From NCBI GenBank assembly GCA_945868085.1, contig CAMBKF010000014.1:1-46871 (forward strand): a stretch of DNA of 46,871 nucleotides. Reading direction: 5' to 3'. The stretch comes from an uncultured Oscillibacter sp. (GTDB lineage: Bacteria > Bacillota > Clostridia > Oscillospirales > Oscillospiraceae). Made by a program: the position numbers and the translations under genes. Position 1 is the stretch's first letter; each line of letters opens with the position of its first letter. A model generated the notes under the pieces. It was not told the DNA's origin. It was given only the letters and a program-made list of their open reading frames with translations, and did no database searches. Below, piece by piece: positions 1-46,871 of this stretch.

Positions 1-2
1 AG

Positions 3-62
3 GACGGAAGCCGGGAACAGGAGGTAGAAATCTTCTACCGCTTTATCGGCAAAATCGAATGA
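3..62 (+). CDS. 3' end of a large serine recombinase (partial)
   Basis: Only the last 19 codons are inside the window, open from the left edge and ending in TGA at 60-62. The tail reads REQEVEIFYRFIGKIE, which matches the typical end of the C-terminal DUF4368 region of clostridial large serine recombinases. That family, often annotated as recombinase family protein, integrates and excises conjugative transposons and phages, and its gene usually lies right beside one attachment site. The following gene is cut about 35 bp downstream, which fits this picture. With so few residues the family call is a pattern match from memory. The rest of the protein lies to the left. Confidence 0.5.
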   Translation, partial: DGSREQEVEIFYRFIGKIE

Positions 63-97
63 CACATCTTGAGATACCCAACAATATCTTTAACTAA

Positions 98-870
98 GGG
101 AAACGGGAGGCGGCCTGCCGGATATAACCGTCCTGCCCGCCCTGGCGGAGCTCTACGGCGTCACGGTGGACGAGATTCTGGCCGGCCAGCGGCTGGACCG
201 TGACCCTTCGCCCACCGCTCAAGCCCACTGCCGGGAGGCGGAGCTGTATCTCCTCCGCCGCAGCGGGCTGGTGATGAATCTGTGCTGTCTCCCCGCCACC
301 GCCCTGGCCGTGTGGGAGATACTTATGGTCCTTTACCAGATCGTGCTGCTCCTGTTTTACAATGAGAGCAGCCGCTCCGGAAGCGTTCTGTTTTTGCCCC
401 TGGAGCTGATCGCGGTACTGCTTGTCGTAGTAGGCCTCCTGCTCCAGCGCTACCACCTTGCCACGGTCAAGGCCATGGGCATTGGAGAGGCTTGGCAGAC
501 GGAGTGGAGACATTCATTGCAGAAATCATTGTTCCTGCTCACGTTTCTGCTGCTGTCCGCGTGTGAGTATTTGCCGCTGTTGATCGGACGCGGCTTCATC
601 GTGTGGATCTGTGTAACGGGCCTGTTGATCATCCTGTGGGCAGTAGCCCTCCGGAAGAAGCCTGACCTGCTGTGCACCCGCGCGAAGATACTCCTCCTGC
701 TGGCGGCAGTTGTCATGTGCCTGAGCTGCGCCGCTATGGCTGCCAGTTCTCTCCGCATAGCAGCGCTTTACCAAATTGCCTGCTGGCTGCGCTACCTGCT
801 CTACACAGCTCTCCTCCTGGCCTCGGCTATTACCCAAGCCGCCGCCGAGCGTCGGCAGAAAAACGATTGA
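98..870 (+). pseudogene. XRE-type regulator with membrane domain, 5' end removed
   Basis: The frame open from about 98 begins E-T-G-G-G-L-P-D-I-T and runs on through ALAELYGVTVDEILAG. This is the usual end of an XRE helix-turn-helix domain (W-E-T-G-x-x-x-P-D-I, then L-A-x-L-x-G-V-S-V-D-E-L). The first 35-40 residues of the domain are missing and an in-frame stop sits at 91-93. The remaining 230 or so residues hold about six hydrophobic segments (near positions 274-432, 526-650 and 685-850), as in XRE regulators fused to a membrane domain. A GTG at 166 could start a shortened product, but no good ribosome binding site is visible. The break lies beside the recombinase tail, so integration of a mobile element into the gene is the likely cause. 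A bidirectional terminator follows. Confidence 0.6.
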
Positions 871-875
871 ACAGC

Positions 876-923
876 AAAAAGAAACGGCTGGGCGCTGATC
901 AGCGCCTCCGGCCGTCTCTTTTT
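876..923. terminator. bidirectional intrinsic terminator
   Basis: AAAAAGAAACGGC near 876-888 pairs with GCCGTCTCTTTTT at 911-923, and GCGCTGATCAGCGC at 892-905 forms an inner palindrome. A- and T-tracts lie on both sides, so it can end the plus-strand regulator remnant and the minus-strand HTH gene, which converge here. Confidence 0.75.
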
Positions 924-929
924 ATGTTT

Positions 930-1139
930 TTAGCTTTCATCCTCCGGTATGTAGCGGATGATGTCAGATACATCGCACTGCAGAATGCGGCAGAGCTCGT
1001 TGACGGTGTGCAGCGTCACGCTGCGGTTTTTCCGCAGGGCATCCAGGGTGCCGGTGCTGACGCCGTGCTCCTTGATCAGCGCGTATTGGCTGATATTTTT
1101 ACGCTTCATGGTGTCCCACAGCGGGTCAAATACGATCAT
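930..1139 (-). CDS. small Cro/C1-type HTH regulator (HTH_26 type)
   Basis: This is a 69-residue protein that is almost entirely one helix-turn-helix domain. MIVFDPLWDTMKRKNIS is followed by the recognition part SQYALIKEHGVSTGTLDALRKN and then LHTVNELCRILQCDVSDIIRY. This is the pattern of the short Cro/C1-like domains grouped as HTH_26, which bind DNA as dimers and often repress their own promoter. The start at 1139 is preferred over 1166 because AGGGAGG lies eight bases ahead of it. The gene is divergent from a 57-residue membrane protein gene, and the region between holds a perfect 9-bp inverted repeat that overlaps its ribosome binding site. Autoregulation is an inference from that layout. 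Confidence 0.8.
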   Translation of the reverse strand: MIVFDPLWDTMKRKNISQYALIKEHGVSTGTLDALRKNRSVTLHTVNELCRILQCDVSDIIRYIPEDES

Positions 1140-1147
1140 GGGTTTCG

Positions 1148-1212
1148 CCTCCCTGTATGGTAGCATACAGGGAATATTCTCTGTTGAATATTGCCAAATA
1201 TTCGGCTATAAT
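1148..1212. promoter_or_regulatory. divergent control region: palindrome, AT-rich repeats, promoter
   Basis: CCCTGTATG (1151-1159) and CATACAGGG (1164-1172) form a perfect inverted repeat with a 4-base centre, overlapping the Shine-Dalgarno of the leftward HTH gene. GAATATT occurs at 1172-1178 and 1186-1192, and its inverse AATATTC at 1197-1203. A rightward promoter TTGAAT (1184-1189), 17 bp, TATAAT (1207-1212) overlaps these repeats. They are the natural operator candidates for the HTH protein. Confidence 0.55.
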
Positions 1213-1233
1213 CGTGACGGGGGAGGGGATGCT

Positions 1234-1407
1234 ATGCGTAAACTGCCCAGGAAAAAACGCGAGATCATAGGGGCGCTGGTGACGCTGGCCGGACTTGCTG
1301 TGCTGGGGCGGCTGGCGGATGGCGACGAATCCATAATGCTCCTTGGCAGTATCCCATTTGCCGCATTTTTTATGTGGCTGTGCCCGGAGCTGTGGTGGGG
1401 GAAGTAG
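1234..1407 (+). CDS. 57-residue membrane protein, function unknown
   Basis: This short gene has a strong ribosome binding site (GGGAGGGG at 1220-1227, seven bases before ATG). The product starts MRKLPRKKREIIG, a basic stretch that would stay in the cytoplasm. Two hydrophobic segments follow (about residues 12-25 and 34-50), and it ends CPELWWGK. I do not recognise a family. The gene is transcribed away from the small Cro/C1 regulator under a near-consensus promoter and is closed by a strong terminator, so it is probably a one-gene transcript controlled by that regulator. A regulator plus a small two-pass membrane protein could be an accessory or toxin-like module, but nothing in the sequence proves it. 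Confidence 0.6.
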   Translation: MRKLPRKKREIIGALVTLAGLAVLGRLADGDESIMLLGSIPFAAFFMWLCPELWWGK

Positions 1408-1447
1408 CCTGAGCGGCGGCCTCAAAAACCGACAGAACGCAACAAAA

Positions 1448-1483
1448 CACGCTCTCCCAGCGGCTGCTGGGAGAGCGTGTTTT
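1448..1483. terminator. bidirectional intrinsic terminator
   Basis: CACGCTCTCCCAGC (1448-1461) and GCTGGGAGAGCGTG (1466-1479) form a perfect 14-bp stem with a GGCT loop. TTTT follows on the plus strand and A-rich sequence precedes it. It lies between the small membrane protein and the convergent coaX. Confidence 0.85.
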
Positions 1484-1488
1484 ACTTC

Positions 1489-2262
1489 TTATTTTTCGCA
1501 GTTCAGCCGGTAGATCCGCTCCATGCCCCGCAGCAGCAGGCTCTCATCATAGATGAAATCCCTGCGGCAGTGGGGGACGATGCAGCCCGCCAGGCCGCCG
1601 GTGGCCAGGAGCGTGCATTTCTGCCCCAGCTCCGCCTCGAACCGGTCCGCCAGGCCGTCCATCATGGCCGCCGCGCCGAACACCGCGCCGCTCTGAATGG
1701 ATTCCAGCGCTGTGCCGCAGATGGCCTGCTTCGGCGCCTGGATAGGCACCGACGGCAGCTGTGCCGTGCCCGCAAACAGGGCGTTGATCCCCAGCCGCAC
1801 CCCGGCCAGGATGGCCCCGCCGATGTACCGCCGGTCCTGATCCACCACCGTCACCGTGGTGGCGGTGCCCATGTCAAAGATGATGGCAGGCAGGGGATAC
1901 TCCGCCGCCGCGGCGGCATCGCCGGCCAGGATGTCGTTGCCCAGGGTGTCCGCCTCCGGGATGGCCAGGGTCAGGCCACTTTCGGAGCGGGGGGTGATGA
2001 CATAGGGCGCAAGGCCCGTCAGCTGCTGCACCACCTGGGACAGGACTGGCACCAAAACCGGCACCACGGAGCAGATGACCGCCCCGTCCACCTGGGACAG
2101 GTCCACATTTTCCCGGGCGAACAGATTCGCCGCCAGGGTGAAGTATTCCTCCGCCGGGCGCTCCGGCACGGTGCCCAGGCGGTAAAGCCTGCGCCCCCGG
2201 CCCTCGCCCTCCGGCAGGCCGAAAACAATGTTGGAGTTGCCTATATCAACGGTCAGCAGCAT
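1489..2262 (-). CDS. coaX: type III pantothenate kinase
   Basis: It phosphorylates pantothenate with ATP, the first step of coenzyme A synthesis. The 257 residues match the usual length of about 255. Near the start is the phosphate-binding motif TVDIGNSN, then the ASKHA-type motif FDMGTATTVTVVD, followed by GGAILAGVRLGINALF, as in type III enzymes, which differ from the bacterial CoaA type. The start at 2262 (MLLTVDIGNSN) fits the family; a GTG three codons upstream is possible but overlaps poorly with its ribosome binding site. The stop of the upstream ECF S-component gene lies 13 bp before this start, so the two are co-transcribed. Type III kinases are not feedback-inhibited by CoA and need a monovalent cation (family knowledge). 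Confidence 0.93.
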   Translation of the reverse strand: MLLTVDIGNSNIVFGLPEGEGRGRRLYRLGTVPERPAEEYFTLAANLFARENVDLSQVDGAVICSVVPVLVPVLSQVVQQLTGLAPYVITPRSESGLTLAIPEADTLGNDILAGDAAAAAEYPLPAIIFDMGTATTVTVVDQDRRYIGGAILAGVRLGINALFAGTAQLPSVPIQAPKQAICGTALESIQSGAVFGAAAMMDGLADRFEAELGQKCTLLATGGLAGCIVPHCRRDFIYDESLLLRGMERIYRLNCEK

Positions 2263-2275
2263 GTTCTCCACCGCC

Positions 2276-2845
2276 TTACTTCTTCTTGCCGATGGTGATG
2301 AGCCGGGAGATCACCGGGGCCAGCACCACGTTCACGCCGATCTCCAGCAGGAAATTGGTGCCCGCCAGGCCCAGGATCATGTATGTCCCGGCGTTTTCAT
2401 AGCCCAGACCTGCGGCCCAGCCGCTGAGGGTGTCCATAAAGAATACCAGGCAGCCCAGCAGGAACACGCCTGTGTTCACCACAGGGCAGACGATGGCGGC
2501 CAGGATGATAGCCGCCCACCGGCTTTTCTTGCTCAAGGCCGTGTACACAAGTCCGGCAATAAGGCCGCACAGCGTACCTTTCACCAGGACCGTCACAATG
2601 GTGCCCAGGGGATTGACCGCCAGGAAGGCCGCCGCCTGCCCGGCAATGAGGATCACCGCGCCGGACATCAGGCCCAGCCATGCGCCTACTTTCCAGCCGT
2701 ACACCGCGGCACCCACCACAATGGGCACCAGGGACACGTTGATGTTCAGCCCCCCGATTTGGAAGGTACCGCCCAAAAATTGCAGTACCAGGACGATGGC
2801 GGTGAACACACCTGCGCCCACCATGTTCTTTGTCTTCTGATTCAC
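2276..2845 (-). CDS. ECF transporter S component, probably pantothenate (PanT-like)
   Basis: This is a 189-residue integral membrane protein with about five hydrophobic helices and no ATPase motif. It begins MNQKTKNMVGAGVFTAIVLV, and GLNINVSLVPIVVGAAVYG is typical of the substrate-binding S subunits of energy-coupling-factor importers. Such subunits share the general T and ATPase subunits, which need not be encoded nearby. AGGAGG lies seven bases before ATG. Because it forms an operon with pantothenate kinase, the likely substrate is pantothenate, as proposed for PanT. That substrate is inferred from gene context, not from binding residues. Confidence 0.8.
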   Translation of the reverse strand: MNQKTKNMVGAGVFTAIVLVLQFLGGTFQIGGLNINVSLVPIVVGAAVYGWKVGAWLGLMSGAVILIAGQAAAFLAVNPLGTIVTVLVKGTLCGLIAGLVYTALSKKSRWAAIILAAIVCPVVNTGVFLLGCLVFFMDTLSGWAAGLGYENAGTYMILGLAGTNFLLEIGVNVVLAPVISRLITIGKKK

Positions 2846-2927
2846 TTTTCAAACCTCCTGCTGCCGCTCCGGCCGACCCGGATGCAGCGCATATTTTTTT
2901 GGCGTGCGTTTGGCACACGCCGAAGGC

Positions 2928-2956
2928 ATTGTACCCCATACGGCGGGAAAAAGCAA
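2928..2956 (-). promoter_or_regulatory. promoter for the S component-coaX operon
   Basis: On the minus strand TTGCTT (2956-2951), a 17-bp spacer and TACAAT (2933-2928) form a sigma-A promoter. The leader of about 80 bases holds a small hairpin (2901-2921, GGCGTG/CACGCC) but no riboswitch I recognise. Confidence 0.55.
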
Positions 2957-3022
2957 GACAATTTTTTCACGAACTCAGGCGGGCGCATAAAAACCGATCC
3001 TATGCACTTCATGTTCCGCTTC

Positions 3023-3136
3023 CGTAGGGCGGGGTGCCCTCACCCCGCCGCGTGATGACCGGCATGCTCCCGGCAGGGCACATGGGCCCTGCCCTACAAA
3101 CCATTTCGTAGGGGCCGGCGTCCCCGACGGCCCGGC
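3023..3136. repeat. three-unit array of GTAGGG hairpin repeats
   Basis: Unit 1 (from 3024) is GTAGGGCGGGGTG-CCCT-CACCCCGCC. Unit 2 (about 3070-3096) is the inverted form GGCAGGGC-ACATGG-GCCCTGCCCTAC. Unit 3 (from 3108) is GTAGGGGCCGGCG...CGGCCCG. Each folds into a GC-rich hairpin. The same three-unit order occurs again at 36804-36918, with a middle unit that differs at only two or three bases. No gene overlaps it. Confidence 0.75.
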
Positions 3137-3164
3137 TTGTGCCGCACTACGCCCTCCAAAAATA

Positions 3165-3208
3165 AAACCTATAAAGGCCGCCTTATAAAAGGCGGCCTTT
3201 ATAGGTTT
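3165..3208 (-). terminator. perfect 20-bp inverted repeat, terminator-like on the minus strand
   Basis: AAACCTATAAAGGCCGCCTT (3165-3184) and its exact reverse complement (3189-3208) are separated by ATAA. On the minus strand the stem runs into TTTTATTTTT, as an intrinsic terminator would. On the plus strand no T-run follows. No leftward gene precedes it, so its role is unclear. Confidence 0.5.
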
Positions 3209-3349
3209 GAGGATAGAAAGGAAAAGCAATTCATGTTTGAGAATCACTATGGTCATACTATACCTCGGCGGTGGGTATTTGTAAAGCGACAAGTATTCAT
3301 TTTTGCATTAGTATATGTCATGATTAAATGGAAAGTGTTGCAAAAGTCA

Positions 3350-3378
3350 TTGCAATTCCTGTAGAAAAGGGGTATAAC
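3350..3378 (+). promoter_or_regulatory. promoter for lysR and the DUF2156-GNAT gene
   Basis: TTGCAA (3350-3355), 17 bp, TATAAC (3373-3378) lies 40 bp before the lysR start in a distinctly AT-rich stretch (3210-3400). That stretch contains no gene I can support and probably includes LysR binding sites. Confidence 0.55.
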
Positions 3379-3417
3379 ATAAGATATGACATAGCTTCAT
3401 GGTCAGGAGGGCGGCGT

Positions 3418-4284
3418 ATGGACACCAAGAAACTGGAAGCATTGGCCACGGCGGTGCAGACCGGCAGCTTCACCCGGGCGGCGGAGGTGCTGGGCTATAC
3501 CCAGTCGGGCCTGACGCACATGATGAACAGCCTGGAAAAGGACATCGGCTTTCCCCTGCTGGTGCGCAGCCGCACGGGGATCCGGCTCAGCGCCGCCGGG
3601 CAGCGGGTCTTTCCCATGATACAGGATCTGCTCCGGGCGGATGAGGCTCTGGAGCGGGAGATCCGCCTCATCAACACCCGCCGGGAGGAGACCATCCGCG
3701 TGGCTTCCTACGCCAGCATTGCCATGCACTGGCTGCCGGAGATCATCCAGCGCTTCCGGGACAACCACCCGGATGTGGCGGTGGATGTGCAGATGGGCAG
3801 CGTGGAGGAGGTATACCGCTGGGTGCAGGAGGATAAGGCGGACATGTGCTTTGCCTCCTGGCAGGAGTGGTTTGCCCTGGACTGGACGCCGCTGCGCAAC
3901 GACCCGCTGCTGGTGATCCTGCCGCCGGACTATGATATGCAGGGCCGGGAGAGCCTGGATGTGCATTCCCTGCAGGGAATGGACTTCCTCATGCCGTCCC
4001 CGGGCTTCCATCTGGACATCATGCACGCCCTGGGGGATGTAAAGCCCAATATCCGCGAGACCCATGTCAGCGACAGCGTCATCATTTCTATGGTGGAGCA
4101 TGGCCTGGGCGCCAGCATCCTGTCCGAGCTGGTGCTCAAGGGCCGCCGGGACAACGTGGTGGCGGTGCCCATGGATCCGCCGGCAGTGCGGGAGCTGGGC
4201 ATCGCGGTGCGGTCCAAGAAGGAGCTGCGGCCCATGGCCCGGCGGTTTATATCGGAGACAAAAGAAATTCTGGAGAGCATTTGA
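3418..4284 (+). CDS. LysR-family transcriptional regulator
   Basis: The 288 residues have the standard LysR layout. A winged helix-turn-helix comes first (residues 1-60, starting MDTKKLEALATAVQTGSFTR and continuing AAEVLGYTQSGLTHMMNSLE). A linker helix and a periplasmic-binding-protein-like effector domain follow (about 88-285). The start at 3418 has GGAGGGCGG nine bases upstream. The stop is one base before the start of the DUF2156-GNAT gene, which has its own TGGAGAG site, so both are co-transcribed and that gene is the likely target or effector partner. LysR proteins usually activate neighbouring genes when they bind a small metabolite; the effector cannot be read from the sequence. Confidence 0.92.
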   Translation: MDTKKLEALATAVQTGSFTRAAEVLGYTQSGLTHMMNSLEKDIGFPLLVRSRTGIRLSAAGQRVFPMIQDLLRADEALEREIRLINTRREETIRVASYASIAMHWLPEIIQRFRDNHPDVAVDVQMGSVEEVYRWVQEDKADMCFASWQEWFALDWTPLRNDPLLVILPPDYDMQGRESLDVHSLQGMDFLMPSPGFHLDIMHALGDVKPNIRETHVSDSVIISMVEHGLGASILSELVLKGRRDNVVAVPMDPPAVRELGIAVRSKKELRPMARRFISETKEILESI

Positions 4285-4285
4285 T

Positions 4286-5680
4286 ATGATTTTTGAACCT
4301 GTTACGCCGCAGAACGCGGAAAAACTGAGACCCTATTATATAAATTGTAACTATCGCCTGTGCGAATACTCTGTGGGCGTGAAGCTCATGTGGGGGAGTG
4401 TGCTGCACCCGGCCTTCTGTGAGGCGGCAAATTGCCTCATCGTACGCAATCAGATTGACGGCCGCTATCAGTTTGATTTCCCTGTGCCCGGGCCGGAGGG
4501 GGATGTGGACGCGGCTCTGACCCTCATCGAGAAATACTGCACGGAGCAGGGGGTGCGCCCGGTGGTCTCCGTGGTGCCGGAGGGGGAGGCCGGACGGCTG
4601 TTTCTGCGCTACCCGGTAGTGCGGCTCATCAATGAGCGGCCCTGGAAGGACTATATCTACCGCCGGGAGGATCTGGCCGAGTTTGCCGGCCGGCATTACA
4701 GCGGCCAGCGCAACCACATCCACAAGTTCCGCAAGCTCTATCCCGATGCGGAATATGTGCCCCTGACGGCGGCGGACGAGCCCCTGCTGGAGCGGTTCTG
4801 GCAGGACTATGGAGCGGAGTTTTCCAAGGAGAGTGCCGTTGCCCAGAATGAGCTGCGCCTGGCCAAGGAGATGCTGCGGCACCTGTCCGGGGATTGGTTC
4901 GTGGCCGGGGGCCTGCTCCATGAGGGGCGGCTGGTGGCCATCAGCATGGGCGAGCAGTGCGGCAGCACCATGCAGGTGCATATCGAAAAGGCTCTGTATT
5001 CCTGCCCCGGGGCGTACCCCACCATGGTGCAGGAGTTTGCCCGGCACTGCGGCGAGAGCGTGCAGTGGATGAACCGGGAGGACGACGCCCGGGATAAGGG
5101 CCTGCGCACGTCCAAAATGCAGTATCTCCCGGCGGCCCTGGGGGGCAAGCTGTGCTTTGAGGTGGGCAGCGAGTTGGACCGCCTGCAGGAAATTCCCACC
5201 CTGCATTCCCAGCGCCTGACCCTGGATGCCCTGACAGAAAAGGACAAGCCGGCCTATAATGCCCTTTGCCTGGACGAGGAACGCAACCGCCTGTGGGGCT
5301 ACGACTGGCACAAGGACTATGACGGCAGCCCCATGGAGGAATATTTCCTCTCGGTGGCCCGGGAGGATTTCCGCCTGCGCCGCTGCGTGAACTTTGCTGT
5401 GCGGCTGGGAGACGAATTTATCGGCGAAGCGGTGCTGTATAACCCGGACTGGCGGGGCGGCATGGAGCTGGGGTGCCGCATTGTCCCGGCCTATGCGGGC
5501 CATGGCTACGGCACCGAGGCCTTTGCCGCGGCGGCGGACTGGGCTCTGTACGGCTTGGGCCTTGGACGGGTGGTGGCCAAGTGCTTTAGGGAAAACAAAG
5601 CCTCCTATCAAATGCTCTCCTCCTGCATGCGGGAGAGCGGTCAGGACGAGACCTACTTCTATTTTGAAAAGACCATCTGA
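4286..5680 (+). CDS. DUF2156 (LPG-synthase-like) and GNAT acetyltransferase fusion
   Basis: This 464-residue protein has two parts. Residues 1 to about 300 (MIFEPVTPQNAEKLRPYY, later RREDLAEFAGRHYSGQRNHI and HKFRKLYP) resemble DUF2156, the domain related to the catalytic part of phosphatidylglycerol lysyltransferases. Residues about 315-460 are a GNAT domain: HSQRLTLDALTEKDKPAYNA at its start and AYAGHGYGTEAFAAAADWAL as the acetyl-CoA loop. Both halves belong to the acyltransferase superfamily, so the protein looks like two GNAT folds in tandem acting on an amine or aminoacyl substrate. No membrane segment is present, unlike full MprF, so lipid lysylation is unlikely. It follows the LysR gene with a one-base gap. 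The substrate is unknown. Confidence 0.8.
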   Translation: MIFEPVTPQNAEKLRPYYINCNYRLCEYSVGVKLMWGSVLHPAFCEAANCLIVRNQIDGRYQFDFPVPGPEGDVDAALTLIEKYCTEQGVRPVVSVVPEGEAGRLFLRYPVVRLINERPWKDYIYRREDLAEFAGRHYSGQRNHIHKFRKLYPDAEYVPLTAADEPLLERFWQDYGAEFSKESAVAQNELRLAKEMLRHLSGDWFVAGGLLHEGRLVAISMGEQCGSTMQVHIEKALYSCPGAYPTMVQEFARHCGESVQWMNREDDARDKGLRTSKMQYLPAALGGKLCFEVGSELDRLQEIPTLHSQRLTLDALTEKDKPAYNALCLDEERNRLWGYDWHKDYDGSPMEEYFLSVAREDFRLRRCVNFAVRLGDEFIGEAVLYNPDWRGGMELGCRIVPAYAGHGYGTEAFAAAADWALYGLGLGRVVAKCFRENKASYQMLSSCMRESGQDETYFYFEKTI

Positions 5681-5694
5681 AAAAGACCATCTGA
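5667..5694 (+). repeat. 14-bp tandem duplication across a stop codon
   Basis: AAAAGACCATCTGA occurs twice head to tail (5667-5680 and 5681-5694). The first copy contains the last codons and stop of the DUF2156-GNAT gene. It is most simply a replication-slippage duplication that left the protein unchanged because the stop lies in the first copy. Confidence 0.8.
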
Positions 5695-5696
5695 AA

Positions 5697-5735
5697 GCGA
5701 AACGGGCGGGGCGTGACCCCGCCCGTTTCGTTTTC
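5697..5735 (+). terminator. intrinsic terminator after the DUF2156-GNAT gene
   Basis: GAAACGGGCGGGG (5699-5711) pairs with CCCCGCCCGTTTC (5717-5729) around CGTGA, followed by GTTTTCC. Confidence 0.8.
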
Positions 5736-5863
5736 CTTGCGGAATGTCCGTAGGGGCCGATGACCCTGTTGCGGTGCCCAAAATTTCCGCGCTGCCTTAT
5801 GGCGGACGCCCTCAATTTTGACCGCGGCCACTTGCTCACTTCGCTTTCTCTGCATTTTTTTAT

Positions 5864-5899
5864 CCGGGCGTATGCCCGGTTCTTTTTTTGCGCATACTG
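5864..5899 (+). promoter_or_regulatory. terminator-like hairpin carrying a sigma-G-like promoter
   Basis: CCGGGC-GTAT-GCCCGG (5864-5879) followed by TTCTTTTTTT is an intrinsic terminator. GTATG in its loop (5870-5874), 18 bp, and CATACTG (5893-5899) fit the forespore sigma-G pattern GHATR-N18-CATNHTA with one mismatch. The spoVAF-like start is 32 bp downstream. The rest of 5736-5863 shows only a GTAGGGGCC fragment related to the hairpin repeats. Confidence 0.45.
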
Positions 5900-5930
5900 C
5901 CTTTAAAGTATGAATCAGCGGAGGGGCAAT

Positions 5931-7334
5931 ATGAACCGACCCTTTGACACAAAATGCGCCCAGCTGGATGACCTTTTGGGCGTGGGACGCAGCTTCGACA
6001 TGGTGAGCCGGGAGCTGTATGTAGGCGGCCGCCGGGCCAAAATGTGGGTGGTGAACGGCTACGCCAAGGACATGCTCCTGGAGCGGGCTGTGGAAAAGCT
6101 GCAGGCGGTGGAGACGCTGGACGGCATCTCCGGCGTGGACGAGCTGCTGCGCCGGTATGTCACCGTGTGCGACGCGGAGACCAGCCAGGACCGGATGCAG
6201 GCGGTGACCGACGTATTCGCGGGTAAGACCCTGCTGGTGATAGACGGCTTTTCCGGGGGCATCCTTCTGGACGCCAAGACCTTTCCCACCCGGTCGGTGC
6301 AGGAGCCGGACGCCGGCAAGGTCCTCCGGGGCAGCCACGACGGCTTTGTGGAGAGCATCATGGAAAACGCCGCCCTCCTGCGCCGGCGCATCCGGGATCC
6401 GGCCCTGACACTGGAGCGGATCCGCCTGGGCGGCCGATCCCAGTGCGACGTGGCTCTGTGCTATATGGAGGGGCGGGCGGACGCAAAGACTCTCTCCCAG
6501 CTCCGGGAAAAGCTGCGCCGGATCGATCTCCGGTCGGTGTCCATGAGCCAAGAGACCATAGCCGAGGCCATCGCCCCCAGGCAGTGGTATAATCCCTTCC
6601 CCAAGGTCCGCTATACCGAGCGGCCGGACGTGGCCACCGCCTCCGTTATGGAGGGGGACATCCTGGTGCTCATCGACAACACCCCCGTGGTGATGCTGCT
6701 GCCGGTGTCGCTGCTGCGGTTCAACGAGGAGATCAACGACTACTATTTCCCGCCCCTGGTGGGCACCTATCTGCGCATCATCCGCTTTTTCGTCATGCTG
6801 CTGAACGTGGTCATCACGCCCCTGTGGTACCTGCTGGCCACGGAGCCCGGCGGCCTGCGCCACCCCTGGGATTTCCTGCTGGTGGAGGGGGAGTACGCCG
6901 TGCCGCTGGTTTTGCAGCTGCTGCTGGTGGAGCTGATCATCGATGTTTTGAAGCTGGCCTCCCTGAATACCCCGGATGTGCTGGGCAACTCCTTCAGCAT
7001 GCTGGGCGCGCTGATCTTAGGCGATTTCGCGGTGCAGTCCCGTTGGCTGGTGCCGGAGGTGCTGGTGTATATGGCCTTTGTGGCGGTGAGCAACTTCGCC
7101 CAGCACAGCTTCGAGATGGGCTATGCCTGCAAGCTCTGTCGTATGGCGCTGCTGCTGTTTGCCTTCGCCCTGCGGTGGTGGGGCTTCGGCATCGGTCTTT
7201 TGGGGGTGCTGGTGCTCATGGCCACCACCAAGCCCATTGCGGGCCGGGGCTATCTCTATCCCCTCATCCCCTGGGACGGCAAGGCCCTGCGCTCCCTGCT
7301 CCTGCGCCGCCCGGCCCATAAGGACAACACATGA
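5931..7334 (+). CDS. spoVAF: GerA-family spore membrane protein, SpoVAF-like
   Basis: The 467 residues have the two-part layout of GerA A-subunit proteins. A soluble N-terminal half (about 1-270) includes GKTLLVIDGFSGGILLDAKT and the family signature IAEAIAPRQWYNPFPKVRYT. A membrane half with five or so helices follows (RFNEEINDYYFPPLVGTYLR, NTPDVLGNSFSMLGALILG). The short first part and the FEINDYYF-type motif match SpoVAF, a forespore inner-membrane protein that contributes to germinant and dipicolinic acid channel function. The start at 5931 was chosen because GGAGGGG lies five to six bases upstream; 5910 is an alternative. It is alone: no spoVAA-AE genes flank it here. The upstream sigma-G-like promoter would give forespore expression. 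Confidence 0.8.
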   Translation: MNRPFDTKCAQLDDLLGVGRSFDMVSRELYVGGRRAKMWVVNGYAKDMLLERAVEKLQAVETLDGISGVDELLRRYVTVCDAETSQDRMQAVTDVFAGKTLLVIDGFSGGILLDAKTFPTRSVQEPDAGKVLRGSHDGFVESIMENAALLRRRIRDPALTLERIRLGGRSQCDVALCYMEGRADAKTLSQLREKLRRIDLRSVSMSQETIAEAIAPRQWYNPFPKVRYTERPDVATASVMEGDILVLIDNTPVVMLLPVSLLRFNEEINDYYFPPLVGTYLRIIRFFVMLLNVVITPLWYLLATEPGGLRHPWDFLLVEGEYAVPLVLQLLLVELIIDVLKLASLNTPDVLGNSFSMLGALILGDFAVQSRWLVPEVLVYMAFVAVSNFAQHSFEMGYACKLCRMALLLFAFALRWWGFGIGLLGVLVLMATTKPIAGRGYLYPLIPWDGKALRSLLLRRPAHKDNT

Positions 7335-7453
7335 AATGGATCTGGGGGAAATTCCTGCGGATTTTTCTGCCATCAGGACTGTCGTTGGCGTGGCGATCCG
7401 TACCTCGTCCCCATATTTTCTCCACAATTTTTCACCCCACAAAGCCGTTTTGC

Positions 7454-7482
7454 TTGCCTGCAAGACGGCTTTGTGCTATGAT
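7454..7482 (+). promoter_or_regulatory. promoter overlapping an inverted repeat, before the HAD gene
   Basis: TTGCCT (7454-7459), 17 bp, TATGAT (7477-7482) precedes the HAD-MFS-GDPD operon. An inverted repeat CACAAAGCCG...CGGCTTTGTG (7438-7475, one mismatch in 16 bp) covers the -35 and spacer. It could be the terminator of the spoVAF-like gene or an operator. Confidence 0.5.
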
Positions 7483-7514
7483 ACCATTGAATCTGTATGG
7501 AAAGGGGGGACCCC

Positions 7515-8324
7515 ATGGCCACTCTGATGGAAAAACGCCTGTTTCTGCTGGATATGGACGGCACCATCTACCTGGATGACCGGCTCTTTGACGGGGTGAT
7601 CCCCTTTTTGCGGTACATCCGCCGGGTAGGGGGCCGCTACCTGTTCCTTACCAATAACTCCTCCCGTGGCGTGGAGGGCTATATAGAAAAAATGCGCCGC
7701 CTGGGCATCGAGACGGAAAAGAGCGATTACCTCACCTCCGTGGATGTCACCATCGCCGCCCTGCAAAAGGAGCGTCCTGGGAAAAAGTGCTACGTCTTCG
7801 GCACCCGCTCCTTTTACGCCCAGCTGGAGAGCGCGGGCATTCCTGTCACGGACCGACCCGATGAAGACGTGGACATCCTCCTGTGCGGATTCGACCGGGA
7901 GCTGACCTTCCAAAAGCTGGAGGATGCCTGCATCCTCCTGAACCGCGGGGCGGAGTTCTGGGCCACCAACCCGGACTGGGTCTGCCCCACCTGGTACGGC
8001 TCCGTGCCTGACTGCGGCAGCGTCTGCCGGATGCTCACCACCGCCACGGGCCGCACCCCTCGCTTTTTGGGCAAGCCCCAGCCGGATATGGCGGCCCTCG
8101 CCATGGCCCGCACGGGCTTTGCACCGGAGCAGACGGTGCTCCTGGGGGACCGGCTCTACACGGATATTGCCTGCGGCGTCAATGCCGGCATCGACACGGT
8201 GTTCGTCCTCTCCGGAGAGGGGACGGAGGCGGATATAGAAAAATTCGGCGTGCAGCCCACCTGGGTGCGCCGGGACATTGCAGAGCTTCTGCAAGAACTG
8301 CAAGAACTGGAGGATAAACCATGA
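7515..8324 (+). CDS. HAD-IIA phosphatase (NagD/AraL-like)
   Basis: This 269-residue phosphatase of the haloacid dehalogenase superfamily has all four motifs. The nucleophile loop is DMDGTIY (Asp13 and Asp15), the second motif TNNSSRG, the lysine motif FLGKPQPDM and the metal motif LLGDRLYTDI. The cap between motifs II and III marks subfamily IIA, whose members dephosphorylate sugar phosphates, nucleotides or glycerol phosphate. AAAGGGGGG lies before the ATG at 7515. The stop overlaps the start of the MFS gene (ATGA), and a glycerophosphodiesterase gene follows, so a role in hydrolysing glycerol-phosphate-type products is plausible. The exact substrate is not readable. Confidence 0.88.
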   Translation: MATLMEKRLFLLDMDGTIYLDDRLFDGVIPFLRYIRRVGGRYLFLTNNSSRGVEGYIEKMRRLGIETEKSDYLTSVDVTIAALQKERPGKKCYVFGTRSFYAQLESAGIPVTDRPDEDVDILLCGFDRELTFQKLEDACILLNRGAEFWATNPDWVCPTWYGSVPDCGSVCRMLTTATGRTPRFLGKPQPDMAALAMARTGFAPEQTVLLGDRLYTDIACGVNAGIDTVFVLSGEGTEADIEKFGVQPTWVRRDIAELLQELQELEDKP

Positions 8325-9934
8325 AACTGAACTACAAGCGGACGATCCTGGTGGGCTTTGCCTTTTTCCTGATCTGCGCCTTCTGGCAGGCCTACGACAA
8401 TACCATCCCCCTGATCCTGACCAATAAGTTCGGCATGTCCCAGACCTGGTCGGGGGTCATCATGGCTCTGGATAATATCCTGGCCCTGTTCCTGCTGCCT
8501 CTGTTCGGCGCCATTTCCGACCGCAGCCACAGCAAAAAGGGCCGCCGCACCCCCTTCATCGTGGTGGGCACTCTCATTGCCGCCGTGGCTTTGGTGGCAC
8601 TGAGCTTTGTGGACATGGCCCAGCTCAATAATATTAAAGATGTGTCCGCCATCGACGACCCCGCCGCCCTGGTGACCATCTATGAAAAGGAAAAGGACGA
8701 GACCCTCCTGACCCCCGACGGTGTGAAGTTTACCCTGGCGGACAAGTTCTCTCAGGAGGAGTTCGCCGCCATCCGCAGCCAGATCCAGGACGGCGGCAAG
8801 ACCCACACCAATCCCGACTATACCAATTACGTCGTCCCCGCCCGGCAGGCCTATGCCTGGCAGGTAACGGCGGAGAGTCCCGCCACCTTGGTATTTTTCA
8901 TCGCCCTGCTGCTGGTGGTGCTGGTGAGCATGGCCACCTTCCGCTCCCCGGCGGTGGCACTGATGCCGGATGTCACCGTGAAGCCCCTGCGCAGTAAGGC
9001 CAACGCCGTCATCAACCTCATGGGTTCCGCCGGCGGCATATTGGTCCTGGTGCTGGGCATGGTGTTCGCCACGGCCTCCGTGCGCAACGCCCTTATGAGC
9101 TACACGGCGTATTTCGCCGTCATCGCCGCCATTATGCTCACGGCCCTGGTCATCTTCCTGCTCACCGTCCGGGAGCCGGAGTGGGCCGCCCAGATGGTGG
9201 AGGATTCCGTCCGCTACGGCCTGGAGGACAAACCCGCCGAGGCGGAGCAGCTGGCGGAGAATGCGGACGTTGCAGAGCCTGCCGCCGCGGCAGAGCCTGC
9301 GCAGCCCGAGGAGCAGAAGGGCCTGTCTCCGGAGGAGAAGAAGTCCATGATCTTTATTCTCCTGTCCATCGTCCTGTGGTTCTTCGGCTATAACGCCGTC
9401 ACCAGCAAGTACTCCGTCTACGCTAGCAACATTCTCCATAAGGACTATAACCTCACCCTTATTATCGCCCAGGCGGCGGCCATCATCTCTTATCTGCCTG
9501 TGGGTATGATCGCCTCCAAAGTGGGCCGGAAAAAGACCATCCGCGCCGGCGTCATCATGCTGACGGTGGCCTTCGGCGTGGCGGCTTTCCTGCGTGACAG
9601 CAGCCCCTCCATGCTTATGAACGCTATGTTCGCCCTGGCGGGCATTGCCTGGGCCACCATCAATGTAAACTCCTTCCCCATGGTGGTGGAGATGTGCTCG
9701 GAGCAGGACGTGGGCCGCTACACGGGCCTTTACTACACCGCCTCCATGGCCGCCCAGGTGGCAACGCCCATGCTCTCGGGTCTGCTGATGGATAAGCTGG
9801 GCATGACCGTGCTGTTCCCCTATGCGGCGGTGTTCTCCGGTTTGGCTCTGGTGACCATGCACTTTGTCCACCACGGCGACAGCCGTCCGGAGGCCAAGAA
9901 GGGCCTGGATGCATTGGAGGATATGGATAACTGA
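8321..9934 (+). CDS. MFS transporter (SLC45/GPH-like), substrate unknown
   Basis: This 537-residue carrier has about twelve membrane helices. The first part carries QAYDNTIPLILTNKFGMSQT and LFGAISDRSHSKKGRRTPF, the SDR-x-x-x-K-K-G-R-R loop typical of SLC45 and GPH sugar carriers. Two loops are unusual. About 95 residues after helix 3 (near 95-190) are rich in charged residues and lie outside the membrane. A cytoplasmic loop near 295-345 is rich in Ala, Glu and Pro. Translation is coupled to the HAD phosphatase by an ATGA overlap, and the glycerophosphodiesterase starts just after its stop. A sugar or glycerophosphodiester-related substrate is a guess from context. Confidence 0.85.
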   Translation: MKLNYKRTILVGFAFFLICAFWQAYDNTIPLILTNKFGMSQTWSGVIMALDNILALFLLPLFGAISDRSHSKKGRRTPFIVVGTLIAAVALVALSFVDMAQLNNIKDVSAIDDPAALVTIYEKEKDETLLTPDGVKFTLADKFSQEEFAAIRSQIQDGGKTHTNPDYTNYVVPARQAYAWQVTAESPATLVFFIALLLVVLVSMATFRSPAVALMPDVTVKPLRSKANAVINLMGSAGGILVLVLGMVFATASVRNALMSYTAYFAVIAAIMLTALVIFLLTVREPEWAAQMVEDSVRYGLEDKPAEAEQLAENADVAEPAAAAEPAQPEEQKGLSPEEKKSMIFILLSIVLWFFGYNAVTSKYSVYASNILHKDYNLTLIIAQAAAIISYLPVGMIASKVGRKKTIRAGVIMLTVAFGVAAFLRDSSPSMLMNAMFALAGIAWATINVNSFPMVVEMCSEQDVGRYTGLYYTASMAAQVATPMLSGLLMDKLGMTVLFPYAAVFSGLALVTMHFVHHGDSRPEAKKGLDALEDMDN

Positions 9935-9935
9935 T

Positions 9936-10769
9936 ATGTGGACCGTAATTCTGATTATATTGATCCTGCTTCTGCTGATAGAAGTGTTTGCCATGCTGAC
10001 CATCTGCCGCCGGGGCCACTCCCTGTGGCAGCTGCTGCGGCAGTACCGCTACGCCCACCGGGGCTACCACGGCAAAGACCTGGCTCCGGAGAACTCTATG
10101 CTGGCCTATAAAGAGGCCATCCGCCGGGGCTTCGGCGTGGAGCTGGACGTGCATCTCATGAAGGACGGCCGACTGGCCGTCATCCACGACGCCAGCCTCC
10201 TGCGCACCGCTGGGGCGGATGTGCTGGTGGAGGACCTGACGGCCCAGGAGCTGAAGCAGTACCGCCTGGAGGGAACCGAGGAGGAGATCCCCCTCCTGGA
10301 GGAGGTGCTGCCCCTGTTTGAGGAGAGCGGCCTGCCCCTGGTGGTGGAGCTGAAGGCGGAGCGGGGGGACCACGACGCCCTGGCCGCCGCTGCCTGCGCC
10401 ATGCTGGATCGGTTCAAGGTCCTCTACTGCATTGAATCCTTTGACCCCCGGTGCATCCGTTGGCTGAAAAAGAACCGCCCGGAGATCGTCCGGGGCCAGC
10501 TGAGCGAAAACTTCCTCCGCCACGGCGACGGCGGCAATATGCCCAAGGCACTGCTGTGGGCCCTGGGGAACCTGCTGACCAACTGCCTGGCCAAGCCTGA
10601 TTTCATCGCCTATCGGTTTTCCGACCGGGATAATCTCTGCCTGCGCTGGTGCCGCTGGTTCTATCACGTCCAGGAGATCAACTGGACCATTACTACAAAA
10701 GAGGAGATGCGCGCGGCGGAGTCTGCCGGAAATCTGGTGATTTTCCAGGACTTCGACCCCCGCCTGTGA
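9936..10769 (+). CDS. membrane-anchored glycerophosphodiester phosphodiesterase
   Basis: This 277-residue enzyme would hydrolyse glycerophosphodiesters to glycerol 3-phosphate and an alcohol. The N-terminus (WTVILIILILLLLIEVFAML) is one membrane helix, so the catalytic domain is tethered. The GDPD signature is complete: AHRGYHGKDLAPENS with His41-Arg42 and Glu52, VELDVHLMKDG with Glu69 and Asp71, and VIHD with His84. It starts one base after the MFS stop. The rsmD start follows four bases after its own stop, so the transcript may continue. Turnover of phospholipid or lipoteichoic acid head groups is the usual family role. Confidence 0.9.
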   Translation: MWTVILIILILLLLIEVFAMLTICRRGHSLWQLLRQYRYAHRGYHGKDLAPENSMLAYKEAIRRGFGVELDVHLMKDGRLAVIHDASLLRTAGADVLVEDLTAQELKQYRLEGTEEEIPLLEEVLPLFEESGLPLVVELKAERGDHDALAAAACAMLDRFKVLYCIESFDPRCIRWLKKNRPEIVRGQLSENFLRHGDGGNMPKALLWALGNLLTNCLAKPDFIAYRFSDRDNLCLRWCRWFYHVQEINWTITTKEEMRAAESAGNLVIFQDFDPRL

Positions 10770-10773
10770 AACT

Positions 10774-11319
10774 ATGAGAGTCATTACGGGGTCTGCCCGG
10801 GGCAGACGACTGAAGGAGATCCAGGGCCTGGAGACCCGTCCTACCACGGACCGGGTAAAGGAAGCCCTGTTCTCCGTCATCCAGTTTGATATTGAGGGCC
10901 GCCGGGTGCTGGACCTGTTTGCCGGCACCGGCCAGCTGGGCATCGAGGCCCTGAGCCGGGGCGCCGACAGCGCCGTGTTTGTGGAGCAGCGGAAGGACGC
11001 CCTCCAGGCCGTCCGGGAGAATTTGGAGACCTGCGGCTTTTCCGACCGGGCGAGGGTGGTAAACGGCGATGCCATGAGCTACTTGAAGTCCGGGGAGAAG
11101 TTCGACCTGATCTTCCTGGATCCCCCCTACGCCTCCGGCCTGCTGGAGCAGGCGTTGGAGGACATTGCAAGGTTTGACATTTGCCGCAGACATGGTATAA
11201 TTGTGGCGGAAAGCGCGGCGGATAAGACCCTGCCCCCGCTGGGCGGCCCCTATTCGATATACAGAGAGTATCGTTACGGCAAAATAAAACTCACTGTATA
11301 CCACAGAAACGAGGATTGA
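10774..11319 (+). CDS. rsmD: 16S rRNA (guanine966-N2)-methyltransferase
   Basis: RsmD methylates N2 of guanine 966 in 16S rRNA during 30S assembly, using S-adenosylmethionine. The 181 residues begin MRVITGSARGRRLKE, the family's usual start. They carry the SAM-binding motif LDLFAGTGQLGIEALSRGA (residues 46-64) and the catalytic DPPY (116-119) in FDLIFLDPPYASG. Coding begins four bases after the glycerophosphodiesterase stop and ends four bases before coaD. The rsmD-coaD pair is conserved across bacteria. Confidence 0.95.
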   Translation: MRVITGSARGRRLKEIQGLETRPTTDRVKEALFSVIQFDIEGRRVLDLFAGTGQLGIEALSRGADSAVFVEQRKDALQAVRENLETCGFSDRARVVNGDAMSYLKSGEKFDLIFLDPPYASGLLEQALEDIARFDICRRHGIIVAESAADKTLPPLGGPYSIYREYRYGKIKLTVYHRNED

Positions 11320-11323
11320 CCCC

Positions 11324-11803
11324 ATGAAAATAGCCATCTATCCCGGCAGCTTTGACCCCATCACGCTGGGACATCTGGACATCATTCGCCGCGCGGCCCT
11401 GTGCTTTGACAAGGTGTTCGTGTGCGTGATGGATAACTGCGACAAGAAATCCCACATGTTCCCGGCGGAAAAGCGGCTGGAAATGATCCGCGGCTCGGTT
11501 GCGGAGTTTCCCAATGTGGAGGCGGAGCTGTACCGGGGCCTATTGGCCGATTATGCCCGGGAGAAGGAGGCCCATATCATTGTCAAGGGTCTGCGTAACG
11601 CCACGGATTTCGACCTGGAGTATCAGATGGCCGCCATCAATCGGGGCATCTGGGCGGAGCTGGAGACGGTGTTCCTGCCGGCCAGCGTCGAATACCAGCA
11701 TTTCAGCTCCACCATGGTGCGGGAGATGATCCGCTACGGCCAGCCACTGGAAAAATACGTTCCCCGTGCGGTAGCCGAGGAACTCAAACAGAAAACGGAG
11801 TAA
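11324..11803 (+). CDS. coaD: phosphopantetheine adenylyltransferase
   Basis: CoaD transfers AMP from ATP to 4'-phosphopantetheine, making dephospho-CoA, the penultimate step of coenzyme A synthesis. The 159 residues match the family length. MKIAIYPGSFDPITLGHLDI holds the nucleotidyltransferase motif T-x-G-H (Thr14 to His17), and QHFSSTMVREM near residue 128 is the second ATP-binding motif. It sits in an operon with rsmD and a coiled-coil protein. Together with coaX and the likely pantothenate carrier at 1489-2845, the window covers uptake and two of the CoA steps. Confidence 0.97.
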   Translation: MKIAIYPGSFDPITLGHLDIIRRAALCFDKVFVCVMDNCDKKSHMFPAEKRLEMIRGSVAEFPNVEAELYRGLLADYAREKEAHIIVKGLRNATDFDLEYQMAAINRGIWAELETVFLPASVEYQHFSSTMVREMIRYGQPLEKYVPRAVAEELKQKTE

Positions 11804-11824
11804 TTGAAACGGGGAGGAGATACC

Positions 11825-12358
11825 ATGGAAGAAAAAGATCTGCAGCGCCTGCTGGATATGCTCTACGGCATGATCGACGAAGCCAAGAGCGCCCCCTTCA
11901 GCGCCGAAAAATGCACCATCAACCGGGATGAGGCCCTGGACATCCTCACGGAGATCCGCAGCCGCATGCCCTTGGAGATCAAGAAGGCCCAGGAGCTGAT
12001 CCGCGCCCGGGAGGAGTATATCGCCTCCGCTAAAAAAGAAGTGGAGAAGATGCTGCGCCAGGCGGAGCTGGATGCCAAGACCATCGTCTCCGAGAGTGAG
12101 ACGCTGCAGCGGGCCCGGATGAAATCCACAGAGATCATCCACCGGGCTGAGGAACGCACTAATGAACTGTACCGGGTGGCCAATTCCTATACCGAGGATG
12201 CCCTGCGCCGCACCGAGGAGGCCATTCAGATGGCCCTGGACGAGGTGCGCCAGTCCCGCACCCGCTTCCGTGCTGCCTCCAATGAGCAGATGCAGCAGAT
12301 CCGCAGCGGCAATGCCCCCGCCGCCGAAGAAAAGCCGGAAGAAAACGAGGAAAACTGA
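11825..12358 (+). CDS. coiled-coil protein downstream of coaD, function unknown
   Basis: The product has 177 residues, is highly charged and almost wholly helical, with no membrane segment or signal peptide. From about residue 40 to 160 the sequence has heptad-like spacing (IKKAQELIRAREEYIASAKK, then VEKMLRQAELDAKTIVSESE). The C-terminal tail is acidic (AEEKPEENEEN). It resembles the coiled-coil proteins often annotated as ATPase or DivIVA-like that follow coaD in clostridia. GGGGAGGAG lies before the ATG at 11825, which is preferred over 11804. It may be a scaffold, since the dcw cluster starts just after, but no known function can be assigned. Confidence 0.7.
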   Translation: MEEKDLQRLLDMLYGMIDEAKSAPFSAEKCTINRDEALDILTEIRSRMPLEIKKAQELIRAREEYIASAKKEVEKMLRQAELDAKTIVSESETLQRARMKSTEIIHRAEERTNELYRVANSYTEDALRRTEEAIQMALDEVRQSRTRFRAASNEQMQQIRSGNAPAAEEKPEENEEN

Positions 12359-12419
12359 CAAATTTTGACCCGAAAATTTGTTAAATCTCACAAACCGACT
12401 GAGAGATTTTGAAGAGGAA
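12357..12419 (+). other. two AT-rich hairpins after the coiled-coil gene
   Basis: ACAAATTTT-GACCCG-AAAATTTGT (about 12357-12380) and AAATCTC...GAGATTT (about 12383-12410) lie in the leader-free gap before the main terminator. Their function is unknown. Confidence 0.35.
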
Positions 12420-12449
12420 TTTTTCTTGGCCCCATATATCGTGCCTCAA

Positions 12450-12487
12450 AAAAGCACCCGCCACTATATATAGTGGCGGGTGCTTTT
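12450..12487. terminator. perfect 38-bp palindrome, bidirectional terminator
   Basis: AAAAGCACCCGCCACTATA (12450-12468) is followed directly by its exact reverse complement (12469-12487), with A- and T-tracts at the ends. It separates the rsmD-coaD operon from the dcw cluster. Confidence 0.8.
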
Positions 12488-12591
12488 CTACATGCCTCGA
12501 AACAAAAACAAGTGTTCTATTTTGAAGGGAAAACTAAAAAAATCAGCCGCTTTTTGCAGGAAATATGTTCCAATTTTGGGGAAAAATATTC

Positions 12592-12620
12592 TTGCAATTT
12601 AGCGGCCGATTTACTATACT
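12592..12620 (+). promoter_or_regulatory. dcw cluster promoter in front of mraZ
   Basis: TTGCAA (12592-12597), 17 bp, TATACT (12615-12620). Transcription would start near 12627, just before the MraZ-box-like repeats. A second TATAAT at 12669-12674 has no convincing -35. Confidence 0.65.
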
Positions 12621-12631
12621 GTAACCATGAA

Positions 12632-12689
12632 GTGGGGAGATGTGGGGGTAGTGCCCATATTTGTGGGGTATAATCCCATAGTTTCCCAC
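12632..12689 (+). promoter_or_regulatory. MraZ-box-like repeats
   Basis: GTGGGG occurs at 12632-12637, 12642-12647 and 12663-12668, the first two exactly 10 bp apart. An inverted CCCAC lies at 12685-12689. MraZ of other bacteria binds tandem TGGG-type boxes with a 10-bp period between its promoter and its own gene, so this is a likely autoregulatory operator. Confidence 0.6.
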
Positions 12690-12715
12690 AAAAACCCATG
12701 GAAGGAGGAGCGGCC

Positions 12716-13132
12716 GTGACCGGACAATATGCACATAATATTGACGCTAAGGGCCGGCTGTTCATCCCTGCCCGCCTGCGGGAGGAGCTGGGCCAGACTT
12801 TCCATGTGACTGTTGGCATGGACCACTGCCTCTCCATCTATTCCGATGAGAGCTGGGCTGCCTTCACGGACAAGGTCCGGAGCCTGCCCTACAGCAAGGC
12901 CAAGGCCCTGCGCCCTCTGTTTGCCAACGCCGTGGACTGTGAGCCCGACGGCCAGGGCCGCATCCTCATCCCCGCCAAGCTCCGGGAGTATGCGGACCTG
13001 CAGAAGGAAGTGGTGGTCATCGGCAGCTTTGACCGGGCGGAGATCTGGAACGCTGAGCGCTGGGCCAGAGAGGAAGCCATGGCCTTCGATAGCGGCTCTT
13101 TGGAGCAGGCCATGGAAGAAATGGGGCTGTGA
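12716..13132 (+). CDS. mraZ: transcriptional regulator MraZ
   Basis: MraZ is the DNA-binding repressor of the dcw operon. The 138 residues consist of two AbrB-like halves, each with the family motif: DAKGRLFIPARLRE near residue 11 and DGQGRILIPAKLREYA near residue 80. A GTG start at 12716 was chosen because GGAGGAG lies six bases before it and MTGQYAHNIDAKGR is the usual beginning; the ATG at 12698 would place the ribosome binding site inside the gene. It is the first gene of the dcw cluster and stops three bases before rsmH. GTGGGG repeats in its leader are its likely targets. Confidence 0.96.
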   Translation: MTGQYAHNIDAKGRLFIPARLREELGQTFHVTVGMDHCLSIYSDESWAAFTDKVRSLPYSKAKALRPLFANAVDCEPDGQGRILIPAKLREYADLQKEVVVIGSFDRAEIWNAERWAREEAMAFDSGSLEQAMEEMGL

Positions 13133-13135
13133 GCC

Positions 13136-14098
13136 ATGGGATTTGACCGCAACGCCGCCGCCGACCAGGCCTTCGGCCACAAGCCGGTCCTGCTGGACGA
13201 GTGTCTGGACGCGCTGGATATAAAGCCGGAGGGCATTTATTTGGACGGCACCCTGGGCCGTGCCGGCCACTCCCTGGAAATTGCCAAACGGCTCACCACC
13301 GGCCGGCTCATCTGCCTGGACCGGGACGAGACCGCCATCCAGGCGGCAGAAATTCGCCTGGCGGACTATAAGGACCGGGTGACCCTGGTACACAGCAACT
13401 TCAGCCGCATTGCCGATGTCCTGCGGGAGCTGGATGTAGACGGCGTGGACGGGATGCTCTTCGACCTGGGCGTTTCGTCCCCGCAGTTGGACGAAGCGGA
13501 CCGCGGCTTTTCCTACATGCACGACGCACCCCTGGATATGCGTATGGACCGCACGGCGGCCCTCACCGCCCGGGACGTGGTGAACGGCTGGGGCTATGAG
13601 GAGCTGCGCCGCATCCTGTTTGAATACGGCGAGGAGCGCTATGCCCCGGCTATTGCCAAGGCCATCGTAAAGCGCCGCCAGGAAGCCCCCATCGAGACCA
13701 CCGGCCAGCTGGTGGACATCATCCGCGGCGCCATGCCCCCGGCGGCCCTGCGAGAAAAGCAGCACCCGGCCAAGCGCAGCTTCCAGGCCATCCGCATCGC
13801 CGTGAACGACGAACTGGGGGAGCTGCCGCCCATGCTGAAAGGGGCGGCGGAGCTTTTGCGGCCCGGCGGACGGCTGGCCGTCATCAGCTTTCACTCCCTG
13901 GAGGACCGCATCATCAAAAAGACCCTGCAGGAGCTGGCTACCGGCTGCACCTGCCCGCCGAATTTCCCGGTGTGCGTATGCGGCAAGAAACCGAAAATGA
14001 AGCTCGTCAACCGCAAGCCCATCGTGGCCGGTGAGGCGGAGCTGGTCTATAACCCCCGGGCCCGCAGCGCCAAACTCCGGGTAGCGGAGAAGCTTTAA
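13136..14098 (+). CDS. rsmH: 16S rRNA (cytosine1402-N4)-methyltransferase
   Basis: RsmH (MraW) methylates N4 of cytidine 1402 in the decoding centre of 16S rRNA. The 320 residues begin with AFGHKPVLLDECLDAL and the SAM loop YLDGTLGRAGHSLEIAKRL. They include GMLFDLGVSSPQLDEADRGF and end with NPRARSAKLRVAEKL, all family hallmarks. It follows mraZ with a three-base gap and is followed by ftsL, the conserved dcw order. A small AT-rich hairpin (TGGCGAAAAAC/GTTTTTTGCCA, about 14102-14128) lies between rsmH and ftsL without a T-run. Confidence 0.97.
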   Translation: MGFDRNAAADQAFGHKPVLLDECLDALDIKPEGIYLDGTLGRAGHSLEIAKRLTTGRLICLDRDETAIQAAEIRLADYKDRVTLVHSNFSRIADVLRELDVDGVDGMLFDLGVSSPQLDEADRGFSYMHDAPLDMRMDRTAALTARDVVNGWGYEELRRILFEYGEERYAPAIAKAIVKRRQEAPIETTGQLVDIIRGAMPPAALREKQHPAKRSFQAIRIAVNDELGELPPMLKGAAELLRPGGRLAVISFHSLEDRIIKKTLQELATGCTCPPNFPVCVCGKKPKMKLVNRKPIVAGEAELVYNPRARSAKLRVAEKL

Positions 14099-14163
14099 AA
14101 CCTGGCGAAAAACCTCGTTTTTTGCCAAATTGATAGAATCACAAAAGAAAGGAAGCAGAAACC

Positions 14164-14703
14164 ATGGCACAGAGCAATGATCGTCGCAGGTATGGATATA
14201 CGGACGGCTCCCTGGCATACGATCTGGACGCCCTTGCCAGAGAGCGCGCGCTGGATGATGCCGGCCGCATGGAGCCTGAGCGCCGGGAGCCGGCGGCGGC
14301 CCCCAGGCGGCAGAGCGTTGCCCGTCCCGCGGCAAAGCCTTCCCCGCTGGTCCTTGCCTGCGCGGCGGTGCTGGCGGGCCTGGTGGTGGTGCTGCTCATG
14401 GGCTATGTGCGCCTGACGGAGGTCACCGCCGACATTTCGCAGATCAAAACGGAGATGGGCCAGCTGGAGGAGCGCCATGTGGCCCTGCTGACCCAGTATG
14501 AAAAGACCTTTGACCTGACCACCGTGAAGCGCGTGGCCGAGGAGGCCGGCATGACCAAGCCCACCGCCGGCCAGGTGGAGTATCTGGAGCTGCCCGCCGC
14601 CGACAACACTGTGGTGTACCGCTCCGATGCGGGCACTGCCCTGGAGAACATCGTGGAAAGTATTTCCCACGCCCTGGGGTCCGTGGTGGAATATTTCCGG
14701 TGA
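14164..14703 (+). CDS. ftsL: cell division protein FtsL-like
   Basis: This 179-residue bitopic protein has a cytoplasmic N-terminus of about 60 residues rich in Arg and Pro, one membrane helix (about 61-80, PLVLACAAVLAGLVVVLLMG) and an outer coiled coil (about 83-125). VKRVAEEAGMTKPTAGQVEY then resembles the conserved end of FtsL and FtsB family proteins. The tail (to residue 179) is longer than in most FtsL. FtsL works with FtsQ (DivIB) and FtsB (DivIC) to activate septal peptidoglycan synthesis. The assignment rests on topology and position between rsmH and spoVD, since FtsL sequences are poorly conserved. AAAGGAAGC lies before the ATG. Confidence 0.85.
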   Translation: MAQSNDRRRYGYTDGSLAYDLDALARERALDDAGRMEPERREPAAAPRRQSVARPAAKPSPLVLACAAVLAGLVVVLLMGYVRLTEVTADISQIKTEMGQLEERHVALLTQYEKTFDLTTVKRVAEEAGMTKPTAGQVEYLELPAADNTVVYRSDAGTALENIVESISHALGSVVEYFR

Positions 14704-14731
14704 GCCGCCCCATATAGTAGGGATACACAAC

Positions 14732-14774
14732 AAGGAGTAAGAAGGTGACTTCTTGCTCCTTCCTTTGGTATAAT
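14732..14774 (+). promoter_or_regulatory. hairpin and promoter in front of spoVD
   Basis: AAGGAGTAAGAAG-GTGA-CTTCTTGCTCCTT (14732-14761) is a 13-bp stem with one mismatch. TATAAT at 14769-14774 with GTGACT 18 bp upstream (14745-14750) would form an internal promoter overlapping that hairpin, allowing spoVD expression separate from mraZ-ftsL. Confidence 0.45.
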
Positions 14775-14808
14775 AGACAGGAAAAAATCTGCGAAAGGAG
14801 CTGAGACC

Positions 14809-17058
14809 ATGGCCCAAAACGGCGGCGAGATCAATCGAAAAAGCGAAAAAGTACGCCGTGCCAACCGAGTCATCCAAAACCGCACCATGATCCTCATGGC
14901 GGTTCTGGGCGTGCTGGTGTTTGTGATTTTGCTCATCAAGCTCTTTTCCCTGCAGATCCTGCGCCACGACGAGCTGGAGGCCAAGGCCCTGGACCAGCAG
15001 ACCCGCAGCACGGAGGTCACCGCCACCCGCGGCACGATCTATGACCGCAACGGCAATATCATGGCCATTTCTGCCACGGCGGAAACGGTGTTCCTCTCCC
15101 CGCTGGAGATGGACCGCGCCCTCAATGACAAGGATAATCCCGTCACCTGGACCAAGGACAGCGTGGCCCAGAAGCTCTCGGAGATCCTGGAGATCAACAA
15201 GGAGGGCATCCTGAAAAAGATGGAGCGCACGGACTCTCAGTACGAGGTGCTCAAGCTCCGGGTGGAGGAGGATGTGGCCGACCAGATCCGCACCCTCATC
15301 AACGACGAGGGCGTTGTGGGCGTGTACATGGTCACCGATGCCAAGCGCTACTACCCCTATGCCACCCTGGCTTCCCAGATCATCGGCTTTGTGGGCACGG
15401 ATAATTATGGCCTGTACGGCCTGGAAGCCCGGTATAACGACGTGCTGGACGGCCAGACGGGCCTGGTGGTGTCCACCAAGGACCCCACCGGCAATGACAT
15501 GCTCTATGGCTACGAGCAGTATTATAAAGCGCAGAACGGCAGCGACATCGTGCTGACGCTGGACGCAACGGTGCAGTACTACGTGGAGAAGGCCCTGAGC
15601 GAGATGGTGACCTCCACCGAGGCCCAGGGCGCCACAGGCATCGTCATGGACGTGGAGACCGGGGCGGTCCTGGCCATGGCCTCCAGCCCCACCTATGATC
15701 TGAACGATCCCTCCGCTGTCTATGAGAGCAGGCTTGCCGCCCTGGTGAAGGATGGCCAGCTGGACCTGGCGGACGCCCAGCTGCGCCAGTGGCGCAACCG
15801 GGCCATCAACGACACCTATGAGCCCGGCTCCACCTTCAAGGTGCTGACCCTGGCGGCAGCCCTGGAGGAAGGGGTCATTGACGAGAATACCACCTTCGAC
15901 TGCTCCGGCTCCATCCAGGTGCTGGATGCCACCATCCACTGCAGCAACCGCGCCGGCCACGGCCACCAGACCCTGGAGCAGACGGCGGGCAACTCCTGTA
16001 ACCCCGCCTTCATCACCTACGGCCTGCGCCTGGGCACGGAGAAATTCTACCGCTATATGAAGGACTTCGGCCTGGTGAACGGCAGCGGCATCGACCTGGA
16101 GGGCGAGGCCCTGGGCATCTTTGCACCCCAGGAGACCGCCTCGGAGCTGGATCTGGCCTGCTACGCCTTCGGCCAGAATTTCAACACGACCCCTGTGGCT
16201 CTGATCTCTGCCCAGGCCGCCTGCATCAACGGCGGCTACCTCCACACCCCCTATGTGGTGGAGCGTGTGGTGGACAGCAGCGGCAACGTCCTCTCCAGCC
16301 ACGATTCTACCCCCGTGCGCCAGGTGGTCAGCGAGGAGACCTCCGCCCTGGTGCGCCAGTGCCTGGAGTATGTGGTTTCCTCCGGTACGGGCCGCAACGG
16401 CCAGGTCCACGGCTACCGCATCGGCGGCAAGACCGGTACGGCGGATAAGGGCAACACCGGCGACGTGGTGCTGTCGTTCATGTGCTTCGCGCCGGCGGAT
16501 GATCCCAAGTATATCATGCTCCTGACCCTGGATTCCCCCACCGGGGAGGGCCGGGGCGGCGGCGGCACGGTGGCCCCCTACGCCAGCCGGATCATGGGCG
16601 AGATATTGCCCTACCTGGGCGTGGAGCCCTCCTATTCGGCGGAGGAGCTGCTGGGCTCGGATACCACGGTGAACTACGTCATCGGCATGACCGTGGCGGA
16701 CGCCGAGGAAAAACTCAAGGCCAAGGGCTTTTCGGTGAAGGTCATCGGCGACGGTGACACCGTCACCGATCAGACCCCGGAGGGCGGCACGGTGATCCCC
16801 GGCAAATCCCGGGTGATCCTCTATGCCGGCTCCGAAAAGCCGGATACACTCTGCACAGTACCCTCTCTGGTGGGCCTGTCCCCCAGCGAGGCGAATATGG
16901 CGGTGAGCAGCGCGGGCCTTCTGCTGCGCTTCACCGGAACCACAGACAGCGGCTCGGACAGTGTTCGGGTCATCAATCAGTCGGAAGCCGCCGGTGCGCA
17001 GGTGGAGGCGGGGACAGTGATCTCCGTCCAGCTCAGCGACAGCGGCGTAACGGATTAG
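14809..17058 (+). CDS. spoVD: class B penicillin-binding protein, SpoVD/FtsI type, two PASTA domains
   Basis: This transpeptidase crosslinks septal or spore cortex peptidoglycan. The 749 residues show an N-terminal membrane anchor (about 27-50), the PBP dimerisation domain beginning TEVTATRGTIYDRNGNIMA, and the transpeptidase domain. Active-site motifs are S341-T-F-K344, S396-C-N398 and K541-T-G543. Two C-terminal PASTA repeats follow (about 620-675 and 683-745). B. subtilis SpoVD has one PASTA domain and its FtsI (PBP2B) has two. As only one class B protein is in this cluster, it may serve both vegetative division and sporulation. murE starts 33 bp after its stop. Confidence 0.93.
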   Translation: MAQNGGEINRKSEKVRRANRVIQNRTMILMAVLGVLVFVILLIKLFSLQILRHDELEAKALDQQTRSTEVTATRGTIYDRNGNIMAISATAETVFLSPLEMDRALNDKDNPVTWTKDSVAQKLSEILEINKEGILKKMERTDSQYEVLKLRVEEDVADQIRTLINDEGVVGVYMVTDAKRYYPYATLASQIIGFVGTDNYGLYGLEARYNDVLDGQTGLVVSTKDPTGNDMLYGYEQYYKAQNGSDIVLTLDATVQYYVEKALSEMVTSTEAQGATGIVMDVETGAVLAMASSPTYDLNDPSAVYESRLAALVKDGQLDLADAQLRQWRNRAINDTYEPGSTFKVLTLAAALEEGVIDENTTFDCSGSIQVLDATIHCSNRAGHGHQTLEQTAGNSCNPAFITYGLRLGTEKFYRYMKDFGLVNGSGIDLEGEALGIFAPQETASELDLACYAFGQNFNTTPVALISAQAACINGGYLHTPYVVERVVDSSGNVLSSHDSTPVRQVVSEETSALVRQCLEYVVSSGTGRNGQVHGYRIGGKTGTADKGNTGDVVLSFMCFAPADDPKYIMLLTLDSPTGEGRGGGGTVAPYASRIMGEILPYLGVEPSYSAEELLGSDTTVNYVIGMTVADAEEKLKAKGFSVKVIGDGDTVTDQTPEGGTVIPGKSRVILYAGSEKPDTLCTVPSLVGLSPSEANMAVSSAGLLLRFTGTTDSGSDSVRVINQSEAAGAQVEAGTVISVQLSDSGVTD

Positions 17059-17091
17059 CCATGTGGTTTGCGGTGGAAAGGAGCGGGCTGG

Positions 17092-18522
17092 ATGCGCTTG
17101 CGGGAGCTGCTGGAGGGAACGGAGATCACTGCACTGACGATATCACCGGATACGGAGATCACCCATGTGTGTGCGGATTCCCGCCAGGCCCGGAAAGGCA
17201 GCCTGTTTGCGGCGGTGCCGGGTACCCTGTGTGACGGCGCCCTGTACGCCCGCCAGGCGGTGGATCGCGGCGCCGCGTGCGTGCTGTGCCGGCAGGAGAT
17301 GCCGGACCTGCCCTGTGCGGCGGTGCCGGATGTGCGTGCCGCCCTGGGCAAAATTGCCTGCACCTGGTATGAAAACCCCGCCGCCCGGCTGACGGTCCTG
17401 GGTGTCACCGGCACCAACGGCAAAACTACCACCACCTATCTCCTGCGCCACATCCTGCGCAGCGCGGGGATAAAAACCGGCCTCATCGGCACGGTGCAGA
17501 ACCTGGTGGAGGAGCAGATGCTCCCGACCCGGCGCACCACGCCGGATGCTTTGGAGATCCAGGGCCTGCTGCGCCGGATGGCGGATGCGGGCTGCACCCA
17601 CGCGGTGATGGAGGTCTCCTCCCACGCCCTGATGCAGCACCGGGCGGAGGGCATAACCTTCGCCGTGGGTATCTTCACCAACCTCACCGAGGACCATCTG
17701 GACTATCACGGCACTATGGAGCGCTACTGCGCCGCCAAGGCGAAGCTGTTTCACGCCAGCCGTGGGGCGGTGTGCAATGCAGACGATCCCTGGACGGAGC
17801 GCATGCTCCGGGGCGTGACCTGCCCGGTGACGCGCTATGGTATCCAGAATCCCGCCGACCTGTGGGCGGAGGAAGTCACCCTGCAGGAGCGGGGCGTGTC
17901 CTTCACAGCCTGTACGGCCCGGGAGCGGATTCCGGTGCGCCTGGGTGTGCCGGGACGATTTTCGGTGTATAATGCATTGGGGGCCATGGCCGCCTGCGCC
18001 CAGCTGGGCATCCCATTGGCGGACAGCGCCGCCGCATTGGCCGCCTTCCCCGGCGTAAAGGGCCGCATGGAGGTGGTGCCCACCCCCGGAAAGCCATACA
18101 CCCTGCTCATTGACTATGCCCATACCCCCGATGCATTGGAAAATGTACTGAAAACCGTCCGGGGCTTTGCCGTCGGCCGCGTCATCGCCGTCTTTGGCTG
18201 CGGCGGCGACCGGGAAAAGGAAAAGCGGCCCCGGATGGGCCGCATCGCCGGGACCCTGGCGGACCTGGTGGTGGTTACCAGCGATAATCCCCGCTCCGAG
18301 GAGCCCATGGCCATCATCCGGGATATCCTCCCGGGCCTTGCCGGGGCAGAGGAGCGGTATGTAGTGGAGCCGGACCGCCGGGCGGCCATCGCCCTGGCCA
18401 TGGACCGGGCCGCGCCGGGGGACGTAGTCGTCCTGTGCGGCAAAGGACATGAGACATATCAGGAGATCGGCGGTAAGACCCTCCCCCTGGATGAGCGGGA
18501 GGTCGTGCGGTCCCTGCTGTAA
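17092..18522 (+). CDS. murE: UDP-MurNAc-tripeptide synthetase, meso-DAP type
   Basis: MurE adds the third amino acid to UDP-MurNAc-L-Ala-D-Glu. The 476 residues hold the ATP loop VTGTNGKTTTTYLL (residues 107-113 at its core), the central ligase segment VMEVSSHALMQHR, and near residue 400 the substrate motif DNPRSEEP. DNPR is the signature for meso-diaminopimelate rather than lysine, so the organism should have an A1-gamma type wall. The start at 17092 has AAAGGAG eight bases upstream and is preferred over 17068. mraY follows directly, so murF, which usually lies between them, is missing here. Confidence 0.96.
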   Translation: MRLRELLEGTEITALTISPDTEITHVCADSRQARKGSLFAAVPGTLCDGALYARQAVDRGAACVLCRQEMPDLPCAAVPDVRAALGKIACTWYENPAARLTVLGVTGTNGKTTTTYLLRHILRSAGIKTGLIGTVQNLVEEQMLPTRRTTPDALEIQGLLRRMADAGCTHAVMEVSSHALMQHRAEGITFAVGIFTNLTEDHLDYHGTMERYCAAKAKLFHASRGAVCNADDPWTERMLRGVTCPVTRYGIQNPADLWAEEVTLQERGVSFTACTARERIPVRLGVPGRFSVYNALGAMAACAQLGIPLADSAAALAAFPGVKGRMEVVPTPGKPYTLLIDYAHTPDALENVLKTVRGFAVGRVIAVFGCGGDREKEKRPRMGRIAGTLADLVVVTSDNPRSEEPMAIIRDILPGLAGAEERYVVEPDRRAAIALAMDRAAPGDVVVLCGKGHETYQEIGGKTLPLDEREVVRSLL

Positions 18523-18570
18523 ATACACAACGAAAGAGGCCCCATGGGGGCAGAAAGAGGAGCAAAAACT

Positions 18571-19566
18571 ATGATCCTTCGAGTGATTTTGGCCTGCGTG
18601 ATCTGCTTTGCCGTCACGGCTGTGGCCGGGAAACTTCTGATCCCTGAGCTGGTGAAGCTCAAGGCCGGGCAGAGCATCAAGGAGGACGGTCCCGCCTGGC
18701 ACATGACCAAGCAGGGCACCCCCACCATGGGCGGCCTCATGTTCATTCTGGGCATCGGCATCACAGTGGTGATCCTGGGCTGGAAGGGCATGGCCGCCGG
18801 GGACTTTACGCATATTTATGTGTATCTGTTCTCCCTGGTGTTCGGCGTCATCGGCTATATTGACGACTATCAGAAGGTGAAGCATCACCGCAACACCGGC
18901 CTCACCGCCATTCAAAAGTTTGTTCTGCAGCTGGCAGCGGCGGTGGCATTTCTGTGCTTGCTGCGGGCAGAGGGCCATCTGAGCCCCAACCTGTACATCC
19001 CGTTTTTCAACACCTACATCGTGCTGAACTGGGTGGTCTACATGATCCTGGCCGCCTTTATCATCGTGGGCACGGTGAACGCCGTGAATATCACCGACGG
19101 CCTGGACGGCCTCTCCACCAGCGTCACCATTCCGGTGGCGGCGTTCTTCGCGGTGCTGGGTGTGGTGTGGAAGGGCTTCCCTCAGCTGGGCGTCTTCGGC
19201 GGCGCCATGGCGGGCGGCCTGCTGGCGTTCCTGCTGTATAACCATTACCCCGCCAAGGTCTTCATGGGCGATACCGGGTCCCTGTTTTTGGGCGGCGCGG
19301 TGGCGGCCCTGGCCTTTGCCTATGACATGCCCCTGGTGCTGATCCCCGTGGGCATCGTGTATATCTGCGAGACCTTATCGGATATTCTGCAGGTGGGCTA
19401 TTTCAAGCTCACCCACGGCAAGCGTATTTTCAAGATGGCTCCGCTGCACCATCACTTTGAGATGTGCGGCTGGAAGGAAACCAAGATCGTGGCGGTGTTC
19501 ACCACGGTGAGTGCGATCTTCTGCGTCCTGGCCTACCTGGGCGTTATGAACCGCTTCGCATACTGA
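18571..19566 (+). CDS. mraY: phospho-MurNAc-pentapeptide transferase
   Basis: MraY moves phospho-MurNAc-pentapeptide from UDP to undecaprenyl phosphate, making lipid I in the cytoplasmic membrane. The 331 residues form about ten helices and carry the catalytic loops IGYIDDYQKVKHHRNTGL (Asp-Asp), VNITDGLDGLSTS and FMGDTGSLFLGG. Near the end is the conserved histidine stretch APLHHHFEMCGWKE. A start at 18571 (MILRVILACVICF) with GAGGAG upstream fits the family; 18544 would give an unusual hydrophilic extension. ftsW/spoVE follows after 37 bp, so murD is absent from its usual place. Confidence 0.96.
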   Translation: MILRVILACVICFAVTAVAGKLLIPELVKLKAGQSIKEDGPAWHMTKQGTPTMGGLMFILGIGITVVILGWKGMAAGDFTHIYVYLFSLVFGVIGYIDDYQKVKHHRNTGLTAIQKFVLQLAAAVAFLCLLRAEGHLSPNLYIPFFNTYIVLNWVVYMILAAFIIVGTVNAVNITDGLDGLSTSVTIPVAAFFAVLGVVWKGFPQLGVFGGAMAGGLLAFLLYNHYPAKVFMGDTGSLFLGGAVAALAFAYDMPLVLIPVGIVYICETLSDILQVGYFKLTHGKRIFKMAPLHHHFEMCGWKETKIVAVFTTVSAIFCVLAYLGVMNRFAY

Positions 19567-19603
19567 TCCTGCAGTAAAAACCAACGGAAGGGAGGGAAGA
19601 TCT

Positions 19604-20824
19604 GTGCAGCAGTCGGCCGTTCATAAGCGCCTGGCATTTGGGCGCAGGAGTACCCAGCGCCCGCCGCGGCAGGCTTCCCGTCCGGAGAGCATCCCCCGGG
19701 CCCCGGCGGGCCGGATGGACCTTCCGTTCCTGCTTCTGACTATTCTGCTCACGGTGCTGGGCCTGGTGATGCTGTTTTCCGCCAGCTTCCCCTCCGCCAG
19801 CTATAAGCAGGGAGACCCGGCCTATTTCTTAAAGCGCCAGGCCATATTTGCCCTGCTGGGCATGGCCGCCATGGTCGTCATGAGCCGCATGGACTATCAC
19901 CGCCTCCGGGGCATGGCAAAGATCCTGATGTATGTGTCCATCTTCCTGCTGGCGCTGGTGCTGGTGCCCGGCGTGGGCATCAAGGAAAACGGCGCGACCC
20001 GGTGGCTGGGCAAGGTGGGCGTGCTGACGTTCCAGCCCTCGGAGATCGCCAAGCTGGCCATCATCGTGTACTTTGCCGACAGCATCTCCAAAAAGAAAAA
20101 CCTCATGGAGAGCTTCAAATACGGCGTCCGTCCCTATATTCTGACCTTGGCCTTTTTTGCGGGATTGATGCTGCTGGAGCCGCACCTGTCCGGCACCATT
20201 TTGATCGTGGGCACGGGCGTTGTGATGATGATCGTAGGCGGCATCGATAAGCGCTGGGCCATCGGCGGCCTGGGCGGCGTGGCGGTGCTGGGCTTTACTT
20301 ATGTGAAGCTGGTGGAGGCCGGGGTCATCTCCTACGGCGCGGACCGCATCCGCATGTGGGAGGATCCCTGGATCGACGCCCTGGACGAGGGCTATCAGAT
20401 GTGCCAGAGCCTCATTGCCATCGGCTCCGGCGGGCTCACAGGCGTGGGCCTGGGCAAGGGACGGCAGAAGTTCCTGTACCTGCCCGAGGAGCATAACGAC
20501 TTCATTTTCGCCGTGGTGTGCGAGGAGCTGGGGCTCATCGGGGCCGCGCTGGTGATGCTGATCTTTGCGCTGCTGATCCTCCGGGGCTTCTGGATCGCCC
20601 TCCAGGCCCGGGACCGCTTCGGCGCGCTGCTGGTGGTGGGCATCATGACGCAGATCAGTCTGCAGACCTTTCTGAATATCGCGGTGGTTTCGGGCCTGGT
20701 CCCGGCTACGGGCATCTCTCTGCCGTTTTTCAGCTATGGCGGCACGGCTTTGGCCCTGCAGCTGTTTGAAATGGGCATTGTACTCAGTGTATCCCGGCAG
20801 ATCCCTGCGCCCCGGGGCGGATAA
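19604..20824 (+). CDS. SEDS glycosyltransferase FtsW/SpoVE
   Basis: This 406-residue membrane protein of the SEDS family polymerises lipid II together with its class B partner, here probably SpoVD. About ten helices follow an N-terminal cytoplasmic tail of roughly 38 residues rich in Arg and Pro (RRSTQRPPRQASRPES). Family landmarks include LVMLFSASFPSASY, LLEPHLSGTILIVGTG, the extracellular segment with ENGATRWL, and SLPFFSYGGTALALQLFEMG near the end. The GTG start at 19604 has GGGAGGG upstream. Sequence alone cannot separate FtsW (division) from SpoVE (sporulation). As the only SEDS gene in the cluster it may do both. Confidence 0.92.
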   Translation: MQQSAVHKRLAFGRRSTQRPPRQASRPESIPRAPAGRMDLPFLLLTILLTVLGLVMLFSASFPSASYKQGDPAYFLKRQAIFALLGMAAMVVMSRMDYHRLRGMAKILMYVSIFLLALVLVPGVGIKENGATRWLGKVGVLTFQPSEIAKLAIIVYFADSISKKKNLMESFKYGVRPYILTLAFFAGLMLLEPHLSGTILIVGTGVVMMIVGGIDKRWAIGGLGGVAVLGFTYVKLVEAGVISYGADRIRMWEDPWIDALDEGYQMCQSLIAIGSGGLTGVGLGKGRQKFLYLPEEHNDFIFAVVCEELGLIGAALVMLIFALLILRGFWIALQARDRFGALLVVGIMTQISLQTFLNIAVVSGLVPATGISLPFFSYGGTALALQLFEMGIVLSVSRQIPAPRGG

Positions 20825-20837
20825 GAGGAGGACAGCT

Positions 20838-21956
20838 ATGAAAGTGATTTTTACCTGCGGCGGCACGGCGGGCCATGTGAACCCGGCCCTGGCCCTGGCC
20901 GGCTATATGCGAAAAAAGGACCCCACGGTGGAGGTCCTGTTTGTGGGCACCCCCAACGGCATCGAGCGGGGCCTGGTGGCCGAGGCGGGCTATGACTACC
21001 GGGGCATCGAGGTGGGCAGCTTTGAGCGGTCCATGGACCTGGACAGCCTGCGCCATAACGCCAAGAGCACCGTGGAGCTTCTGACTCTGCGCCGCCGGGC
21101 CAACGCGATTTTGCGGGAGTTTCCGGCGGACCTGGTGGTGGGCACCGGCGGCTATGCCAGCTATCCTATGGTGAAATATGCCGCCCTGCAGGGCATCCCC
21201 ACGGCGGTGCACGAGGCGAATATGATCCCGGGTCTTACCACCCGGATGCTGGAAAAGCATGCCTCCCGCATCATGGTGGGCTTTGAGGAGTGCCGCGTAC
21301 ACTATAAGCATCCCGAGCGCATTGTGGTCACCGGCACCCCGGTGCGGGGCGACTTTTTTGACCTGTCTCATGACGAGGCCAAGGCCGCCCTGGGCATCCC
21401 CACGGAGCAGCCCCTGGTGGTGTCCTTCTGGGGCAGCCTGGGTGCCAGCACCATGAACCGGCAGATGCTGGATTTCTTTGAAAAAGAGCGGGCGGACGGC
21501 TACCCCTTCCGCCATATCCATGCCGCCGGCGACAGAAGCTGGACCTGGCTGCAGCCGGAGCTGGAGCAGCGGGGCCTGACTGAGGATCCCCGCCTGGATG
21601 TGCGTCCGTATATCCATGATATGGCGGTGGTGATGCGGGCGGCGGACCTGGTGATCTGCCGGGCCGGCGCGTCCACTATCAGCGAAATTACCGCTCTGGC
21701 GCTGCCCACCATCATCGTTCCGTCCCCGTATGTGGCCAACGACCACCAGGTGAAAAACGCCCGGATCCTGGCCCAGCACGGCGGCGCCTGCCTCATCCGT
21801 GAGGAGGAGTCCAGCGGCGATAAGCTCTACCGTACCGCCCGGGATATTTTGGCCAGTCCCACCCGCTGCGCCTCCATGAGCCGCGGCATGGCGGAGCTGG
21901 GCATTCTGGATGCTACGGAGCGGATCTATCAGACCGTGATGGAGCTGGTGAAGTAA
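20838..21956 (+). CDS. murG: UDP-GlcNAc:lipid I N-acetylglucosaminyltransferase
   Basis: MurG converts lipid I to lipid II on the inner face of the membrane. The 372 residues have the two-domain GT-B fold: the glycine loop CGGTAGHVNPALALAGY at the N-terminus, VGTGGYASYPMVKYAALQ, and the C-domain donor site ICRAGASTISEITALALPTI, followed by PSPYVANDHQVKNARIL. The usual H-E-Q-N acceptor motif reads HEANMIPGLTTRML here, with Ala in place of Gln, a small departure. It lies 13 bp after the SEDS gene with AGAGGAG before its ATG. Confidence 0.96.
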   Translation: MKVIFTCGGTAGHVNPALALAGYMRKKDPTVEVLFVGTPNGIERGLVAEAGYDYRGIEVGSFERSMDLDSLRHNAKSTVELLTLRRRANAILREFPADLVVGTGGYASYPMVKYAALQGIPTAVHEANMIPGLTTRMLEKHASRIMVGFEECRVHYKHPERIVVTGTPVRGDFFDLSHDEAKAALGIPTEQPLVVSFWGSLGASTMNRQMLDFFEKERADGYPFRHIHAAGDRSWTWLQPELEQRGLTEDPRLDVRPYIHDMAVVMRAADLVICRAGASTISEITALALPTIIVPSPYVANDHQVKNARILAQHGGACLIREEESSGDKLYRTARDILASPTRCASMSRGMAELGILDATERIYQTVMELVK

Positions 21957-22042
21957 AAAAGCGGTCATCTCTCCGCTTATAGCACCTATAGGCTTTCCCC
22001 GGCATAGGATGGCGTACATTCTATGAAAAACGGGGGAGGAAT

Positions 22043-23296
22043 ATGAGCGTCATTTTGGTGGAGGGCGGCAGGAAACTCTCCGGCGCGGTGACGGTGCAGG
22101 GAGCCAAAAACAGTGTGCTGCCCATGCTGGCGGCCACGGTGCTCTGCCCCGGCGTCTGCTGCCTGCGGGGGTGTCCCGCCCTCAGCGATGTGGATACAGC
22201 CGCACAGATCATCCGGCATCTGGGCGGCACCGTCCGCCGGGAGGGACCGGACCTGGTGGTGGATACCCGCCAAATCACCGGCTGTGAGATCCCGGAGGAG
22301 CTGATGGGCCGCATGCGCTCGTCGGTGATGTTTTTGGGGGCGATCCTGGGCCGCTGCGGGGAGGCGGTGTGTTCGCAGCCCGGCGGCTGCGACCTGGGTC
22401 CCCGGCCCATTGACCTGCACCTGCACGCTCTGCGCGCCCTGGGTGCGGAGATTGAGGAAAAATGCGGCCGCTTACAGTGCCGGGGCGCCGCTCTGCACGG
22501 CGCGGAGATATTTCTGCGCACACCCAGCGTGGGCGCCACGGAAAACGCTATGCTGGCGGCCTGTGCCGCCTCCGGCACAACGGTCATATCCAACGCCGCC
22601 CGTGAGCCGGAAATTACGGAGCTGCAGGACTTCCTGCGGGCCATGGGTGCCTGCGTCCAGGGGGCCGGCAGCGCCACTGTGGTGGTGGAGGGGCGGAAAA
22701 AACTCCACGGCTGCACCCATCGGGTGCGCCCGGACCGCATCGTGGCGGCTACATATCTGTGCGCGGCGGCCGGCACTGGCGGCTGCGTGTACCTGCGCCG
22801 GGCGGATTACCGGCACCTGGCGGCGGCGCTGTGCGTCCTGCAGAAAAGCGGCTGCGAGATCTGCAGCGACGGCGGGGGCATCTGTCTGAAAAGCAGCGGC
22901 CGCCTGCGGGCAGTGCCGCCGGTGCGGACTTCGCCCTATCCGGGCTTTCCCACCGATGACCAGGCCATCATGATGGCGGCGCTGGCAAGGAGCCGCGGCT
23001 CCACGGTGTTCGTGGAGAACCTGTTCACCGACCGGTTCCGCCATGTGCCGCAGCTCATAAAAATGGGCGCGCAGATCCGCACCCAGGGTCAGACGGCCAT
23101 CGTCACCGGGGTGGAGCGGCTGCAGGGCACCACAGTGCAGGCCACGGACCTGCGGGGCGGCGCAGCCCTGGTGGTGGCGGGGCTGCAGGCCCGGGGCGTC
23201 ACCCGGGTGGAGCAGATCCATCACATCGAGCGGGGCTACGCCGATATAGTGGGCGACCTTTCGGGCCTGGGGGCCTGCATATACAGAGAAGACTAA
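22043..23296 (+). CDS. murA: UDP-GlcNAc 1-carboxyvinyltransferase (MurA), cysteine-rich
   Basis: MurA makes enolpyruvyl-UDP-GlcNAc, the first committed step of peptidoglycan synthesis. The 417 residues carry GAKNSVLPMLAAT (Lys22-Asn23) and the active-site loop GGCDLGPRPIDLHL with Cys116, equivalent to the fosfomycin-target cysteine of E. coli. Also present are PSVGATENAMLAA and GFPTDDQAIMMAAL. The protein has about twenty cysteines, unusually many, with a cluster CPGVCCLRGC at 35-44 and several near 280-300. Several commonly conserved residues differ, so it may be a diverged second MurA copy. It lies between murG and ftsQ with its own GGGGGAGG site after an 86-bp gap. Confidence 0.9.
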   Translation: MSVILVEGGRKLSGAVTVQGAKNSVLPMLAATVLCPGVCCLRGCPALSDVDTAAQIIRHLGGTVRREGPDLVVDTRQITGCEIPEELMGRMRSSVMFLGAILGRCGEAVCSQPGGCDLGPRPIDLHLHALRALGAEIEEKCGRLQCRGAALHGAEIFLRTPSVGATENAMLAACAASGTTVISNAAREPEITELQDFLRAMGACVQGAGSATVVVEGRKKLHGCTHRVRPDRIVAATYLCAAAGTGGCVYLRRADYRHLAAALCVLQKSGCEICSDGGGICLKSSGRLRAVPPVRTSPYPGFPTDDQAIMMAALARSRGSTVFVENLFTDRFRHVPQLIKMGAQIRTQGQTAIVTGVERLQGTTVQATDLRGGAALVVAGLQARGVTRVEQIHHIERGYADIVGDLSGLGACIYRED

Positions 23297-23315
23297 ACGA
23301 AAGCAGAGGTGTCAC

Positions 23316-24068
23316 ATGAGCGGCCGAAACAGACGCAGACGCAGAAGAAGAAAGGGGAGCTTTTCCTTTTTATATAAGCTGCTGGTGTTTTTTGTCATCT
23401 GCGGCGCCATTGTGGCTGCTCTGGCCGTGTTTTTCAAGGTGGATACCATTGAGGTCACCGGCAACAGCCGTTATACTGCCCAGGAGATCGCCGACAGCGG
23501 CGGCATCCACGTGGGCGATAACCTGTTTCTTATCAATAAATTCAGCGCGGCGGAGGAGATCACCCGGAGCCTGCCCTACATTTCCAGCGTGCGTATCAGC
23601 CGCAAGCTGCCGGATACCCTCTGCATCCAGGTGGAGGAAAACGGTACCATCTGTGCCATTGAGCAGTCTGGCGGCGACTGGCTCCTGAGCGGCAGCGGCA
23701 AGCTGGTGGAGCAGGCCGCGGCGGGGGAGGACGTAACGCGCATCGTTGGTCTGACGCCGGTGGATCCCCAGGTGGGCATGCCTCTGCAGGTGCCTGCCGA
23801 GCAAGAATCCGCCAAGGAGAGCCTGCTGCAGCTGCTCCAGGCCCTGAACCAGAGGGACGCTCTCAGCCGCTGCCAGCAGATCAGCGTGGCCGACGCTGCG
23901 GTCATCACTCTGCGCTTTGACGGGCGGTTTGACGTGCTCCTGTCCCCGGATGATGATTTCGGCTATAAGCTGGATTGCCTTTTGGCCGTGGTGGATACCA
24001 AACTGGAGCAAAATGAGAAGGGGACCATCGACCTGACGCGCAAGGAAGTGCGTTTCATCCCCGGATAA
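23316..24068 (+). CDS. ftsQ: cell division protein FtsQ/DivIB
   Basis: This 250-residue bitopic division protein has a short, very basic cytoplasmic tail (RNRRRRRRRKGSF), one membrane helix (about 20-40) and a POTRA domain (about 42-112: VDTIEVTGNSRYTAQEIADS, then VGDNLFLINKFSA). A beta domain follows, ending in KEVRFIPG. FtsQ/DivIB binds FtsL and FtsB and regulates the septal synthase. Position between murA and ftsZ is the classical one, although ftsA, which many bacteria carry here, is absent. AGCAGAGG lies before its ATG. Confidence 0.92.
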   Translation: MSGRNRRRRRRRKGSFSFLYKLLVFFVICGAIVAALAVFFKVDTIEVTGNSRYTAQEIADSGGIHVGDNLFLINKFSAAEEITRSLPYISSVRISRKLPDTLCIQVEENGTICAIEQSGGDWLLSGSGKLVEQAAAGEDVTRIVGLTPVDPQVGMPLQVPAEQESAKESLLQLLQALNQRDALSRCQQISVADAAVITLRFDGRFDVLLSPDDDFGYKLDCLLAVVDTKLEQNEKGTIDLTRKEVRFIPG

Positions 24069-24095
24069 ACTTTTCGGGAAAATGCCGGGGAATAC

Positions 24096-24124
24096 TTGAC
24101 CCACAGGGGAAACTGTAATAGAAT
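24096..24124 (+). promoter_or_regulatory. ftsZ promoter
   Basis: TTGACC (24096-24101), 17 bp, TAGAAT (24119-24124), lying 87 bp before ftsZ in the 142-bp gap after ftsQ. It would let ftsZ be expressed independently of the upstream cluster. Confidence 0.65.
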
Positions 24125-24210
24125 AGAATTTGGTATAGCAGCAGCGAAACCATTCTTTAAACGGATGATAAAACTGCCATTTCGCATAATCTGCAGCAGG
24201 AGGAAAAGAC

Positions 24211-25323
<1,113 letters not shown>

Positions 25324-25351
25324 AGCAGATCGCTTCCATAATATCCAAGTG

Positions 25352-25385
25352 AAAAAACGACCGGCCACCAGGCCGGTCGTTTTTT
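25352..25385. terminator. bidirectional terminator between ftsZ and proA
   Basis: AAAAAACGACCGGCC (25352-25366) and GGCCGGTCGTTTTTT (25371-25385) form a perfect 15-bp stem with an ACCA loop. It serves the convergent ftsZ and proBA transcripts. Confidence 0.9.
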
Positions 25386-25404
25386 ATGGGGATGCGGCGA
25401 TAGA

Positions 25405-26661
25405 TCACCGGGTCTGCCCGGTGCCGCGGATGATGTATTTATAGGTGCTCAGCTCGTCCAGCCCCATGGGCCCCCGGGCGTGGAGCTTTTGGGTGGAGAT
25501 GCCCATTTCGCAGCCCAGGCCGAATTCGCCGCCGTCGGTGAAGCGGGTGGAGACATTGACATAGACGGCGGCGCTGTCCGTCTCGTCCACGAAGCGCTGG
25601 GCGTTTTCGGCGTTTTCCGTGACGATGGCCTCGCTGTGGCCGGTGGAGTGCTGCAGGATATGGGCGATGGCGGCGTCTACGCTGTCCACCACGGCCACCG
25701 CCAGAATATAATCCAGAAATTCCGTGTCAAAATCCCGGCCGCCGGCGGGAGTGCCGGGGATGATCTGCGCCGCCGCCGGGTCCAGGCGCAGTTCCACAGG
25801 GACCTGGCCCGCCGCCTGGCGGTCGTCCACCAGGGCTTTTTTCAGCATCGGGAGGAATTTTTCTGCCACGGCCCGGTGGACCAGGCAGACTTCCTCGGCA
25901 TTGCAGACGGAGGGACGGCTGGTCTTGGCGTTTACGATGATTTTTATGGCCTTGTCCAGGTCGGCGAATTCGTCCACATACACATGGCAGATGCCGGTGC
26001 CGGTCTCGATGCAGGGGACGGTGGCGTTTTCCACGCAGGCGCGGATGAGCCCCGCGCCGCCCCGGGGAATCAGCAGATCCACCAGCCCCTTGGCCCGCAT
26101 GAGCTGGTTGGCGCTTTCATGGCTGGTGTCCTCCAAAATGTTGAGAATGTCCGGGTTTCCGCCTGCGGCGGCGATGCCCTCCTTCAGGGCGGCGGTGATA
26201 GCCTTGGCGCTGCCGATGGCCTCCCGGCCGCTGCGCAGAACGCAGACATTGCCGCTCTTGATGGCCAGGGCCGCCGCGTCGGAGGTGACATTGGGGCGGC
26301 TTTCGTAGATGATGGCCACCAGGCCCAGGGGCACCTGCTTTTTATAGATGGTCATGCCGTTGGGGCGCCTGATCTCGCTGAGGATACGGCCCGTGTGGTC
26401 GGGCAGCCCGGCCACGGCGCATACGCCGTCGGCCATGGCGGCAATGCGGCCTTCATCCAGCCGCAGGCGGTCCAGCATCACGTCGGAAATTCTGCCCCGG
26501 GCGGCGTCTACATCCTGGGCATTGACGCGGAGAATGTCCTCCGTGTGCTGCCGGAGGCTCTCTGCCATGGCCAGGAGCAGGCGGCTTTTGTCCTCCGCCG
26601 TCAGGGTGTGCAGGCTGGTCCGGGCGGCGCGGGTGCGTCGGATGATTTCCATAGTCGTCAT
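25405..26661 (-). CDS. proA: gamma-glutamyl phosphate reductase
   Basis: ProA reduces L-glutamyl 5-phosphate to glutamate semialdehyde with NADPH, the second step of proline synthesis. The 418 residues are of family length, with the N-terminal [20 protein letters not shown], the cofactor region [36 protein letters not shown], and the catalytic cysteine in [15 protein letters not shown]. The C-terminus [20 protein letters not shown] is typical. proB lies directly upstream on the same strand with five bases between them, so both form one operon. Confidence 0.97.
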
Positions 26662-26666
26662 GGCGG

Positions 26667-27449
26667 TTATACCTTCTTTTTCAAAAATCTTGTGCCCACG
26701 GGCTTGCCCTGGGCAATGTCGTAGAGCAGCTCGGGCTTGTCGCCGTTGGCAATGACCATTTCGCAGCCCGCCTCGGTGGCGATGACGGCGGCGTTGAGCT
26801 TGGTGACCATGCCGCCGGAGCCCAGGGCGGAGCCGGTACCTCCGGCCAGGGCGTAAATGTGTTCGTCTACGTTCTCCACGGTGTGGATGATTTGTGCGCC
26901 GGGGTTTTGATGGGGGTCGCTGTCGTAGAGGCCGTCAATGTCCGACAGCAGCACCAGCAGATCCGCGCCGATGGACGCGGCCACGATAGCGGACAGGGTG
27001 TCGTTTTCGCCGATGGTGTTCTCCACGCCGATCTCGTCCGTGGCCACGGCGTCGTTTTCATTGATGACAGGCAGCGCGCCCAGCTCCAGCAGGCGGGTGA
27101 GGGTATTGCGCACATTGTGGCTGCGCTGGCCGTTTTTGATGTCCTCTCCGGTGAGCAGGAGCTGCGCCACCGTGTGATTATATTCGCCGAAAAGCTTGTC
27201 GTAGGTATAGATCAATTCGCACTGTCCCACAGCGGCGGCGGCCTGCTTGCCGGGCATATCCGCCGGCCGGCCCGGCAGATTCAGCTTGCCTACGCCCATG
27301 CCAATGGCGCCGGAGGAGACGAGGATGATCTCGTGTCCTGCATTTTTCAGATCGCTGAGCACCTTGCACAGCTTTTCAATGCGCTGGATATTCAGCCGGC
27401 CCGTGGCGTGGGTCAGGGTGGATGTGCCTACTTTTACGGTGATCCTCAT
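26667..27449 (-). CDS. proB: glutamate 5-kinase, short form without PUA domain
   Basis: ProB phosphorylates glutamate, the first and feedback-controlled step of proline synthesis. The 260 residues form a single amino acid kinase domain: [20 protein letters not shown] at the start, [31 protein letters not shown] and [15 protein letters not shown]. The E. coli enzyme (367 residues) adds a C-terminal PUA domain; this protein ends right after the kinase fold, as in many Clostridia. The start at 27449 has AAAGAGG nine bases upstream and gives the usual N-terminus. Confidence 0.96.
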
Positions 27450-27490
27450 GGCGTGAAACCTCTTTCCCATTGGGTGAATAGATGCACTAT

Positions 27491-27519
27491 ATTATACTGT
27501 GTCTTTCTCCGAAAAGCAA
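27491..27519 (-). promoter_or_regulatory. proBA promoter
   Basis: On the minus strand TTGCTT (27519-27514), 17 bp, TATAAT (27496-27491). The leader is only about 40 bases, so there is no room for a proline T-box. The remaining gap 27520-27729 holds an AT-rich hairpin (AAAATATCC/GGATATTTT, about 27566-27593) and the unrecognised spoIVB promoter. Confidence 0.65.
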
Positions 27520-27729
27520 TATCCCCGCGGGCCCGAAGGGGGAGGGCGTGTGGAATTTTCTTGAAAAATATCCAAATTTATACGGATATTTTACATTGCG
27601 GGGATCATGCGGTCTCACAGAAAATTGCGTCACATTCTCCTATAATTGCCGCTCATTTTTTTATTTTCTCCGCACAAAGTAAAGCATGTCGTCGGCGACA
27701 AGAAAAATGAAAAAGCGAGGGGTGGCTGC

Positions 27730-28755
27730 ATGTATGAAAGCAAAAGCAAATCCCTTTGGCGGCGTGCGGCGGCACTGTGCGCGGCGGCTGTGCTGGCGCT
27801 TACAGCCTGCGTGCAGGGCGCATACGCCCAGGAGAGAACCGTGATCCCCCTGGGCCAGGCGGTGGGCATCAAGCTCTTTGCCAACGGTGTTCTGGTGGTG
27901 GATGTGTCCGCCCTGGAGGGCGTGGGCGGGAAGAGTCCCGCCCAAAAATGCGGCATCCGGGAGGGCGACCTGCTTCTGACCTTTAATGGCGAAAAGATCA
28001 CCTCCACGGAGCATTTGCAGGAGCTTCTCCGGCAAAACGGCACGCAGCCGGCCCAGCTGGAGCTTCAGCGGGGCCAGGAGAATCAGACCGTGGAGATCAC
28101 ACCCGTCTGCGGCGATGACGGCAGCGTGCGCCTGGGCGCGTGGATCCGGGACAGCATGGCCGGCATCGGCACCATGACCTATTATGATCCCGAGAGCGGC
28201 AGCTTTGGCGCCCTGGGCCACGGCATCACCGATGTGGACACGGCCCAGCTCATGAGCCTGGGCTCCGGCTCCATTATGGAGACCACCGTGAAGGCGGTGA
28301 AGAAAGGCGAGAAGGGCGAGCCCGGCGAGCTCAAGGGTGATTTTTCCGTGCAGCGGGATGTAGGCACGGTGACGGTGAACAGTGACGGCGGCATTTTCGG
28401 CACCGTGTCCGACAGCAGCTTTCCTGCTGAGGGCCAGGCAGTGCCCGTAGCCGCGGCGGAGGAAGTGACCCCCGGCCGGGCTGTGATCCGCGCCACCATC
28501 AGCGGCGACGAGATCCGGGAGTACGAGGTGCAGATCGTCAAGGTCTATCACGATGAGGATACTACCCGCAACCTGCTCCTGCGCATCACCGATCCGGAGC
28601 TGCTGCAGACCACCGGCGGCATCGTCCAGGGCATGAGCGGCAGTCCCATTCTGCAGAACGGCAAGCTGGTGGGCGCGGTGACCCATGTGATGATCAATGA
28701 TCCCGCCCAGGGCTACGGCATTTTCGCGGAGATTATGCTGACCCGGGCCGGATAA
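27730..28755 (+). CDS. spoIVB: SpoIVB peptidase
   Basis: SpoIVB is the forespore-secreted serine peptidase (family S55) that cleaves SpoIVFA and so triggers pro-sigma-K processing in the mother cell. The 341 residues show an N-terminal signal or anchor helix (about 12-32), a PDZ domain (about 50-110; KCGIREGDLLLTFNGEKI) and the peptidase domain. Catalytic candidates are the histidine in FGALGHGITDVDT, the aspartate in RITDPELLQTTGG and Ser303 in GMSGSPI. The start at 27730 has GAGGGG upstream. In B. subtilis spo0A follows spoIVB; here a small Cys-rich protein gene follows instead. Confidence 0.93.
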   Translation: MYESKSKSLWRRAAALCAAAVLALTACVQGAYAQERTVIPLGQAVGIKLFANGVLVVDVSALEGVGGKSPAQKCGIREGDLLLTFNGEKITSTEHLQELLRQNGTQPAQLELQRGQENQTVEITPVCGDDGSVRLGAWIRDSMAGIGTMTYYDPESGSFGALGHGITDVDTAQLMSLGSGSIMETTVKAVKKGEKGEPGELKGDFSVQRDVGTVTVNSDGGIFGTVSDSSFPAEGQAVPVAAAEEVTPGRAVIRATISGDEIREYEVQIVKVYHDEDTTRNLLLRITDPELLQTTGGIVQGMSGSPILQNGKLVGAVTHVMINDPAQGYGIFAEIMLTRAG

Positions 28756-28768
28756 GGGGCGAATAGAG

Positions 28769-28981
28769 ATGAGATCGATTTTGATTCGGGATACTACCCG
28801 GGAAGAGCGCGAACAGATCGTCCGGCAAGGCTTGGCCGCCTGCGGCAGCAGCTGTGAGGGCTGCAATGGCTGTGACAATCTGGGCGGCGGCCGGGTGGAT
28901 GCCATCTATCAGCCGTATATCGACGGGGAAAAGGAACTGTCCGAGATCAACGCCGAGTACCGCCGCGGCCTGGTGCGGTAA
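28769..28981 (+). CDS. 70-residue protein with a four-cysteine motif, unknown function
   Basis: A small soluble protein lying 13 bp after spoIVB. Its centre is C25-x3-C29-x2-C32-x2-C35 (CGSSCEGCNGC), preceded by a basic and acidic helix (REEREQIVRQGL) and followed by VDAIYQPYIDGEKELSEINA. The closely spaced cysteines could bind zinc, iron or an iron-sulfur cluster. I do not recognise a named family. It probably shares the spoIVB transcript, hinting at forespore expression, but this is inference. Confidence 0.7.
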   Translation: MRSILIRDTTREEREQIVRQGLAACGSSCEGCNGCDNLGGGRVDAIYQPYIDGEKELSEINAEYRRGLVR

Positions 28982-28990
28982 GCGGTAAAA

Positions 28991-29023
28991 ATCAAGACCT
29001 CCGGCCCGGCCGGAGGTCTTGAT
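28991..29023 (-). terminator. 14-bp perfect stem; T-tract only on the minus side
   Basis: ATCAAGACCTCCGG (28991-29004), loop CCCGG, CCGGAGGTCTTGAT (29010-29023). A T5 run follows on the minus strand, whereas on the plus strand the stem is followed by TCAGCTTGCC. It probably still ends the spoIVB transcript, but its polarity is opposite to the flanking genes. Confidence 0.55.
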
Positions 29024-29044
29024 TCAGCTTGCCAAAAAGCCTCG

Positions 29045-29073
29045 TTGACAGAAATGACCCCGTAGGGTACAAT
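29045..29073 (+). promoter_or_regulatory. promoter of the cyclic-nucleotide-domain gene
   Basis: TTGACA (29045-29050), 17 bp, TACAAT (29068-29073): a full consensus -35 and a good -10. Confidence 0.75.
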
Positions 29074-29102
29074 GAAAAAAACCAATGAAGGGAGCGAAAC
29101 CG

Positions 29103-29594
29103 ATGATACAAGGTGAGGAAAGAAAGTTTAAGAAGGGGCAGATCATACTCAAGGAAAAGAGCTTTGAACTGGCCATCTACGATGTCATGCTGGGCCGGGT
29201 AGGCGTGTATATGAACTACGGCACGCCGGAGGAGCGCCTGGTGGTGGAGATCGAGGCGGGGGATTTTCTCAATGTCATCAGTTTCCTGGAGACCAGGCCC
29301 CGCAACACCACCGCCGTGGCCCTGGAGCCCACGGTGGTCAAGGTCATCACCCACGACAATTTCAGTACATTTTTCCGGGATAATCCCGCCAAGATCATGA
29401 GCCTGCTGGAGCATATGTCCGCCCGGATGCGCGCCCTGCAGCGGGCCTACATCCGGGCCTGCCACGCCCTGGAGAAGTATGCCGATACCGATAAGATCAA
29501 GCAGGATAACGGCGAGTGGTACGCCGAGCACAGCCATACCTACCAGTTCTGGGCCGATATGTTCTTCGGCGGTGCGGAGCATAATAAGAAGTGA
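29103..29594 (+). CDS. single cyclic-nucleotide-binding-like domain protein (no HTH)
   Basis: The 163 residues look like the beta-roll sensor domain of CRP/FNR proteins: FKKGQIILKEKSFELAIYDV, VGVYMNYGTPEERLVVEIEA, GDFLNVISFLETRPRNTTAV. A helix resembling the CRP dimerisation helix follows (NPAKIMSLLEHMSARMRALQ). The C-terminal DNA-binding helix-turn-helix of CRP is absent; instead the protein ends with an aromatic tail (YAEHSHTYQFWADMFFGG). It may act through protein contacts. The canonical phosphate-binding R-x-x-S of true cAMP binders is not visible, so the ligand is unknown. It has its own strong promoter and may run on into the purine nucleoside phosphorylase gene 21 bp later. Confidence 0.75.
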   Translation: MIQGEERKFKKGQIILKEKSFELAIYDVMLGRVGVYMNYGTPEERLVVEIEAGDFLNVISFLETRPRNTTAVALEPTVVKVITHDNFSTFFRDNPAKIMSLLEHMSARMRALQRAYIRACHALEKYADTDKIKQDNGEWYAEHSHTYQFWADMFFGGAEHNKK

Positions 29595-29615
29595 CCCGGC
29601 GAAAGGAGTAGCGCA

Positions 29616-30437
29616 ATGGACGGATTCTATGAAAAGGTGCAGCAGTCAGCAGAGTATATCCTGCGTCACAGCACCCTGCGGCCTGCCTGCGGCATTGTCC
29701 TGGGCAGCGGCCTGGGCGGCCTGGTGGACCGGATGACGGACAAGACCGTTATCCCCTATGCCGATATTCCCCATTTTCCCCGCTCCACCGTGGCGGGCCA
29801 CGCGGGCAACCTGGTCATCGGCCGCCTGGCCGGGCAGACCGTGGCCGCCCTCCAGGGCCGGTTCCACTATTACGAGGGCTTTTCCATGCGGGAGGTCACC
29901 TATCCCGTGTATGTGCTCAAGCTGCTGGGGGTCAGGGCTTTGGTCATCACCAATGCCTGCGGCGGCATTGACCGCGGCCTGGCATCGGGAGATCTGATGC
30001 TTTTGTCGGATTATATCAATATGCTGGGCAATAATTCTCTCATAGGCCCCAATGACGAGCGCTTCGGCCCCCGCTTCCCGGATATGACCGAGGCCTACTC
30101 CCTGCGCCTGCGGGCGCTGGCCAAGTCTGCCGCCGCCGAACTGGGAATATCCTGCAAGGAGGGGGTCTACGCCATCTTCTCCGGCCCCTGCTATGAGACC
30201 GCCGCCGAGATCCGGGCCTACCGGGCCCTGGGGGCGGATGCCATCGGCATGTCCACCGTGCCGGAGACCATCGCCGCCAACTACCTGGGGCTGGAGGTGC
30301 TGGGCATCGCCTGCATCACCAACATGGCCACCGGCATTGCGGAGAGGAAGCATTCCCATGAGGAGGTCCTGGCCGTAGCCGACCGGGCCAGCGCGGACCT
30401 GTGCCGCCTGGCAGAGCGGGTCATCGAAAAGCTGTAA
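29616..30437 (+). CDS. purine nucleoside phosphorylase
   Basis: It cleaves purine (deoxy)nucleosides with phosphate to the base and pentose 1-phosphate. The 273 residues are of the trimeric PNP class: GIVLGSGLGGLVDRM at the start (phosphate loop), HFPRSTVAGHAGNLVIGRL, LQGRFHYYEGFSMREVTYPV, then GPCYETAAEIRAYRALGADA and IGMSTVPETIAANYLGLEVL. These are all hallmarks of inosine-guanosine phosphorylases rather than the hexameric DeoD type. GAAAGGAG lies before the ATG. It ends at a bidirectional terminator shared with the convergent LysR gene. The role is purine salvage. Confidence 0.94.
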   Translation: MDGFYEKVQQSAEYILRHSTLRPACGIVLGSGLGGLVDRMTDKTVIPYADIPHFPRSTVAGHAGNLVIGRLAGQTVAALQGRFHYYEGFSMREVTYPVYVLKLLGVRALVITNACGGIDRGLASGDLMLLSDYINMLGNNSLIGPNDERFGPRFPDMTEAYSLRLRALAKSAAAELGISCKEGVYAIFSGPCYETAAEIRAYRALGADAIGMSTVPETIAANYLGLEVLGIACITNMATGIAERKHSHEEVLAVADRASADLCRLAERVIEKL

Positions 30438-30452
30438 ATCCATTTATATGGC

Positions 30453-30486
30453 AAAAAAGGCCGCCCCTCCGGGCGGCCTTCTTCTA
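30453..30486. terminator. bidirectional terminator
   Basis: AAGGCCGCCC (30457-30466), CTCC, GGGCGGCCTT (30471-30480), with A6 before and a T-rich stretch after. Confidence 0.85.
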
Positions 30487-31404
30487 TTAAACCGTATGAT
30501 AGTATCCCTGCACAAAGGTCAAAAACTGCTTCTCTGCGGTGCTGGGGGTCATGCCCTGCCGGTGCGCCAGATAGATGGTCCGCTGCAGTCCCGTCTCGTC
30601 CATGGGGAACACCAACACCCGGCCTTCCTGCTGCTCCCGCTTCACGGACAGGGCCGACAGCACCGATACGCCGGCGCCTTGGGCCACCATGCGCTTGATG
30701 GCCTCGGGATCCTCCAGCCGGGCCACAATGTGCAGCCGGCCGGTGTCATAGCCCATGCGGGCCATGTATTGCTGTAGCGTCCGATCGGTGCCGGAGCCCT
30801 GCTCTCGGGCGATGGTCGGCTCGCCCAGTAGATCCAGCCCCCGGGCGCCCCGCCGATGCGCCGCCTGATAGTGGGGCGTATTGGGCGTCACCATCACCAT
30901 CTCATCCCGCAGCAGGGGATAGTAGACCATGCTGTCCGTGTCCATCCGGGAGCCCACAAAGCCCATGCGGATCTGGCCGTTTTGCAGCAGCCGGTGGATC
31001 TGGGCCGAGTCCCCATGGCGCAGCTCGCAGCGGTATTGGGGATGCTTTTGGCAAAAGGCGGCCATGAGCTCCGGCAGCATGTACTGCCCCGGCACAGTGG
31101 ATGCCCCCAGCAAAAGCGGCAGGGAGGCCAGCCGCCGGGGATCTCCTGCGGCGTCCGCCAGGGCCTGGCACTGGGTCAGGATCTTCTTGGCCAGGGGATA
31201 GAGCCTCTGGCCGTCCTCCGTCAGGGTCACGCCGCCCTGGCCTCTGCGCAGCAGCAGCGTCACGCCCAGGCTCTGCTCCAGGGAGCGCAGATGGGTGCTG
31301 GCGGTGGATTGCGTCAGATGCAGCTGCTCGGCGGCCCGGGTCAGACTTTCCTGCTCCGTAGCCGCTGTGAACACCTCCAGCTGCCGCAGCGTGTATTCGA
31401 TCAT
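30487..31404 (-). CDS. LysR-family regulator divergent from yedE
   Basis: The 305 residues have a winged helix-turn-helix (MIEYTLRQLEVFTAATEQES, then LTRAAEQLHLTQSTASTHLR) and an effector domain (about 90-300). The HTH sequence resembles the CysB/CbbR side of the family, whose members sense sulfur or carbon metabolites. GGAGGGGAGG lies before its ATG. The gene is divergent from the yedE-tusA-DUF3343 operon, and the 200-bp gap holds promoters for both directions, so it probably controls that operon. The effector is unknown; a sulfur or selenium compound would fit the neighbours. Confidence 0.9.
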   Translation of the reverse strand: MIEYTLRQLEVFTAATEQESLTRAAEQLHLTQSTASTHLRSLEQSLGVTLLLRRGQGGVTLTEDGQRLYPLAKKILTQCQALADAAGDPRRLASLPLLLGASTVPGQYMLPELMAAFCQKHPQYRCELRHGDSAQIHRLLQNGQIRMGFVGSRMDTDSMVYYPLLRDEMVMVTPNTPHYQAAHRRGARGLDLLGEPTIAREQGSGTDRTLQQYMARMGYDTGRLHIVARLEDPEAIKRMVAQGAGVSVLSALSVKREQQEGRVLVFPMDETGLQRTIYLAHRQGMTPSTAEKQFLTFVQGYYHTV

Positions 31405-31436
31405 GGGCCATGGCCTCCCCTCCGGACTTTGGTCAT

Positions 31437-31465
31437 ATTATACAAAAATCGTTATTTCCTGTCAA
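31437..31465 (-). promoter_or_regulatory. consensus promoter of the lysR gene
   Basis: On the minus strand TTGACA (31465-31460), 17 bp, TATAAT (31442-31437), an exact sigma-A consensus. Confidence 0.8.
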
Positions 31466-31532
31466 GATGAACGGATTTTCTCCCCATTGATGGAAGAAAT
31501 GAATAATTGAAAAAATTCATGGAAAAAGACCG

Positions 31533-31562
31533 TTGGACGGGGGAAAAACCGGCCTATATAAT
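31533..31562 (+). promoter_or_regulatory. promoter of the yedE operon
   Basis: TTGGAC (31533-31538), 18 bp, TATAAT (31557-31562), 45 bp before the yedE start. The AT-rich DNA between it and the leftward promoter (31466-31532) is the likely LysR-binding region. Confidence 0.65.
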
Positions 31563-31607
31563 AAAATTTGTAAATTTCCCATAAACAGAGAAAGGATCCT
31601 TCACATT

Positions 31608-32717
31608 ATGAAAAGGTTTTTCAAGGAAAACTGGCTGGTGATCGTCACGGGTATCGTAGTGGGCGTGGCCGCCCTGCTGCTGCAGGCCCTGGGCAACCCC
31701 AAGAATATGGGCTTCTGCATCGCCTGCTTTGAGCGTGACATCGTGGGCGCCGTAGGCCTGCACAGTGCCGAGGCCGTGCAGTATGTCCGCCCCGAGATCA
31801 TCGGCATCGTCCTGGGCTCCTGCATCATGGCCCTCATCGGCAAAGAGTTCCGTGCCCAGGCCGGTTCCTCTCCCGCCACCCGCTTCGCCGTGGGCGCGCT
31901 GGTGATGATCGGCGCCCTGGTGTTTTTGGGCTGCCCGCTGCGCATGCTGCTGCGTATGGGCGGCGGCGACCTCAACGCCTTCGTGGGCCTGCTGGGTTTC
32001 GTCATCGGCGCATTGGTGGGCACCATCTTCCTCAAGAAGGGCTTCAACCTGGGCCGGGCCTATCAGGCCAAGAAGACCGAGGGCTTCGTGCTGCCGGTGA
32101 TCATGCTGGTGCTGTTCGCCCTGGCTTTGCTGGTCCCCAGCCTGTTCCACGTCTCCGAGAAGGGCCCCGGCTCCATGCACGCTCCCGTGCTGGTGGCTTT
32201 CGCCGTGGCTCTGGTGGTGGGTGCCCTGGCCCAGCGTTCCCGTCTGTGCATGGCCGGCGGCGTGCGTGATACCCTCATGCTGAAGGATCCCCACCTGCTC
32301 TGGGGCTCCGTGGCCATCTTTGTGGTGGTGCTGGTGGGCAATATCATCCTCGGCAACTTCACCGCGTTCTCCTTCCTGTCCCAGCCCATCGCCCACTCCA
32401 ATCACCTTTGGAACCTGCTGGGCATGGTCATCGTCGGCTGGGGCTCCGTGCTCCTGGGCGGCTGCCCCCTGCGTCAGCTGGTGCTGGCCGGTTCCGGCAA
32501 TGGCGACAGCGCCGTTACCGTCCTGGGCATGATGGCCGGTGCGGCCCTGGCCCACAACCTGAAGCTGGCCAGCGGCGCCGATCCCGGCCTCAATGAGTCC
32601 GGCGAGTATGTCAAGTACGCCGTCACCACCAATGCCAAGGTGGCCGTGGCTATGGCCCTGGTGGTGCTGCTGGTGGTCTCCCTGTGCAATGTCATGCGCA
32701 AGAAGAAGGAGGCATAA
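31608..32717 (+). CDS. yedE: YedE/YeeE-family membrane protein (selenium or thiosulfate transport)
   Basis: This 369-residue polytopic protein has about ten helices in two similar halves. Each half carries the YeeE-type motif G-C-P-L-R: FLGCPLRMLLR with Cys109 and GGCPLRQLVLAG with Cys286. Extra cysteines are at 37 and 40 (CIAC) and 214. In the thiosulfate importer YeeE (TsuA) conserved cysteines line the path and pass the sulfur compound along. The YedE variant next to a TusA-like gene is linked to selenium metabolism in many anaerobes. AAAGGA lies before the ATG. Selenium versus sulfur cannot be settled from the sequence. Confidence 0.88.
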   Translation: MKRFFKENWLVIVTGIVVGVAALLLQALGNPKNMGFCIACFERDIVGAVGLHSAEAVQYVRPEIIGIVLGSCIMALIGKEFRAQAGSSPATRFAVGALVMIGALVFLGCPLRMLLRMGGGDLNAFVGLLGFVIGALVGTIFLKKGFNLGRAYQAKKTEGFVLPVIMLVLFALALLVPSLFHVSEKGPGSMHAPVLVAFAVALVVGALAQRSRLCMAGGVRDTLMLKDPHLLWGSVAIFVVVLVGNIILGNFTAFSFLSQPIAHSNHLWNLLGMVIVGWGSVLLGGCPLRQLVLAGSGNGDSAVTVLGMMAGAALAHNLKLASGADPGLNESGEYVKYAVTTNAKVAVAMALVVLLVVSLCNVMRKKKEA

Positions 32718-32718
32718 T

Positions 32719-32931
32719 ATGGCAACGGTAGACGCAAGAGGCTATTCCTGCCCGGTCCCCCTGCTGATGGTGCAGGAGGAGATCAAAAAGACCGACCCCG
32801 CGGAGCTGGAGGTGCTCATCGACGCCCCTTGCGCCGTGGAAAACATCCAGCGCTTTGCCTATCACAACGGCTATGCGTTCCAGGCCGAGGAAAACGGCGA
32901 TGAGTGGACGCTGAAGCTGACCAAGAAATAA
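32719..32931 (+). CDS. TusA/YedF-like sulfur carrier protein
   Basis: This 70-residue protein starts one base after the yedE stop with AGAAGGAGG upstream. The N-terminus VDARGYSCPVPLLMVQEEIK holds the family's C-P-x-P motif (Cys11), where persulfide or selenosulfide is carried. TusA proteins receive sulfur from a cysteine desulfurase and hand it on; YedF-type members accompany YedE. No desulfurase gene is in this window. The protein has only the small alpha-beta domain, without the second domain found in longer YedF proteins. Confidence 0.9.
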   Translation: MATVDARGYSCPVPLLMVQEEIKKTDPAELEVLIDAPCAVENIQRFAYHNGYAFQAEENGDEWTLKLTKK

Positions 32932-32944
32932 GACCCATCCCGGC

Positions 32945-32972
32945 GCCCCTGCCCGGTTTTCCCGGGCAGGGG
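32945..32972 (+). other. GC-rich hairpin between the tusA-like and DUF3343 genes
   Basis: CCCCTGCCCGG and CCGGGCAGGGG form an 11-bp stem around a T-rich loop, with no T-run after it. It is probably a transcript-processing or stability element rather than a terminator. Confidence 0.5.
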
Positions 32973-32998
32973 AATTGCCATGTCCTGGAGAGAAACAA

Positions 32999-33229
32999 AT
33001 GCTGCAAAAGAAAACCTGGCTGCTTGTGACCTTTTATACTACCGCCGGGGTCATGGCCATGGAGCGCGCCTGCAAGGGGGCGGATCTCCCGGGCCGCATC
33101 GTGCCCGTGCCCCGCTCCATCACCGCGGACTGCGGCCTGGCCTGGCGCTGTGAGCCGTCTCTGCGTGGTCCGGTGGAGGCCCTGGCGGACCCGGAGGAGG
33201 TCATGGGCATCTACCAGCTGGAGATATAA
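32999..33229 (+). CDS. DUF3343 protein (putative Se/S carrier)
   Basis: The 76 residues follow the pattern of DUF3343: WLLVTFYTTAGVMAMERACK, then VPVPRSITADCGLAWRCEPS. The P-V-P-R-x-I-x-x-x-C-G-L-A stretch with its conserved cysteine is the family mark. These proteins are called putative selenium or sulfur carriers because they sit beside yedE, yedF and selenium genes. TGGAGAG lies before the ATG at 32999. It is the last gene of the yedE operon, ended by a terminator ten bases later. The cargo is not proven. Confidence 0.85.
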   Translation: MLQKKTWLLVTFYTTAGVMAMERACKGADLPGRIVPVPRSITADCGLAWRCEPSLRGPVEALADPEEVMGIYQLEI

Positions 33230-33237
33230 ATAAGCGC

Positions 33238-33279
33238 AAATACCGCCCCAAATCACGGCTGCTTTGGGGCGGTATTTTA
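33238..33279 (+). terminator. terminator of the yedE operon
   Basis: AAATACCGCCCCAAA (33238-33252) pairs perfectly with TTTGGGGCGGTATTT (33263-33277). Confidence 0.85.
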
Positions 33280-33321
33280 TGCGCTCTGCGGAGCCAATAA
33301 ACCGCTGTGGCCCCGATAAAG

Positions 33322-33357
33322 GTGCCGCCCCGGGGGCTGCGGTCCCCGGGGCGGCGA
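33322..33357 (-). terminator. terminator after feoB
   Basis: GCCGCCCCGGGG (33324-33335) and CCCCGGGGCGGC (33344-33355) form a 12-bp stem; the minus-strand tail is ACCTTTATC, with a weak T-run. Confidence 0.6.
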
Positions 33358-33396
33358 TTAAAGGAGATAGGCTCTTGTTTGTTTCAGGGTGACTTA

Positions 33397-35889
33397 TCAG
33401 ATCTTGGCGGAGAGCTTGGTGGCTTCCTTGTAGGGACGCACCAGCATGTAGACCAGGAAGGCCAGGGCAGCCACGGCGAAGATGAGACCGATGACGTTCA
33501 CATGGCCGGTGAACAGGCCGCCGAACTGGTTGATCATCAGGCCGATGAGATAGGCAAAGCCGCACTGATAGCCGATGGCGAACCAGGTCCACTTGTGGTT
33601 GTTCATCTCCCGCTTGATAGCGCCGATGGCTGCGAAGCAGGGGGCGCACAGCAGGTTGAACACCAGGAAGCTGTAGCCGCTGATGCCGTTGAAGGCCTGG
33701 GCGATGTTCTGATACACGGTTCCGTCGCCGCCGCCATAGAGGATACCCAGGGTACCCACGATGTTTTCCTTAGCCACCAGGCCGGTGATGGAGGCCACGG
33801 TAGCCTGCCAGTTGCCCCAGCCCAGGGGCTTGAAGATCCAGCAGATAACGCCGCCGATGGCAGCCAGGATGGAGGAGTCGATCTCGCTCTCGTCCAGCAT
33901 CCGGAAGGTGCCGTCCACCCAGCCGAAGTAGGTGGTGAACCACACGAAGATGGTGCTCAGCAGGATGATGGTGCCGGCCTTCTTGATAAAGGACCAGCCG
34001 CGCTCCCACATGGAGCGGAGGACGTTGCCCAGAGTGGACCAGTGGTAGGCGGGCAGCTCCATAACGAAGGGAGCGGGATCGCCGGCAAACATCTTGGTCT
34101 TCTTCAGCATGATGCCGGACACGATGATGGCGGCCATGCCGATGAAGTAAGCGGAGGTAGACACGATAGCGCTGCCGCCGAACAGGGCGCCGGCGATCAT
34201 GGCGATGAAGGGCACCTTAGCGCCGCAGGGGATAAAGGTAGTGGTCATAATGGTCATACGGCGATCCCGTTCGTTTTCAATGGTACGGGAGGCCATGATG
34301 CCGGGCACGCCGCAGCCCACGCCGATGAGCATGGGGATGAAGCTCTTGCCGGACAGACCGAACTTGCGGAACACACGGTCCAGCACGAAGGCGATACGGG
34401 CCATGTAGCCGCAGGCCTCCAGGAAGGCCAGCATCAGGAACAGCACCAGCATCTGGGGCACGAAGCCCAGCACGGCGCCCACACCGGCCACAATACCGTC
34501 ATTGATCAGGCCGCTGAGCCAGGGAGCCGCGTTGGCAGCGTCCAGCGCGTCGCCCACCAGCACGGGGATACCGGGCACCCACACGCCGTAGTCGGCGGGA
34601 TCGGGTGCGTCAAAGCCGTTCTCCTCCAGGTAGGCCACAGCGTCCACATAGGTCATCTGGACCACATCGTCCAGCTTGTCGGCGCCCTCGGGCAGGGCAT
34701 CGTAGTAGGCGGTCATGGTGTTGATGGCCAGGGTCTCCTCGTCCTCCACATCCACGGTGGCGGTGGTGGACTCGGGTTTAAAGGCCTTCATCTCGGCCAG
34801 GGCGGCAGCGGCGTCAAAGTCCTCCGCCTCGGTGTCCAGACCCAGGAAAGCATCCACAGCCTGCACGGCGGCGGTGTACTCGTCGTTGACCTCGTTATAT
34901 TCCTTGGAGCCGATGCCAAACAGGTGCCAGCCATCGCCGAACACGCCGTCGTTGGCCCAGTCGGTAGCGGGTGCGCCCACGGCCACCATGGCGATCCAGT
35001 AGACCAGGAACATCACCACGGCAAAGATGGGCAGGCCCAGCCAGCGGTTGGTGACGATCTTGTCGATCTTGTCAGAGGTGGACAGGGAGCCCACGCTCTT
35101 TTTCTTGTAGCAGCCCTTGATGAGCTCGGCGATGTAGATGTAGCGCTCGCCGGTGATGATGCTCTCGGCGTCGTCGTCCAGCTCCTTCTCGGCGGCCTTG
35201 ATGTCTTCCTCAATGTGGGACATAACGTCCTCGGGGATGTTCAGCTGGGAGAGGACCTTGTCGTCCCGCTCGAAGATCTTGATGGCGTACCAGCGCTGCT
35301 GCTCCTCGGGCATGTTATGTACGGCGGCCTCCTCAATGTGGGCAATGGCGTGCTCCACGGGGCCGGAGAAGGTGTGCATGGGAACGGTCTTGCCGCCGTT
35401 GGCAGCGCGGACAGCCTCCTCGGCCGCCAGCATCACGCCGTCGCCCTTCAGAGCGGAGATCTCCACCACCTTGCAGCCCAGCTCCCGGGCCAGCTCCTGG
35501 GTGTTGATGCTGTCGCCGTTCTTTTTCACCACGTCCATCATGTTGATGGCCACCACCACAGGGATGCCCAGTTCGGTGAGCTGGGTGGTCAGGTAGAGGT
35601 TACGCTCCAGGTTGGTGCCGTCGATGATGTTCAGGATGGCATCGGGGCGCTCCTTGATCAGGTAGTTACGGGCCACCACTTCCTCCAGGGTGTAGGGGGA
35701 CAGGGAGTAGATGCCCGGCAGGTCCATGATGACCACATCGTCGTGCTTTTTCAGCTTGCCTTCCTTCTTCTCCACCGTAACGCCGGGCCAGTTACCAACA
35801 AACTGGTTGGAGCCGGTGAGAGCGTTGAAAAGGGTGGTTTTGCCGCAGTTGGGGTTGCCCGCCAACGCGATCTTGATTTGTTTATCCAT
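33397..35889 (-). CDS. feoB: ferrous iron transporter FeoB with a large extra loop
   Basis: FeoB imports Fe2+ under GTP control. The 830 residues start with the G domain: G1 GNPNCGKTTLFN (11-22), G2 in PGVTVEKKEG, G3 DLPG (56-59), G4 NMMD (116-119), followed by a GDI helical region. The membrane part has two Gate motifs, FIPCGAKVPFIAMI and NLLCAPCFAAIGAIKREM. Between the first membrane helix (about 284-304) and WLSGLINDGIVAGVGAVLGF (from 457) lies an acidic segment of about 145 residues, where E. coli FeoB has a short loop. The start at 35889 has AGGAGAG upstream. Two feoA genes precede it on the same strand. Confidence 0.95.
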   Translation of the reverse strand: MDKQIKIALAGNPNCGKTTLFNALTGSNQFVGNWPGVTVEKKEGKLKKHDDVVIMDLPGIYSLSPYTLEEVVARNYLIKERPDAILNIIDGTNLERNLYLTTQLTELGIPVVVAINMMDVVKKNGDSINTQELARELGCKVVEISALKGDGVMLAAEEAVRAANGGKTVPMHTFSGPVEHAIAHIEEAAVHNMPEEQQRWYAIKIFERDDKVLSQLNIPEDVMSHIEEDIKAAEKELDDDAESIITGERYIYIAELIKGCYKKKSVGSLSTSDKIDKIVTNRWLGLPIFAVVMFLVYWIAMVAVGAPATDWANDGVFGDGWHLFGIGSKEYNEVNDEYTAAVQAVDAFLGLDTEAEDFDAAAALAEMKAFKPESTTATVDVEDEETLAINTMTAYYDALPEGADKLDDVVQMTYVDAVAYLEENGFDAPDPADYGVWVPGIPVLVGDALDAANAAPWLSGLINDGIVAGVGAVLGFVPQMLVLFLMLAFLEACGYMARIAFVLDRVFRKFGLSGKSFIPMLIGVGCGVPGIMASRTIENERDRRMTIMTTTFIPCGAKVPFIAMIAGALFGGSAIVSTSAYFIGMAAIIVSGIMLKKTKMFAGDPAPFVMELPAYHWSTLGNVLRSMWERGWSFIKKAGTIILLSTIFVWFTTYFGWVDGTFRMLDESEIDSSILAAIGGVICWIFKPLGWGNWQATVASITGLVAKENIVGTLGILYGGGDGTVYQNIAQAFNGISGYSFLVFNLLCAPCFAAIGAIKREMNNHKWTWFAIGYQCGFAYLIGLMINQFGGLFTGHVNVIGLIFAVAALAFLVYMLVRPYKEATKLSAKI

Positions 35890-35903
35890 GTGTCTCTCCT
35901 TTC

Positions 35904-35921
35904 GGTTAGTATAAACTAACC
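35904..35921 (-). promoter_or_regulatory. operator-like inverted repeat before feoB
   Basis: GGTTAGT-ATAA-ACTAACC is a perfect 7-4-7 inverted repeat just upstream of the feoB ribosome binding site. Its layout matches the repeat in front of feoA (36563-36580) and recalls DtxR-family boxes (GTTAG...CTAAC). Confidence 0.5.
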
Positions 35922-35943
35922 AGTGCTTAAAAAAAATAATGGG

Positions 35944-36057
35944 AGCCTGAGAGCCTCGGTAAAAAATTGAAATCATTTTTCGCCGCAACATATGCGTGAA
36001 AAAAATACCTCTCAGGCTGCAAGCCTTTTGGCAGAAAAATCAAAGATTTTCCGCCAA
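35944..36057 (-). other. structured gap between feoA and feoB
   Basis: Near feoA, TTGGCGGAAAATC-TTT-GATTTTTCTGCCAA on the minus strand (36057-36028) is a terminator-like hairpin. Further on, AGCCTGAGAG (36018-36009) can pair with CTCTCAGGCT (35953-35944) across about 55 bases. The two structures could tune how much transcription reaches feoB. Confidence 0.4.
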
Positions 36058-36060
36058 GGG

Positions 36061-36282
36061 TCATTCCACCTCGATCATCTCGGTGTCGGCCTTGCGCAGG
36101 CTCAGCTCGTAGCCGCGAACGGTCACTTCCATGGGGTCGCCCAGGGGGGCCACCTTGCGCACATAGACCTCCACACCCTTGGTGATGCCCATGTCCATAA
36201 TGCGGCGCTTCACGGGACCTTCGCCGTGGAGCTTTACCACCTTGGCGGTATCGCCGATTTTAACATCCTTCAGTGTTTTCAT
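36061..36282 (-). CDS. feoA: FeoA domain protein
   Basis: This 73-residue SH3-like protein is needed for FeoB function. MKTLKDVKIGDTAKVVKLHG is followed by GPVKRRIMDMGITKGVEVYV and PLGDPMEVTVRGYELSLRKA, the standard FeoA pattern (R-R-L-x-D-M-G, then P-L-G-D-P). GAAGGAGAAGG lies before the ATG. It is the second of two feoA genes in front of feoB and is the more canonical copy. Confidence 0.94.
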   Translation of the reverse strand: MKTLKDVKIGDTAKVVKLHGEGPVKRRIMDMGITKGVEVYVRKVAPLGDPMEVTVRGYELSLRKADTEMIEVE

Positions 36283-36297
36283 TGTGCCTTCTCCTTC

Positions 36298-36510
36298 TTA
36301 TATCATAATTTTTCTTGCCATCTCTTCGCTGATGGCTACCCGGGCCTCCTTCACCTTCACAATGAGGTTGCCGCCCAGGGCGGACACCACGGTTGCCGTT
36401 CCGCCGGCCACAAAGCCCAGATCCTCCAGGTGCTTGCGCACCTCCGGGCTGCCGCCAATGTGCCGGATAATGTTCTCCGAACCCATATCAGCCAGTGCCA
36501 AGGGCATCAT
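36298..36510 (-). CDS. feoA: second FeoA domain protein, divergent
   Basis: This 70-residue FeoA-like protein has MMPLALADMGSENIIRHIGG, VRKHLEDLGFVAGGTATVVS, then ALGGNLIVKVKEARVAISEE. The two FeoA motifs are present in modified form (L-E-D-L-G-F; G-G-N-L-I-V). The start at 36510 was chosen because GGGAGGG lies six to seven bases upstream; 36546 would begin upstream of that site. Paired short FeoA proteins before FeoB are common in Clostridia, and one may be regulatory. It is the first gene of the feo operon. Confidence 0.88.
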   Translation of the reverse strand: MMPLALADMGSENIIRHIGGSPEVRKHLEDLGFVAGGTATVVSALGGNLIVKVKEARVAISEEMARKIMI

Positions 36511-36562
36511 TGTCATCCCTCCCGAATGTTCGATTTCTCTAACCATTTCCCAAAAGAAAAAT

Positions 36563-36615
36563 AGTTAAAATCCTTTAACTGCCGATAGTTTAATATCTTT
36601 AACCCCTTTTGTCAA
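36563..36615 (-). promoter_or_regulatory. feo operon promoter with two operator-like repeats
   Basis: On the minus strand TTGACA (36615-36610), 17 bp, TAAACT (36592-36587). The perfect 7-4-7 repeat AGTTAAA-ATCC-TTTAACT lies at 36563-36580. An imperfect relative, AGTTTAA-TATC-TTTAACC, lies at 36587-36604 over the -10. Both share the form of the site before feoB. Confidence 0.6.
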
Positions 36616-36803
36616 CCCCCCTGTTAAAAAAATATTTAAAAATTAGCAGGGTGTCCAAAACTGCCCTATTCCGGCAAAAATTCCTCGTCAACGATGCCAA
36701 TAGACGGGGAGAGCGGAGAAAAGAGGAAACCCAAAAATGGAAAATTGGTGCGCCGGGGCCGATGCCCACATCTGCCCGCCCACCGCATCCTCCTGCCACT
36801 CTC

Positions 36804-36918
36804 CGTAGGGCGGGCTGTCCCAGCCTGCCGCCGCTGCGCACCATACCGCCGGCAGGGCACGCGGGCCCTGCCCTACAAAACATTCCTCTGTAGGGCGGGA
36901 CCCATGTGTCCCGCCGCC
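36804..36918. repeat. second three-unit array of GTAGGG hairpin repeats
   Basis: The units are GTAGGGCGGGCTG...CAGCCTGCC, the inverted GGCAGGGC-ACGCGG-GCCCTGCCCTAC, and GTAGGGCGGGACCC-ATGT-GTCCCGCC. Order and orientation match the array at 3023-3136. This lies in a gene-free stretch from 36617 to 37253. Confidence 0.75.
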
Positions 36919-36939
36919 CCCCGCCCCTCTATAAAAAAC

Positions 36940-37160
36940 AACGTCATTGCGAAGCCAGTGACCGATGTCACTGGTGCGGCGATCCGCATCCCCTTTACGC
37001 TCGGCAGGCCGTACTGTCCGCACCGCATCCGTAAGGGGCGGCGGTTGCCCACCGTCGTGCCAACCGATTCCCGGCCACTATCATGGCCGCCAATCGGTTG
37101 GCACGTCCTCGAAATCGCCTCGCTTTACCCGCCATTGGCGGCGCTTCGGCGATTTCCCCG
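36940..37160. repeat. block of three nested hairpins, dispersed-repeat type
   Basis: Hairpin A: CCAGTGAC-CGAT-GTCACTGG (36955-36974) inside GTCATTGCGAAG...GGTGCGGCGATCCGC, a form typical of dispersed intergenic repeats in Oscillospiraceae. Hairpin B: GTGCCAACCGATT (37057-37069) with AATCGGTTGGCAC (37092-37104) around GGCCA...TGGCC. Hairpin C: GAAATCGCC (37111-37119) with GGCGATTTC (37148-37156) around CGCC-ATT-GGCG. No coding sequence is supported here. Confidence 0.6.
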
Positions 37161-37201
37161 CCGCACCGGGGTCAAGGGGATGGATGTTGTCATTTGCGCA
37201 A

Positions 37202-37229
37202 AAAGAGACCGCCCTTCCGGGCGGTCTCC
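37202..37229 (-). terminator. terminator of the EIIC-like gene
   Basis: GAGACCGCCC (37206-37215), TTCC, GGGCGGTCTC (37220-37229). On the minus strand TTTTT follows. Confidence 0.8.
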
Positions 37230-37253
37230 CTGTGTCTTATTCAATTTGAGGTC

Positions 37254-38360
37254 TCACAGATCCAGCTTCAGGTCGTCCTCTCCGATCCAGCCCCACTTGC
37301 GCAGAGGCAGGGCGATGAGCCAGCTCAGCACGGCGGGCAGCACGAAGCATACCAGCACCAGCCCGGCCCAGTCCATAGCGGTGATGGCGGCCTTGGTCCC
37401 GGCCTCTATGTCCGCCAGCCACCCGGTGTACACGCCGATCTGCCCCACCAGGCCGCAGGTGCCCATGCCGCTGGATACAGCCGCGCCGTTCATCTCCATG
37501 TGGAAAATGCAGGTGGCGATAGGCCCCGTAATGGCGGAGGCCAGGGTGGGGGGGATCCAGATCCGGGGATTGCGGACGATGTTGCCCATCTGCAGCATGC
37601 TGGTGCCCAGCCCCTGGGCCGCCAGGCCGCCCCAGCGGTTTTCCCGGAAGCTCATGACCGCGAAGCCTACCATCTGGGCGCAGCAGCCCGCCACGGCCGC
37701 GCCGCCTGCCAGACCCGTCAGCCCCAGCGCGGCGCAGATGGCGGCAGAGGAAATGGGCAGCGTCAGGGCGATGCCGATGACCACGGACACGATGATGCCC
37801 ATGAAGAAGGGCTGCAGCTCCGTGGCCCACATGATGGCCTTGCCCACAGCGCTGGCGGCGGTGCCGATGGGTGCGGCAATAAGGGCCGCGGCCCCGATGC
37901 CGCAGAGAATGGTGACGATGGGCGTCACCAGGATGTCGATTTTCGTCTCCTTGCTCACAGCTTTACCGATCTCGGATGCGATGATGGCCACGAACAGCAC
38001 GGCCAGGGGCCCGCCGGCCCCGCCCATGGCGTTGGTGGCAAAGCCCACCGGGATCAGGGAAAACAGCACCATGGGCGGCGCGTTCAGCGCCCGACCGATG
38101 GCCACCGCCATGCCCGGGCCCACCATGGCCGAGCACAGGCCGCCGATGGTGTAGCCCACCGCGCCGTCGCCCTTGCCCAGGGTGACGATGATGTCCGTCA
38201 GGAATCCGATGTGCAGCTGGGTGCCCAGGGTGTTTAGGATCGTACCCACCAGCAGCGTGCAGAACAGGCCCTGGGCCATGGCGCTCATGGCATCGATGAA
38301 GTAGCGTTTCGGAGAGAAGACAATGTCCTTGCGCCGCAGGAAAGCGGATATTTTTTCCAT
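37254..38360 (-). CDS. EIIC_2/PfoR-like membrane permease, candidate niacin-regulon transporter
   Basis: The 368 residues form about ten hydrophobic helices. The sequence (AMAQGLFCTLLVGTILNTLG, GPGMAVAIGRALNAPPMVLF, FHMEMNGAAVSSGMGTCGLV) matches the PTS_EIIC_2 type of membrane proteins, related to PfoR. No EIIA or EIIB partners and no phosphorylation motifs are present, so it is probably a permease rather than a working phosphotransferase unit. GAGGTG lies before the ATG at 38360. The promoter region contains a NiaR-box-like palindrome and the niaR gene lies directly upstream, so a nicotinate or nicotinamide-related substrate is a reasonable inference. Confidence 0.75.
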   Translation of the reverse strand: MEKISAFLRRKDIVFSPKRYFIDAMSAMAQGLFCTLLVGTILNTLGTQLHIGFLTDIIVTLGKGDGAVGYTIGGLCSAMVGPGMAVAIGRALNAPPMVLFSLIPVGFATNAMGGAGGPLAVLFVAIIASEIGKAVSKETKIDILVTPIVTILCGIGAAALIAAPIGTAASAVGKAIMWATELQPFFMGIIVSVVIGIALTLPISSAAICAALGLTGLAGGAAVAGCCAQMVGFAVMSFRENRWGGLAAQGLGTSMLQMGNIVRNPRIWIPPTLASAITGPIATCIFHMEMNGAAVSSGMGTCGLVGQIGVYTGWLADIEAGTKAAITAMDWAGLVLVCFVLPAVLSWLIALPLRKWGWIGEDDLKLDL

Positions 38361-38377
38361 AGTACACCTCAATAAAA

Positions 38378-38442
38378 AATGGAGTAGTCAGATGTCATGA
38401 CACCCAGCTACTCCATTATATCCTATTTACAGAATTTGTCAA
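38378..38442 (-). promoter_or_regulatory. promoter, NiaR box and terminator-like hairpin, all overlapping
   Basis: On the minus strand TTGACA (38442-38437) contains the niaR stop codon; with 16 bp and TATAAT (38420-38415) it forms a strong promoter. GATGTCATGACACC (38391-38404) contains the perfect palindrome TGTCATGACA, the core of known NiaR sites. AATGGAGTAG (38378-38387) pairs with CTACTCCATT (38408-38417), and on the minus strand a T6 run follows, as in a terminator for niaR. Confidence 0.7.
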
Positions 38443-38948
38443 TCCTCCAGCAGCATTCCTTTTTCCCGCAGGGTGGCGCACACCCGCTCAAAGGCGTCCT
38501 CGTCCGGCACGGACAGCCGGTGGGCGTGGATGCCGTCCGTCAGCAGGCTCAGGGGCTGGGCGGCGTTTTCCAGCATTCTCCGCACGAACTCGTCCACATC
38601 CCGGCGGCAGGAGAGCTGCAGCGGCGCGGTGATCTCCCCGTAGACCGGGTGCTCCACCGTCACGTCCAGCACGGTGCAGCCGCCGTCCACCATCACATAT
38701 AGTTCCTCCTGGGTCTGGCCGGGGGTGTGCTGGCACACCACCTGGCGCATCGCGCCCTCCTCCGGTGGGATCACATAGCCCCGCGAGGTGGCCACCACCT
38801 GTGTGCCGCTGGCTCGAAGCAGGGCCACATCGCCAACGATGATCTGTCGGCTCACGCCCAGAAGCTTAGCCAACGTGGTGGCGCTGACAGGGGTGCTTTC
38901 ATCCCGCAGATGGGACAAAATTGCTTTCTGGCGTTCCTTTGTCGTCAT
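38439..38948 (-). CDS. niaR: niacin-responsive repressor NiaR (HTH_11 and 3H domain)
   Basis: NiaR represses NAD precursor synthesis and uptake genes when niacin is bound. The 169 residues have an N-terminal helix-turn-helix (MTTKERQKAILSHLRDESTP, then VSATTLAKLLGVSRQIIVGD) and a C-terminal 3H domain. The three family histidines appear as His74 (CQHTPG), His100 (VEHPVYGE) and the His141/His143 pair (GIHAHRL), which bind metal. A palindrome like the NiaR box lies just downstream, in front of the EIIC-like gene, and the start codon itself overlaps TCATGA, a possible weak autoregulatory site. Confidence 0.93.
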   Translation of the reverse strand: MTTKERQKAILSHLRDESTPVSATTLAKLLGVSRQIIVGDVALLRASGTQVVATSRGYVIPPEEGAMRQVVCQHTPGQTQEELYVMVDGGCTVLDVTVEHPVYGEITAPLQLSCRRDVDEFVRRMLENAAQPLSLLTDGIHAHRLSVPDEDAFERVCATLREKGMLLED

Positions 38949-38979
38949 GACAAGACCCTCCTACTCAATAATATGCTAT

Positions 38980-39008
38980 ATTATAACACATGCTCAGTAA
39001 AAGTACAA
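38980..39008 (-). promoter_or_regulatory. niaR promoter
   Basis: On the minus strand TTGTAC (39008-39003), 17 bp, TATAAT (38985-38980). Confidence 0.65.
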
Positions 39009-39020
39009 TTCCGTCCTGGA

Positions 39021-39050
39021 AAAAAATGGCGGAAAAATTATCCAGCCGCC
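39021..39050 (-). terminator. terminator ending the ECF operon
   Basis: On the minus strand GGCGG (39050-39046) and CCGCC (39032-39028) enclose a loop that includes the stop codon of the last EcfT gene, followed by A and T7. Confidence 0.6.
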
Positions 39051-39922
39051 TGCCGCAGCTGCCGGAACCGGTACGCGCCTATGAGCTCAAGCGCCGGGGG
39101 CAGCAGGCAAAATGCCGCCCAGGCCGCATAGAACAGGAAGGACATGGGCGTGATAGGCATCATCACTACCTGGGGCGCGAAGCGGATCATGGTCTGGTCC
39201 AGCAGCACCGCCATCAGCAGCACGCTCATGAGCGCGCACAGCCCGATGACGAAGGTCCTGTCCCGCCCGTCGAAGCGGTACAGGGAGTAGGCGGTGCGTC
39301 CCCGGAGGGAGCAGCCCCGGCAGCGCATGGAGTCGGCGGTGGTCACGATGCCCTCCGTGAGCCAGGTGAGCAGGATGCTCCCCCGGCGCAGGGTGTTGCG
39401 CATCCGGCGGAAGATGTTCCCCTGGCTCTTGCCCCGGCCGATGCCCCGCTGGGCCAGCTCAATGCGCTTTCGCTGTGCGTTCAGCCGGGGTACCGTCCGC
39501 AGCAGGATGGATAAGTACAGGCTCAGGTGCGGGGACACCCGGCCCAGAAGATATACGATCTTGTCGGTGGTGAACACGGCGTGTACGCAGCCCAGCCACA
39601 GGACTGCTGTCACGCACACCATGGCCCAGGTCCCGCCGCAGAGGAAGGACTCCAGGGTCACCTGGTTGCCGATGAAATTCATCCCCAGCACCGTGATGCC
39701 GAAGTGGTGGTATGACCCGTACCACAGGGCAAACAGCAGCGCAAAGGGCAGCAGCCCCAGCCCCGGAATCAGGGCCCGGAGCCCCCGGAGCTTCAGCAGA
39801 TACAAAAACGCGCACCCATAGCTGAGAGCCAGGTAAACCGGCTGGCGGAAAAGGATGGTGCCCGCCAGCACCGCCGCGAAATATAGAAAGTTGATGGCCG
39901 GATGATAGCGTGAAAATTCCAT
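39038..39922 (-). CDS. ECF transporter T component (second copy in the operon)
   Basis: This 294-residue membrane protein of the CbiQ/EcfT family links the S subunit to the ATPases. It starts MEFSRYHPAINFLYFAAVLA, has four or more helices, and carries the coupling segment VTTADSMRCRGCSLRGRTAY that contacts the ATPase dimer. Its stop lies inside a terminator hairpin, so it is the last gene of the operon. It resembles the other EcfT (42295-43188) in start (HPAINFL versus HPAVNFL) and in the ADSMRCRG motif, so the two look like an old duplication. Confidence 0.88.
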   Translation of the reverse strand: MEFSRYHPAINFLYFAAVLAGTILFRQPVYLALSYGCAFLYLLKLRGLRALIPGLGLLPFALLFALWYGSYHHFGITVLGMNFIGNQVTLESFLCGGTWAMVCVTAVLWLGCVHAVFTTDKIVYLLGRVSPHLSLYLSILLRTVPRLNAQRKRIELAQRGIGRGKSQGNIFRRMRNTLRRGSILLTWLTEGIVTTADSMRCRGCSLRGRTAYSLYRFDGRDRTFVIGLCALMSVLLMAVLLDQTMIRFAPQVVMMPITPMSFLFYAAWAAFCLLPPALELIGAYRFRQLRQAAG

Positions 39923-39926
39923 GGCG

Positions 39927-40652
39927 TCAGGGCTCCATCATGCCGTACTTGATCTGGATGCGCTGCAGCCGCTCCAGCAGGGGCCTCCCGAACAGCAGCA
40001 TGGTCAGGGCCACCGCCGCCCCGTGTACGCAGTTCACCGGCACGCCCGCCAGGTAAACCGCCAGCACCGAGGAGGTGTCATAGCTGGTGGCCACAGTGAA
40101 GAAGGTGGAGGTGTCCAGCAGCGGGCCCACAATGAGCAATATGGCAAAAAATCCGAACACTGTCAGAATGATGACGTCCTTCCAGCCCTTGGGGGCCTTT
40201 TTCAGAATCCCCCACATGGCAAACAGGCCCGCCAGCAGTCCGCCGATGCCGTAGGCGAACATCTGCCACGGGGTCCAGGGCCCCTGGCCGAAGATGAAGT
40301 TGCTGGCAAAGCCGCTGATGGCCCCGCACAGAAAGCCCGCCTCCGGCCCGAAGGCGATGCCCGTGAGCATGACAATGGCCAGCATGGGCTTGAAGTGGGG
40401 CACGGCGGCAAAGGCGGCCCGGCTGGCCACCGCCAGGGCGCACAGCACCGCCAGGATCACCAGCTCCCTTGCCTGGGGCTTCCGGCTCTCAAAGTGCAGG
40501 AAGAAGGCAGCCGTGGTCAGCACGATGATGGCCAGCCCCGCCAGGTAGTATTTCCGGTCGAAGCGGGAGAAGACAAGCACCGTCAGCGGCACCAGCACCA
40601 GCAGGATCACAAGGCTCAGCCAAAAGCGCCAGGAAGATTTTTTCGTGTTCAT
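39927..40652 (-). CDS. ECF transporter S component, predicted corrinoid-type
   Basis: This 241-residue membrane protein has about seven helices. Two come first, then the S-component core LVILAVLCALAVASRAAFAA, MLAIVMLTGIAFGPEAGFLC, GAISGFASNFIFGQGPWTPW. The F-G-Q-G-P-W-T-P-W-Q stretch is shared with S components assigned to cobalamin-type cargo in clostridia; I recall this from family members and cannot test it here. Its start overlaps the ATPase stop by four bases, and the last EcfT follows four bases after its stop. The corrinoid prediction rests on the riboswitch-like leader and the DUF4430 protein at the head of the operon. Confidence 0.75.
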   Translation of the reverse strand: MNTKKSSWRFWLSLVILLVLVPLTVLVFSRFDRKYYLAGLAIIVLTTAAFFLHFESRKPQARELVILAVLCALAVASRAAFAAVPHFKPMLAIVMLTGIAFGPEAGFLCGAISGFASNFIFGQGPWTPWQMFAYGIGGLLAGLFAMWGILKKAPKGWKDVIILTVFGFFAILLIVGPLLDTSTFFTVATSYDTSSVLAVYLAGVPVNCVHGAAVALTMLLFGRPLLERLQRIQIKYGMMEP

Positions 40653-42322
40653 GTCAACTGATTCTCCTTCATCAGGGCCACCACATCCTCCGCCGTCACC
40701 GCCTGGGGAAACAGGTGCCGGCTCATGCGGTTGGCTGCGGTGGTGTAGAAGCTGTTTTGGGCAAAGAAGCGCCGGGGGGTGTTGGTGGTGAGCAGCTGTC
40801 CGTCAAAGAACATGGACACGCTGTCTGCGTATTCCGCGCAGAACTCCACGTCGTGGCTCACCATAACGATGGTCACGCCCTCCTCCGTCATCAGCCGGTG
40901 CAGCAGCCCCGCCAGCTGGCGCTTGAAGAAGCTGTCCAGGCCCTTGGTGGGCTCGTCCAGCAGCAGCAGTTTCGGCTCCGTCAGCAGCACCTTGGCCAGG
41001 GCGGAGCGCTGCTGCTCGCCGCCGGACAGGTCATAGGGATGGTGGTCTAAAAGCGCCGTAATGTCGCAGAGCTTCGCCATATCCTCGATGCGCCGGTCCT
41101 TGTCCGGGCAGGAGGCGGGGAGCATCTCCTCCAGGTCCTCCCGCACGGTCTTCTTCACAAACAGGCACTGGGGATCCTGGGGCAGCATAGCTAATTTCCC
41201 GTGGAACAGGTCCTTGCATTTGGCGGTGTCCTGGCCGTCCACGCGCACCTTGCCCCGGTAGGGCCTGCAGATGCCGCAGATGGCCTTGAGGGTGGTGGAT
41301 TTGCCCGTTCCGTTGCCGCCTACGATGGAAAACAGCGTCCCCTTGGGCACCCGGAAGCTGACACCCTTGAGGATGTCCGGGCTGTCCTTTTCGTAGCGGA
41401 ACCAAATTTCTTTTACCTCCAGGGCCGGGTCCCGGATCTCCTCCGGAAATTCCGGCTGGGGGGGCAGGGTGTCGCGCAGCTTTTTGCCGGCGGCCTTTTC
41501 CGTCAGCCAGCTGCGGCCCTCCCGCACCGTCAGGGGAGAGGCGGCGCCGCTCTCGCCCGCACCGTAGAAAATGCGCACCGGGGCGGGCATGGCGGTGAAC
41601 ATATCGCTCTTTTGGGTGTAGAGGAGCTGGCCCACCTTCTTGGGCTCGTCATCGGCCAGAATGCGGCCGTTTTCCATGACCACGCAGCGGTCGGCGGCGT
41701 GGAAGATGTCCTCCAGCCGGTGCTCGGTGATGAGCACCGTGGTGCCCAGCTCCCGATTGATCTTTTTCACCGTGTTGAGAAAGTCCGAGGCGGCGATGGG
41801 GTCCAGCTGGCTGGTGGGCTCGTCCAGGATCAGCACCTTCGGCTGCATGGCCATGATGGAGGCCAGGTTCAAAAGCTGCTTCTGCCCGCCGGACAGCTCC
41901 GCCACATCCCGGTGGAACCACCCCTGTATGCCGAAATAGCTGGCCATTTCCGCCACCCGCAGGCGCATGGTTTTCTGGTCGCAGCCCAGGCTCTCCAGGC
42001 CGAAGGCCAGCTCGTGCCACACCTTGTCCGTGACGATCTGACTGTCCGGATTCTGCATGACGAAGCCGATCTCCGACGACTGCCTGCGCAGGTCCGCCTG
42101 GTCCAGGGGCGCACCGTCGTAGAGAATGGACCCCTCCCGGTTTCCGTGGGGGGTGAGTACGGTTTTCAGGTGCCGCAGGAGGGTAGTCTTGCCGCTGCCG
42201 GACTTGCCGCACAGGGCGATGTATTCCCCCTGCTCCACCTGCAGAGAAACCTCCCGCAGGGAGGGATGCTCCGGGTCCGTGGGGTAGGAAAAGGTCAGAT
42301 TTTCGATCGCAAACTGTGCCAT
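40649..42322 (-). CDS. ECF transporter double ATPase (EcfA-EcfA fusion)
   Basis: The 557 residues contain two ABC ATPase domains in one chain. Domain 1 has Walker A GKSGSGKTT (39-47), signature LSGGQKQ (143-149) and Walker B VLILDEPT. Domain 2 has Walker A GGNGTGKST (335-343), signature LSGGEQQR and Walker B LLLLDEPT. Most ECF modules encode two separate proteins, EcfA1 and EcfA2; fused forms serve dedicated transporters. The gene overlaps the upstream EcfT stop by 28 bases and the downstream S component start by four, so translation is tightly coupled. GGGAGG lies before the ATG. Confidence 0.95.
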   Translation of the reverse strand: MAQFAIENLTFSYPTDPEHPSLREVSLQVEQGEYIALCGKSGSGKTTLLRHLKTVLTPHGNREGSILYDGAPLDQADLRRQSSEIGFVMQNPDSQIVTDKVWHELAFGLESLGCDQKTMRLRVAEMASYFGIQGWFHRDVAELSGGQKQLLNLASIMAMQPKVLILDEPTSQLDPIAASDFLNTVKKINRELGTTVLITEHRLEDIFHAADRCVVMENGRILADDEPKKVGQLLYTQKSDMFTAMPAPVRIFYGAGESGAASPLTVREGRSWLTEKAAGKKLRDTLPPQPEFPEEIRDPALEVKEIWFRYEKDSPDILKGVSFRVPKGTLFSIVGGNGTGKSTTLKAICGICRPYRGKVRVDGQDTAKCKDLFHGKLAMLPQDPQCLFVKKTVREDLEEMLPASCPDKDRRIEDMAKLCDITALLDHHPYDLSGGEQQRSALAKVLLTEPKLLLLDEPTKGLDSFFKRQLAGLLHRLMTEEGVTIVMVSHDVEFCAEYADSVSMFFDGQLLTTNTPRRFFAQNSFYTTAANRMSRHLFPQAVTAEDVVALMKENQLT

Positions 42323-43188
42323 AGTATAGCCTCCCGAATGGAATAAAAGGTGGGGATCAGTAACAGTGCGGCGTAAGCCGCCAGACCCAGGATGGGCCGG
42401 AACCCGGCAACCTCCGCAACGGATACTGCCGGAATGAACGCCGCCCGGGCGCTGCCGCCGGCGGCCGCATAGATGGCGGCGGCCAGGGTCACGGCAATGA
42501 GGGCCGTAATGAACCGGTCCCGCCCGGTAAAGCGGTAAATTTGAAAGCTGGTGCGCTTGCCCGGGGCTCCGTAACCCCGGCAGCGCATGGAGTCAGCGGT
42601 GACGACGCTGCCCTCCAGAGCCCAGCCGGACAGCGCCATAAGCACGTCCATGCCGCCCTGGATCTTCTCTTTTCGCGTCCCGGCGCCGCTGCGCCCGATG
42701 CACTTGCGCGCCCCGGCGATCTGCTTCCCCTTGCGCCAGTAGCCGGGGATCAGCCGCAGTACCATCACCAGCACCAGGGAAATGGCGGGGATCACCGCGC
42801 CGAAGAGGCTTGTAAACTTGTCGGAGGTCATAACGATGCCGCCGCACAGGAACCACAGGCTCACCGCCGCGAACATCATCCCCGCGCAGCCGCCGTAGCA
42901 CAGGGCCTGCCAGGTGTAGGGCCGACCAAACAGGGTAAAGAGCGTGGTCTCGCCCAGGGTGTTGAACAGCGGATTCACCGCCGCCACCAGCACCATGGCT
43001 ATAAGCAGGAAGCCGAAGGTCCTGCCGCAGCGCGCCCGGCGCAGCACGGCGTAGTATGCACCCCCGCACAGAAGGGAGACCAGCAGGTACGCCGGGTGAA
43101 ACAGCACCACCGTCAGCACGATGGCCGCCGCGAAGAACAGGAAATTCACCGCCGGGTGGCAGCGGGAAAAAACGTCATAGTCCTGCAT
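42295..43188 (-). CDS. ECF transporter T component (first copy)
   Basis: This 297-residue EcfT/CbiQ-type membrane protein starts MQDYDVFSRCHPAVNFLFFA. It carries AGARKCIGRSGAGTRKEKIQ and the coupling segment VVTADSMRCRGYGAPGKRTS. The start at 43188 has GAAAGGAGG nine bases upstream; an earlier in-frame ATG at 43278 lies inside the preceding gene. It comes second in the operon, 32 bp after the DUF4430 gene and overlapping the double ATPase gene. Two EcfT genes around one ATPase and one S gene is unusual. Confidence 0.9.
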   Translation of the reverse strand: MQDYDVFSRCHPAVNFLFFAAAIVLTVVLFHPAYLLVSLLCGGAYYAVLRRARCGRTFGFLLIAMVLVAAVNPLFNTLGETTLFTLFGRPYTWQALCYGGCAGMMFAAVSLWFLCGGIVMTSDKFTSLFGAVIPAISLVLVMVLRLIPGYWRKGKQIAGARKCIGRSGAGTRKEKIQGGMDVLMALSGWALEGSVVTADSMRCRGYGAPGKRTSFQIYRFTGRDRFITALIAVTLAAAIYAAAGGSARAAFIPAVSVAEVAGFRPILGLAAYAALLLIPTFYSIREAILWHSLRSKI

Positions 43189-43220
43189 GGTCCTCGCCTC
43201 CTTTCTGCGTGTCGTATCGG

Positions 43221-44561
43221 TCAGCCCATGCTGGGTGCGCCCACATCGGTGCCCAGTCCCTTGCAGGTGTAGCACCATACGATGGTGTCGCCGTCCTCCA
43301 ACTTATAGCTGGAGCAGCCGTAGTTGGGGAACCAGCCGTTCACCTTGTACATCCAGCCGGACTGCTGCCCGCAGTCGAATTCATACAGGTGGTTGATGCC
43401 CTCGATGTAGTAGCTGCCGTACAGGGGGGTATAGCTGTATTCGATCTGGATCTTCCGCTCGTCGCAGATCCGCTTCAGCACGTCGAACACGGTCTCGCCG
43501 GCGGAGAAGGAAACGGTGGTGGTGGCGAGGATGGTGCCGCTGTCGGGCACATAGACGTCCAGCCCCGGTGTCAGATCCTTCATGTTGTTCAGGATCGTGT
43601 CGCAGCGGATTTCAATGGTACACGTCGGCCCTGCCGGCTCGGGCGTATCGGGCTTGTCCGGTGTAACGGGCGTATCCGGCGTGTCGGGCGTATCCGGTGT
43701 ATCGGGCTTGCTGGGGGTGCTGGGGGTGCTGGGGGTACTGGGAGTGCTGGGAGTGCTGGGCGTGCTGGGCGTATCCGGCTTGCCGGGCTTGTCGGAGGTA
43801 TTGGGCTTGTCCGGCGTGCCGGGCACGTTGGGCGTATCAGGCGTATCGGTCGCATCCGGGGTCTCTGGATTTTCGGGCCGGATGACCTCCGTCGGCACAT
43901 TCCGGCTGTCCAGTACGGCCTGCACCGCATCTGCCGAGCAGAACATACTCCCCTCGCAGCCCAGAATGCAGTCCAGGGCAAAGGAGCTCAGGGCCTGCAG
44001 GTCCATGTCCTGCACGGAGAGCTCCTGGCCCACATAACAGCCGGTTTTCCCGGCGGTGAAGGTGTTCTCCCCGTCGCTGACGGTCCCGCCCAGCACATAC
44101 ATGGTCTCGGACCCCGTGCGCACGGTACACACCAGCACAGCGTTTTGCAGCGTGGCGCTGTGATCGCCGTACTGCAGCTCCACGGGGGCGTCCGCCGCCT
44201 GGCAGAAGGCCTCGCCCGTCACCAGGCGCACCTGCGCCTCCTCGGCCGAAACGATTTCCAGCTGGCTCCCCTGGGAGAGCATCAGGCTGCAGGTGTCCAC
44301 GTCCACCGCCACATACCCGCTGGTCACGGACACCACATCGCCCTGGCGCAGCTGCACCTGGCCCTTGAGCTCCGAGGCGATGCCGCCGCGCTCCAAATTG
44401 GCCAGGCCCTTGCGCACCGTGGCGCTGATGGCCGTGGTCTCACCCGCCGGGCCGGCCTTGTCGAACCAGCCCAGATGCCGCCCGGCCAGGATAACGGCCA
44501 CCGCGGCGATGGCGGCGATGACAGCCACCATAATGATATTATAAACCGTCTTTTTTTTCAT
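43221..44561 (-). CDS. membrane-anchored FecR-like/TP-repeat/DUF4430 protein, candidate corrinoid-binding protein
   Basis: The 446 residues have four parts. MKKKTVYNIIMVAVIAAIAA begins a single N-terminal membrane anchor (about 7-26). Residues about 45-215 form a FecR-like beta domain (LKGQVQLRQGDVVSVTSGYV; LVTGEAFCQ; CTVRTGSETMYVLGGTVSDG). A linker of P-D-T-P and P-S-T-P repeats (about 229-309) follows. Residues 313-435 match DUF4430: TVSFSAGETVFDVLKRICDE, GINHLYEFDCGQQSGWMYKV, NGWFPNYGCSSYKLEDGDTI. This fold is shared with the C-terminal domain of intrinsic factor and transcobalamin, which bind cobalamin. The protein would sit outside the membrane. It heads the ECF operon behind a riboswitch-like leader. 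Substrate capture for the ECF importer is inferred. Confidence 0.85.
   Translation of the reverse strand: MKKKTVYNIIMVAVIAAIAAVAVILAGRHLGWFDKAGPAGETTAISATVRKGLANLERGGIASELKGQVQLRQGDVVSVTSGYVAVDVDTCSLMLSQGSQLEIVSAEEAQVRLVTGEAFCQAADAPVELQYGDHSATLQNAVLVCTVRTGSETMYVLGGTVSDGENTFTAGKTGCYVGQELSVQDMDLQALSSFALDCILGCEGSMFCSADAVQAVLDSRNVPTEVIRPENPETPDATDTPDTPNVPGTPDKPNTSDKPGKPDTPSTPSTPSTPSTPSTPSTPSKPDTPDTPDTPDTPVTPDKPDTPEPAGPTCTIEIRCDTILNNMKDLTPGLDVYVPDSGTILATTTVSFSAGETVFDVLKRICDERKIQIEYSYTPLYGSYYIEGINHLYEFDCGQQSGWMYKVNGWFPNYGCSSYKLEDGDTIVWCYTCKGLGTDVGAPSMG
43640..43870 (-). repeat. in-frame 9-bp and 6-bp tandem repeats coding the TP linker
   Basis: Between 43708 and 43780 near-identical 9-bp units (reverse of AGCACCCCC) code Pro-Ser-Thr six or more times. 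Flanking units code Pro-Asp-Thr and Pro-Asp-Lys. Their length is likely to vary between strains by slippage. Confidence 0.8.
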
Positions 44562-44580
44562 ATTTACCTCTCCGGGGCAG

Positions 44581-44602
44581 AAAAAAAGCCCCCATTGGGG
44601 GC
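44581..44602 (-). terminator. riboswitch expression platform: terminator
   Basis: On the minus strand GCCCCC-AAT-GGGGGC (44602-44588) runs into T7 (44587-44581), 20 bases before the DUF4430 start codon. TTGGGGG (44639-44633) upstream can pair with CCCCCAA (44601-44595) and break the terminator, giving an antiterminator switch. Confidence 0.85.
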
Positions 44603-44661
44603 ATAGTTGTTCCGTATCGGTCCTGCCGGCATCCCCCAAGAGCCAAAGACCGTCTGATTTG

Positions 44662-44792
44662 GGGAAAGTATTCCGGCTCCGGATGCCTGGTGCCGAACCC
44701 TTCTCGGGGTATCGCTGCCCCAATGGATTTGGCGGCGTAAATCCGTCTACGGCGGCTTGGTACCGCTGGGATGTGACCCATTCCGTTCCGCA
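44662..44792 (-). ncRNA. cobalamin-riboswitch-like leader
   Basis: The minus strand has, in order, GGAA (44789 region), the short stem GGGTCACATCCC (44779-44768), AGCGG, then AAGCCGCCGTAG (44759-44748). The last resembles the B12 box with its GCCACTG or GCCGCTG core. Next come a GC-rich arm with CGAGAAGG (near 44710-44700) and, finally, AGCCGGAATACTTTCC (44678-44663). That piece matches the conserved 3' part AGTCAGGATACCTGCC at 11 of 16 positions. Order and spacing fit the cobalamin aptamer, but several conserved bases differ, so it may be a divergent or variant class. A terminator and antiterminator follow. Confidence 0.55.
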
Positions 44793-44802
44793 AATCACAC
44801 AT

Positions 44803-44942
44803 AGTATACCATGCCGCGGAGCGGACTGGTATACTGCGGCCATATTTTTCGGTTCCCGGCGAGGCCGGGGAGAAAAATGGCATAAAATGAAAGTATAATG
44901 GCCGCTTGCGGCTATTATAACATATGCGTTTCCTCGGCGCAA
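44803..44942 (-). promoter_or_regulatory. promoter and long leader of the DUF4430-ECF operon
   Basis: On the minus strand TTGCGC (44942-44937), 17 bp, TATAAT (44919-44914) would give a leader of about 345 bases. It includes hairpins CCCGGC-CTC-GCCGGG (44869-44855) and a 9-bp stem AGTATACCA/TGGTATACT (44803-44835). TATACT in that stem is an alternative -10. The -35 lies directly after the stop of the upstream TVP38-like gene. Confidence 0.55.
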
Positions 44943-44945
44943 CCG

Positions 44946-45671
44946 TCAATCTTCGGGCTTTTTCCCGGGATGGTCATTTTTTTCATGGCGTTGGCAGACG
45001 CGGCGGTAGATGAGCAGCCCCACCAGGGATAAAAGCAGCGTTCCGCCGAAGACCAGGGCCGCAAACAGGTAGCTTCTGCCGCCCAGGGCGCTGCCGCCCA
45101 CGGTGGATGTCAGCACCGACGGCAGCCGACCCACGGAGCACAGCAGCAGCCAGGTGCCCCAGCTGACGTCCGTCAGCCCCGCGAAATAGCACAGCAGGTC
45201 CTTGGGCGTGCCCGGCACGGTGAATATCAGCCAAAACAGGTAGTTCCGCTTGGGGGAGTGCTTGAGAAAGTGCAGCTTTTCCAGCTTCTCCGGGGAGAAG
45301 AAGATCTCCGCCATAGGCTGGCCCAGTCTGCGCACCAGGGTGAACACGATGATGCTGCCCAAAAACAGGCCCAGCATGCACAAAATGCTGCCCCACACGC
45401 CGCCGAAGGCGTACCCGCCGCAGATCTCCAAAGGCTCTCCCGGGATGATGGCCACCACCACCTGCAGCATGCACATGCCCACATAGGCGGCCATGCCCCA
45501 CAGACCCAGGCTGTCCACCCACTGGCGGAACAGCTCCGGCTGCTTGGCAAACCGGATCATGGGCCGCCCCACGAACCAGCATACCGCCGCCGACAGCAGG
45601 ATAAACACCGCCAGCGCGCAGGCGGCGGCGATCTTCTTCTGCTTTTGGGTGAGGGTGGGCTTTTTAGGCAT
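44946..45671 (-). CDS. TVP38/TMEM64 (DedA-like) membrane protein
   Basis: This 241-residue membrane protein has about six hydrophobic segments. The SNARE-associated or VTT domain is seen in VVVAIIPGEPLEICGGYAFG, GSILCMLGLFLGSIIVFTLV, and FWLIFTVPGTPKDLLCYFAG. The I-P-G-E-P and F-x-x-P-G-T-P-K-D motifs are typical of TVP38/TMEM64 members, and related DedA-type proteins move lipid carriers across the membrane. AAGGAGA lies before the ATG at 45671. No terminator is visible before the ECF operon promoter, so some read-through is possible. The cargo is unknown. Confidence 0.88.
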   Translation of the reverse strand: MPKKPTLTQKQKKIAAACALAVFILLSAAVCWFVGRPMIRFAKQPELFRQWVDSLGLWGMAAYVGMCMLQVVVAIIPGEPLEICGGYAFGGVWGSILCMLGLFLGSIIVFTLVRRLGQPMAEIFFSPEKLEKLHFLKHSPKRNYLFWLIFTVPGTPKDLLCYFAGLTDVSWGTWLLLCSVGRLPSVLTSTVGGSALGGRSYLFAALVFGGTLLLSLVGLLIYRRVCQRHEKNDHPGKKPED

Positions 45672-45699
45672 GGCGGTCTCCTTCTTTCGGCGCACCGGG

Positions 45700-46089
45700 A
45701 TCGGCGGCTGTATTCAGTATACCATAAAGTACCATGGAATTATAAATATTCCGTGAATAAAAGAGAAAAATACTGAGACTTTCGATAAAGTGGTACGATT
45801 TGCGATAACGGTAAGGAAGGGAGTGTGAGGGAAACCCAAGAAGGGCAACAGAGGGATTTCGATTAGGTATGCCATGCCGGGAAAACCTGGTGCAAATGTG
45901 GAAAAGGTCCTGGCATGGCAGGCGGTAGCCGGTGCAAAATAACAAGAATCTTGTTATATACCGTGCTATATCACAAGAAAACTGTTGCAAATGTCACTTA
46001 TTGAGGGTACACTGTAGGAAACCAGTATGTGACAGAATCGCCACGGAGCGGAGGCCGTAAGGCCGTGAGCCAAACGAAGGAGGGCCACC
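45700..46089. other. 390-bp gene-poor region at the edge of a probable mobile segment
   Basis: The stretch has lower GC than its neighbours. TGCCATGCC (from 45869) and GGCATGGCA (near 45912) form a 9-bp inverted repeat around about 33 bases. TAACAAG-AAT-CTTGTTA (near 45942-45958) is another. GTGCAAA or TTGCAAA recurs three times (near 45890, 45932 and 45985). No coding sequence is convincing. It may hold an attachment site, a control region or a structured RNA. Confidence 0.45.
45985..46013 (+). promoter_or_regulatory. promoter for the rightmost genes
   Basis: TTGCAA (45985-45990), 17 bp, TACACT (46008-46013), about 80 bp before the next start codon. Confidence 0.55.
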
Positions 46090-46332
46090 ATGAGCAAAGA
46101 GAAGTTCTTCCGGCCGTACCAGGCCGCCTGGGACAAACGACATATAAAGCAGTTCGGAACAAAGCTGACGTTGAACCAGGGAATGCGCGTCCGTGCCGCC
46201 TGCGACCGTGCCGGCATCACGCCGTATAAGCTGCTGCAGAATCTGCTGCTGCGCTGGGTCCAGGACCAGGAGAACGCCGCCAGGCCCGCCGGACCAACCG
46301 TGTATCAAGACGGCTTCTATATCCGAAGATAG
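46090..46332 (+). CDS. small putative DNA-binding protein of a mobile segment
   Basis: This basic 80-residue protein has AAGGAGGG before its ATG. The middle, FGTKLTLNQGMRVRAACDRA followed by GITPYKLLQNLLLRWVQDQE, resembles a short strand and two helices as in ribbon-helix-helix proteins, but the match is weak. It lies ahead of a large inverted repeat and an HNH endonuclease gene, a setting typical of phage or conjugative elements. A regulatory or accessory role is a guess. No membrane segment or cysteine motif is present. Confidence 0.6.
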   Translation: MSKEKFFRPYQAAWDKRHIKQFGTKLTLNQGMRVRAACDRAGITPYKLLQNLLLRWVQDQENAARPAGPTVYQDGFYIRR

Positions 46333-46360
46333 GCCGCCATGCTGCGCCGTCCCATTGTAC

Positions 46361-46415
46361 CACACGGCGCAAGGGTCGAGACAAGCGGCCATTCGGCCGC
46401 CCTTGCGCTCGTGTG
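46361..46415 (+). repeat. large nested inverted repeat
   Basis: CACACGGCGCAAGGG (46361-46375) pairs with CCCTTGCGCTCGTGTG (46400-46415) with a single bulged base, enclosing GCGGCC-ATTC-GGCCGC (46385-46400). No T-run follows. It could be a structured RNA, a protein-binding cruciform or a processing site. Confidence 0.6.
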
Positions 46416-46460
46416 ATGCGCCCCGGATGCCGCAAACGGCGGCAGAAAGGAGCGTCTATC

Positions 46461-46808
46461 ATGTACGCAAACATTTCCAATGAAGTCCGGCGGAGCATTT
46501 ATCGCCGGGATGGTTTCCGCTGCGCCCTCTGTGATAGCACGGACCAGCTACAGATTCACCACGTCATCCCCCGAGGCAAGGGTGGCGGCCGAGAGAACCC
46601 AATGAACCTGATATGTCTCTGCTGGCGGTGCCACAACGCCGCACACGGCAGCGTCTACCAGCTGGATGACTACGCATTCGCAGTCCTCAACGATGGCATG
46701 AGCATTGACGAAAAAGTGCAGGCAATGCGGGATTATCTCGAGCAGGCATGTATCGAGTATGTCGCCGACTATTACGCCGAACAGGGGGAAATATGGTACC
46801 CGTTCTGA
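46461..46808 (+). CDS. HNH endonuclease
   Basis: This 115-residue HNH nuclease starts MYANISNEVRRSIYRRDGFR. Zinc cysteines are Cys21-x2-Cys24 (CALC) and Cys54-x2-Cys57 (CWRC). The catalytic core is IHHVIPRGKGGGRENPMNL with His33-His34 and Asn49, and the final histidine is in CHNAAHG. Stand-alone HNH proteins of this size are usual next to terminase genes in tailed phages, where they help packaging, and also in mobile elements. AGAAAGGAG lies before the ATG. A terminator follows directly. Confidence 0.9.
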   Translation: MYANISNEVRRSIYRRDGFRCALCDSTDQLQIHHVIPRGKGGGRENPMNLICLCWRCHNAAHGSVYQLDDYAFAVLNDGMSIDEKVQAMRDYLEQACIEYVADYYAEQGEIWYPF

Positions 46809-46831
46809 AGGCCCTCCGGGGCCTTTTTTTA
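46807..46831 (+). terminator. terminator after the HNH gene
   Basis: AAGGCCC-TCCG-GGGCCTT followed by a T7 run. The last 40 bases of the window hold no supported gene. Confidence 0.85.
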
Positions 46832-46871
46832 CGCCGGAAGCCTGCCCGGATGAATCGAGAACAAACAAGCG

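Follow-up and report, generated by a model that had tools for sequence, protein, structure and literature searches.

A 46,871-nucleotide stretch of DNA from an uncultured Oscillibacter sp. (contig CAMBKF010000014.1; the whole stretch is called the window below) carries on its minus strand a genuine operon that very probably encodes a corrinoid importer. Taken as a whole, the locus can be read with good confidence as a system for surface corrinoid capture and import, in which a transcobalamin-like DUF4430 protein and a CbrT-like ECF transporter are placed under the off-switch of a diverged cobalamin-type riboswitch (Table 1). Corrinoid import under a cobalamin-type switch had been proposed in a first-pass annotation; the proposal gained from CobT, CobU, CobS and CbiR-like genes in homologous operons, from a raised density of cobalamin riboswitches near the transporter and from the proximity of the S subunit to CbrT, whereas the leader in the window itself gave no match to a cobalamin model.

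The genes follow one another in the order DUF4430 protein, EcfT, double ATPase, S subunit and second EcfT, from position 44561 down to 39038. The first EcfT and ATPase genes overlap by 28 nt and the ATPase and S genes by 4 nt, while 4 nt separate the S gene from the second EcfT gene. The previously claimed gene order and overlaps were thereby borne out, as was the claim of a complete ECF transporter, the double ATPase (an EcfA pair), two EcfT proteins and an S subunit all being identified in one operon. Neither EcfT protein of the window was matched by Pfam; among 16 EcfT homologues, seven matched Pfam CbiQ, and a profile built from all 16 reached solved EcfT chains in the PDB (E 1.2e-13). The S subunit and the ATPases were encoded in a single open frame in 32 of 40 relatives. 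A 3H/HTH_11 gene (Pfam), of a type linked with niacin regulation, lies 89 nt downstream of the operon.

Table 1. Positions of the operon genes and of the leader elements in the window.
Feature	Coordinates	Strand	Basis
Putative extended -10-like promoter element TGGTATACT, directly 5' of the RNA	44803..44811	-	by eye
Predicted diverged cobalamin-type riboswitch	44626..44797	-	CM R2 118.5 bits (window inside the R2 training set); left-one-out profile E 3.2e-30
Riboswitch P1	TGATTTG 44797-44791 with CAAATCA 44661-44655	-	
Core CGGTACCAAGCCGCCGT, P6 and following junction	44749..44765	-	leader alignments; served as search pattern
Loop motif CTCTTGGGG in L13-like hairpin, stem GGC 44644-44642 / GCC 44630-44628	44634..44642	-	62/62 leaders
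Intrinsic terminator GCCCCCAATGGGGGC + T7	44581..44602	-	terminator search; hairpin 44602-44588, then T run
DUF4430 protein, 446 aa	43221..44561	-	Pfam PF14478
Parts of the DUF4430 protein: N-terminal transmembrane-like anchor, unassigned domain, Pro/Thr/Asp-rich linker (residues about 231-308)			read from sequence
EcfT-like membrane subunit 1, 297 aa	42295..43188	-	profile A11 matches solved EcfT chains, E 1.2e-13
EcfA, two fused ABC ATPase domains, 557 aa	40649..42322	-	TIGR04520 367.6 bits, cut-off 315; PF00005 twice
ECF S subunit, CbrT-like, 241 aa	39927..40652	-	PF07155 58.3 bits, cut-off 26.7; 6fnp_A match
EcfT-like membrane subunit 2, 294 aa	39038..39922	-	within same alignment A11 as subunit 1

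No Rfam cobalamin model matched anywhere in the window at the gathering threshold, and none matched positions 44540-45000 even at E<=10, an outcome that the first-pass annotation had listed first among three refuting ones and that, taken literally, applies to the window copy. The best Rfam family on the leader was chrB-a RNA, which was set aside: it scored 20.4 bits, less than half of its gathering score (43.9), over a stretch overlapping the cobalamin accessory arm. The cobalamin-type assignment stands through relatives instead: L037 matched RF00174 with 35.4 bits, above the cut-off of 31.5 (model positions 1-189, laxer filters), and L043 with 30.6 bits, just below it (positions 47-167), and the window shares an alignment and covarying helices with both. 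The lack of a match in the window copy is attributed to divergence of the subtype. A conserved RNA is present, within narrower limits than had been claimed (about 44797-44626): the R2 covariance model, trained with the window included, aligned to 44623-44795, and a profile of 53 other leaders, from which the window was excluded, gave an envelope of 44798-44623. With L108 excluded as well, the window leader was still found (E 1.2e-29). The putative promoter element was unflagged by a two-hexamer scan.

By comparative sequence analysis, the leader is a diverged subtype of cobalamin riboswitch and belongs to a conserved, covarying family. This family (the window and 61 further loci) was collected with the core pattern, which demands an exact 17-mer, so that the constancy of those 17 positions and the taxonomic range of the family follow in part from the search itself. 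Like RF00174, its members have the core GGAA, P5, P6, the accessory arm CATTGG...GAGAAGG, a B12-box-like AGYCGGAATAC and, further downstream, an L13-type hairpin and a terminator, and they stand ahead of B12 transport and salvage genes; unlike RF00174, as judged by eye, they show GCCACUGU replaced by AAGCCGCCGUAGA, a shortened L5 and an L13 fixed as CTCTTGGGG. The latter motif, which is outside the search pattern, was present 115-131 nt after the core in all 62 leaders and in none of 2739 control stretches. RF00174 exceeded its gathering score, weakly (33.0-40.7 bits), in 12 of 60 scanned loci, and the other 48 went unreported at the gathering threshold with Rfam filters; L148, one of the unreported loci, carries the same leader as L037. 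L160 was outside the Rfam scan, and L146 and L156 were dropped as duplicates from the leader and downstream-gene counts, L156 being retained in the 12 of 60 loci and in the back-to-back count given below.

Two-sided changes numbered 261 cells, against 121.8 +- 9.7 in shuffled alignments and at most 137 in slid controls, on a structure-blind alignment and with a structure that is favoured over its slid versions by having been drawn from one member, L148; columns of P1 and P9 were just 50-63% paired on the MAFFT alignment. Six leaders that were near-identical to others or had long inserts (L110, L115, L121, L149, L158 and L160) were kept out of alignment A5. With regard to the L5-L13 kissing loop of RF00174, 58 of 60 leaders allow the 3' strand of P5 to pair at 4/4 positions with its own 5' strand and 59 of 60 allow it to pair at 4/4 positions with the TGGG of L13, two pairings that are mutually exclusive on paper. 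Family members scored 97-170 bits with the family's own model, and other RNAs in the loci searched at most 25 bits. With stricter filters, models R1 and R2 matched in 6 of 300 genomes of the taxonomic family (one at 23.9 bits only), in 2 of 345 genomes of the order and in 20 of 391 of the class, the class matches other than the window's own scoring 26-46 bits.

There is about an even chance that this is just an ordinary cobalamin riboswitch which, in a single bacterial family, has drifted below the Rfam threshold, with an altered core that is functionally meaningless and with the classical ligand. Some members still above the RF00174 threshold, the CGGTACC and CATTGG...GAGAAGG shared by classical riboswitches in the same loci, and the 26-46-bit RNAs in other Clostridia-class genomes are all consistent with such drift. 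On the other hand, the shortened L5 and the loop L13, both outside the 17-mer, hardly vary across 60 distinct leaders whose helices do, and 27 of 60 loci have a second, cobalamin-type riboswitch back to back with the diverged form, on the opposite strand; drift by itself would leave the changed positions free to vary. It is conceivable, if rather unlikely, that the subtype has a ligand preference of its own, its fixed short L5 and L13 reading the corrinoid tail (complete versus incomplete, or the kind of lower ligand), so that import and remodelling by CbiR, CobT, CobU and CobS would follow the kind of cobamide, and that the opposite-strand riboswitch would read total cobalamin and set the second DUF4430 binder. 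An earlier account of this RNA subtype was not found in searches of the open-access literature.

The terminator and antiterminator that had been claimed for the leader were confirmed: the hairpin 44602-44588 is followed by a T run, and an upstream TTGGGGG (44639-44633), read by hand, can pair with the 5' arm CCCCCAA (44601-44595) of the hairpin. Searched permissively, 58 of 60 leaders gave a terminator-like hairpin, as against any match in 195 of 533 random stretches; at a score of at least 30 the counts were 54 of 60 and 33 of 533, respectively. Among the 58, a few (for example, L103, L114 and L147) look like false positives. Mean pairing energies between L13 and the terminator arm were -13.8 kcal/mol for own pairs, -13.2 for crossed pairs and -10.3 for upstream 24-mers; the total for own pairs was reached by 24 of 5000 permutations, and 30 of 58 leaders beat their row mean. 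The own-versus-crossed effect is small because L13 is invariant, and it therefore constitutes weak evidence. At low intracellular corrinoid, the TTGGGG of the L13-like loop would pair with the terminator arm, leaving the operon on; at high levels, corrinoid would bind the RNA and keep the L13 segment from the terminator arm, so that the terminator would form and the operon would be off.

Downstream genes were counted wherever 1,000 nt or more of sequence followed, as was the case for 50 distinct leaders. ECF genes and/or genes for CbiR-like, CobT, CobU or CobS proteins followed 46 of these; 42 leaders preceded ECF genes and 17 cobamide genes (13 both), 4 preceded cobamide genes only, and 4 neither. 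In three of the last four loci the first gene is of the DUF4430 type and is truncated where the contig ends; the fourth, L149, gave no assignment. Homologous operons continue into a CbiR-like gene, CobT, CobU and CobS, of which CobT, CobS and CobU gave Pfam matches above cut-off; the NCBIfam cut-offs for CobS and CobU were not reached, and the CbiR-like matches lay under the NCBIfam cut-off (44 versus 105 bits). Through these proteins, the lower ligand of imported cobamides would be replaced. The RNA family, its regulon and the second riboswitch ahead of DUF4430 genes (see below) therefore point to a corrinoid off-switch, its ligand being inferred, over capture, import and, in relatives, lower-ligand remodelling.

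The DUF4430 domain of the first gene product was substantiated at residues 355-432 (PF14478, 75.7 bits versus a cut-off of 23.8). As a possible bacterial counterpart of the beta domain of transcobalamin and intrinsic factor, it may bind corrinoid outside the cell and hand it over to the S subunit. The isolated beta domain of human transcobalamin binds cyanocobalamin and cobinamide in crystals (PMC5599065). Pfam revealed no alpha/alpha toroid partner domain in the window protein; a split toroid suspected in L036 was likewise unrecognised by Pfam. A whole-protein PDB search produced matches mainly to the low-complexity linker and was discarded.

Instead of binding corrinoid, DUF4430 could be an adhesive or wall-organising module, with substrate recognition by the S subunit only. 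This we consider improbable, although large surface proteins that bear cadherin-like, propeller, dockerin and S-layer domains also contain DUF4430, and a profile of 47 DUF4430 domains recovered no transcobalamin or other solved B12 binder from the PDB (best E 0.047, unconvincing). Moreover, many transporters behind a leader have no DUF4430 gene with them: a DUF4430 ORF was downstream of only 12 of 50 leaders (contig ends cut some), and the protein is therefore not obligatory for the transporter. Against the adhesive module stand a DUF4430 ORF in 34 of 40 S-family neighbourhoods, the presence of the same domain, by name, in vertebrate B12 binders (PMC4350170) and the genes led by the second cobalamin riboswitch, 19 of 25 of which matched DUF4430 (E<=0.001). 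These 25 were drawn from 28 first ORFs beside other cobalamin riboswitches; three (L141, L144 and L153) were excluded for a spurious-looking first ORF, and L133, which was included, is not back to back.

For the window S subunit alone, the PDB search gave 6fnp_A as the match (E 7.8e-7), a chain of ECF-CbrT (6FNP; PMC5997447). A profile of the S family again placed 6fnp_A first (E 1.8e-17, 66.9 bits), followed by the riboflavin uptake protein 3p5n_A at 32.0 bits; by this comparison the S family is nearest to CbrT among solved chains. Assignment as a riboflavin or folate S subunit was rejected, both standing well under CbrT in the profile comparison. RF00174 matches occurred in 18 of 40 transporter neighbourhoods (19 matches by hand count versus 0.88 expected), so that cobalamin riboswitches were about 20 times denser next to this transporter than expected, and no other vitamin signal was seen to control homologous operons among the loci examined. 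It is very improbable that the transported vitamin is a different one (riboflavin, folate or niacin) and that the RNA responds to something else, since the Pfam name 'ECF-ribofla_trS' of the S subunit, the weak, below-cut-off matches of folate-family and riboflavin models to the S subunit and the 3H-domain regulator gene after the operon are set against CbrT, which far outscores every other solved relative, CobT, CobU and CobS in the operons of relatives, and RF00174 as the relative of the RNA. In the favoured corrinoid importer, ATP hydrolysis by the fused ATPase would drive import through EcfT.

ECF-CbrT of Lactobacillus delbrueckii, which transports cobalamin and cobinamide (Santos et al. 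2018, PMC5997447), resembles the window system in its S subunit, EcfT and EcfA; the window operon differs in having two EcfT genes, fused ATPases, a DUF4430 protein and a riboswitch. Bacterial transcobalamin-like SLBB proteins beside CbiO/CbiQ genes have been proposed as scavengers of B12 or of B12 precursors (Burroughs et al. 2007, PMC1796856), and these likewise combine a secreted or anchored domain of the transcobalamin C-terminal type with operons for a CbiO-like ATPase and a CbiQ-like membrane protein. An S subunit, a riboswitch and remodelling genes are absent from the available text of that account, and the window protein is without an alpha/alpha toroid of its own. The scavenging idea dates from 2007, and the riboswitch subtype is the newer part. 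BtuG of Bacteroidetes is comparable in role, as surface B12 capture feeding an importer, if DUF4430 binds; as described in the available text, BtuG is a beta-propeller working with the outer-membrane transporter BtuB (PMC6977713).

Gut Oscillospiraceae and their relatives combine the B12-type switch, the transcobalamin-like surface protein, the CbrT-like importer and the remodelling genes, so that the 2007 prediction can be put to a direct test. B12 salvage regulons are under-annotated in this group, since the subtype goes unreported at usual Rfam settings in 48 of 60 loci, and the back-to-back pairs of the two forms amount to an experiment set up by nature on what corrinoid riboswitches tell apart. 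The window's own operon contains no Cob gene; those found in its genome sit on another contig, where CobT, CobU and CobS adjoin a protein with DUF4430 and a toroid. A weak toroid match (26.7 bits, cut-off 26.5) accompanies DUF4430 in the 1893-aa protein L098 of this genome. A search of this genome for CbiD found none, and a candidate cobalamin riboswitch elsewhere in it (G000:C26), a single weak RF00174 match of 21.4 bits, was rejected, its downstream ORFs being unconvincing as genes. The genome does encode a B12-binding methyltransferase-like protein.

The first-pass annotation had described the leader of the window operon as resembling a cobalamin riboswitch, and had proposed a covariance search with the Rfam cobalamin models; this search gave no cobalamin riboswitch at the gathering threshold over the window and, for the leader itself, none even at E ≤ 10. 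A 23-base core was, however, identical in the window leader and in two (L037 and L043) of 40 neighbourhoods of the same transporter. The cut-off of the Rfam cobalamin riboswitch (RF00174) was passed by L037 (35.4 bits) and narrowly missed by L043 (30.6 bits), so that the resemblance holds through a core-sharing relative, but not through Rfam recognition of the window copy. In a collection of 84,980 species genomes, the core pattern was carried by 61 loci, the titles of which, where a group was given, named Oscillospiraceae, Clostridia, Eubacteriales, Clostridiales or Bacillota (Faecousia and Anaeromassilibacillus included). A second motif, CTCTTGGGG, absent from the search pattern, was present in all 62 leaders (window included), 115 to 131 nt 3' of the core, and in none of 2,739 control stretches from the same loci. 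A profile of 53 leaders built without the window recovered the window leader (E = 3.2e-30) as the sole match listed in the window. A covariance model of the family scored 97 to 170 bits for the 56 leaders submitted (118.5 for the window), with 123.3 and 97.5 bits for two leaders outside its training set (L115 and L149, respectively); everything else in the loci searched scored at most 25 bits, and other matches in 391 genomes of the class scored 26 to 46 bits. The AdoCbl-variant RNA (RF01689), recorded as marine, gave no match in the window, on the leader or in the loci scanned with Rfam.

Covariation was assessed on a MAFFT alignment of 54 leaders made without structure, using the structure of one locus (L148). 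Two-sided pair changes filled 261 cells, whereas shuffles gave 121.8 ± 9.7 and slid controls no more than 137; variation on both strands was seen in the NGGAC/GTCCN helix, the accessory arm, helix P1 and the stem of the downstream hairpin loop L13. Unaided, RNAalifold paired the 3' strand of helix P5 (CCCA) with UGGG of L13; this pairing, a candidate kissing interaction, is possible in 59 of 60 leaders and a local P5 hairpin in 58 of 60. A terminator-like hairpin lies downstream in 58 of 60 leaders, its 5' arm mostly of the AGUCCCC, GCUCCC or GCCCCC type, complementary to UUGGGG, and a stricter terminator score was reached by 54 of 60 leaders versus 33 of 533 random stretches. The terminator/antiterminator proposed for the window was recovered as UUGGGGG, able to pair with the complementary CCCCCAA of the terminator. 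This layout is that of a transcriptional off-switch. By analogy with known cobalamin riboswitches, in which a role of the kissing loop has been described (PMC9600662), the ligand would switch the operon off, acting through L13.

Downstream genes were counted for 50 distinct leaders, those followed by 1,000 nt or more of sequence. ECF transporter genes followed 42 leaders and CbiR-like, CobT, CobU or CobS genes 17 (13 with both, 4 with cobamide genes only). Three of the four leaders with neither (L107, L108 and L126) have DUF4430-type genes first, cut by contig ends, and the first gene product behind the fourth (L149) has at least 1,190 residues and no assignment. Where at least 5,000 nt were available (19 leaders), a transporter was found in 16 and cobamide genes in 12; one locus (L092) has the order DUF4430, EcfT, EcfA, S, EcfT, CbiR-like, CobT, CobS, CobU-like. 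CbiR hydrolyses cobamides for remodelling, and one quarter of its homologues adjoin putative transport protein genes (PMC7733943); the CbiR-like matches in these operons score under the NCBIfam cut-off.

Of 60 loci scanned with Rfam, 27 have an RF00174 riboswitch on the opposite strand (26 of 59 once the duplicate L156 is removed), with its nearer end 73 to 155 nt from the core. DUF4430 was matched at E ≤ 0.001 by 19 of 25 scanned genes led by such riboswitches; 24 of the 25 belong to back-to-back cases, and 3 of the 28 ORFs listed were not included. Some of the DUF4430 genes also encode toroid, propeller or S-layer domains. No such partner was seen in the window, where Rfam gave no match, and the gene upstream of the leader there, which lies on the same strand, encodes a VTT domain. 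In five loci (L103, L113, L124, L138 and L150) the opposite-strand riboswitch is of a GGGGAAACAGGTG...GAGTCCGTCGCCGT type, scoring 39 to 47 bits to RF00174; these five precede small secreted proteins (that of L103 matches DUF4430), with AAGGAG near the start codon. The malK-I RNA (RF03069) occurs near two riboswitch loci.

Coordinates of the features discussed (window positions unless a locus is named)
Feature	Location	Strand
DUF4430 protein, EcfT, fused double EcfA, S subunit, second EcfT (in this order)	44561-39038	minus
UUGGGGG	44639-44633	
Terminator CCCCCAA	44601-44595	
HTH_11 + 3H-domain regulator gene	38439-38948	minus
PTS EIIC_2 gene	37254-38369	
malK-I RNA (RF03069)	L106:3802-3978	
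malK-I RNA (RF03069)	L128:4579-4756	
1893-residue DUF4430 protein, contig 19	L098:9085-14766	
DUF2284 gene, then URO-D protein, contig 32	L161:421-2700	
S-layer-domain protein, DUF4430 protein, CbiR-like TIM-barrel gene	L036:3223-6141	

The five genes of the window operon were found in the order claimed, with 32 nt between the DUF4430 gene and the first EcfT gene; the genes at the next two junctions overlap by 28 and 4 nt, and the last two are 4 nt apart. The first protein begins with a membrane-anchor-like stretch and does carry the claimed DUF4430 domain (residues 355-432, 75.7 bits), preceded by a long Thr/Pro/Asp linker that is plausibly a wall-spanning stalk. The ECF importer is likewise complete: the double ATPase passes the cut-off of the ECF ATPase model and the S subunit that of PF07155; the two EcfT proteins have no Pfam match of their own, 7 of 16 homologues match CbiQ (Pfam), and a profile of the 16 recovered solved EcfT chains (E = 1.2e-13). 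The regulator gene lies 89 nt beyond the second EcfT gene and is followed by the PTS gene.

Among solved chains, the top match of the S subunit was 6fnp_A, the S subunit of ECF-CbrT, to which a profile of 46 S sequences scored 66.9 bits versus 32.0 to a riboflavin uptake protein. Of 150 genomes from the family of the source organism, 64 yielded S homologues, and 40 neighbourhoods were taken for study. The suggested survey of the transporter's neighbours found a strong-matching DUF4430 ORF in 34 of the 40 and RF00174 matches in 18 (14 of them exceeding the cut-off by manual count), with 19 matches in total versus 0.88 expected from 117 matches in 41 genomes searched. A fused S-EcfA polypeptide is encoded in 32 of the 40 loci (L036-L075), where one open frame of approximately 830 to 1,200 residues spans S and the two ATPase domains. 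In L036, three genes stand in a row after a weak (20.0 bits) RF00174 match; the N-terminal part of the first protein is helical-repeat-like by appearance, and Pfam finds no toroid there.

Transcobalamin-like proteins of Gram-positive bacteria have been proposed as B12 scavengers, with CbiO/CbiQ neighbours noted (Burroughs et al. 2007, PMC1796856), CbrT was characterised in 2018 (PMC5997447), and the isolated transcobalamin beta domain bound cyanocobalamin and cobinamide in crystals (PMC5599065); the operon is therefore a well-supported new member of an already predicted kind. The newer part is the RNA, a riboswitch subtype in which the altered core and the loops are fixed, together with the regulon it leads and its back-to-back arrangement with other cobalamin riboswitches. 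No earlier account of this subtype was found in the open-access literature searched. Purely as a hypothesis, its ligand may have changed, for which SAM-I variants offer a precedent (PMC10853860).

The source genome (1.96 Mb, 84.5% complete, the window being contig 14) has five DUF4430 places. On contig 19, CobT, CobU, CobS and a second CobU-like gene lie beside a 1893-residue DUF4430 protein with cadherin-like domains and a prenyltransferase toroid (26.7 bits, cut-off 26.5), the same two-domain plan (DUF4430 and toroid) in one protein as in transcobalamin. B12-binding domains occur in one place, within a protein also bearing a URO-D domain, as in corrinoid methyltransferases. A search for the de novo pathway gene CbiD found none in this incomplete assembly. 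The gene content fits a B12 user obliged to import. On contig 32, a DUF2284 gene precedes a URO-D protein with two B12-binding domain matches.
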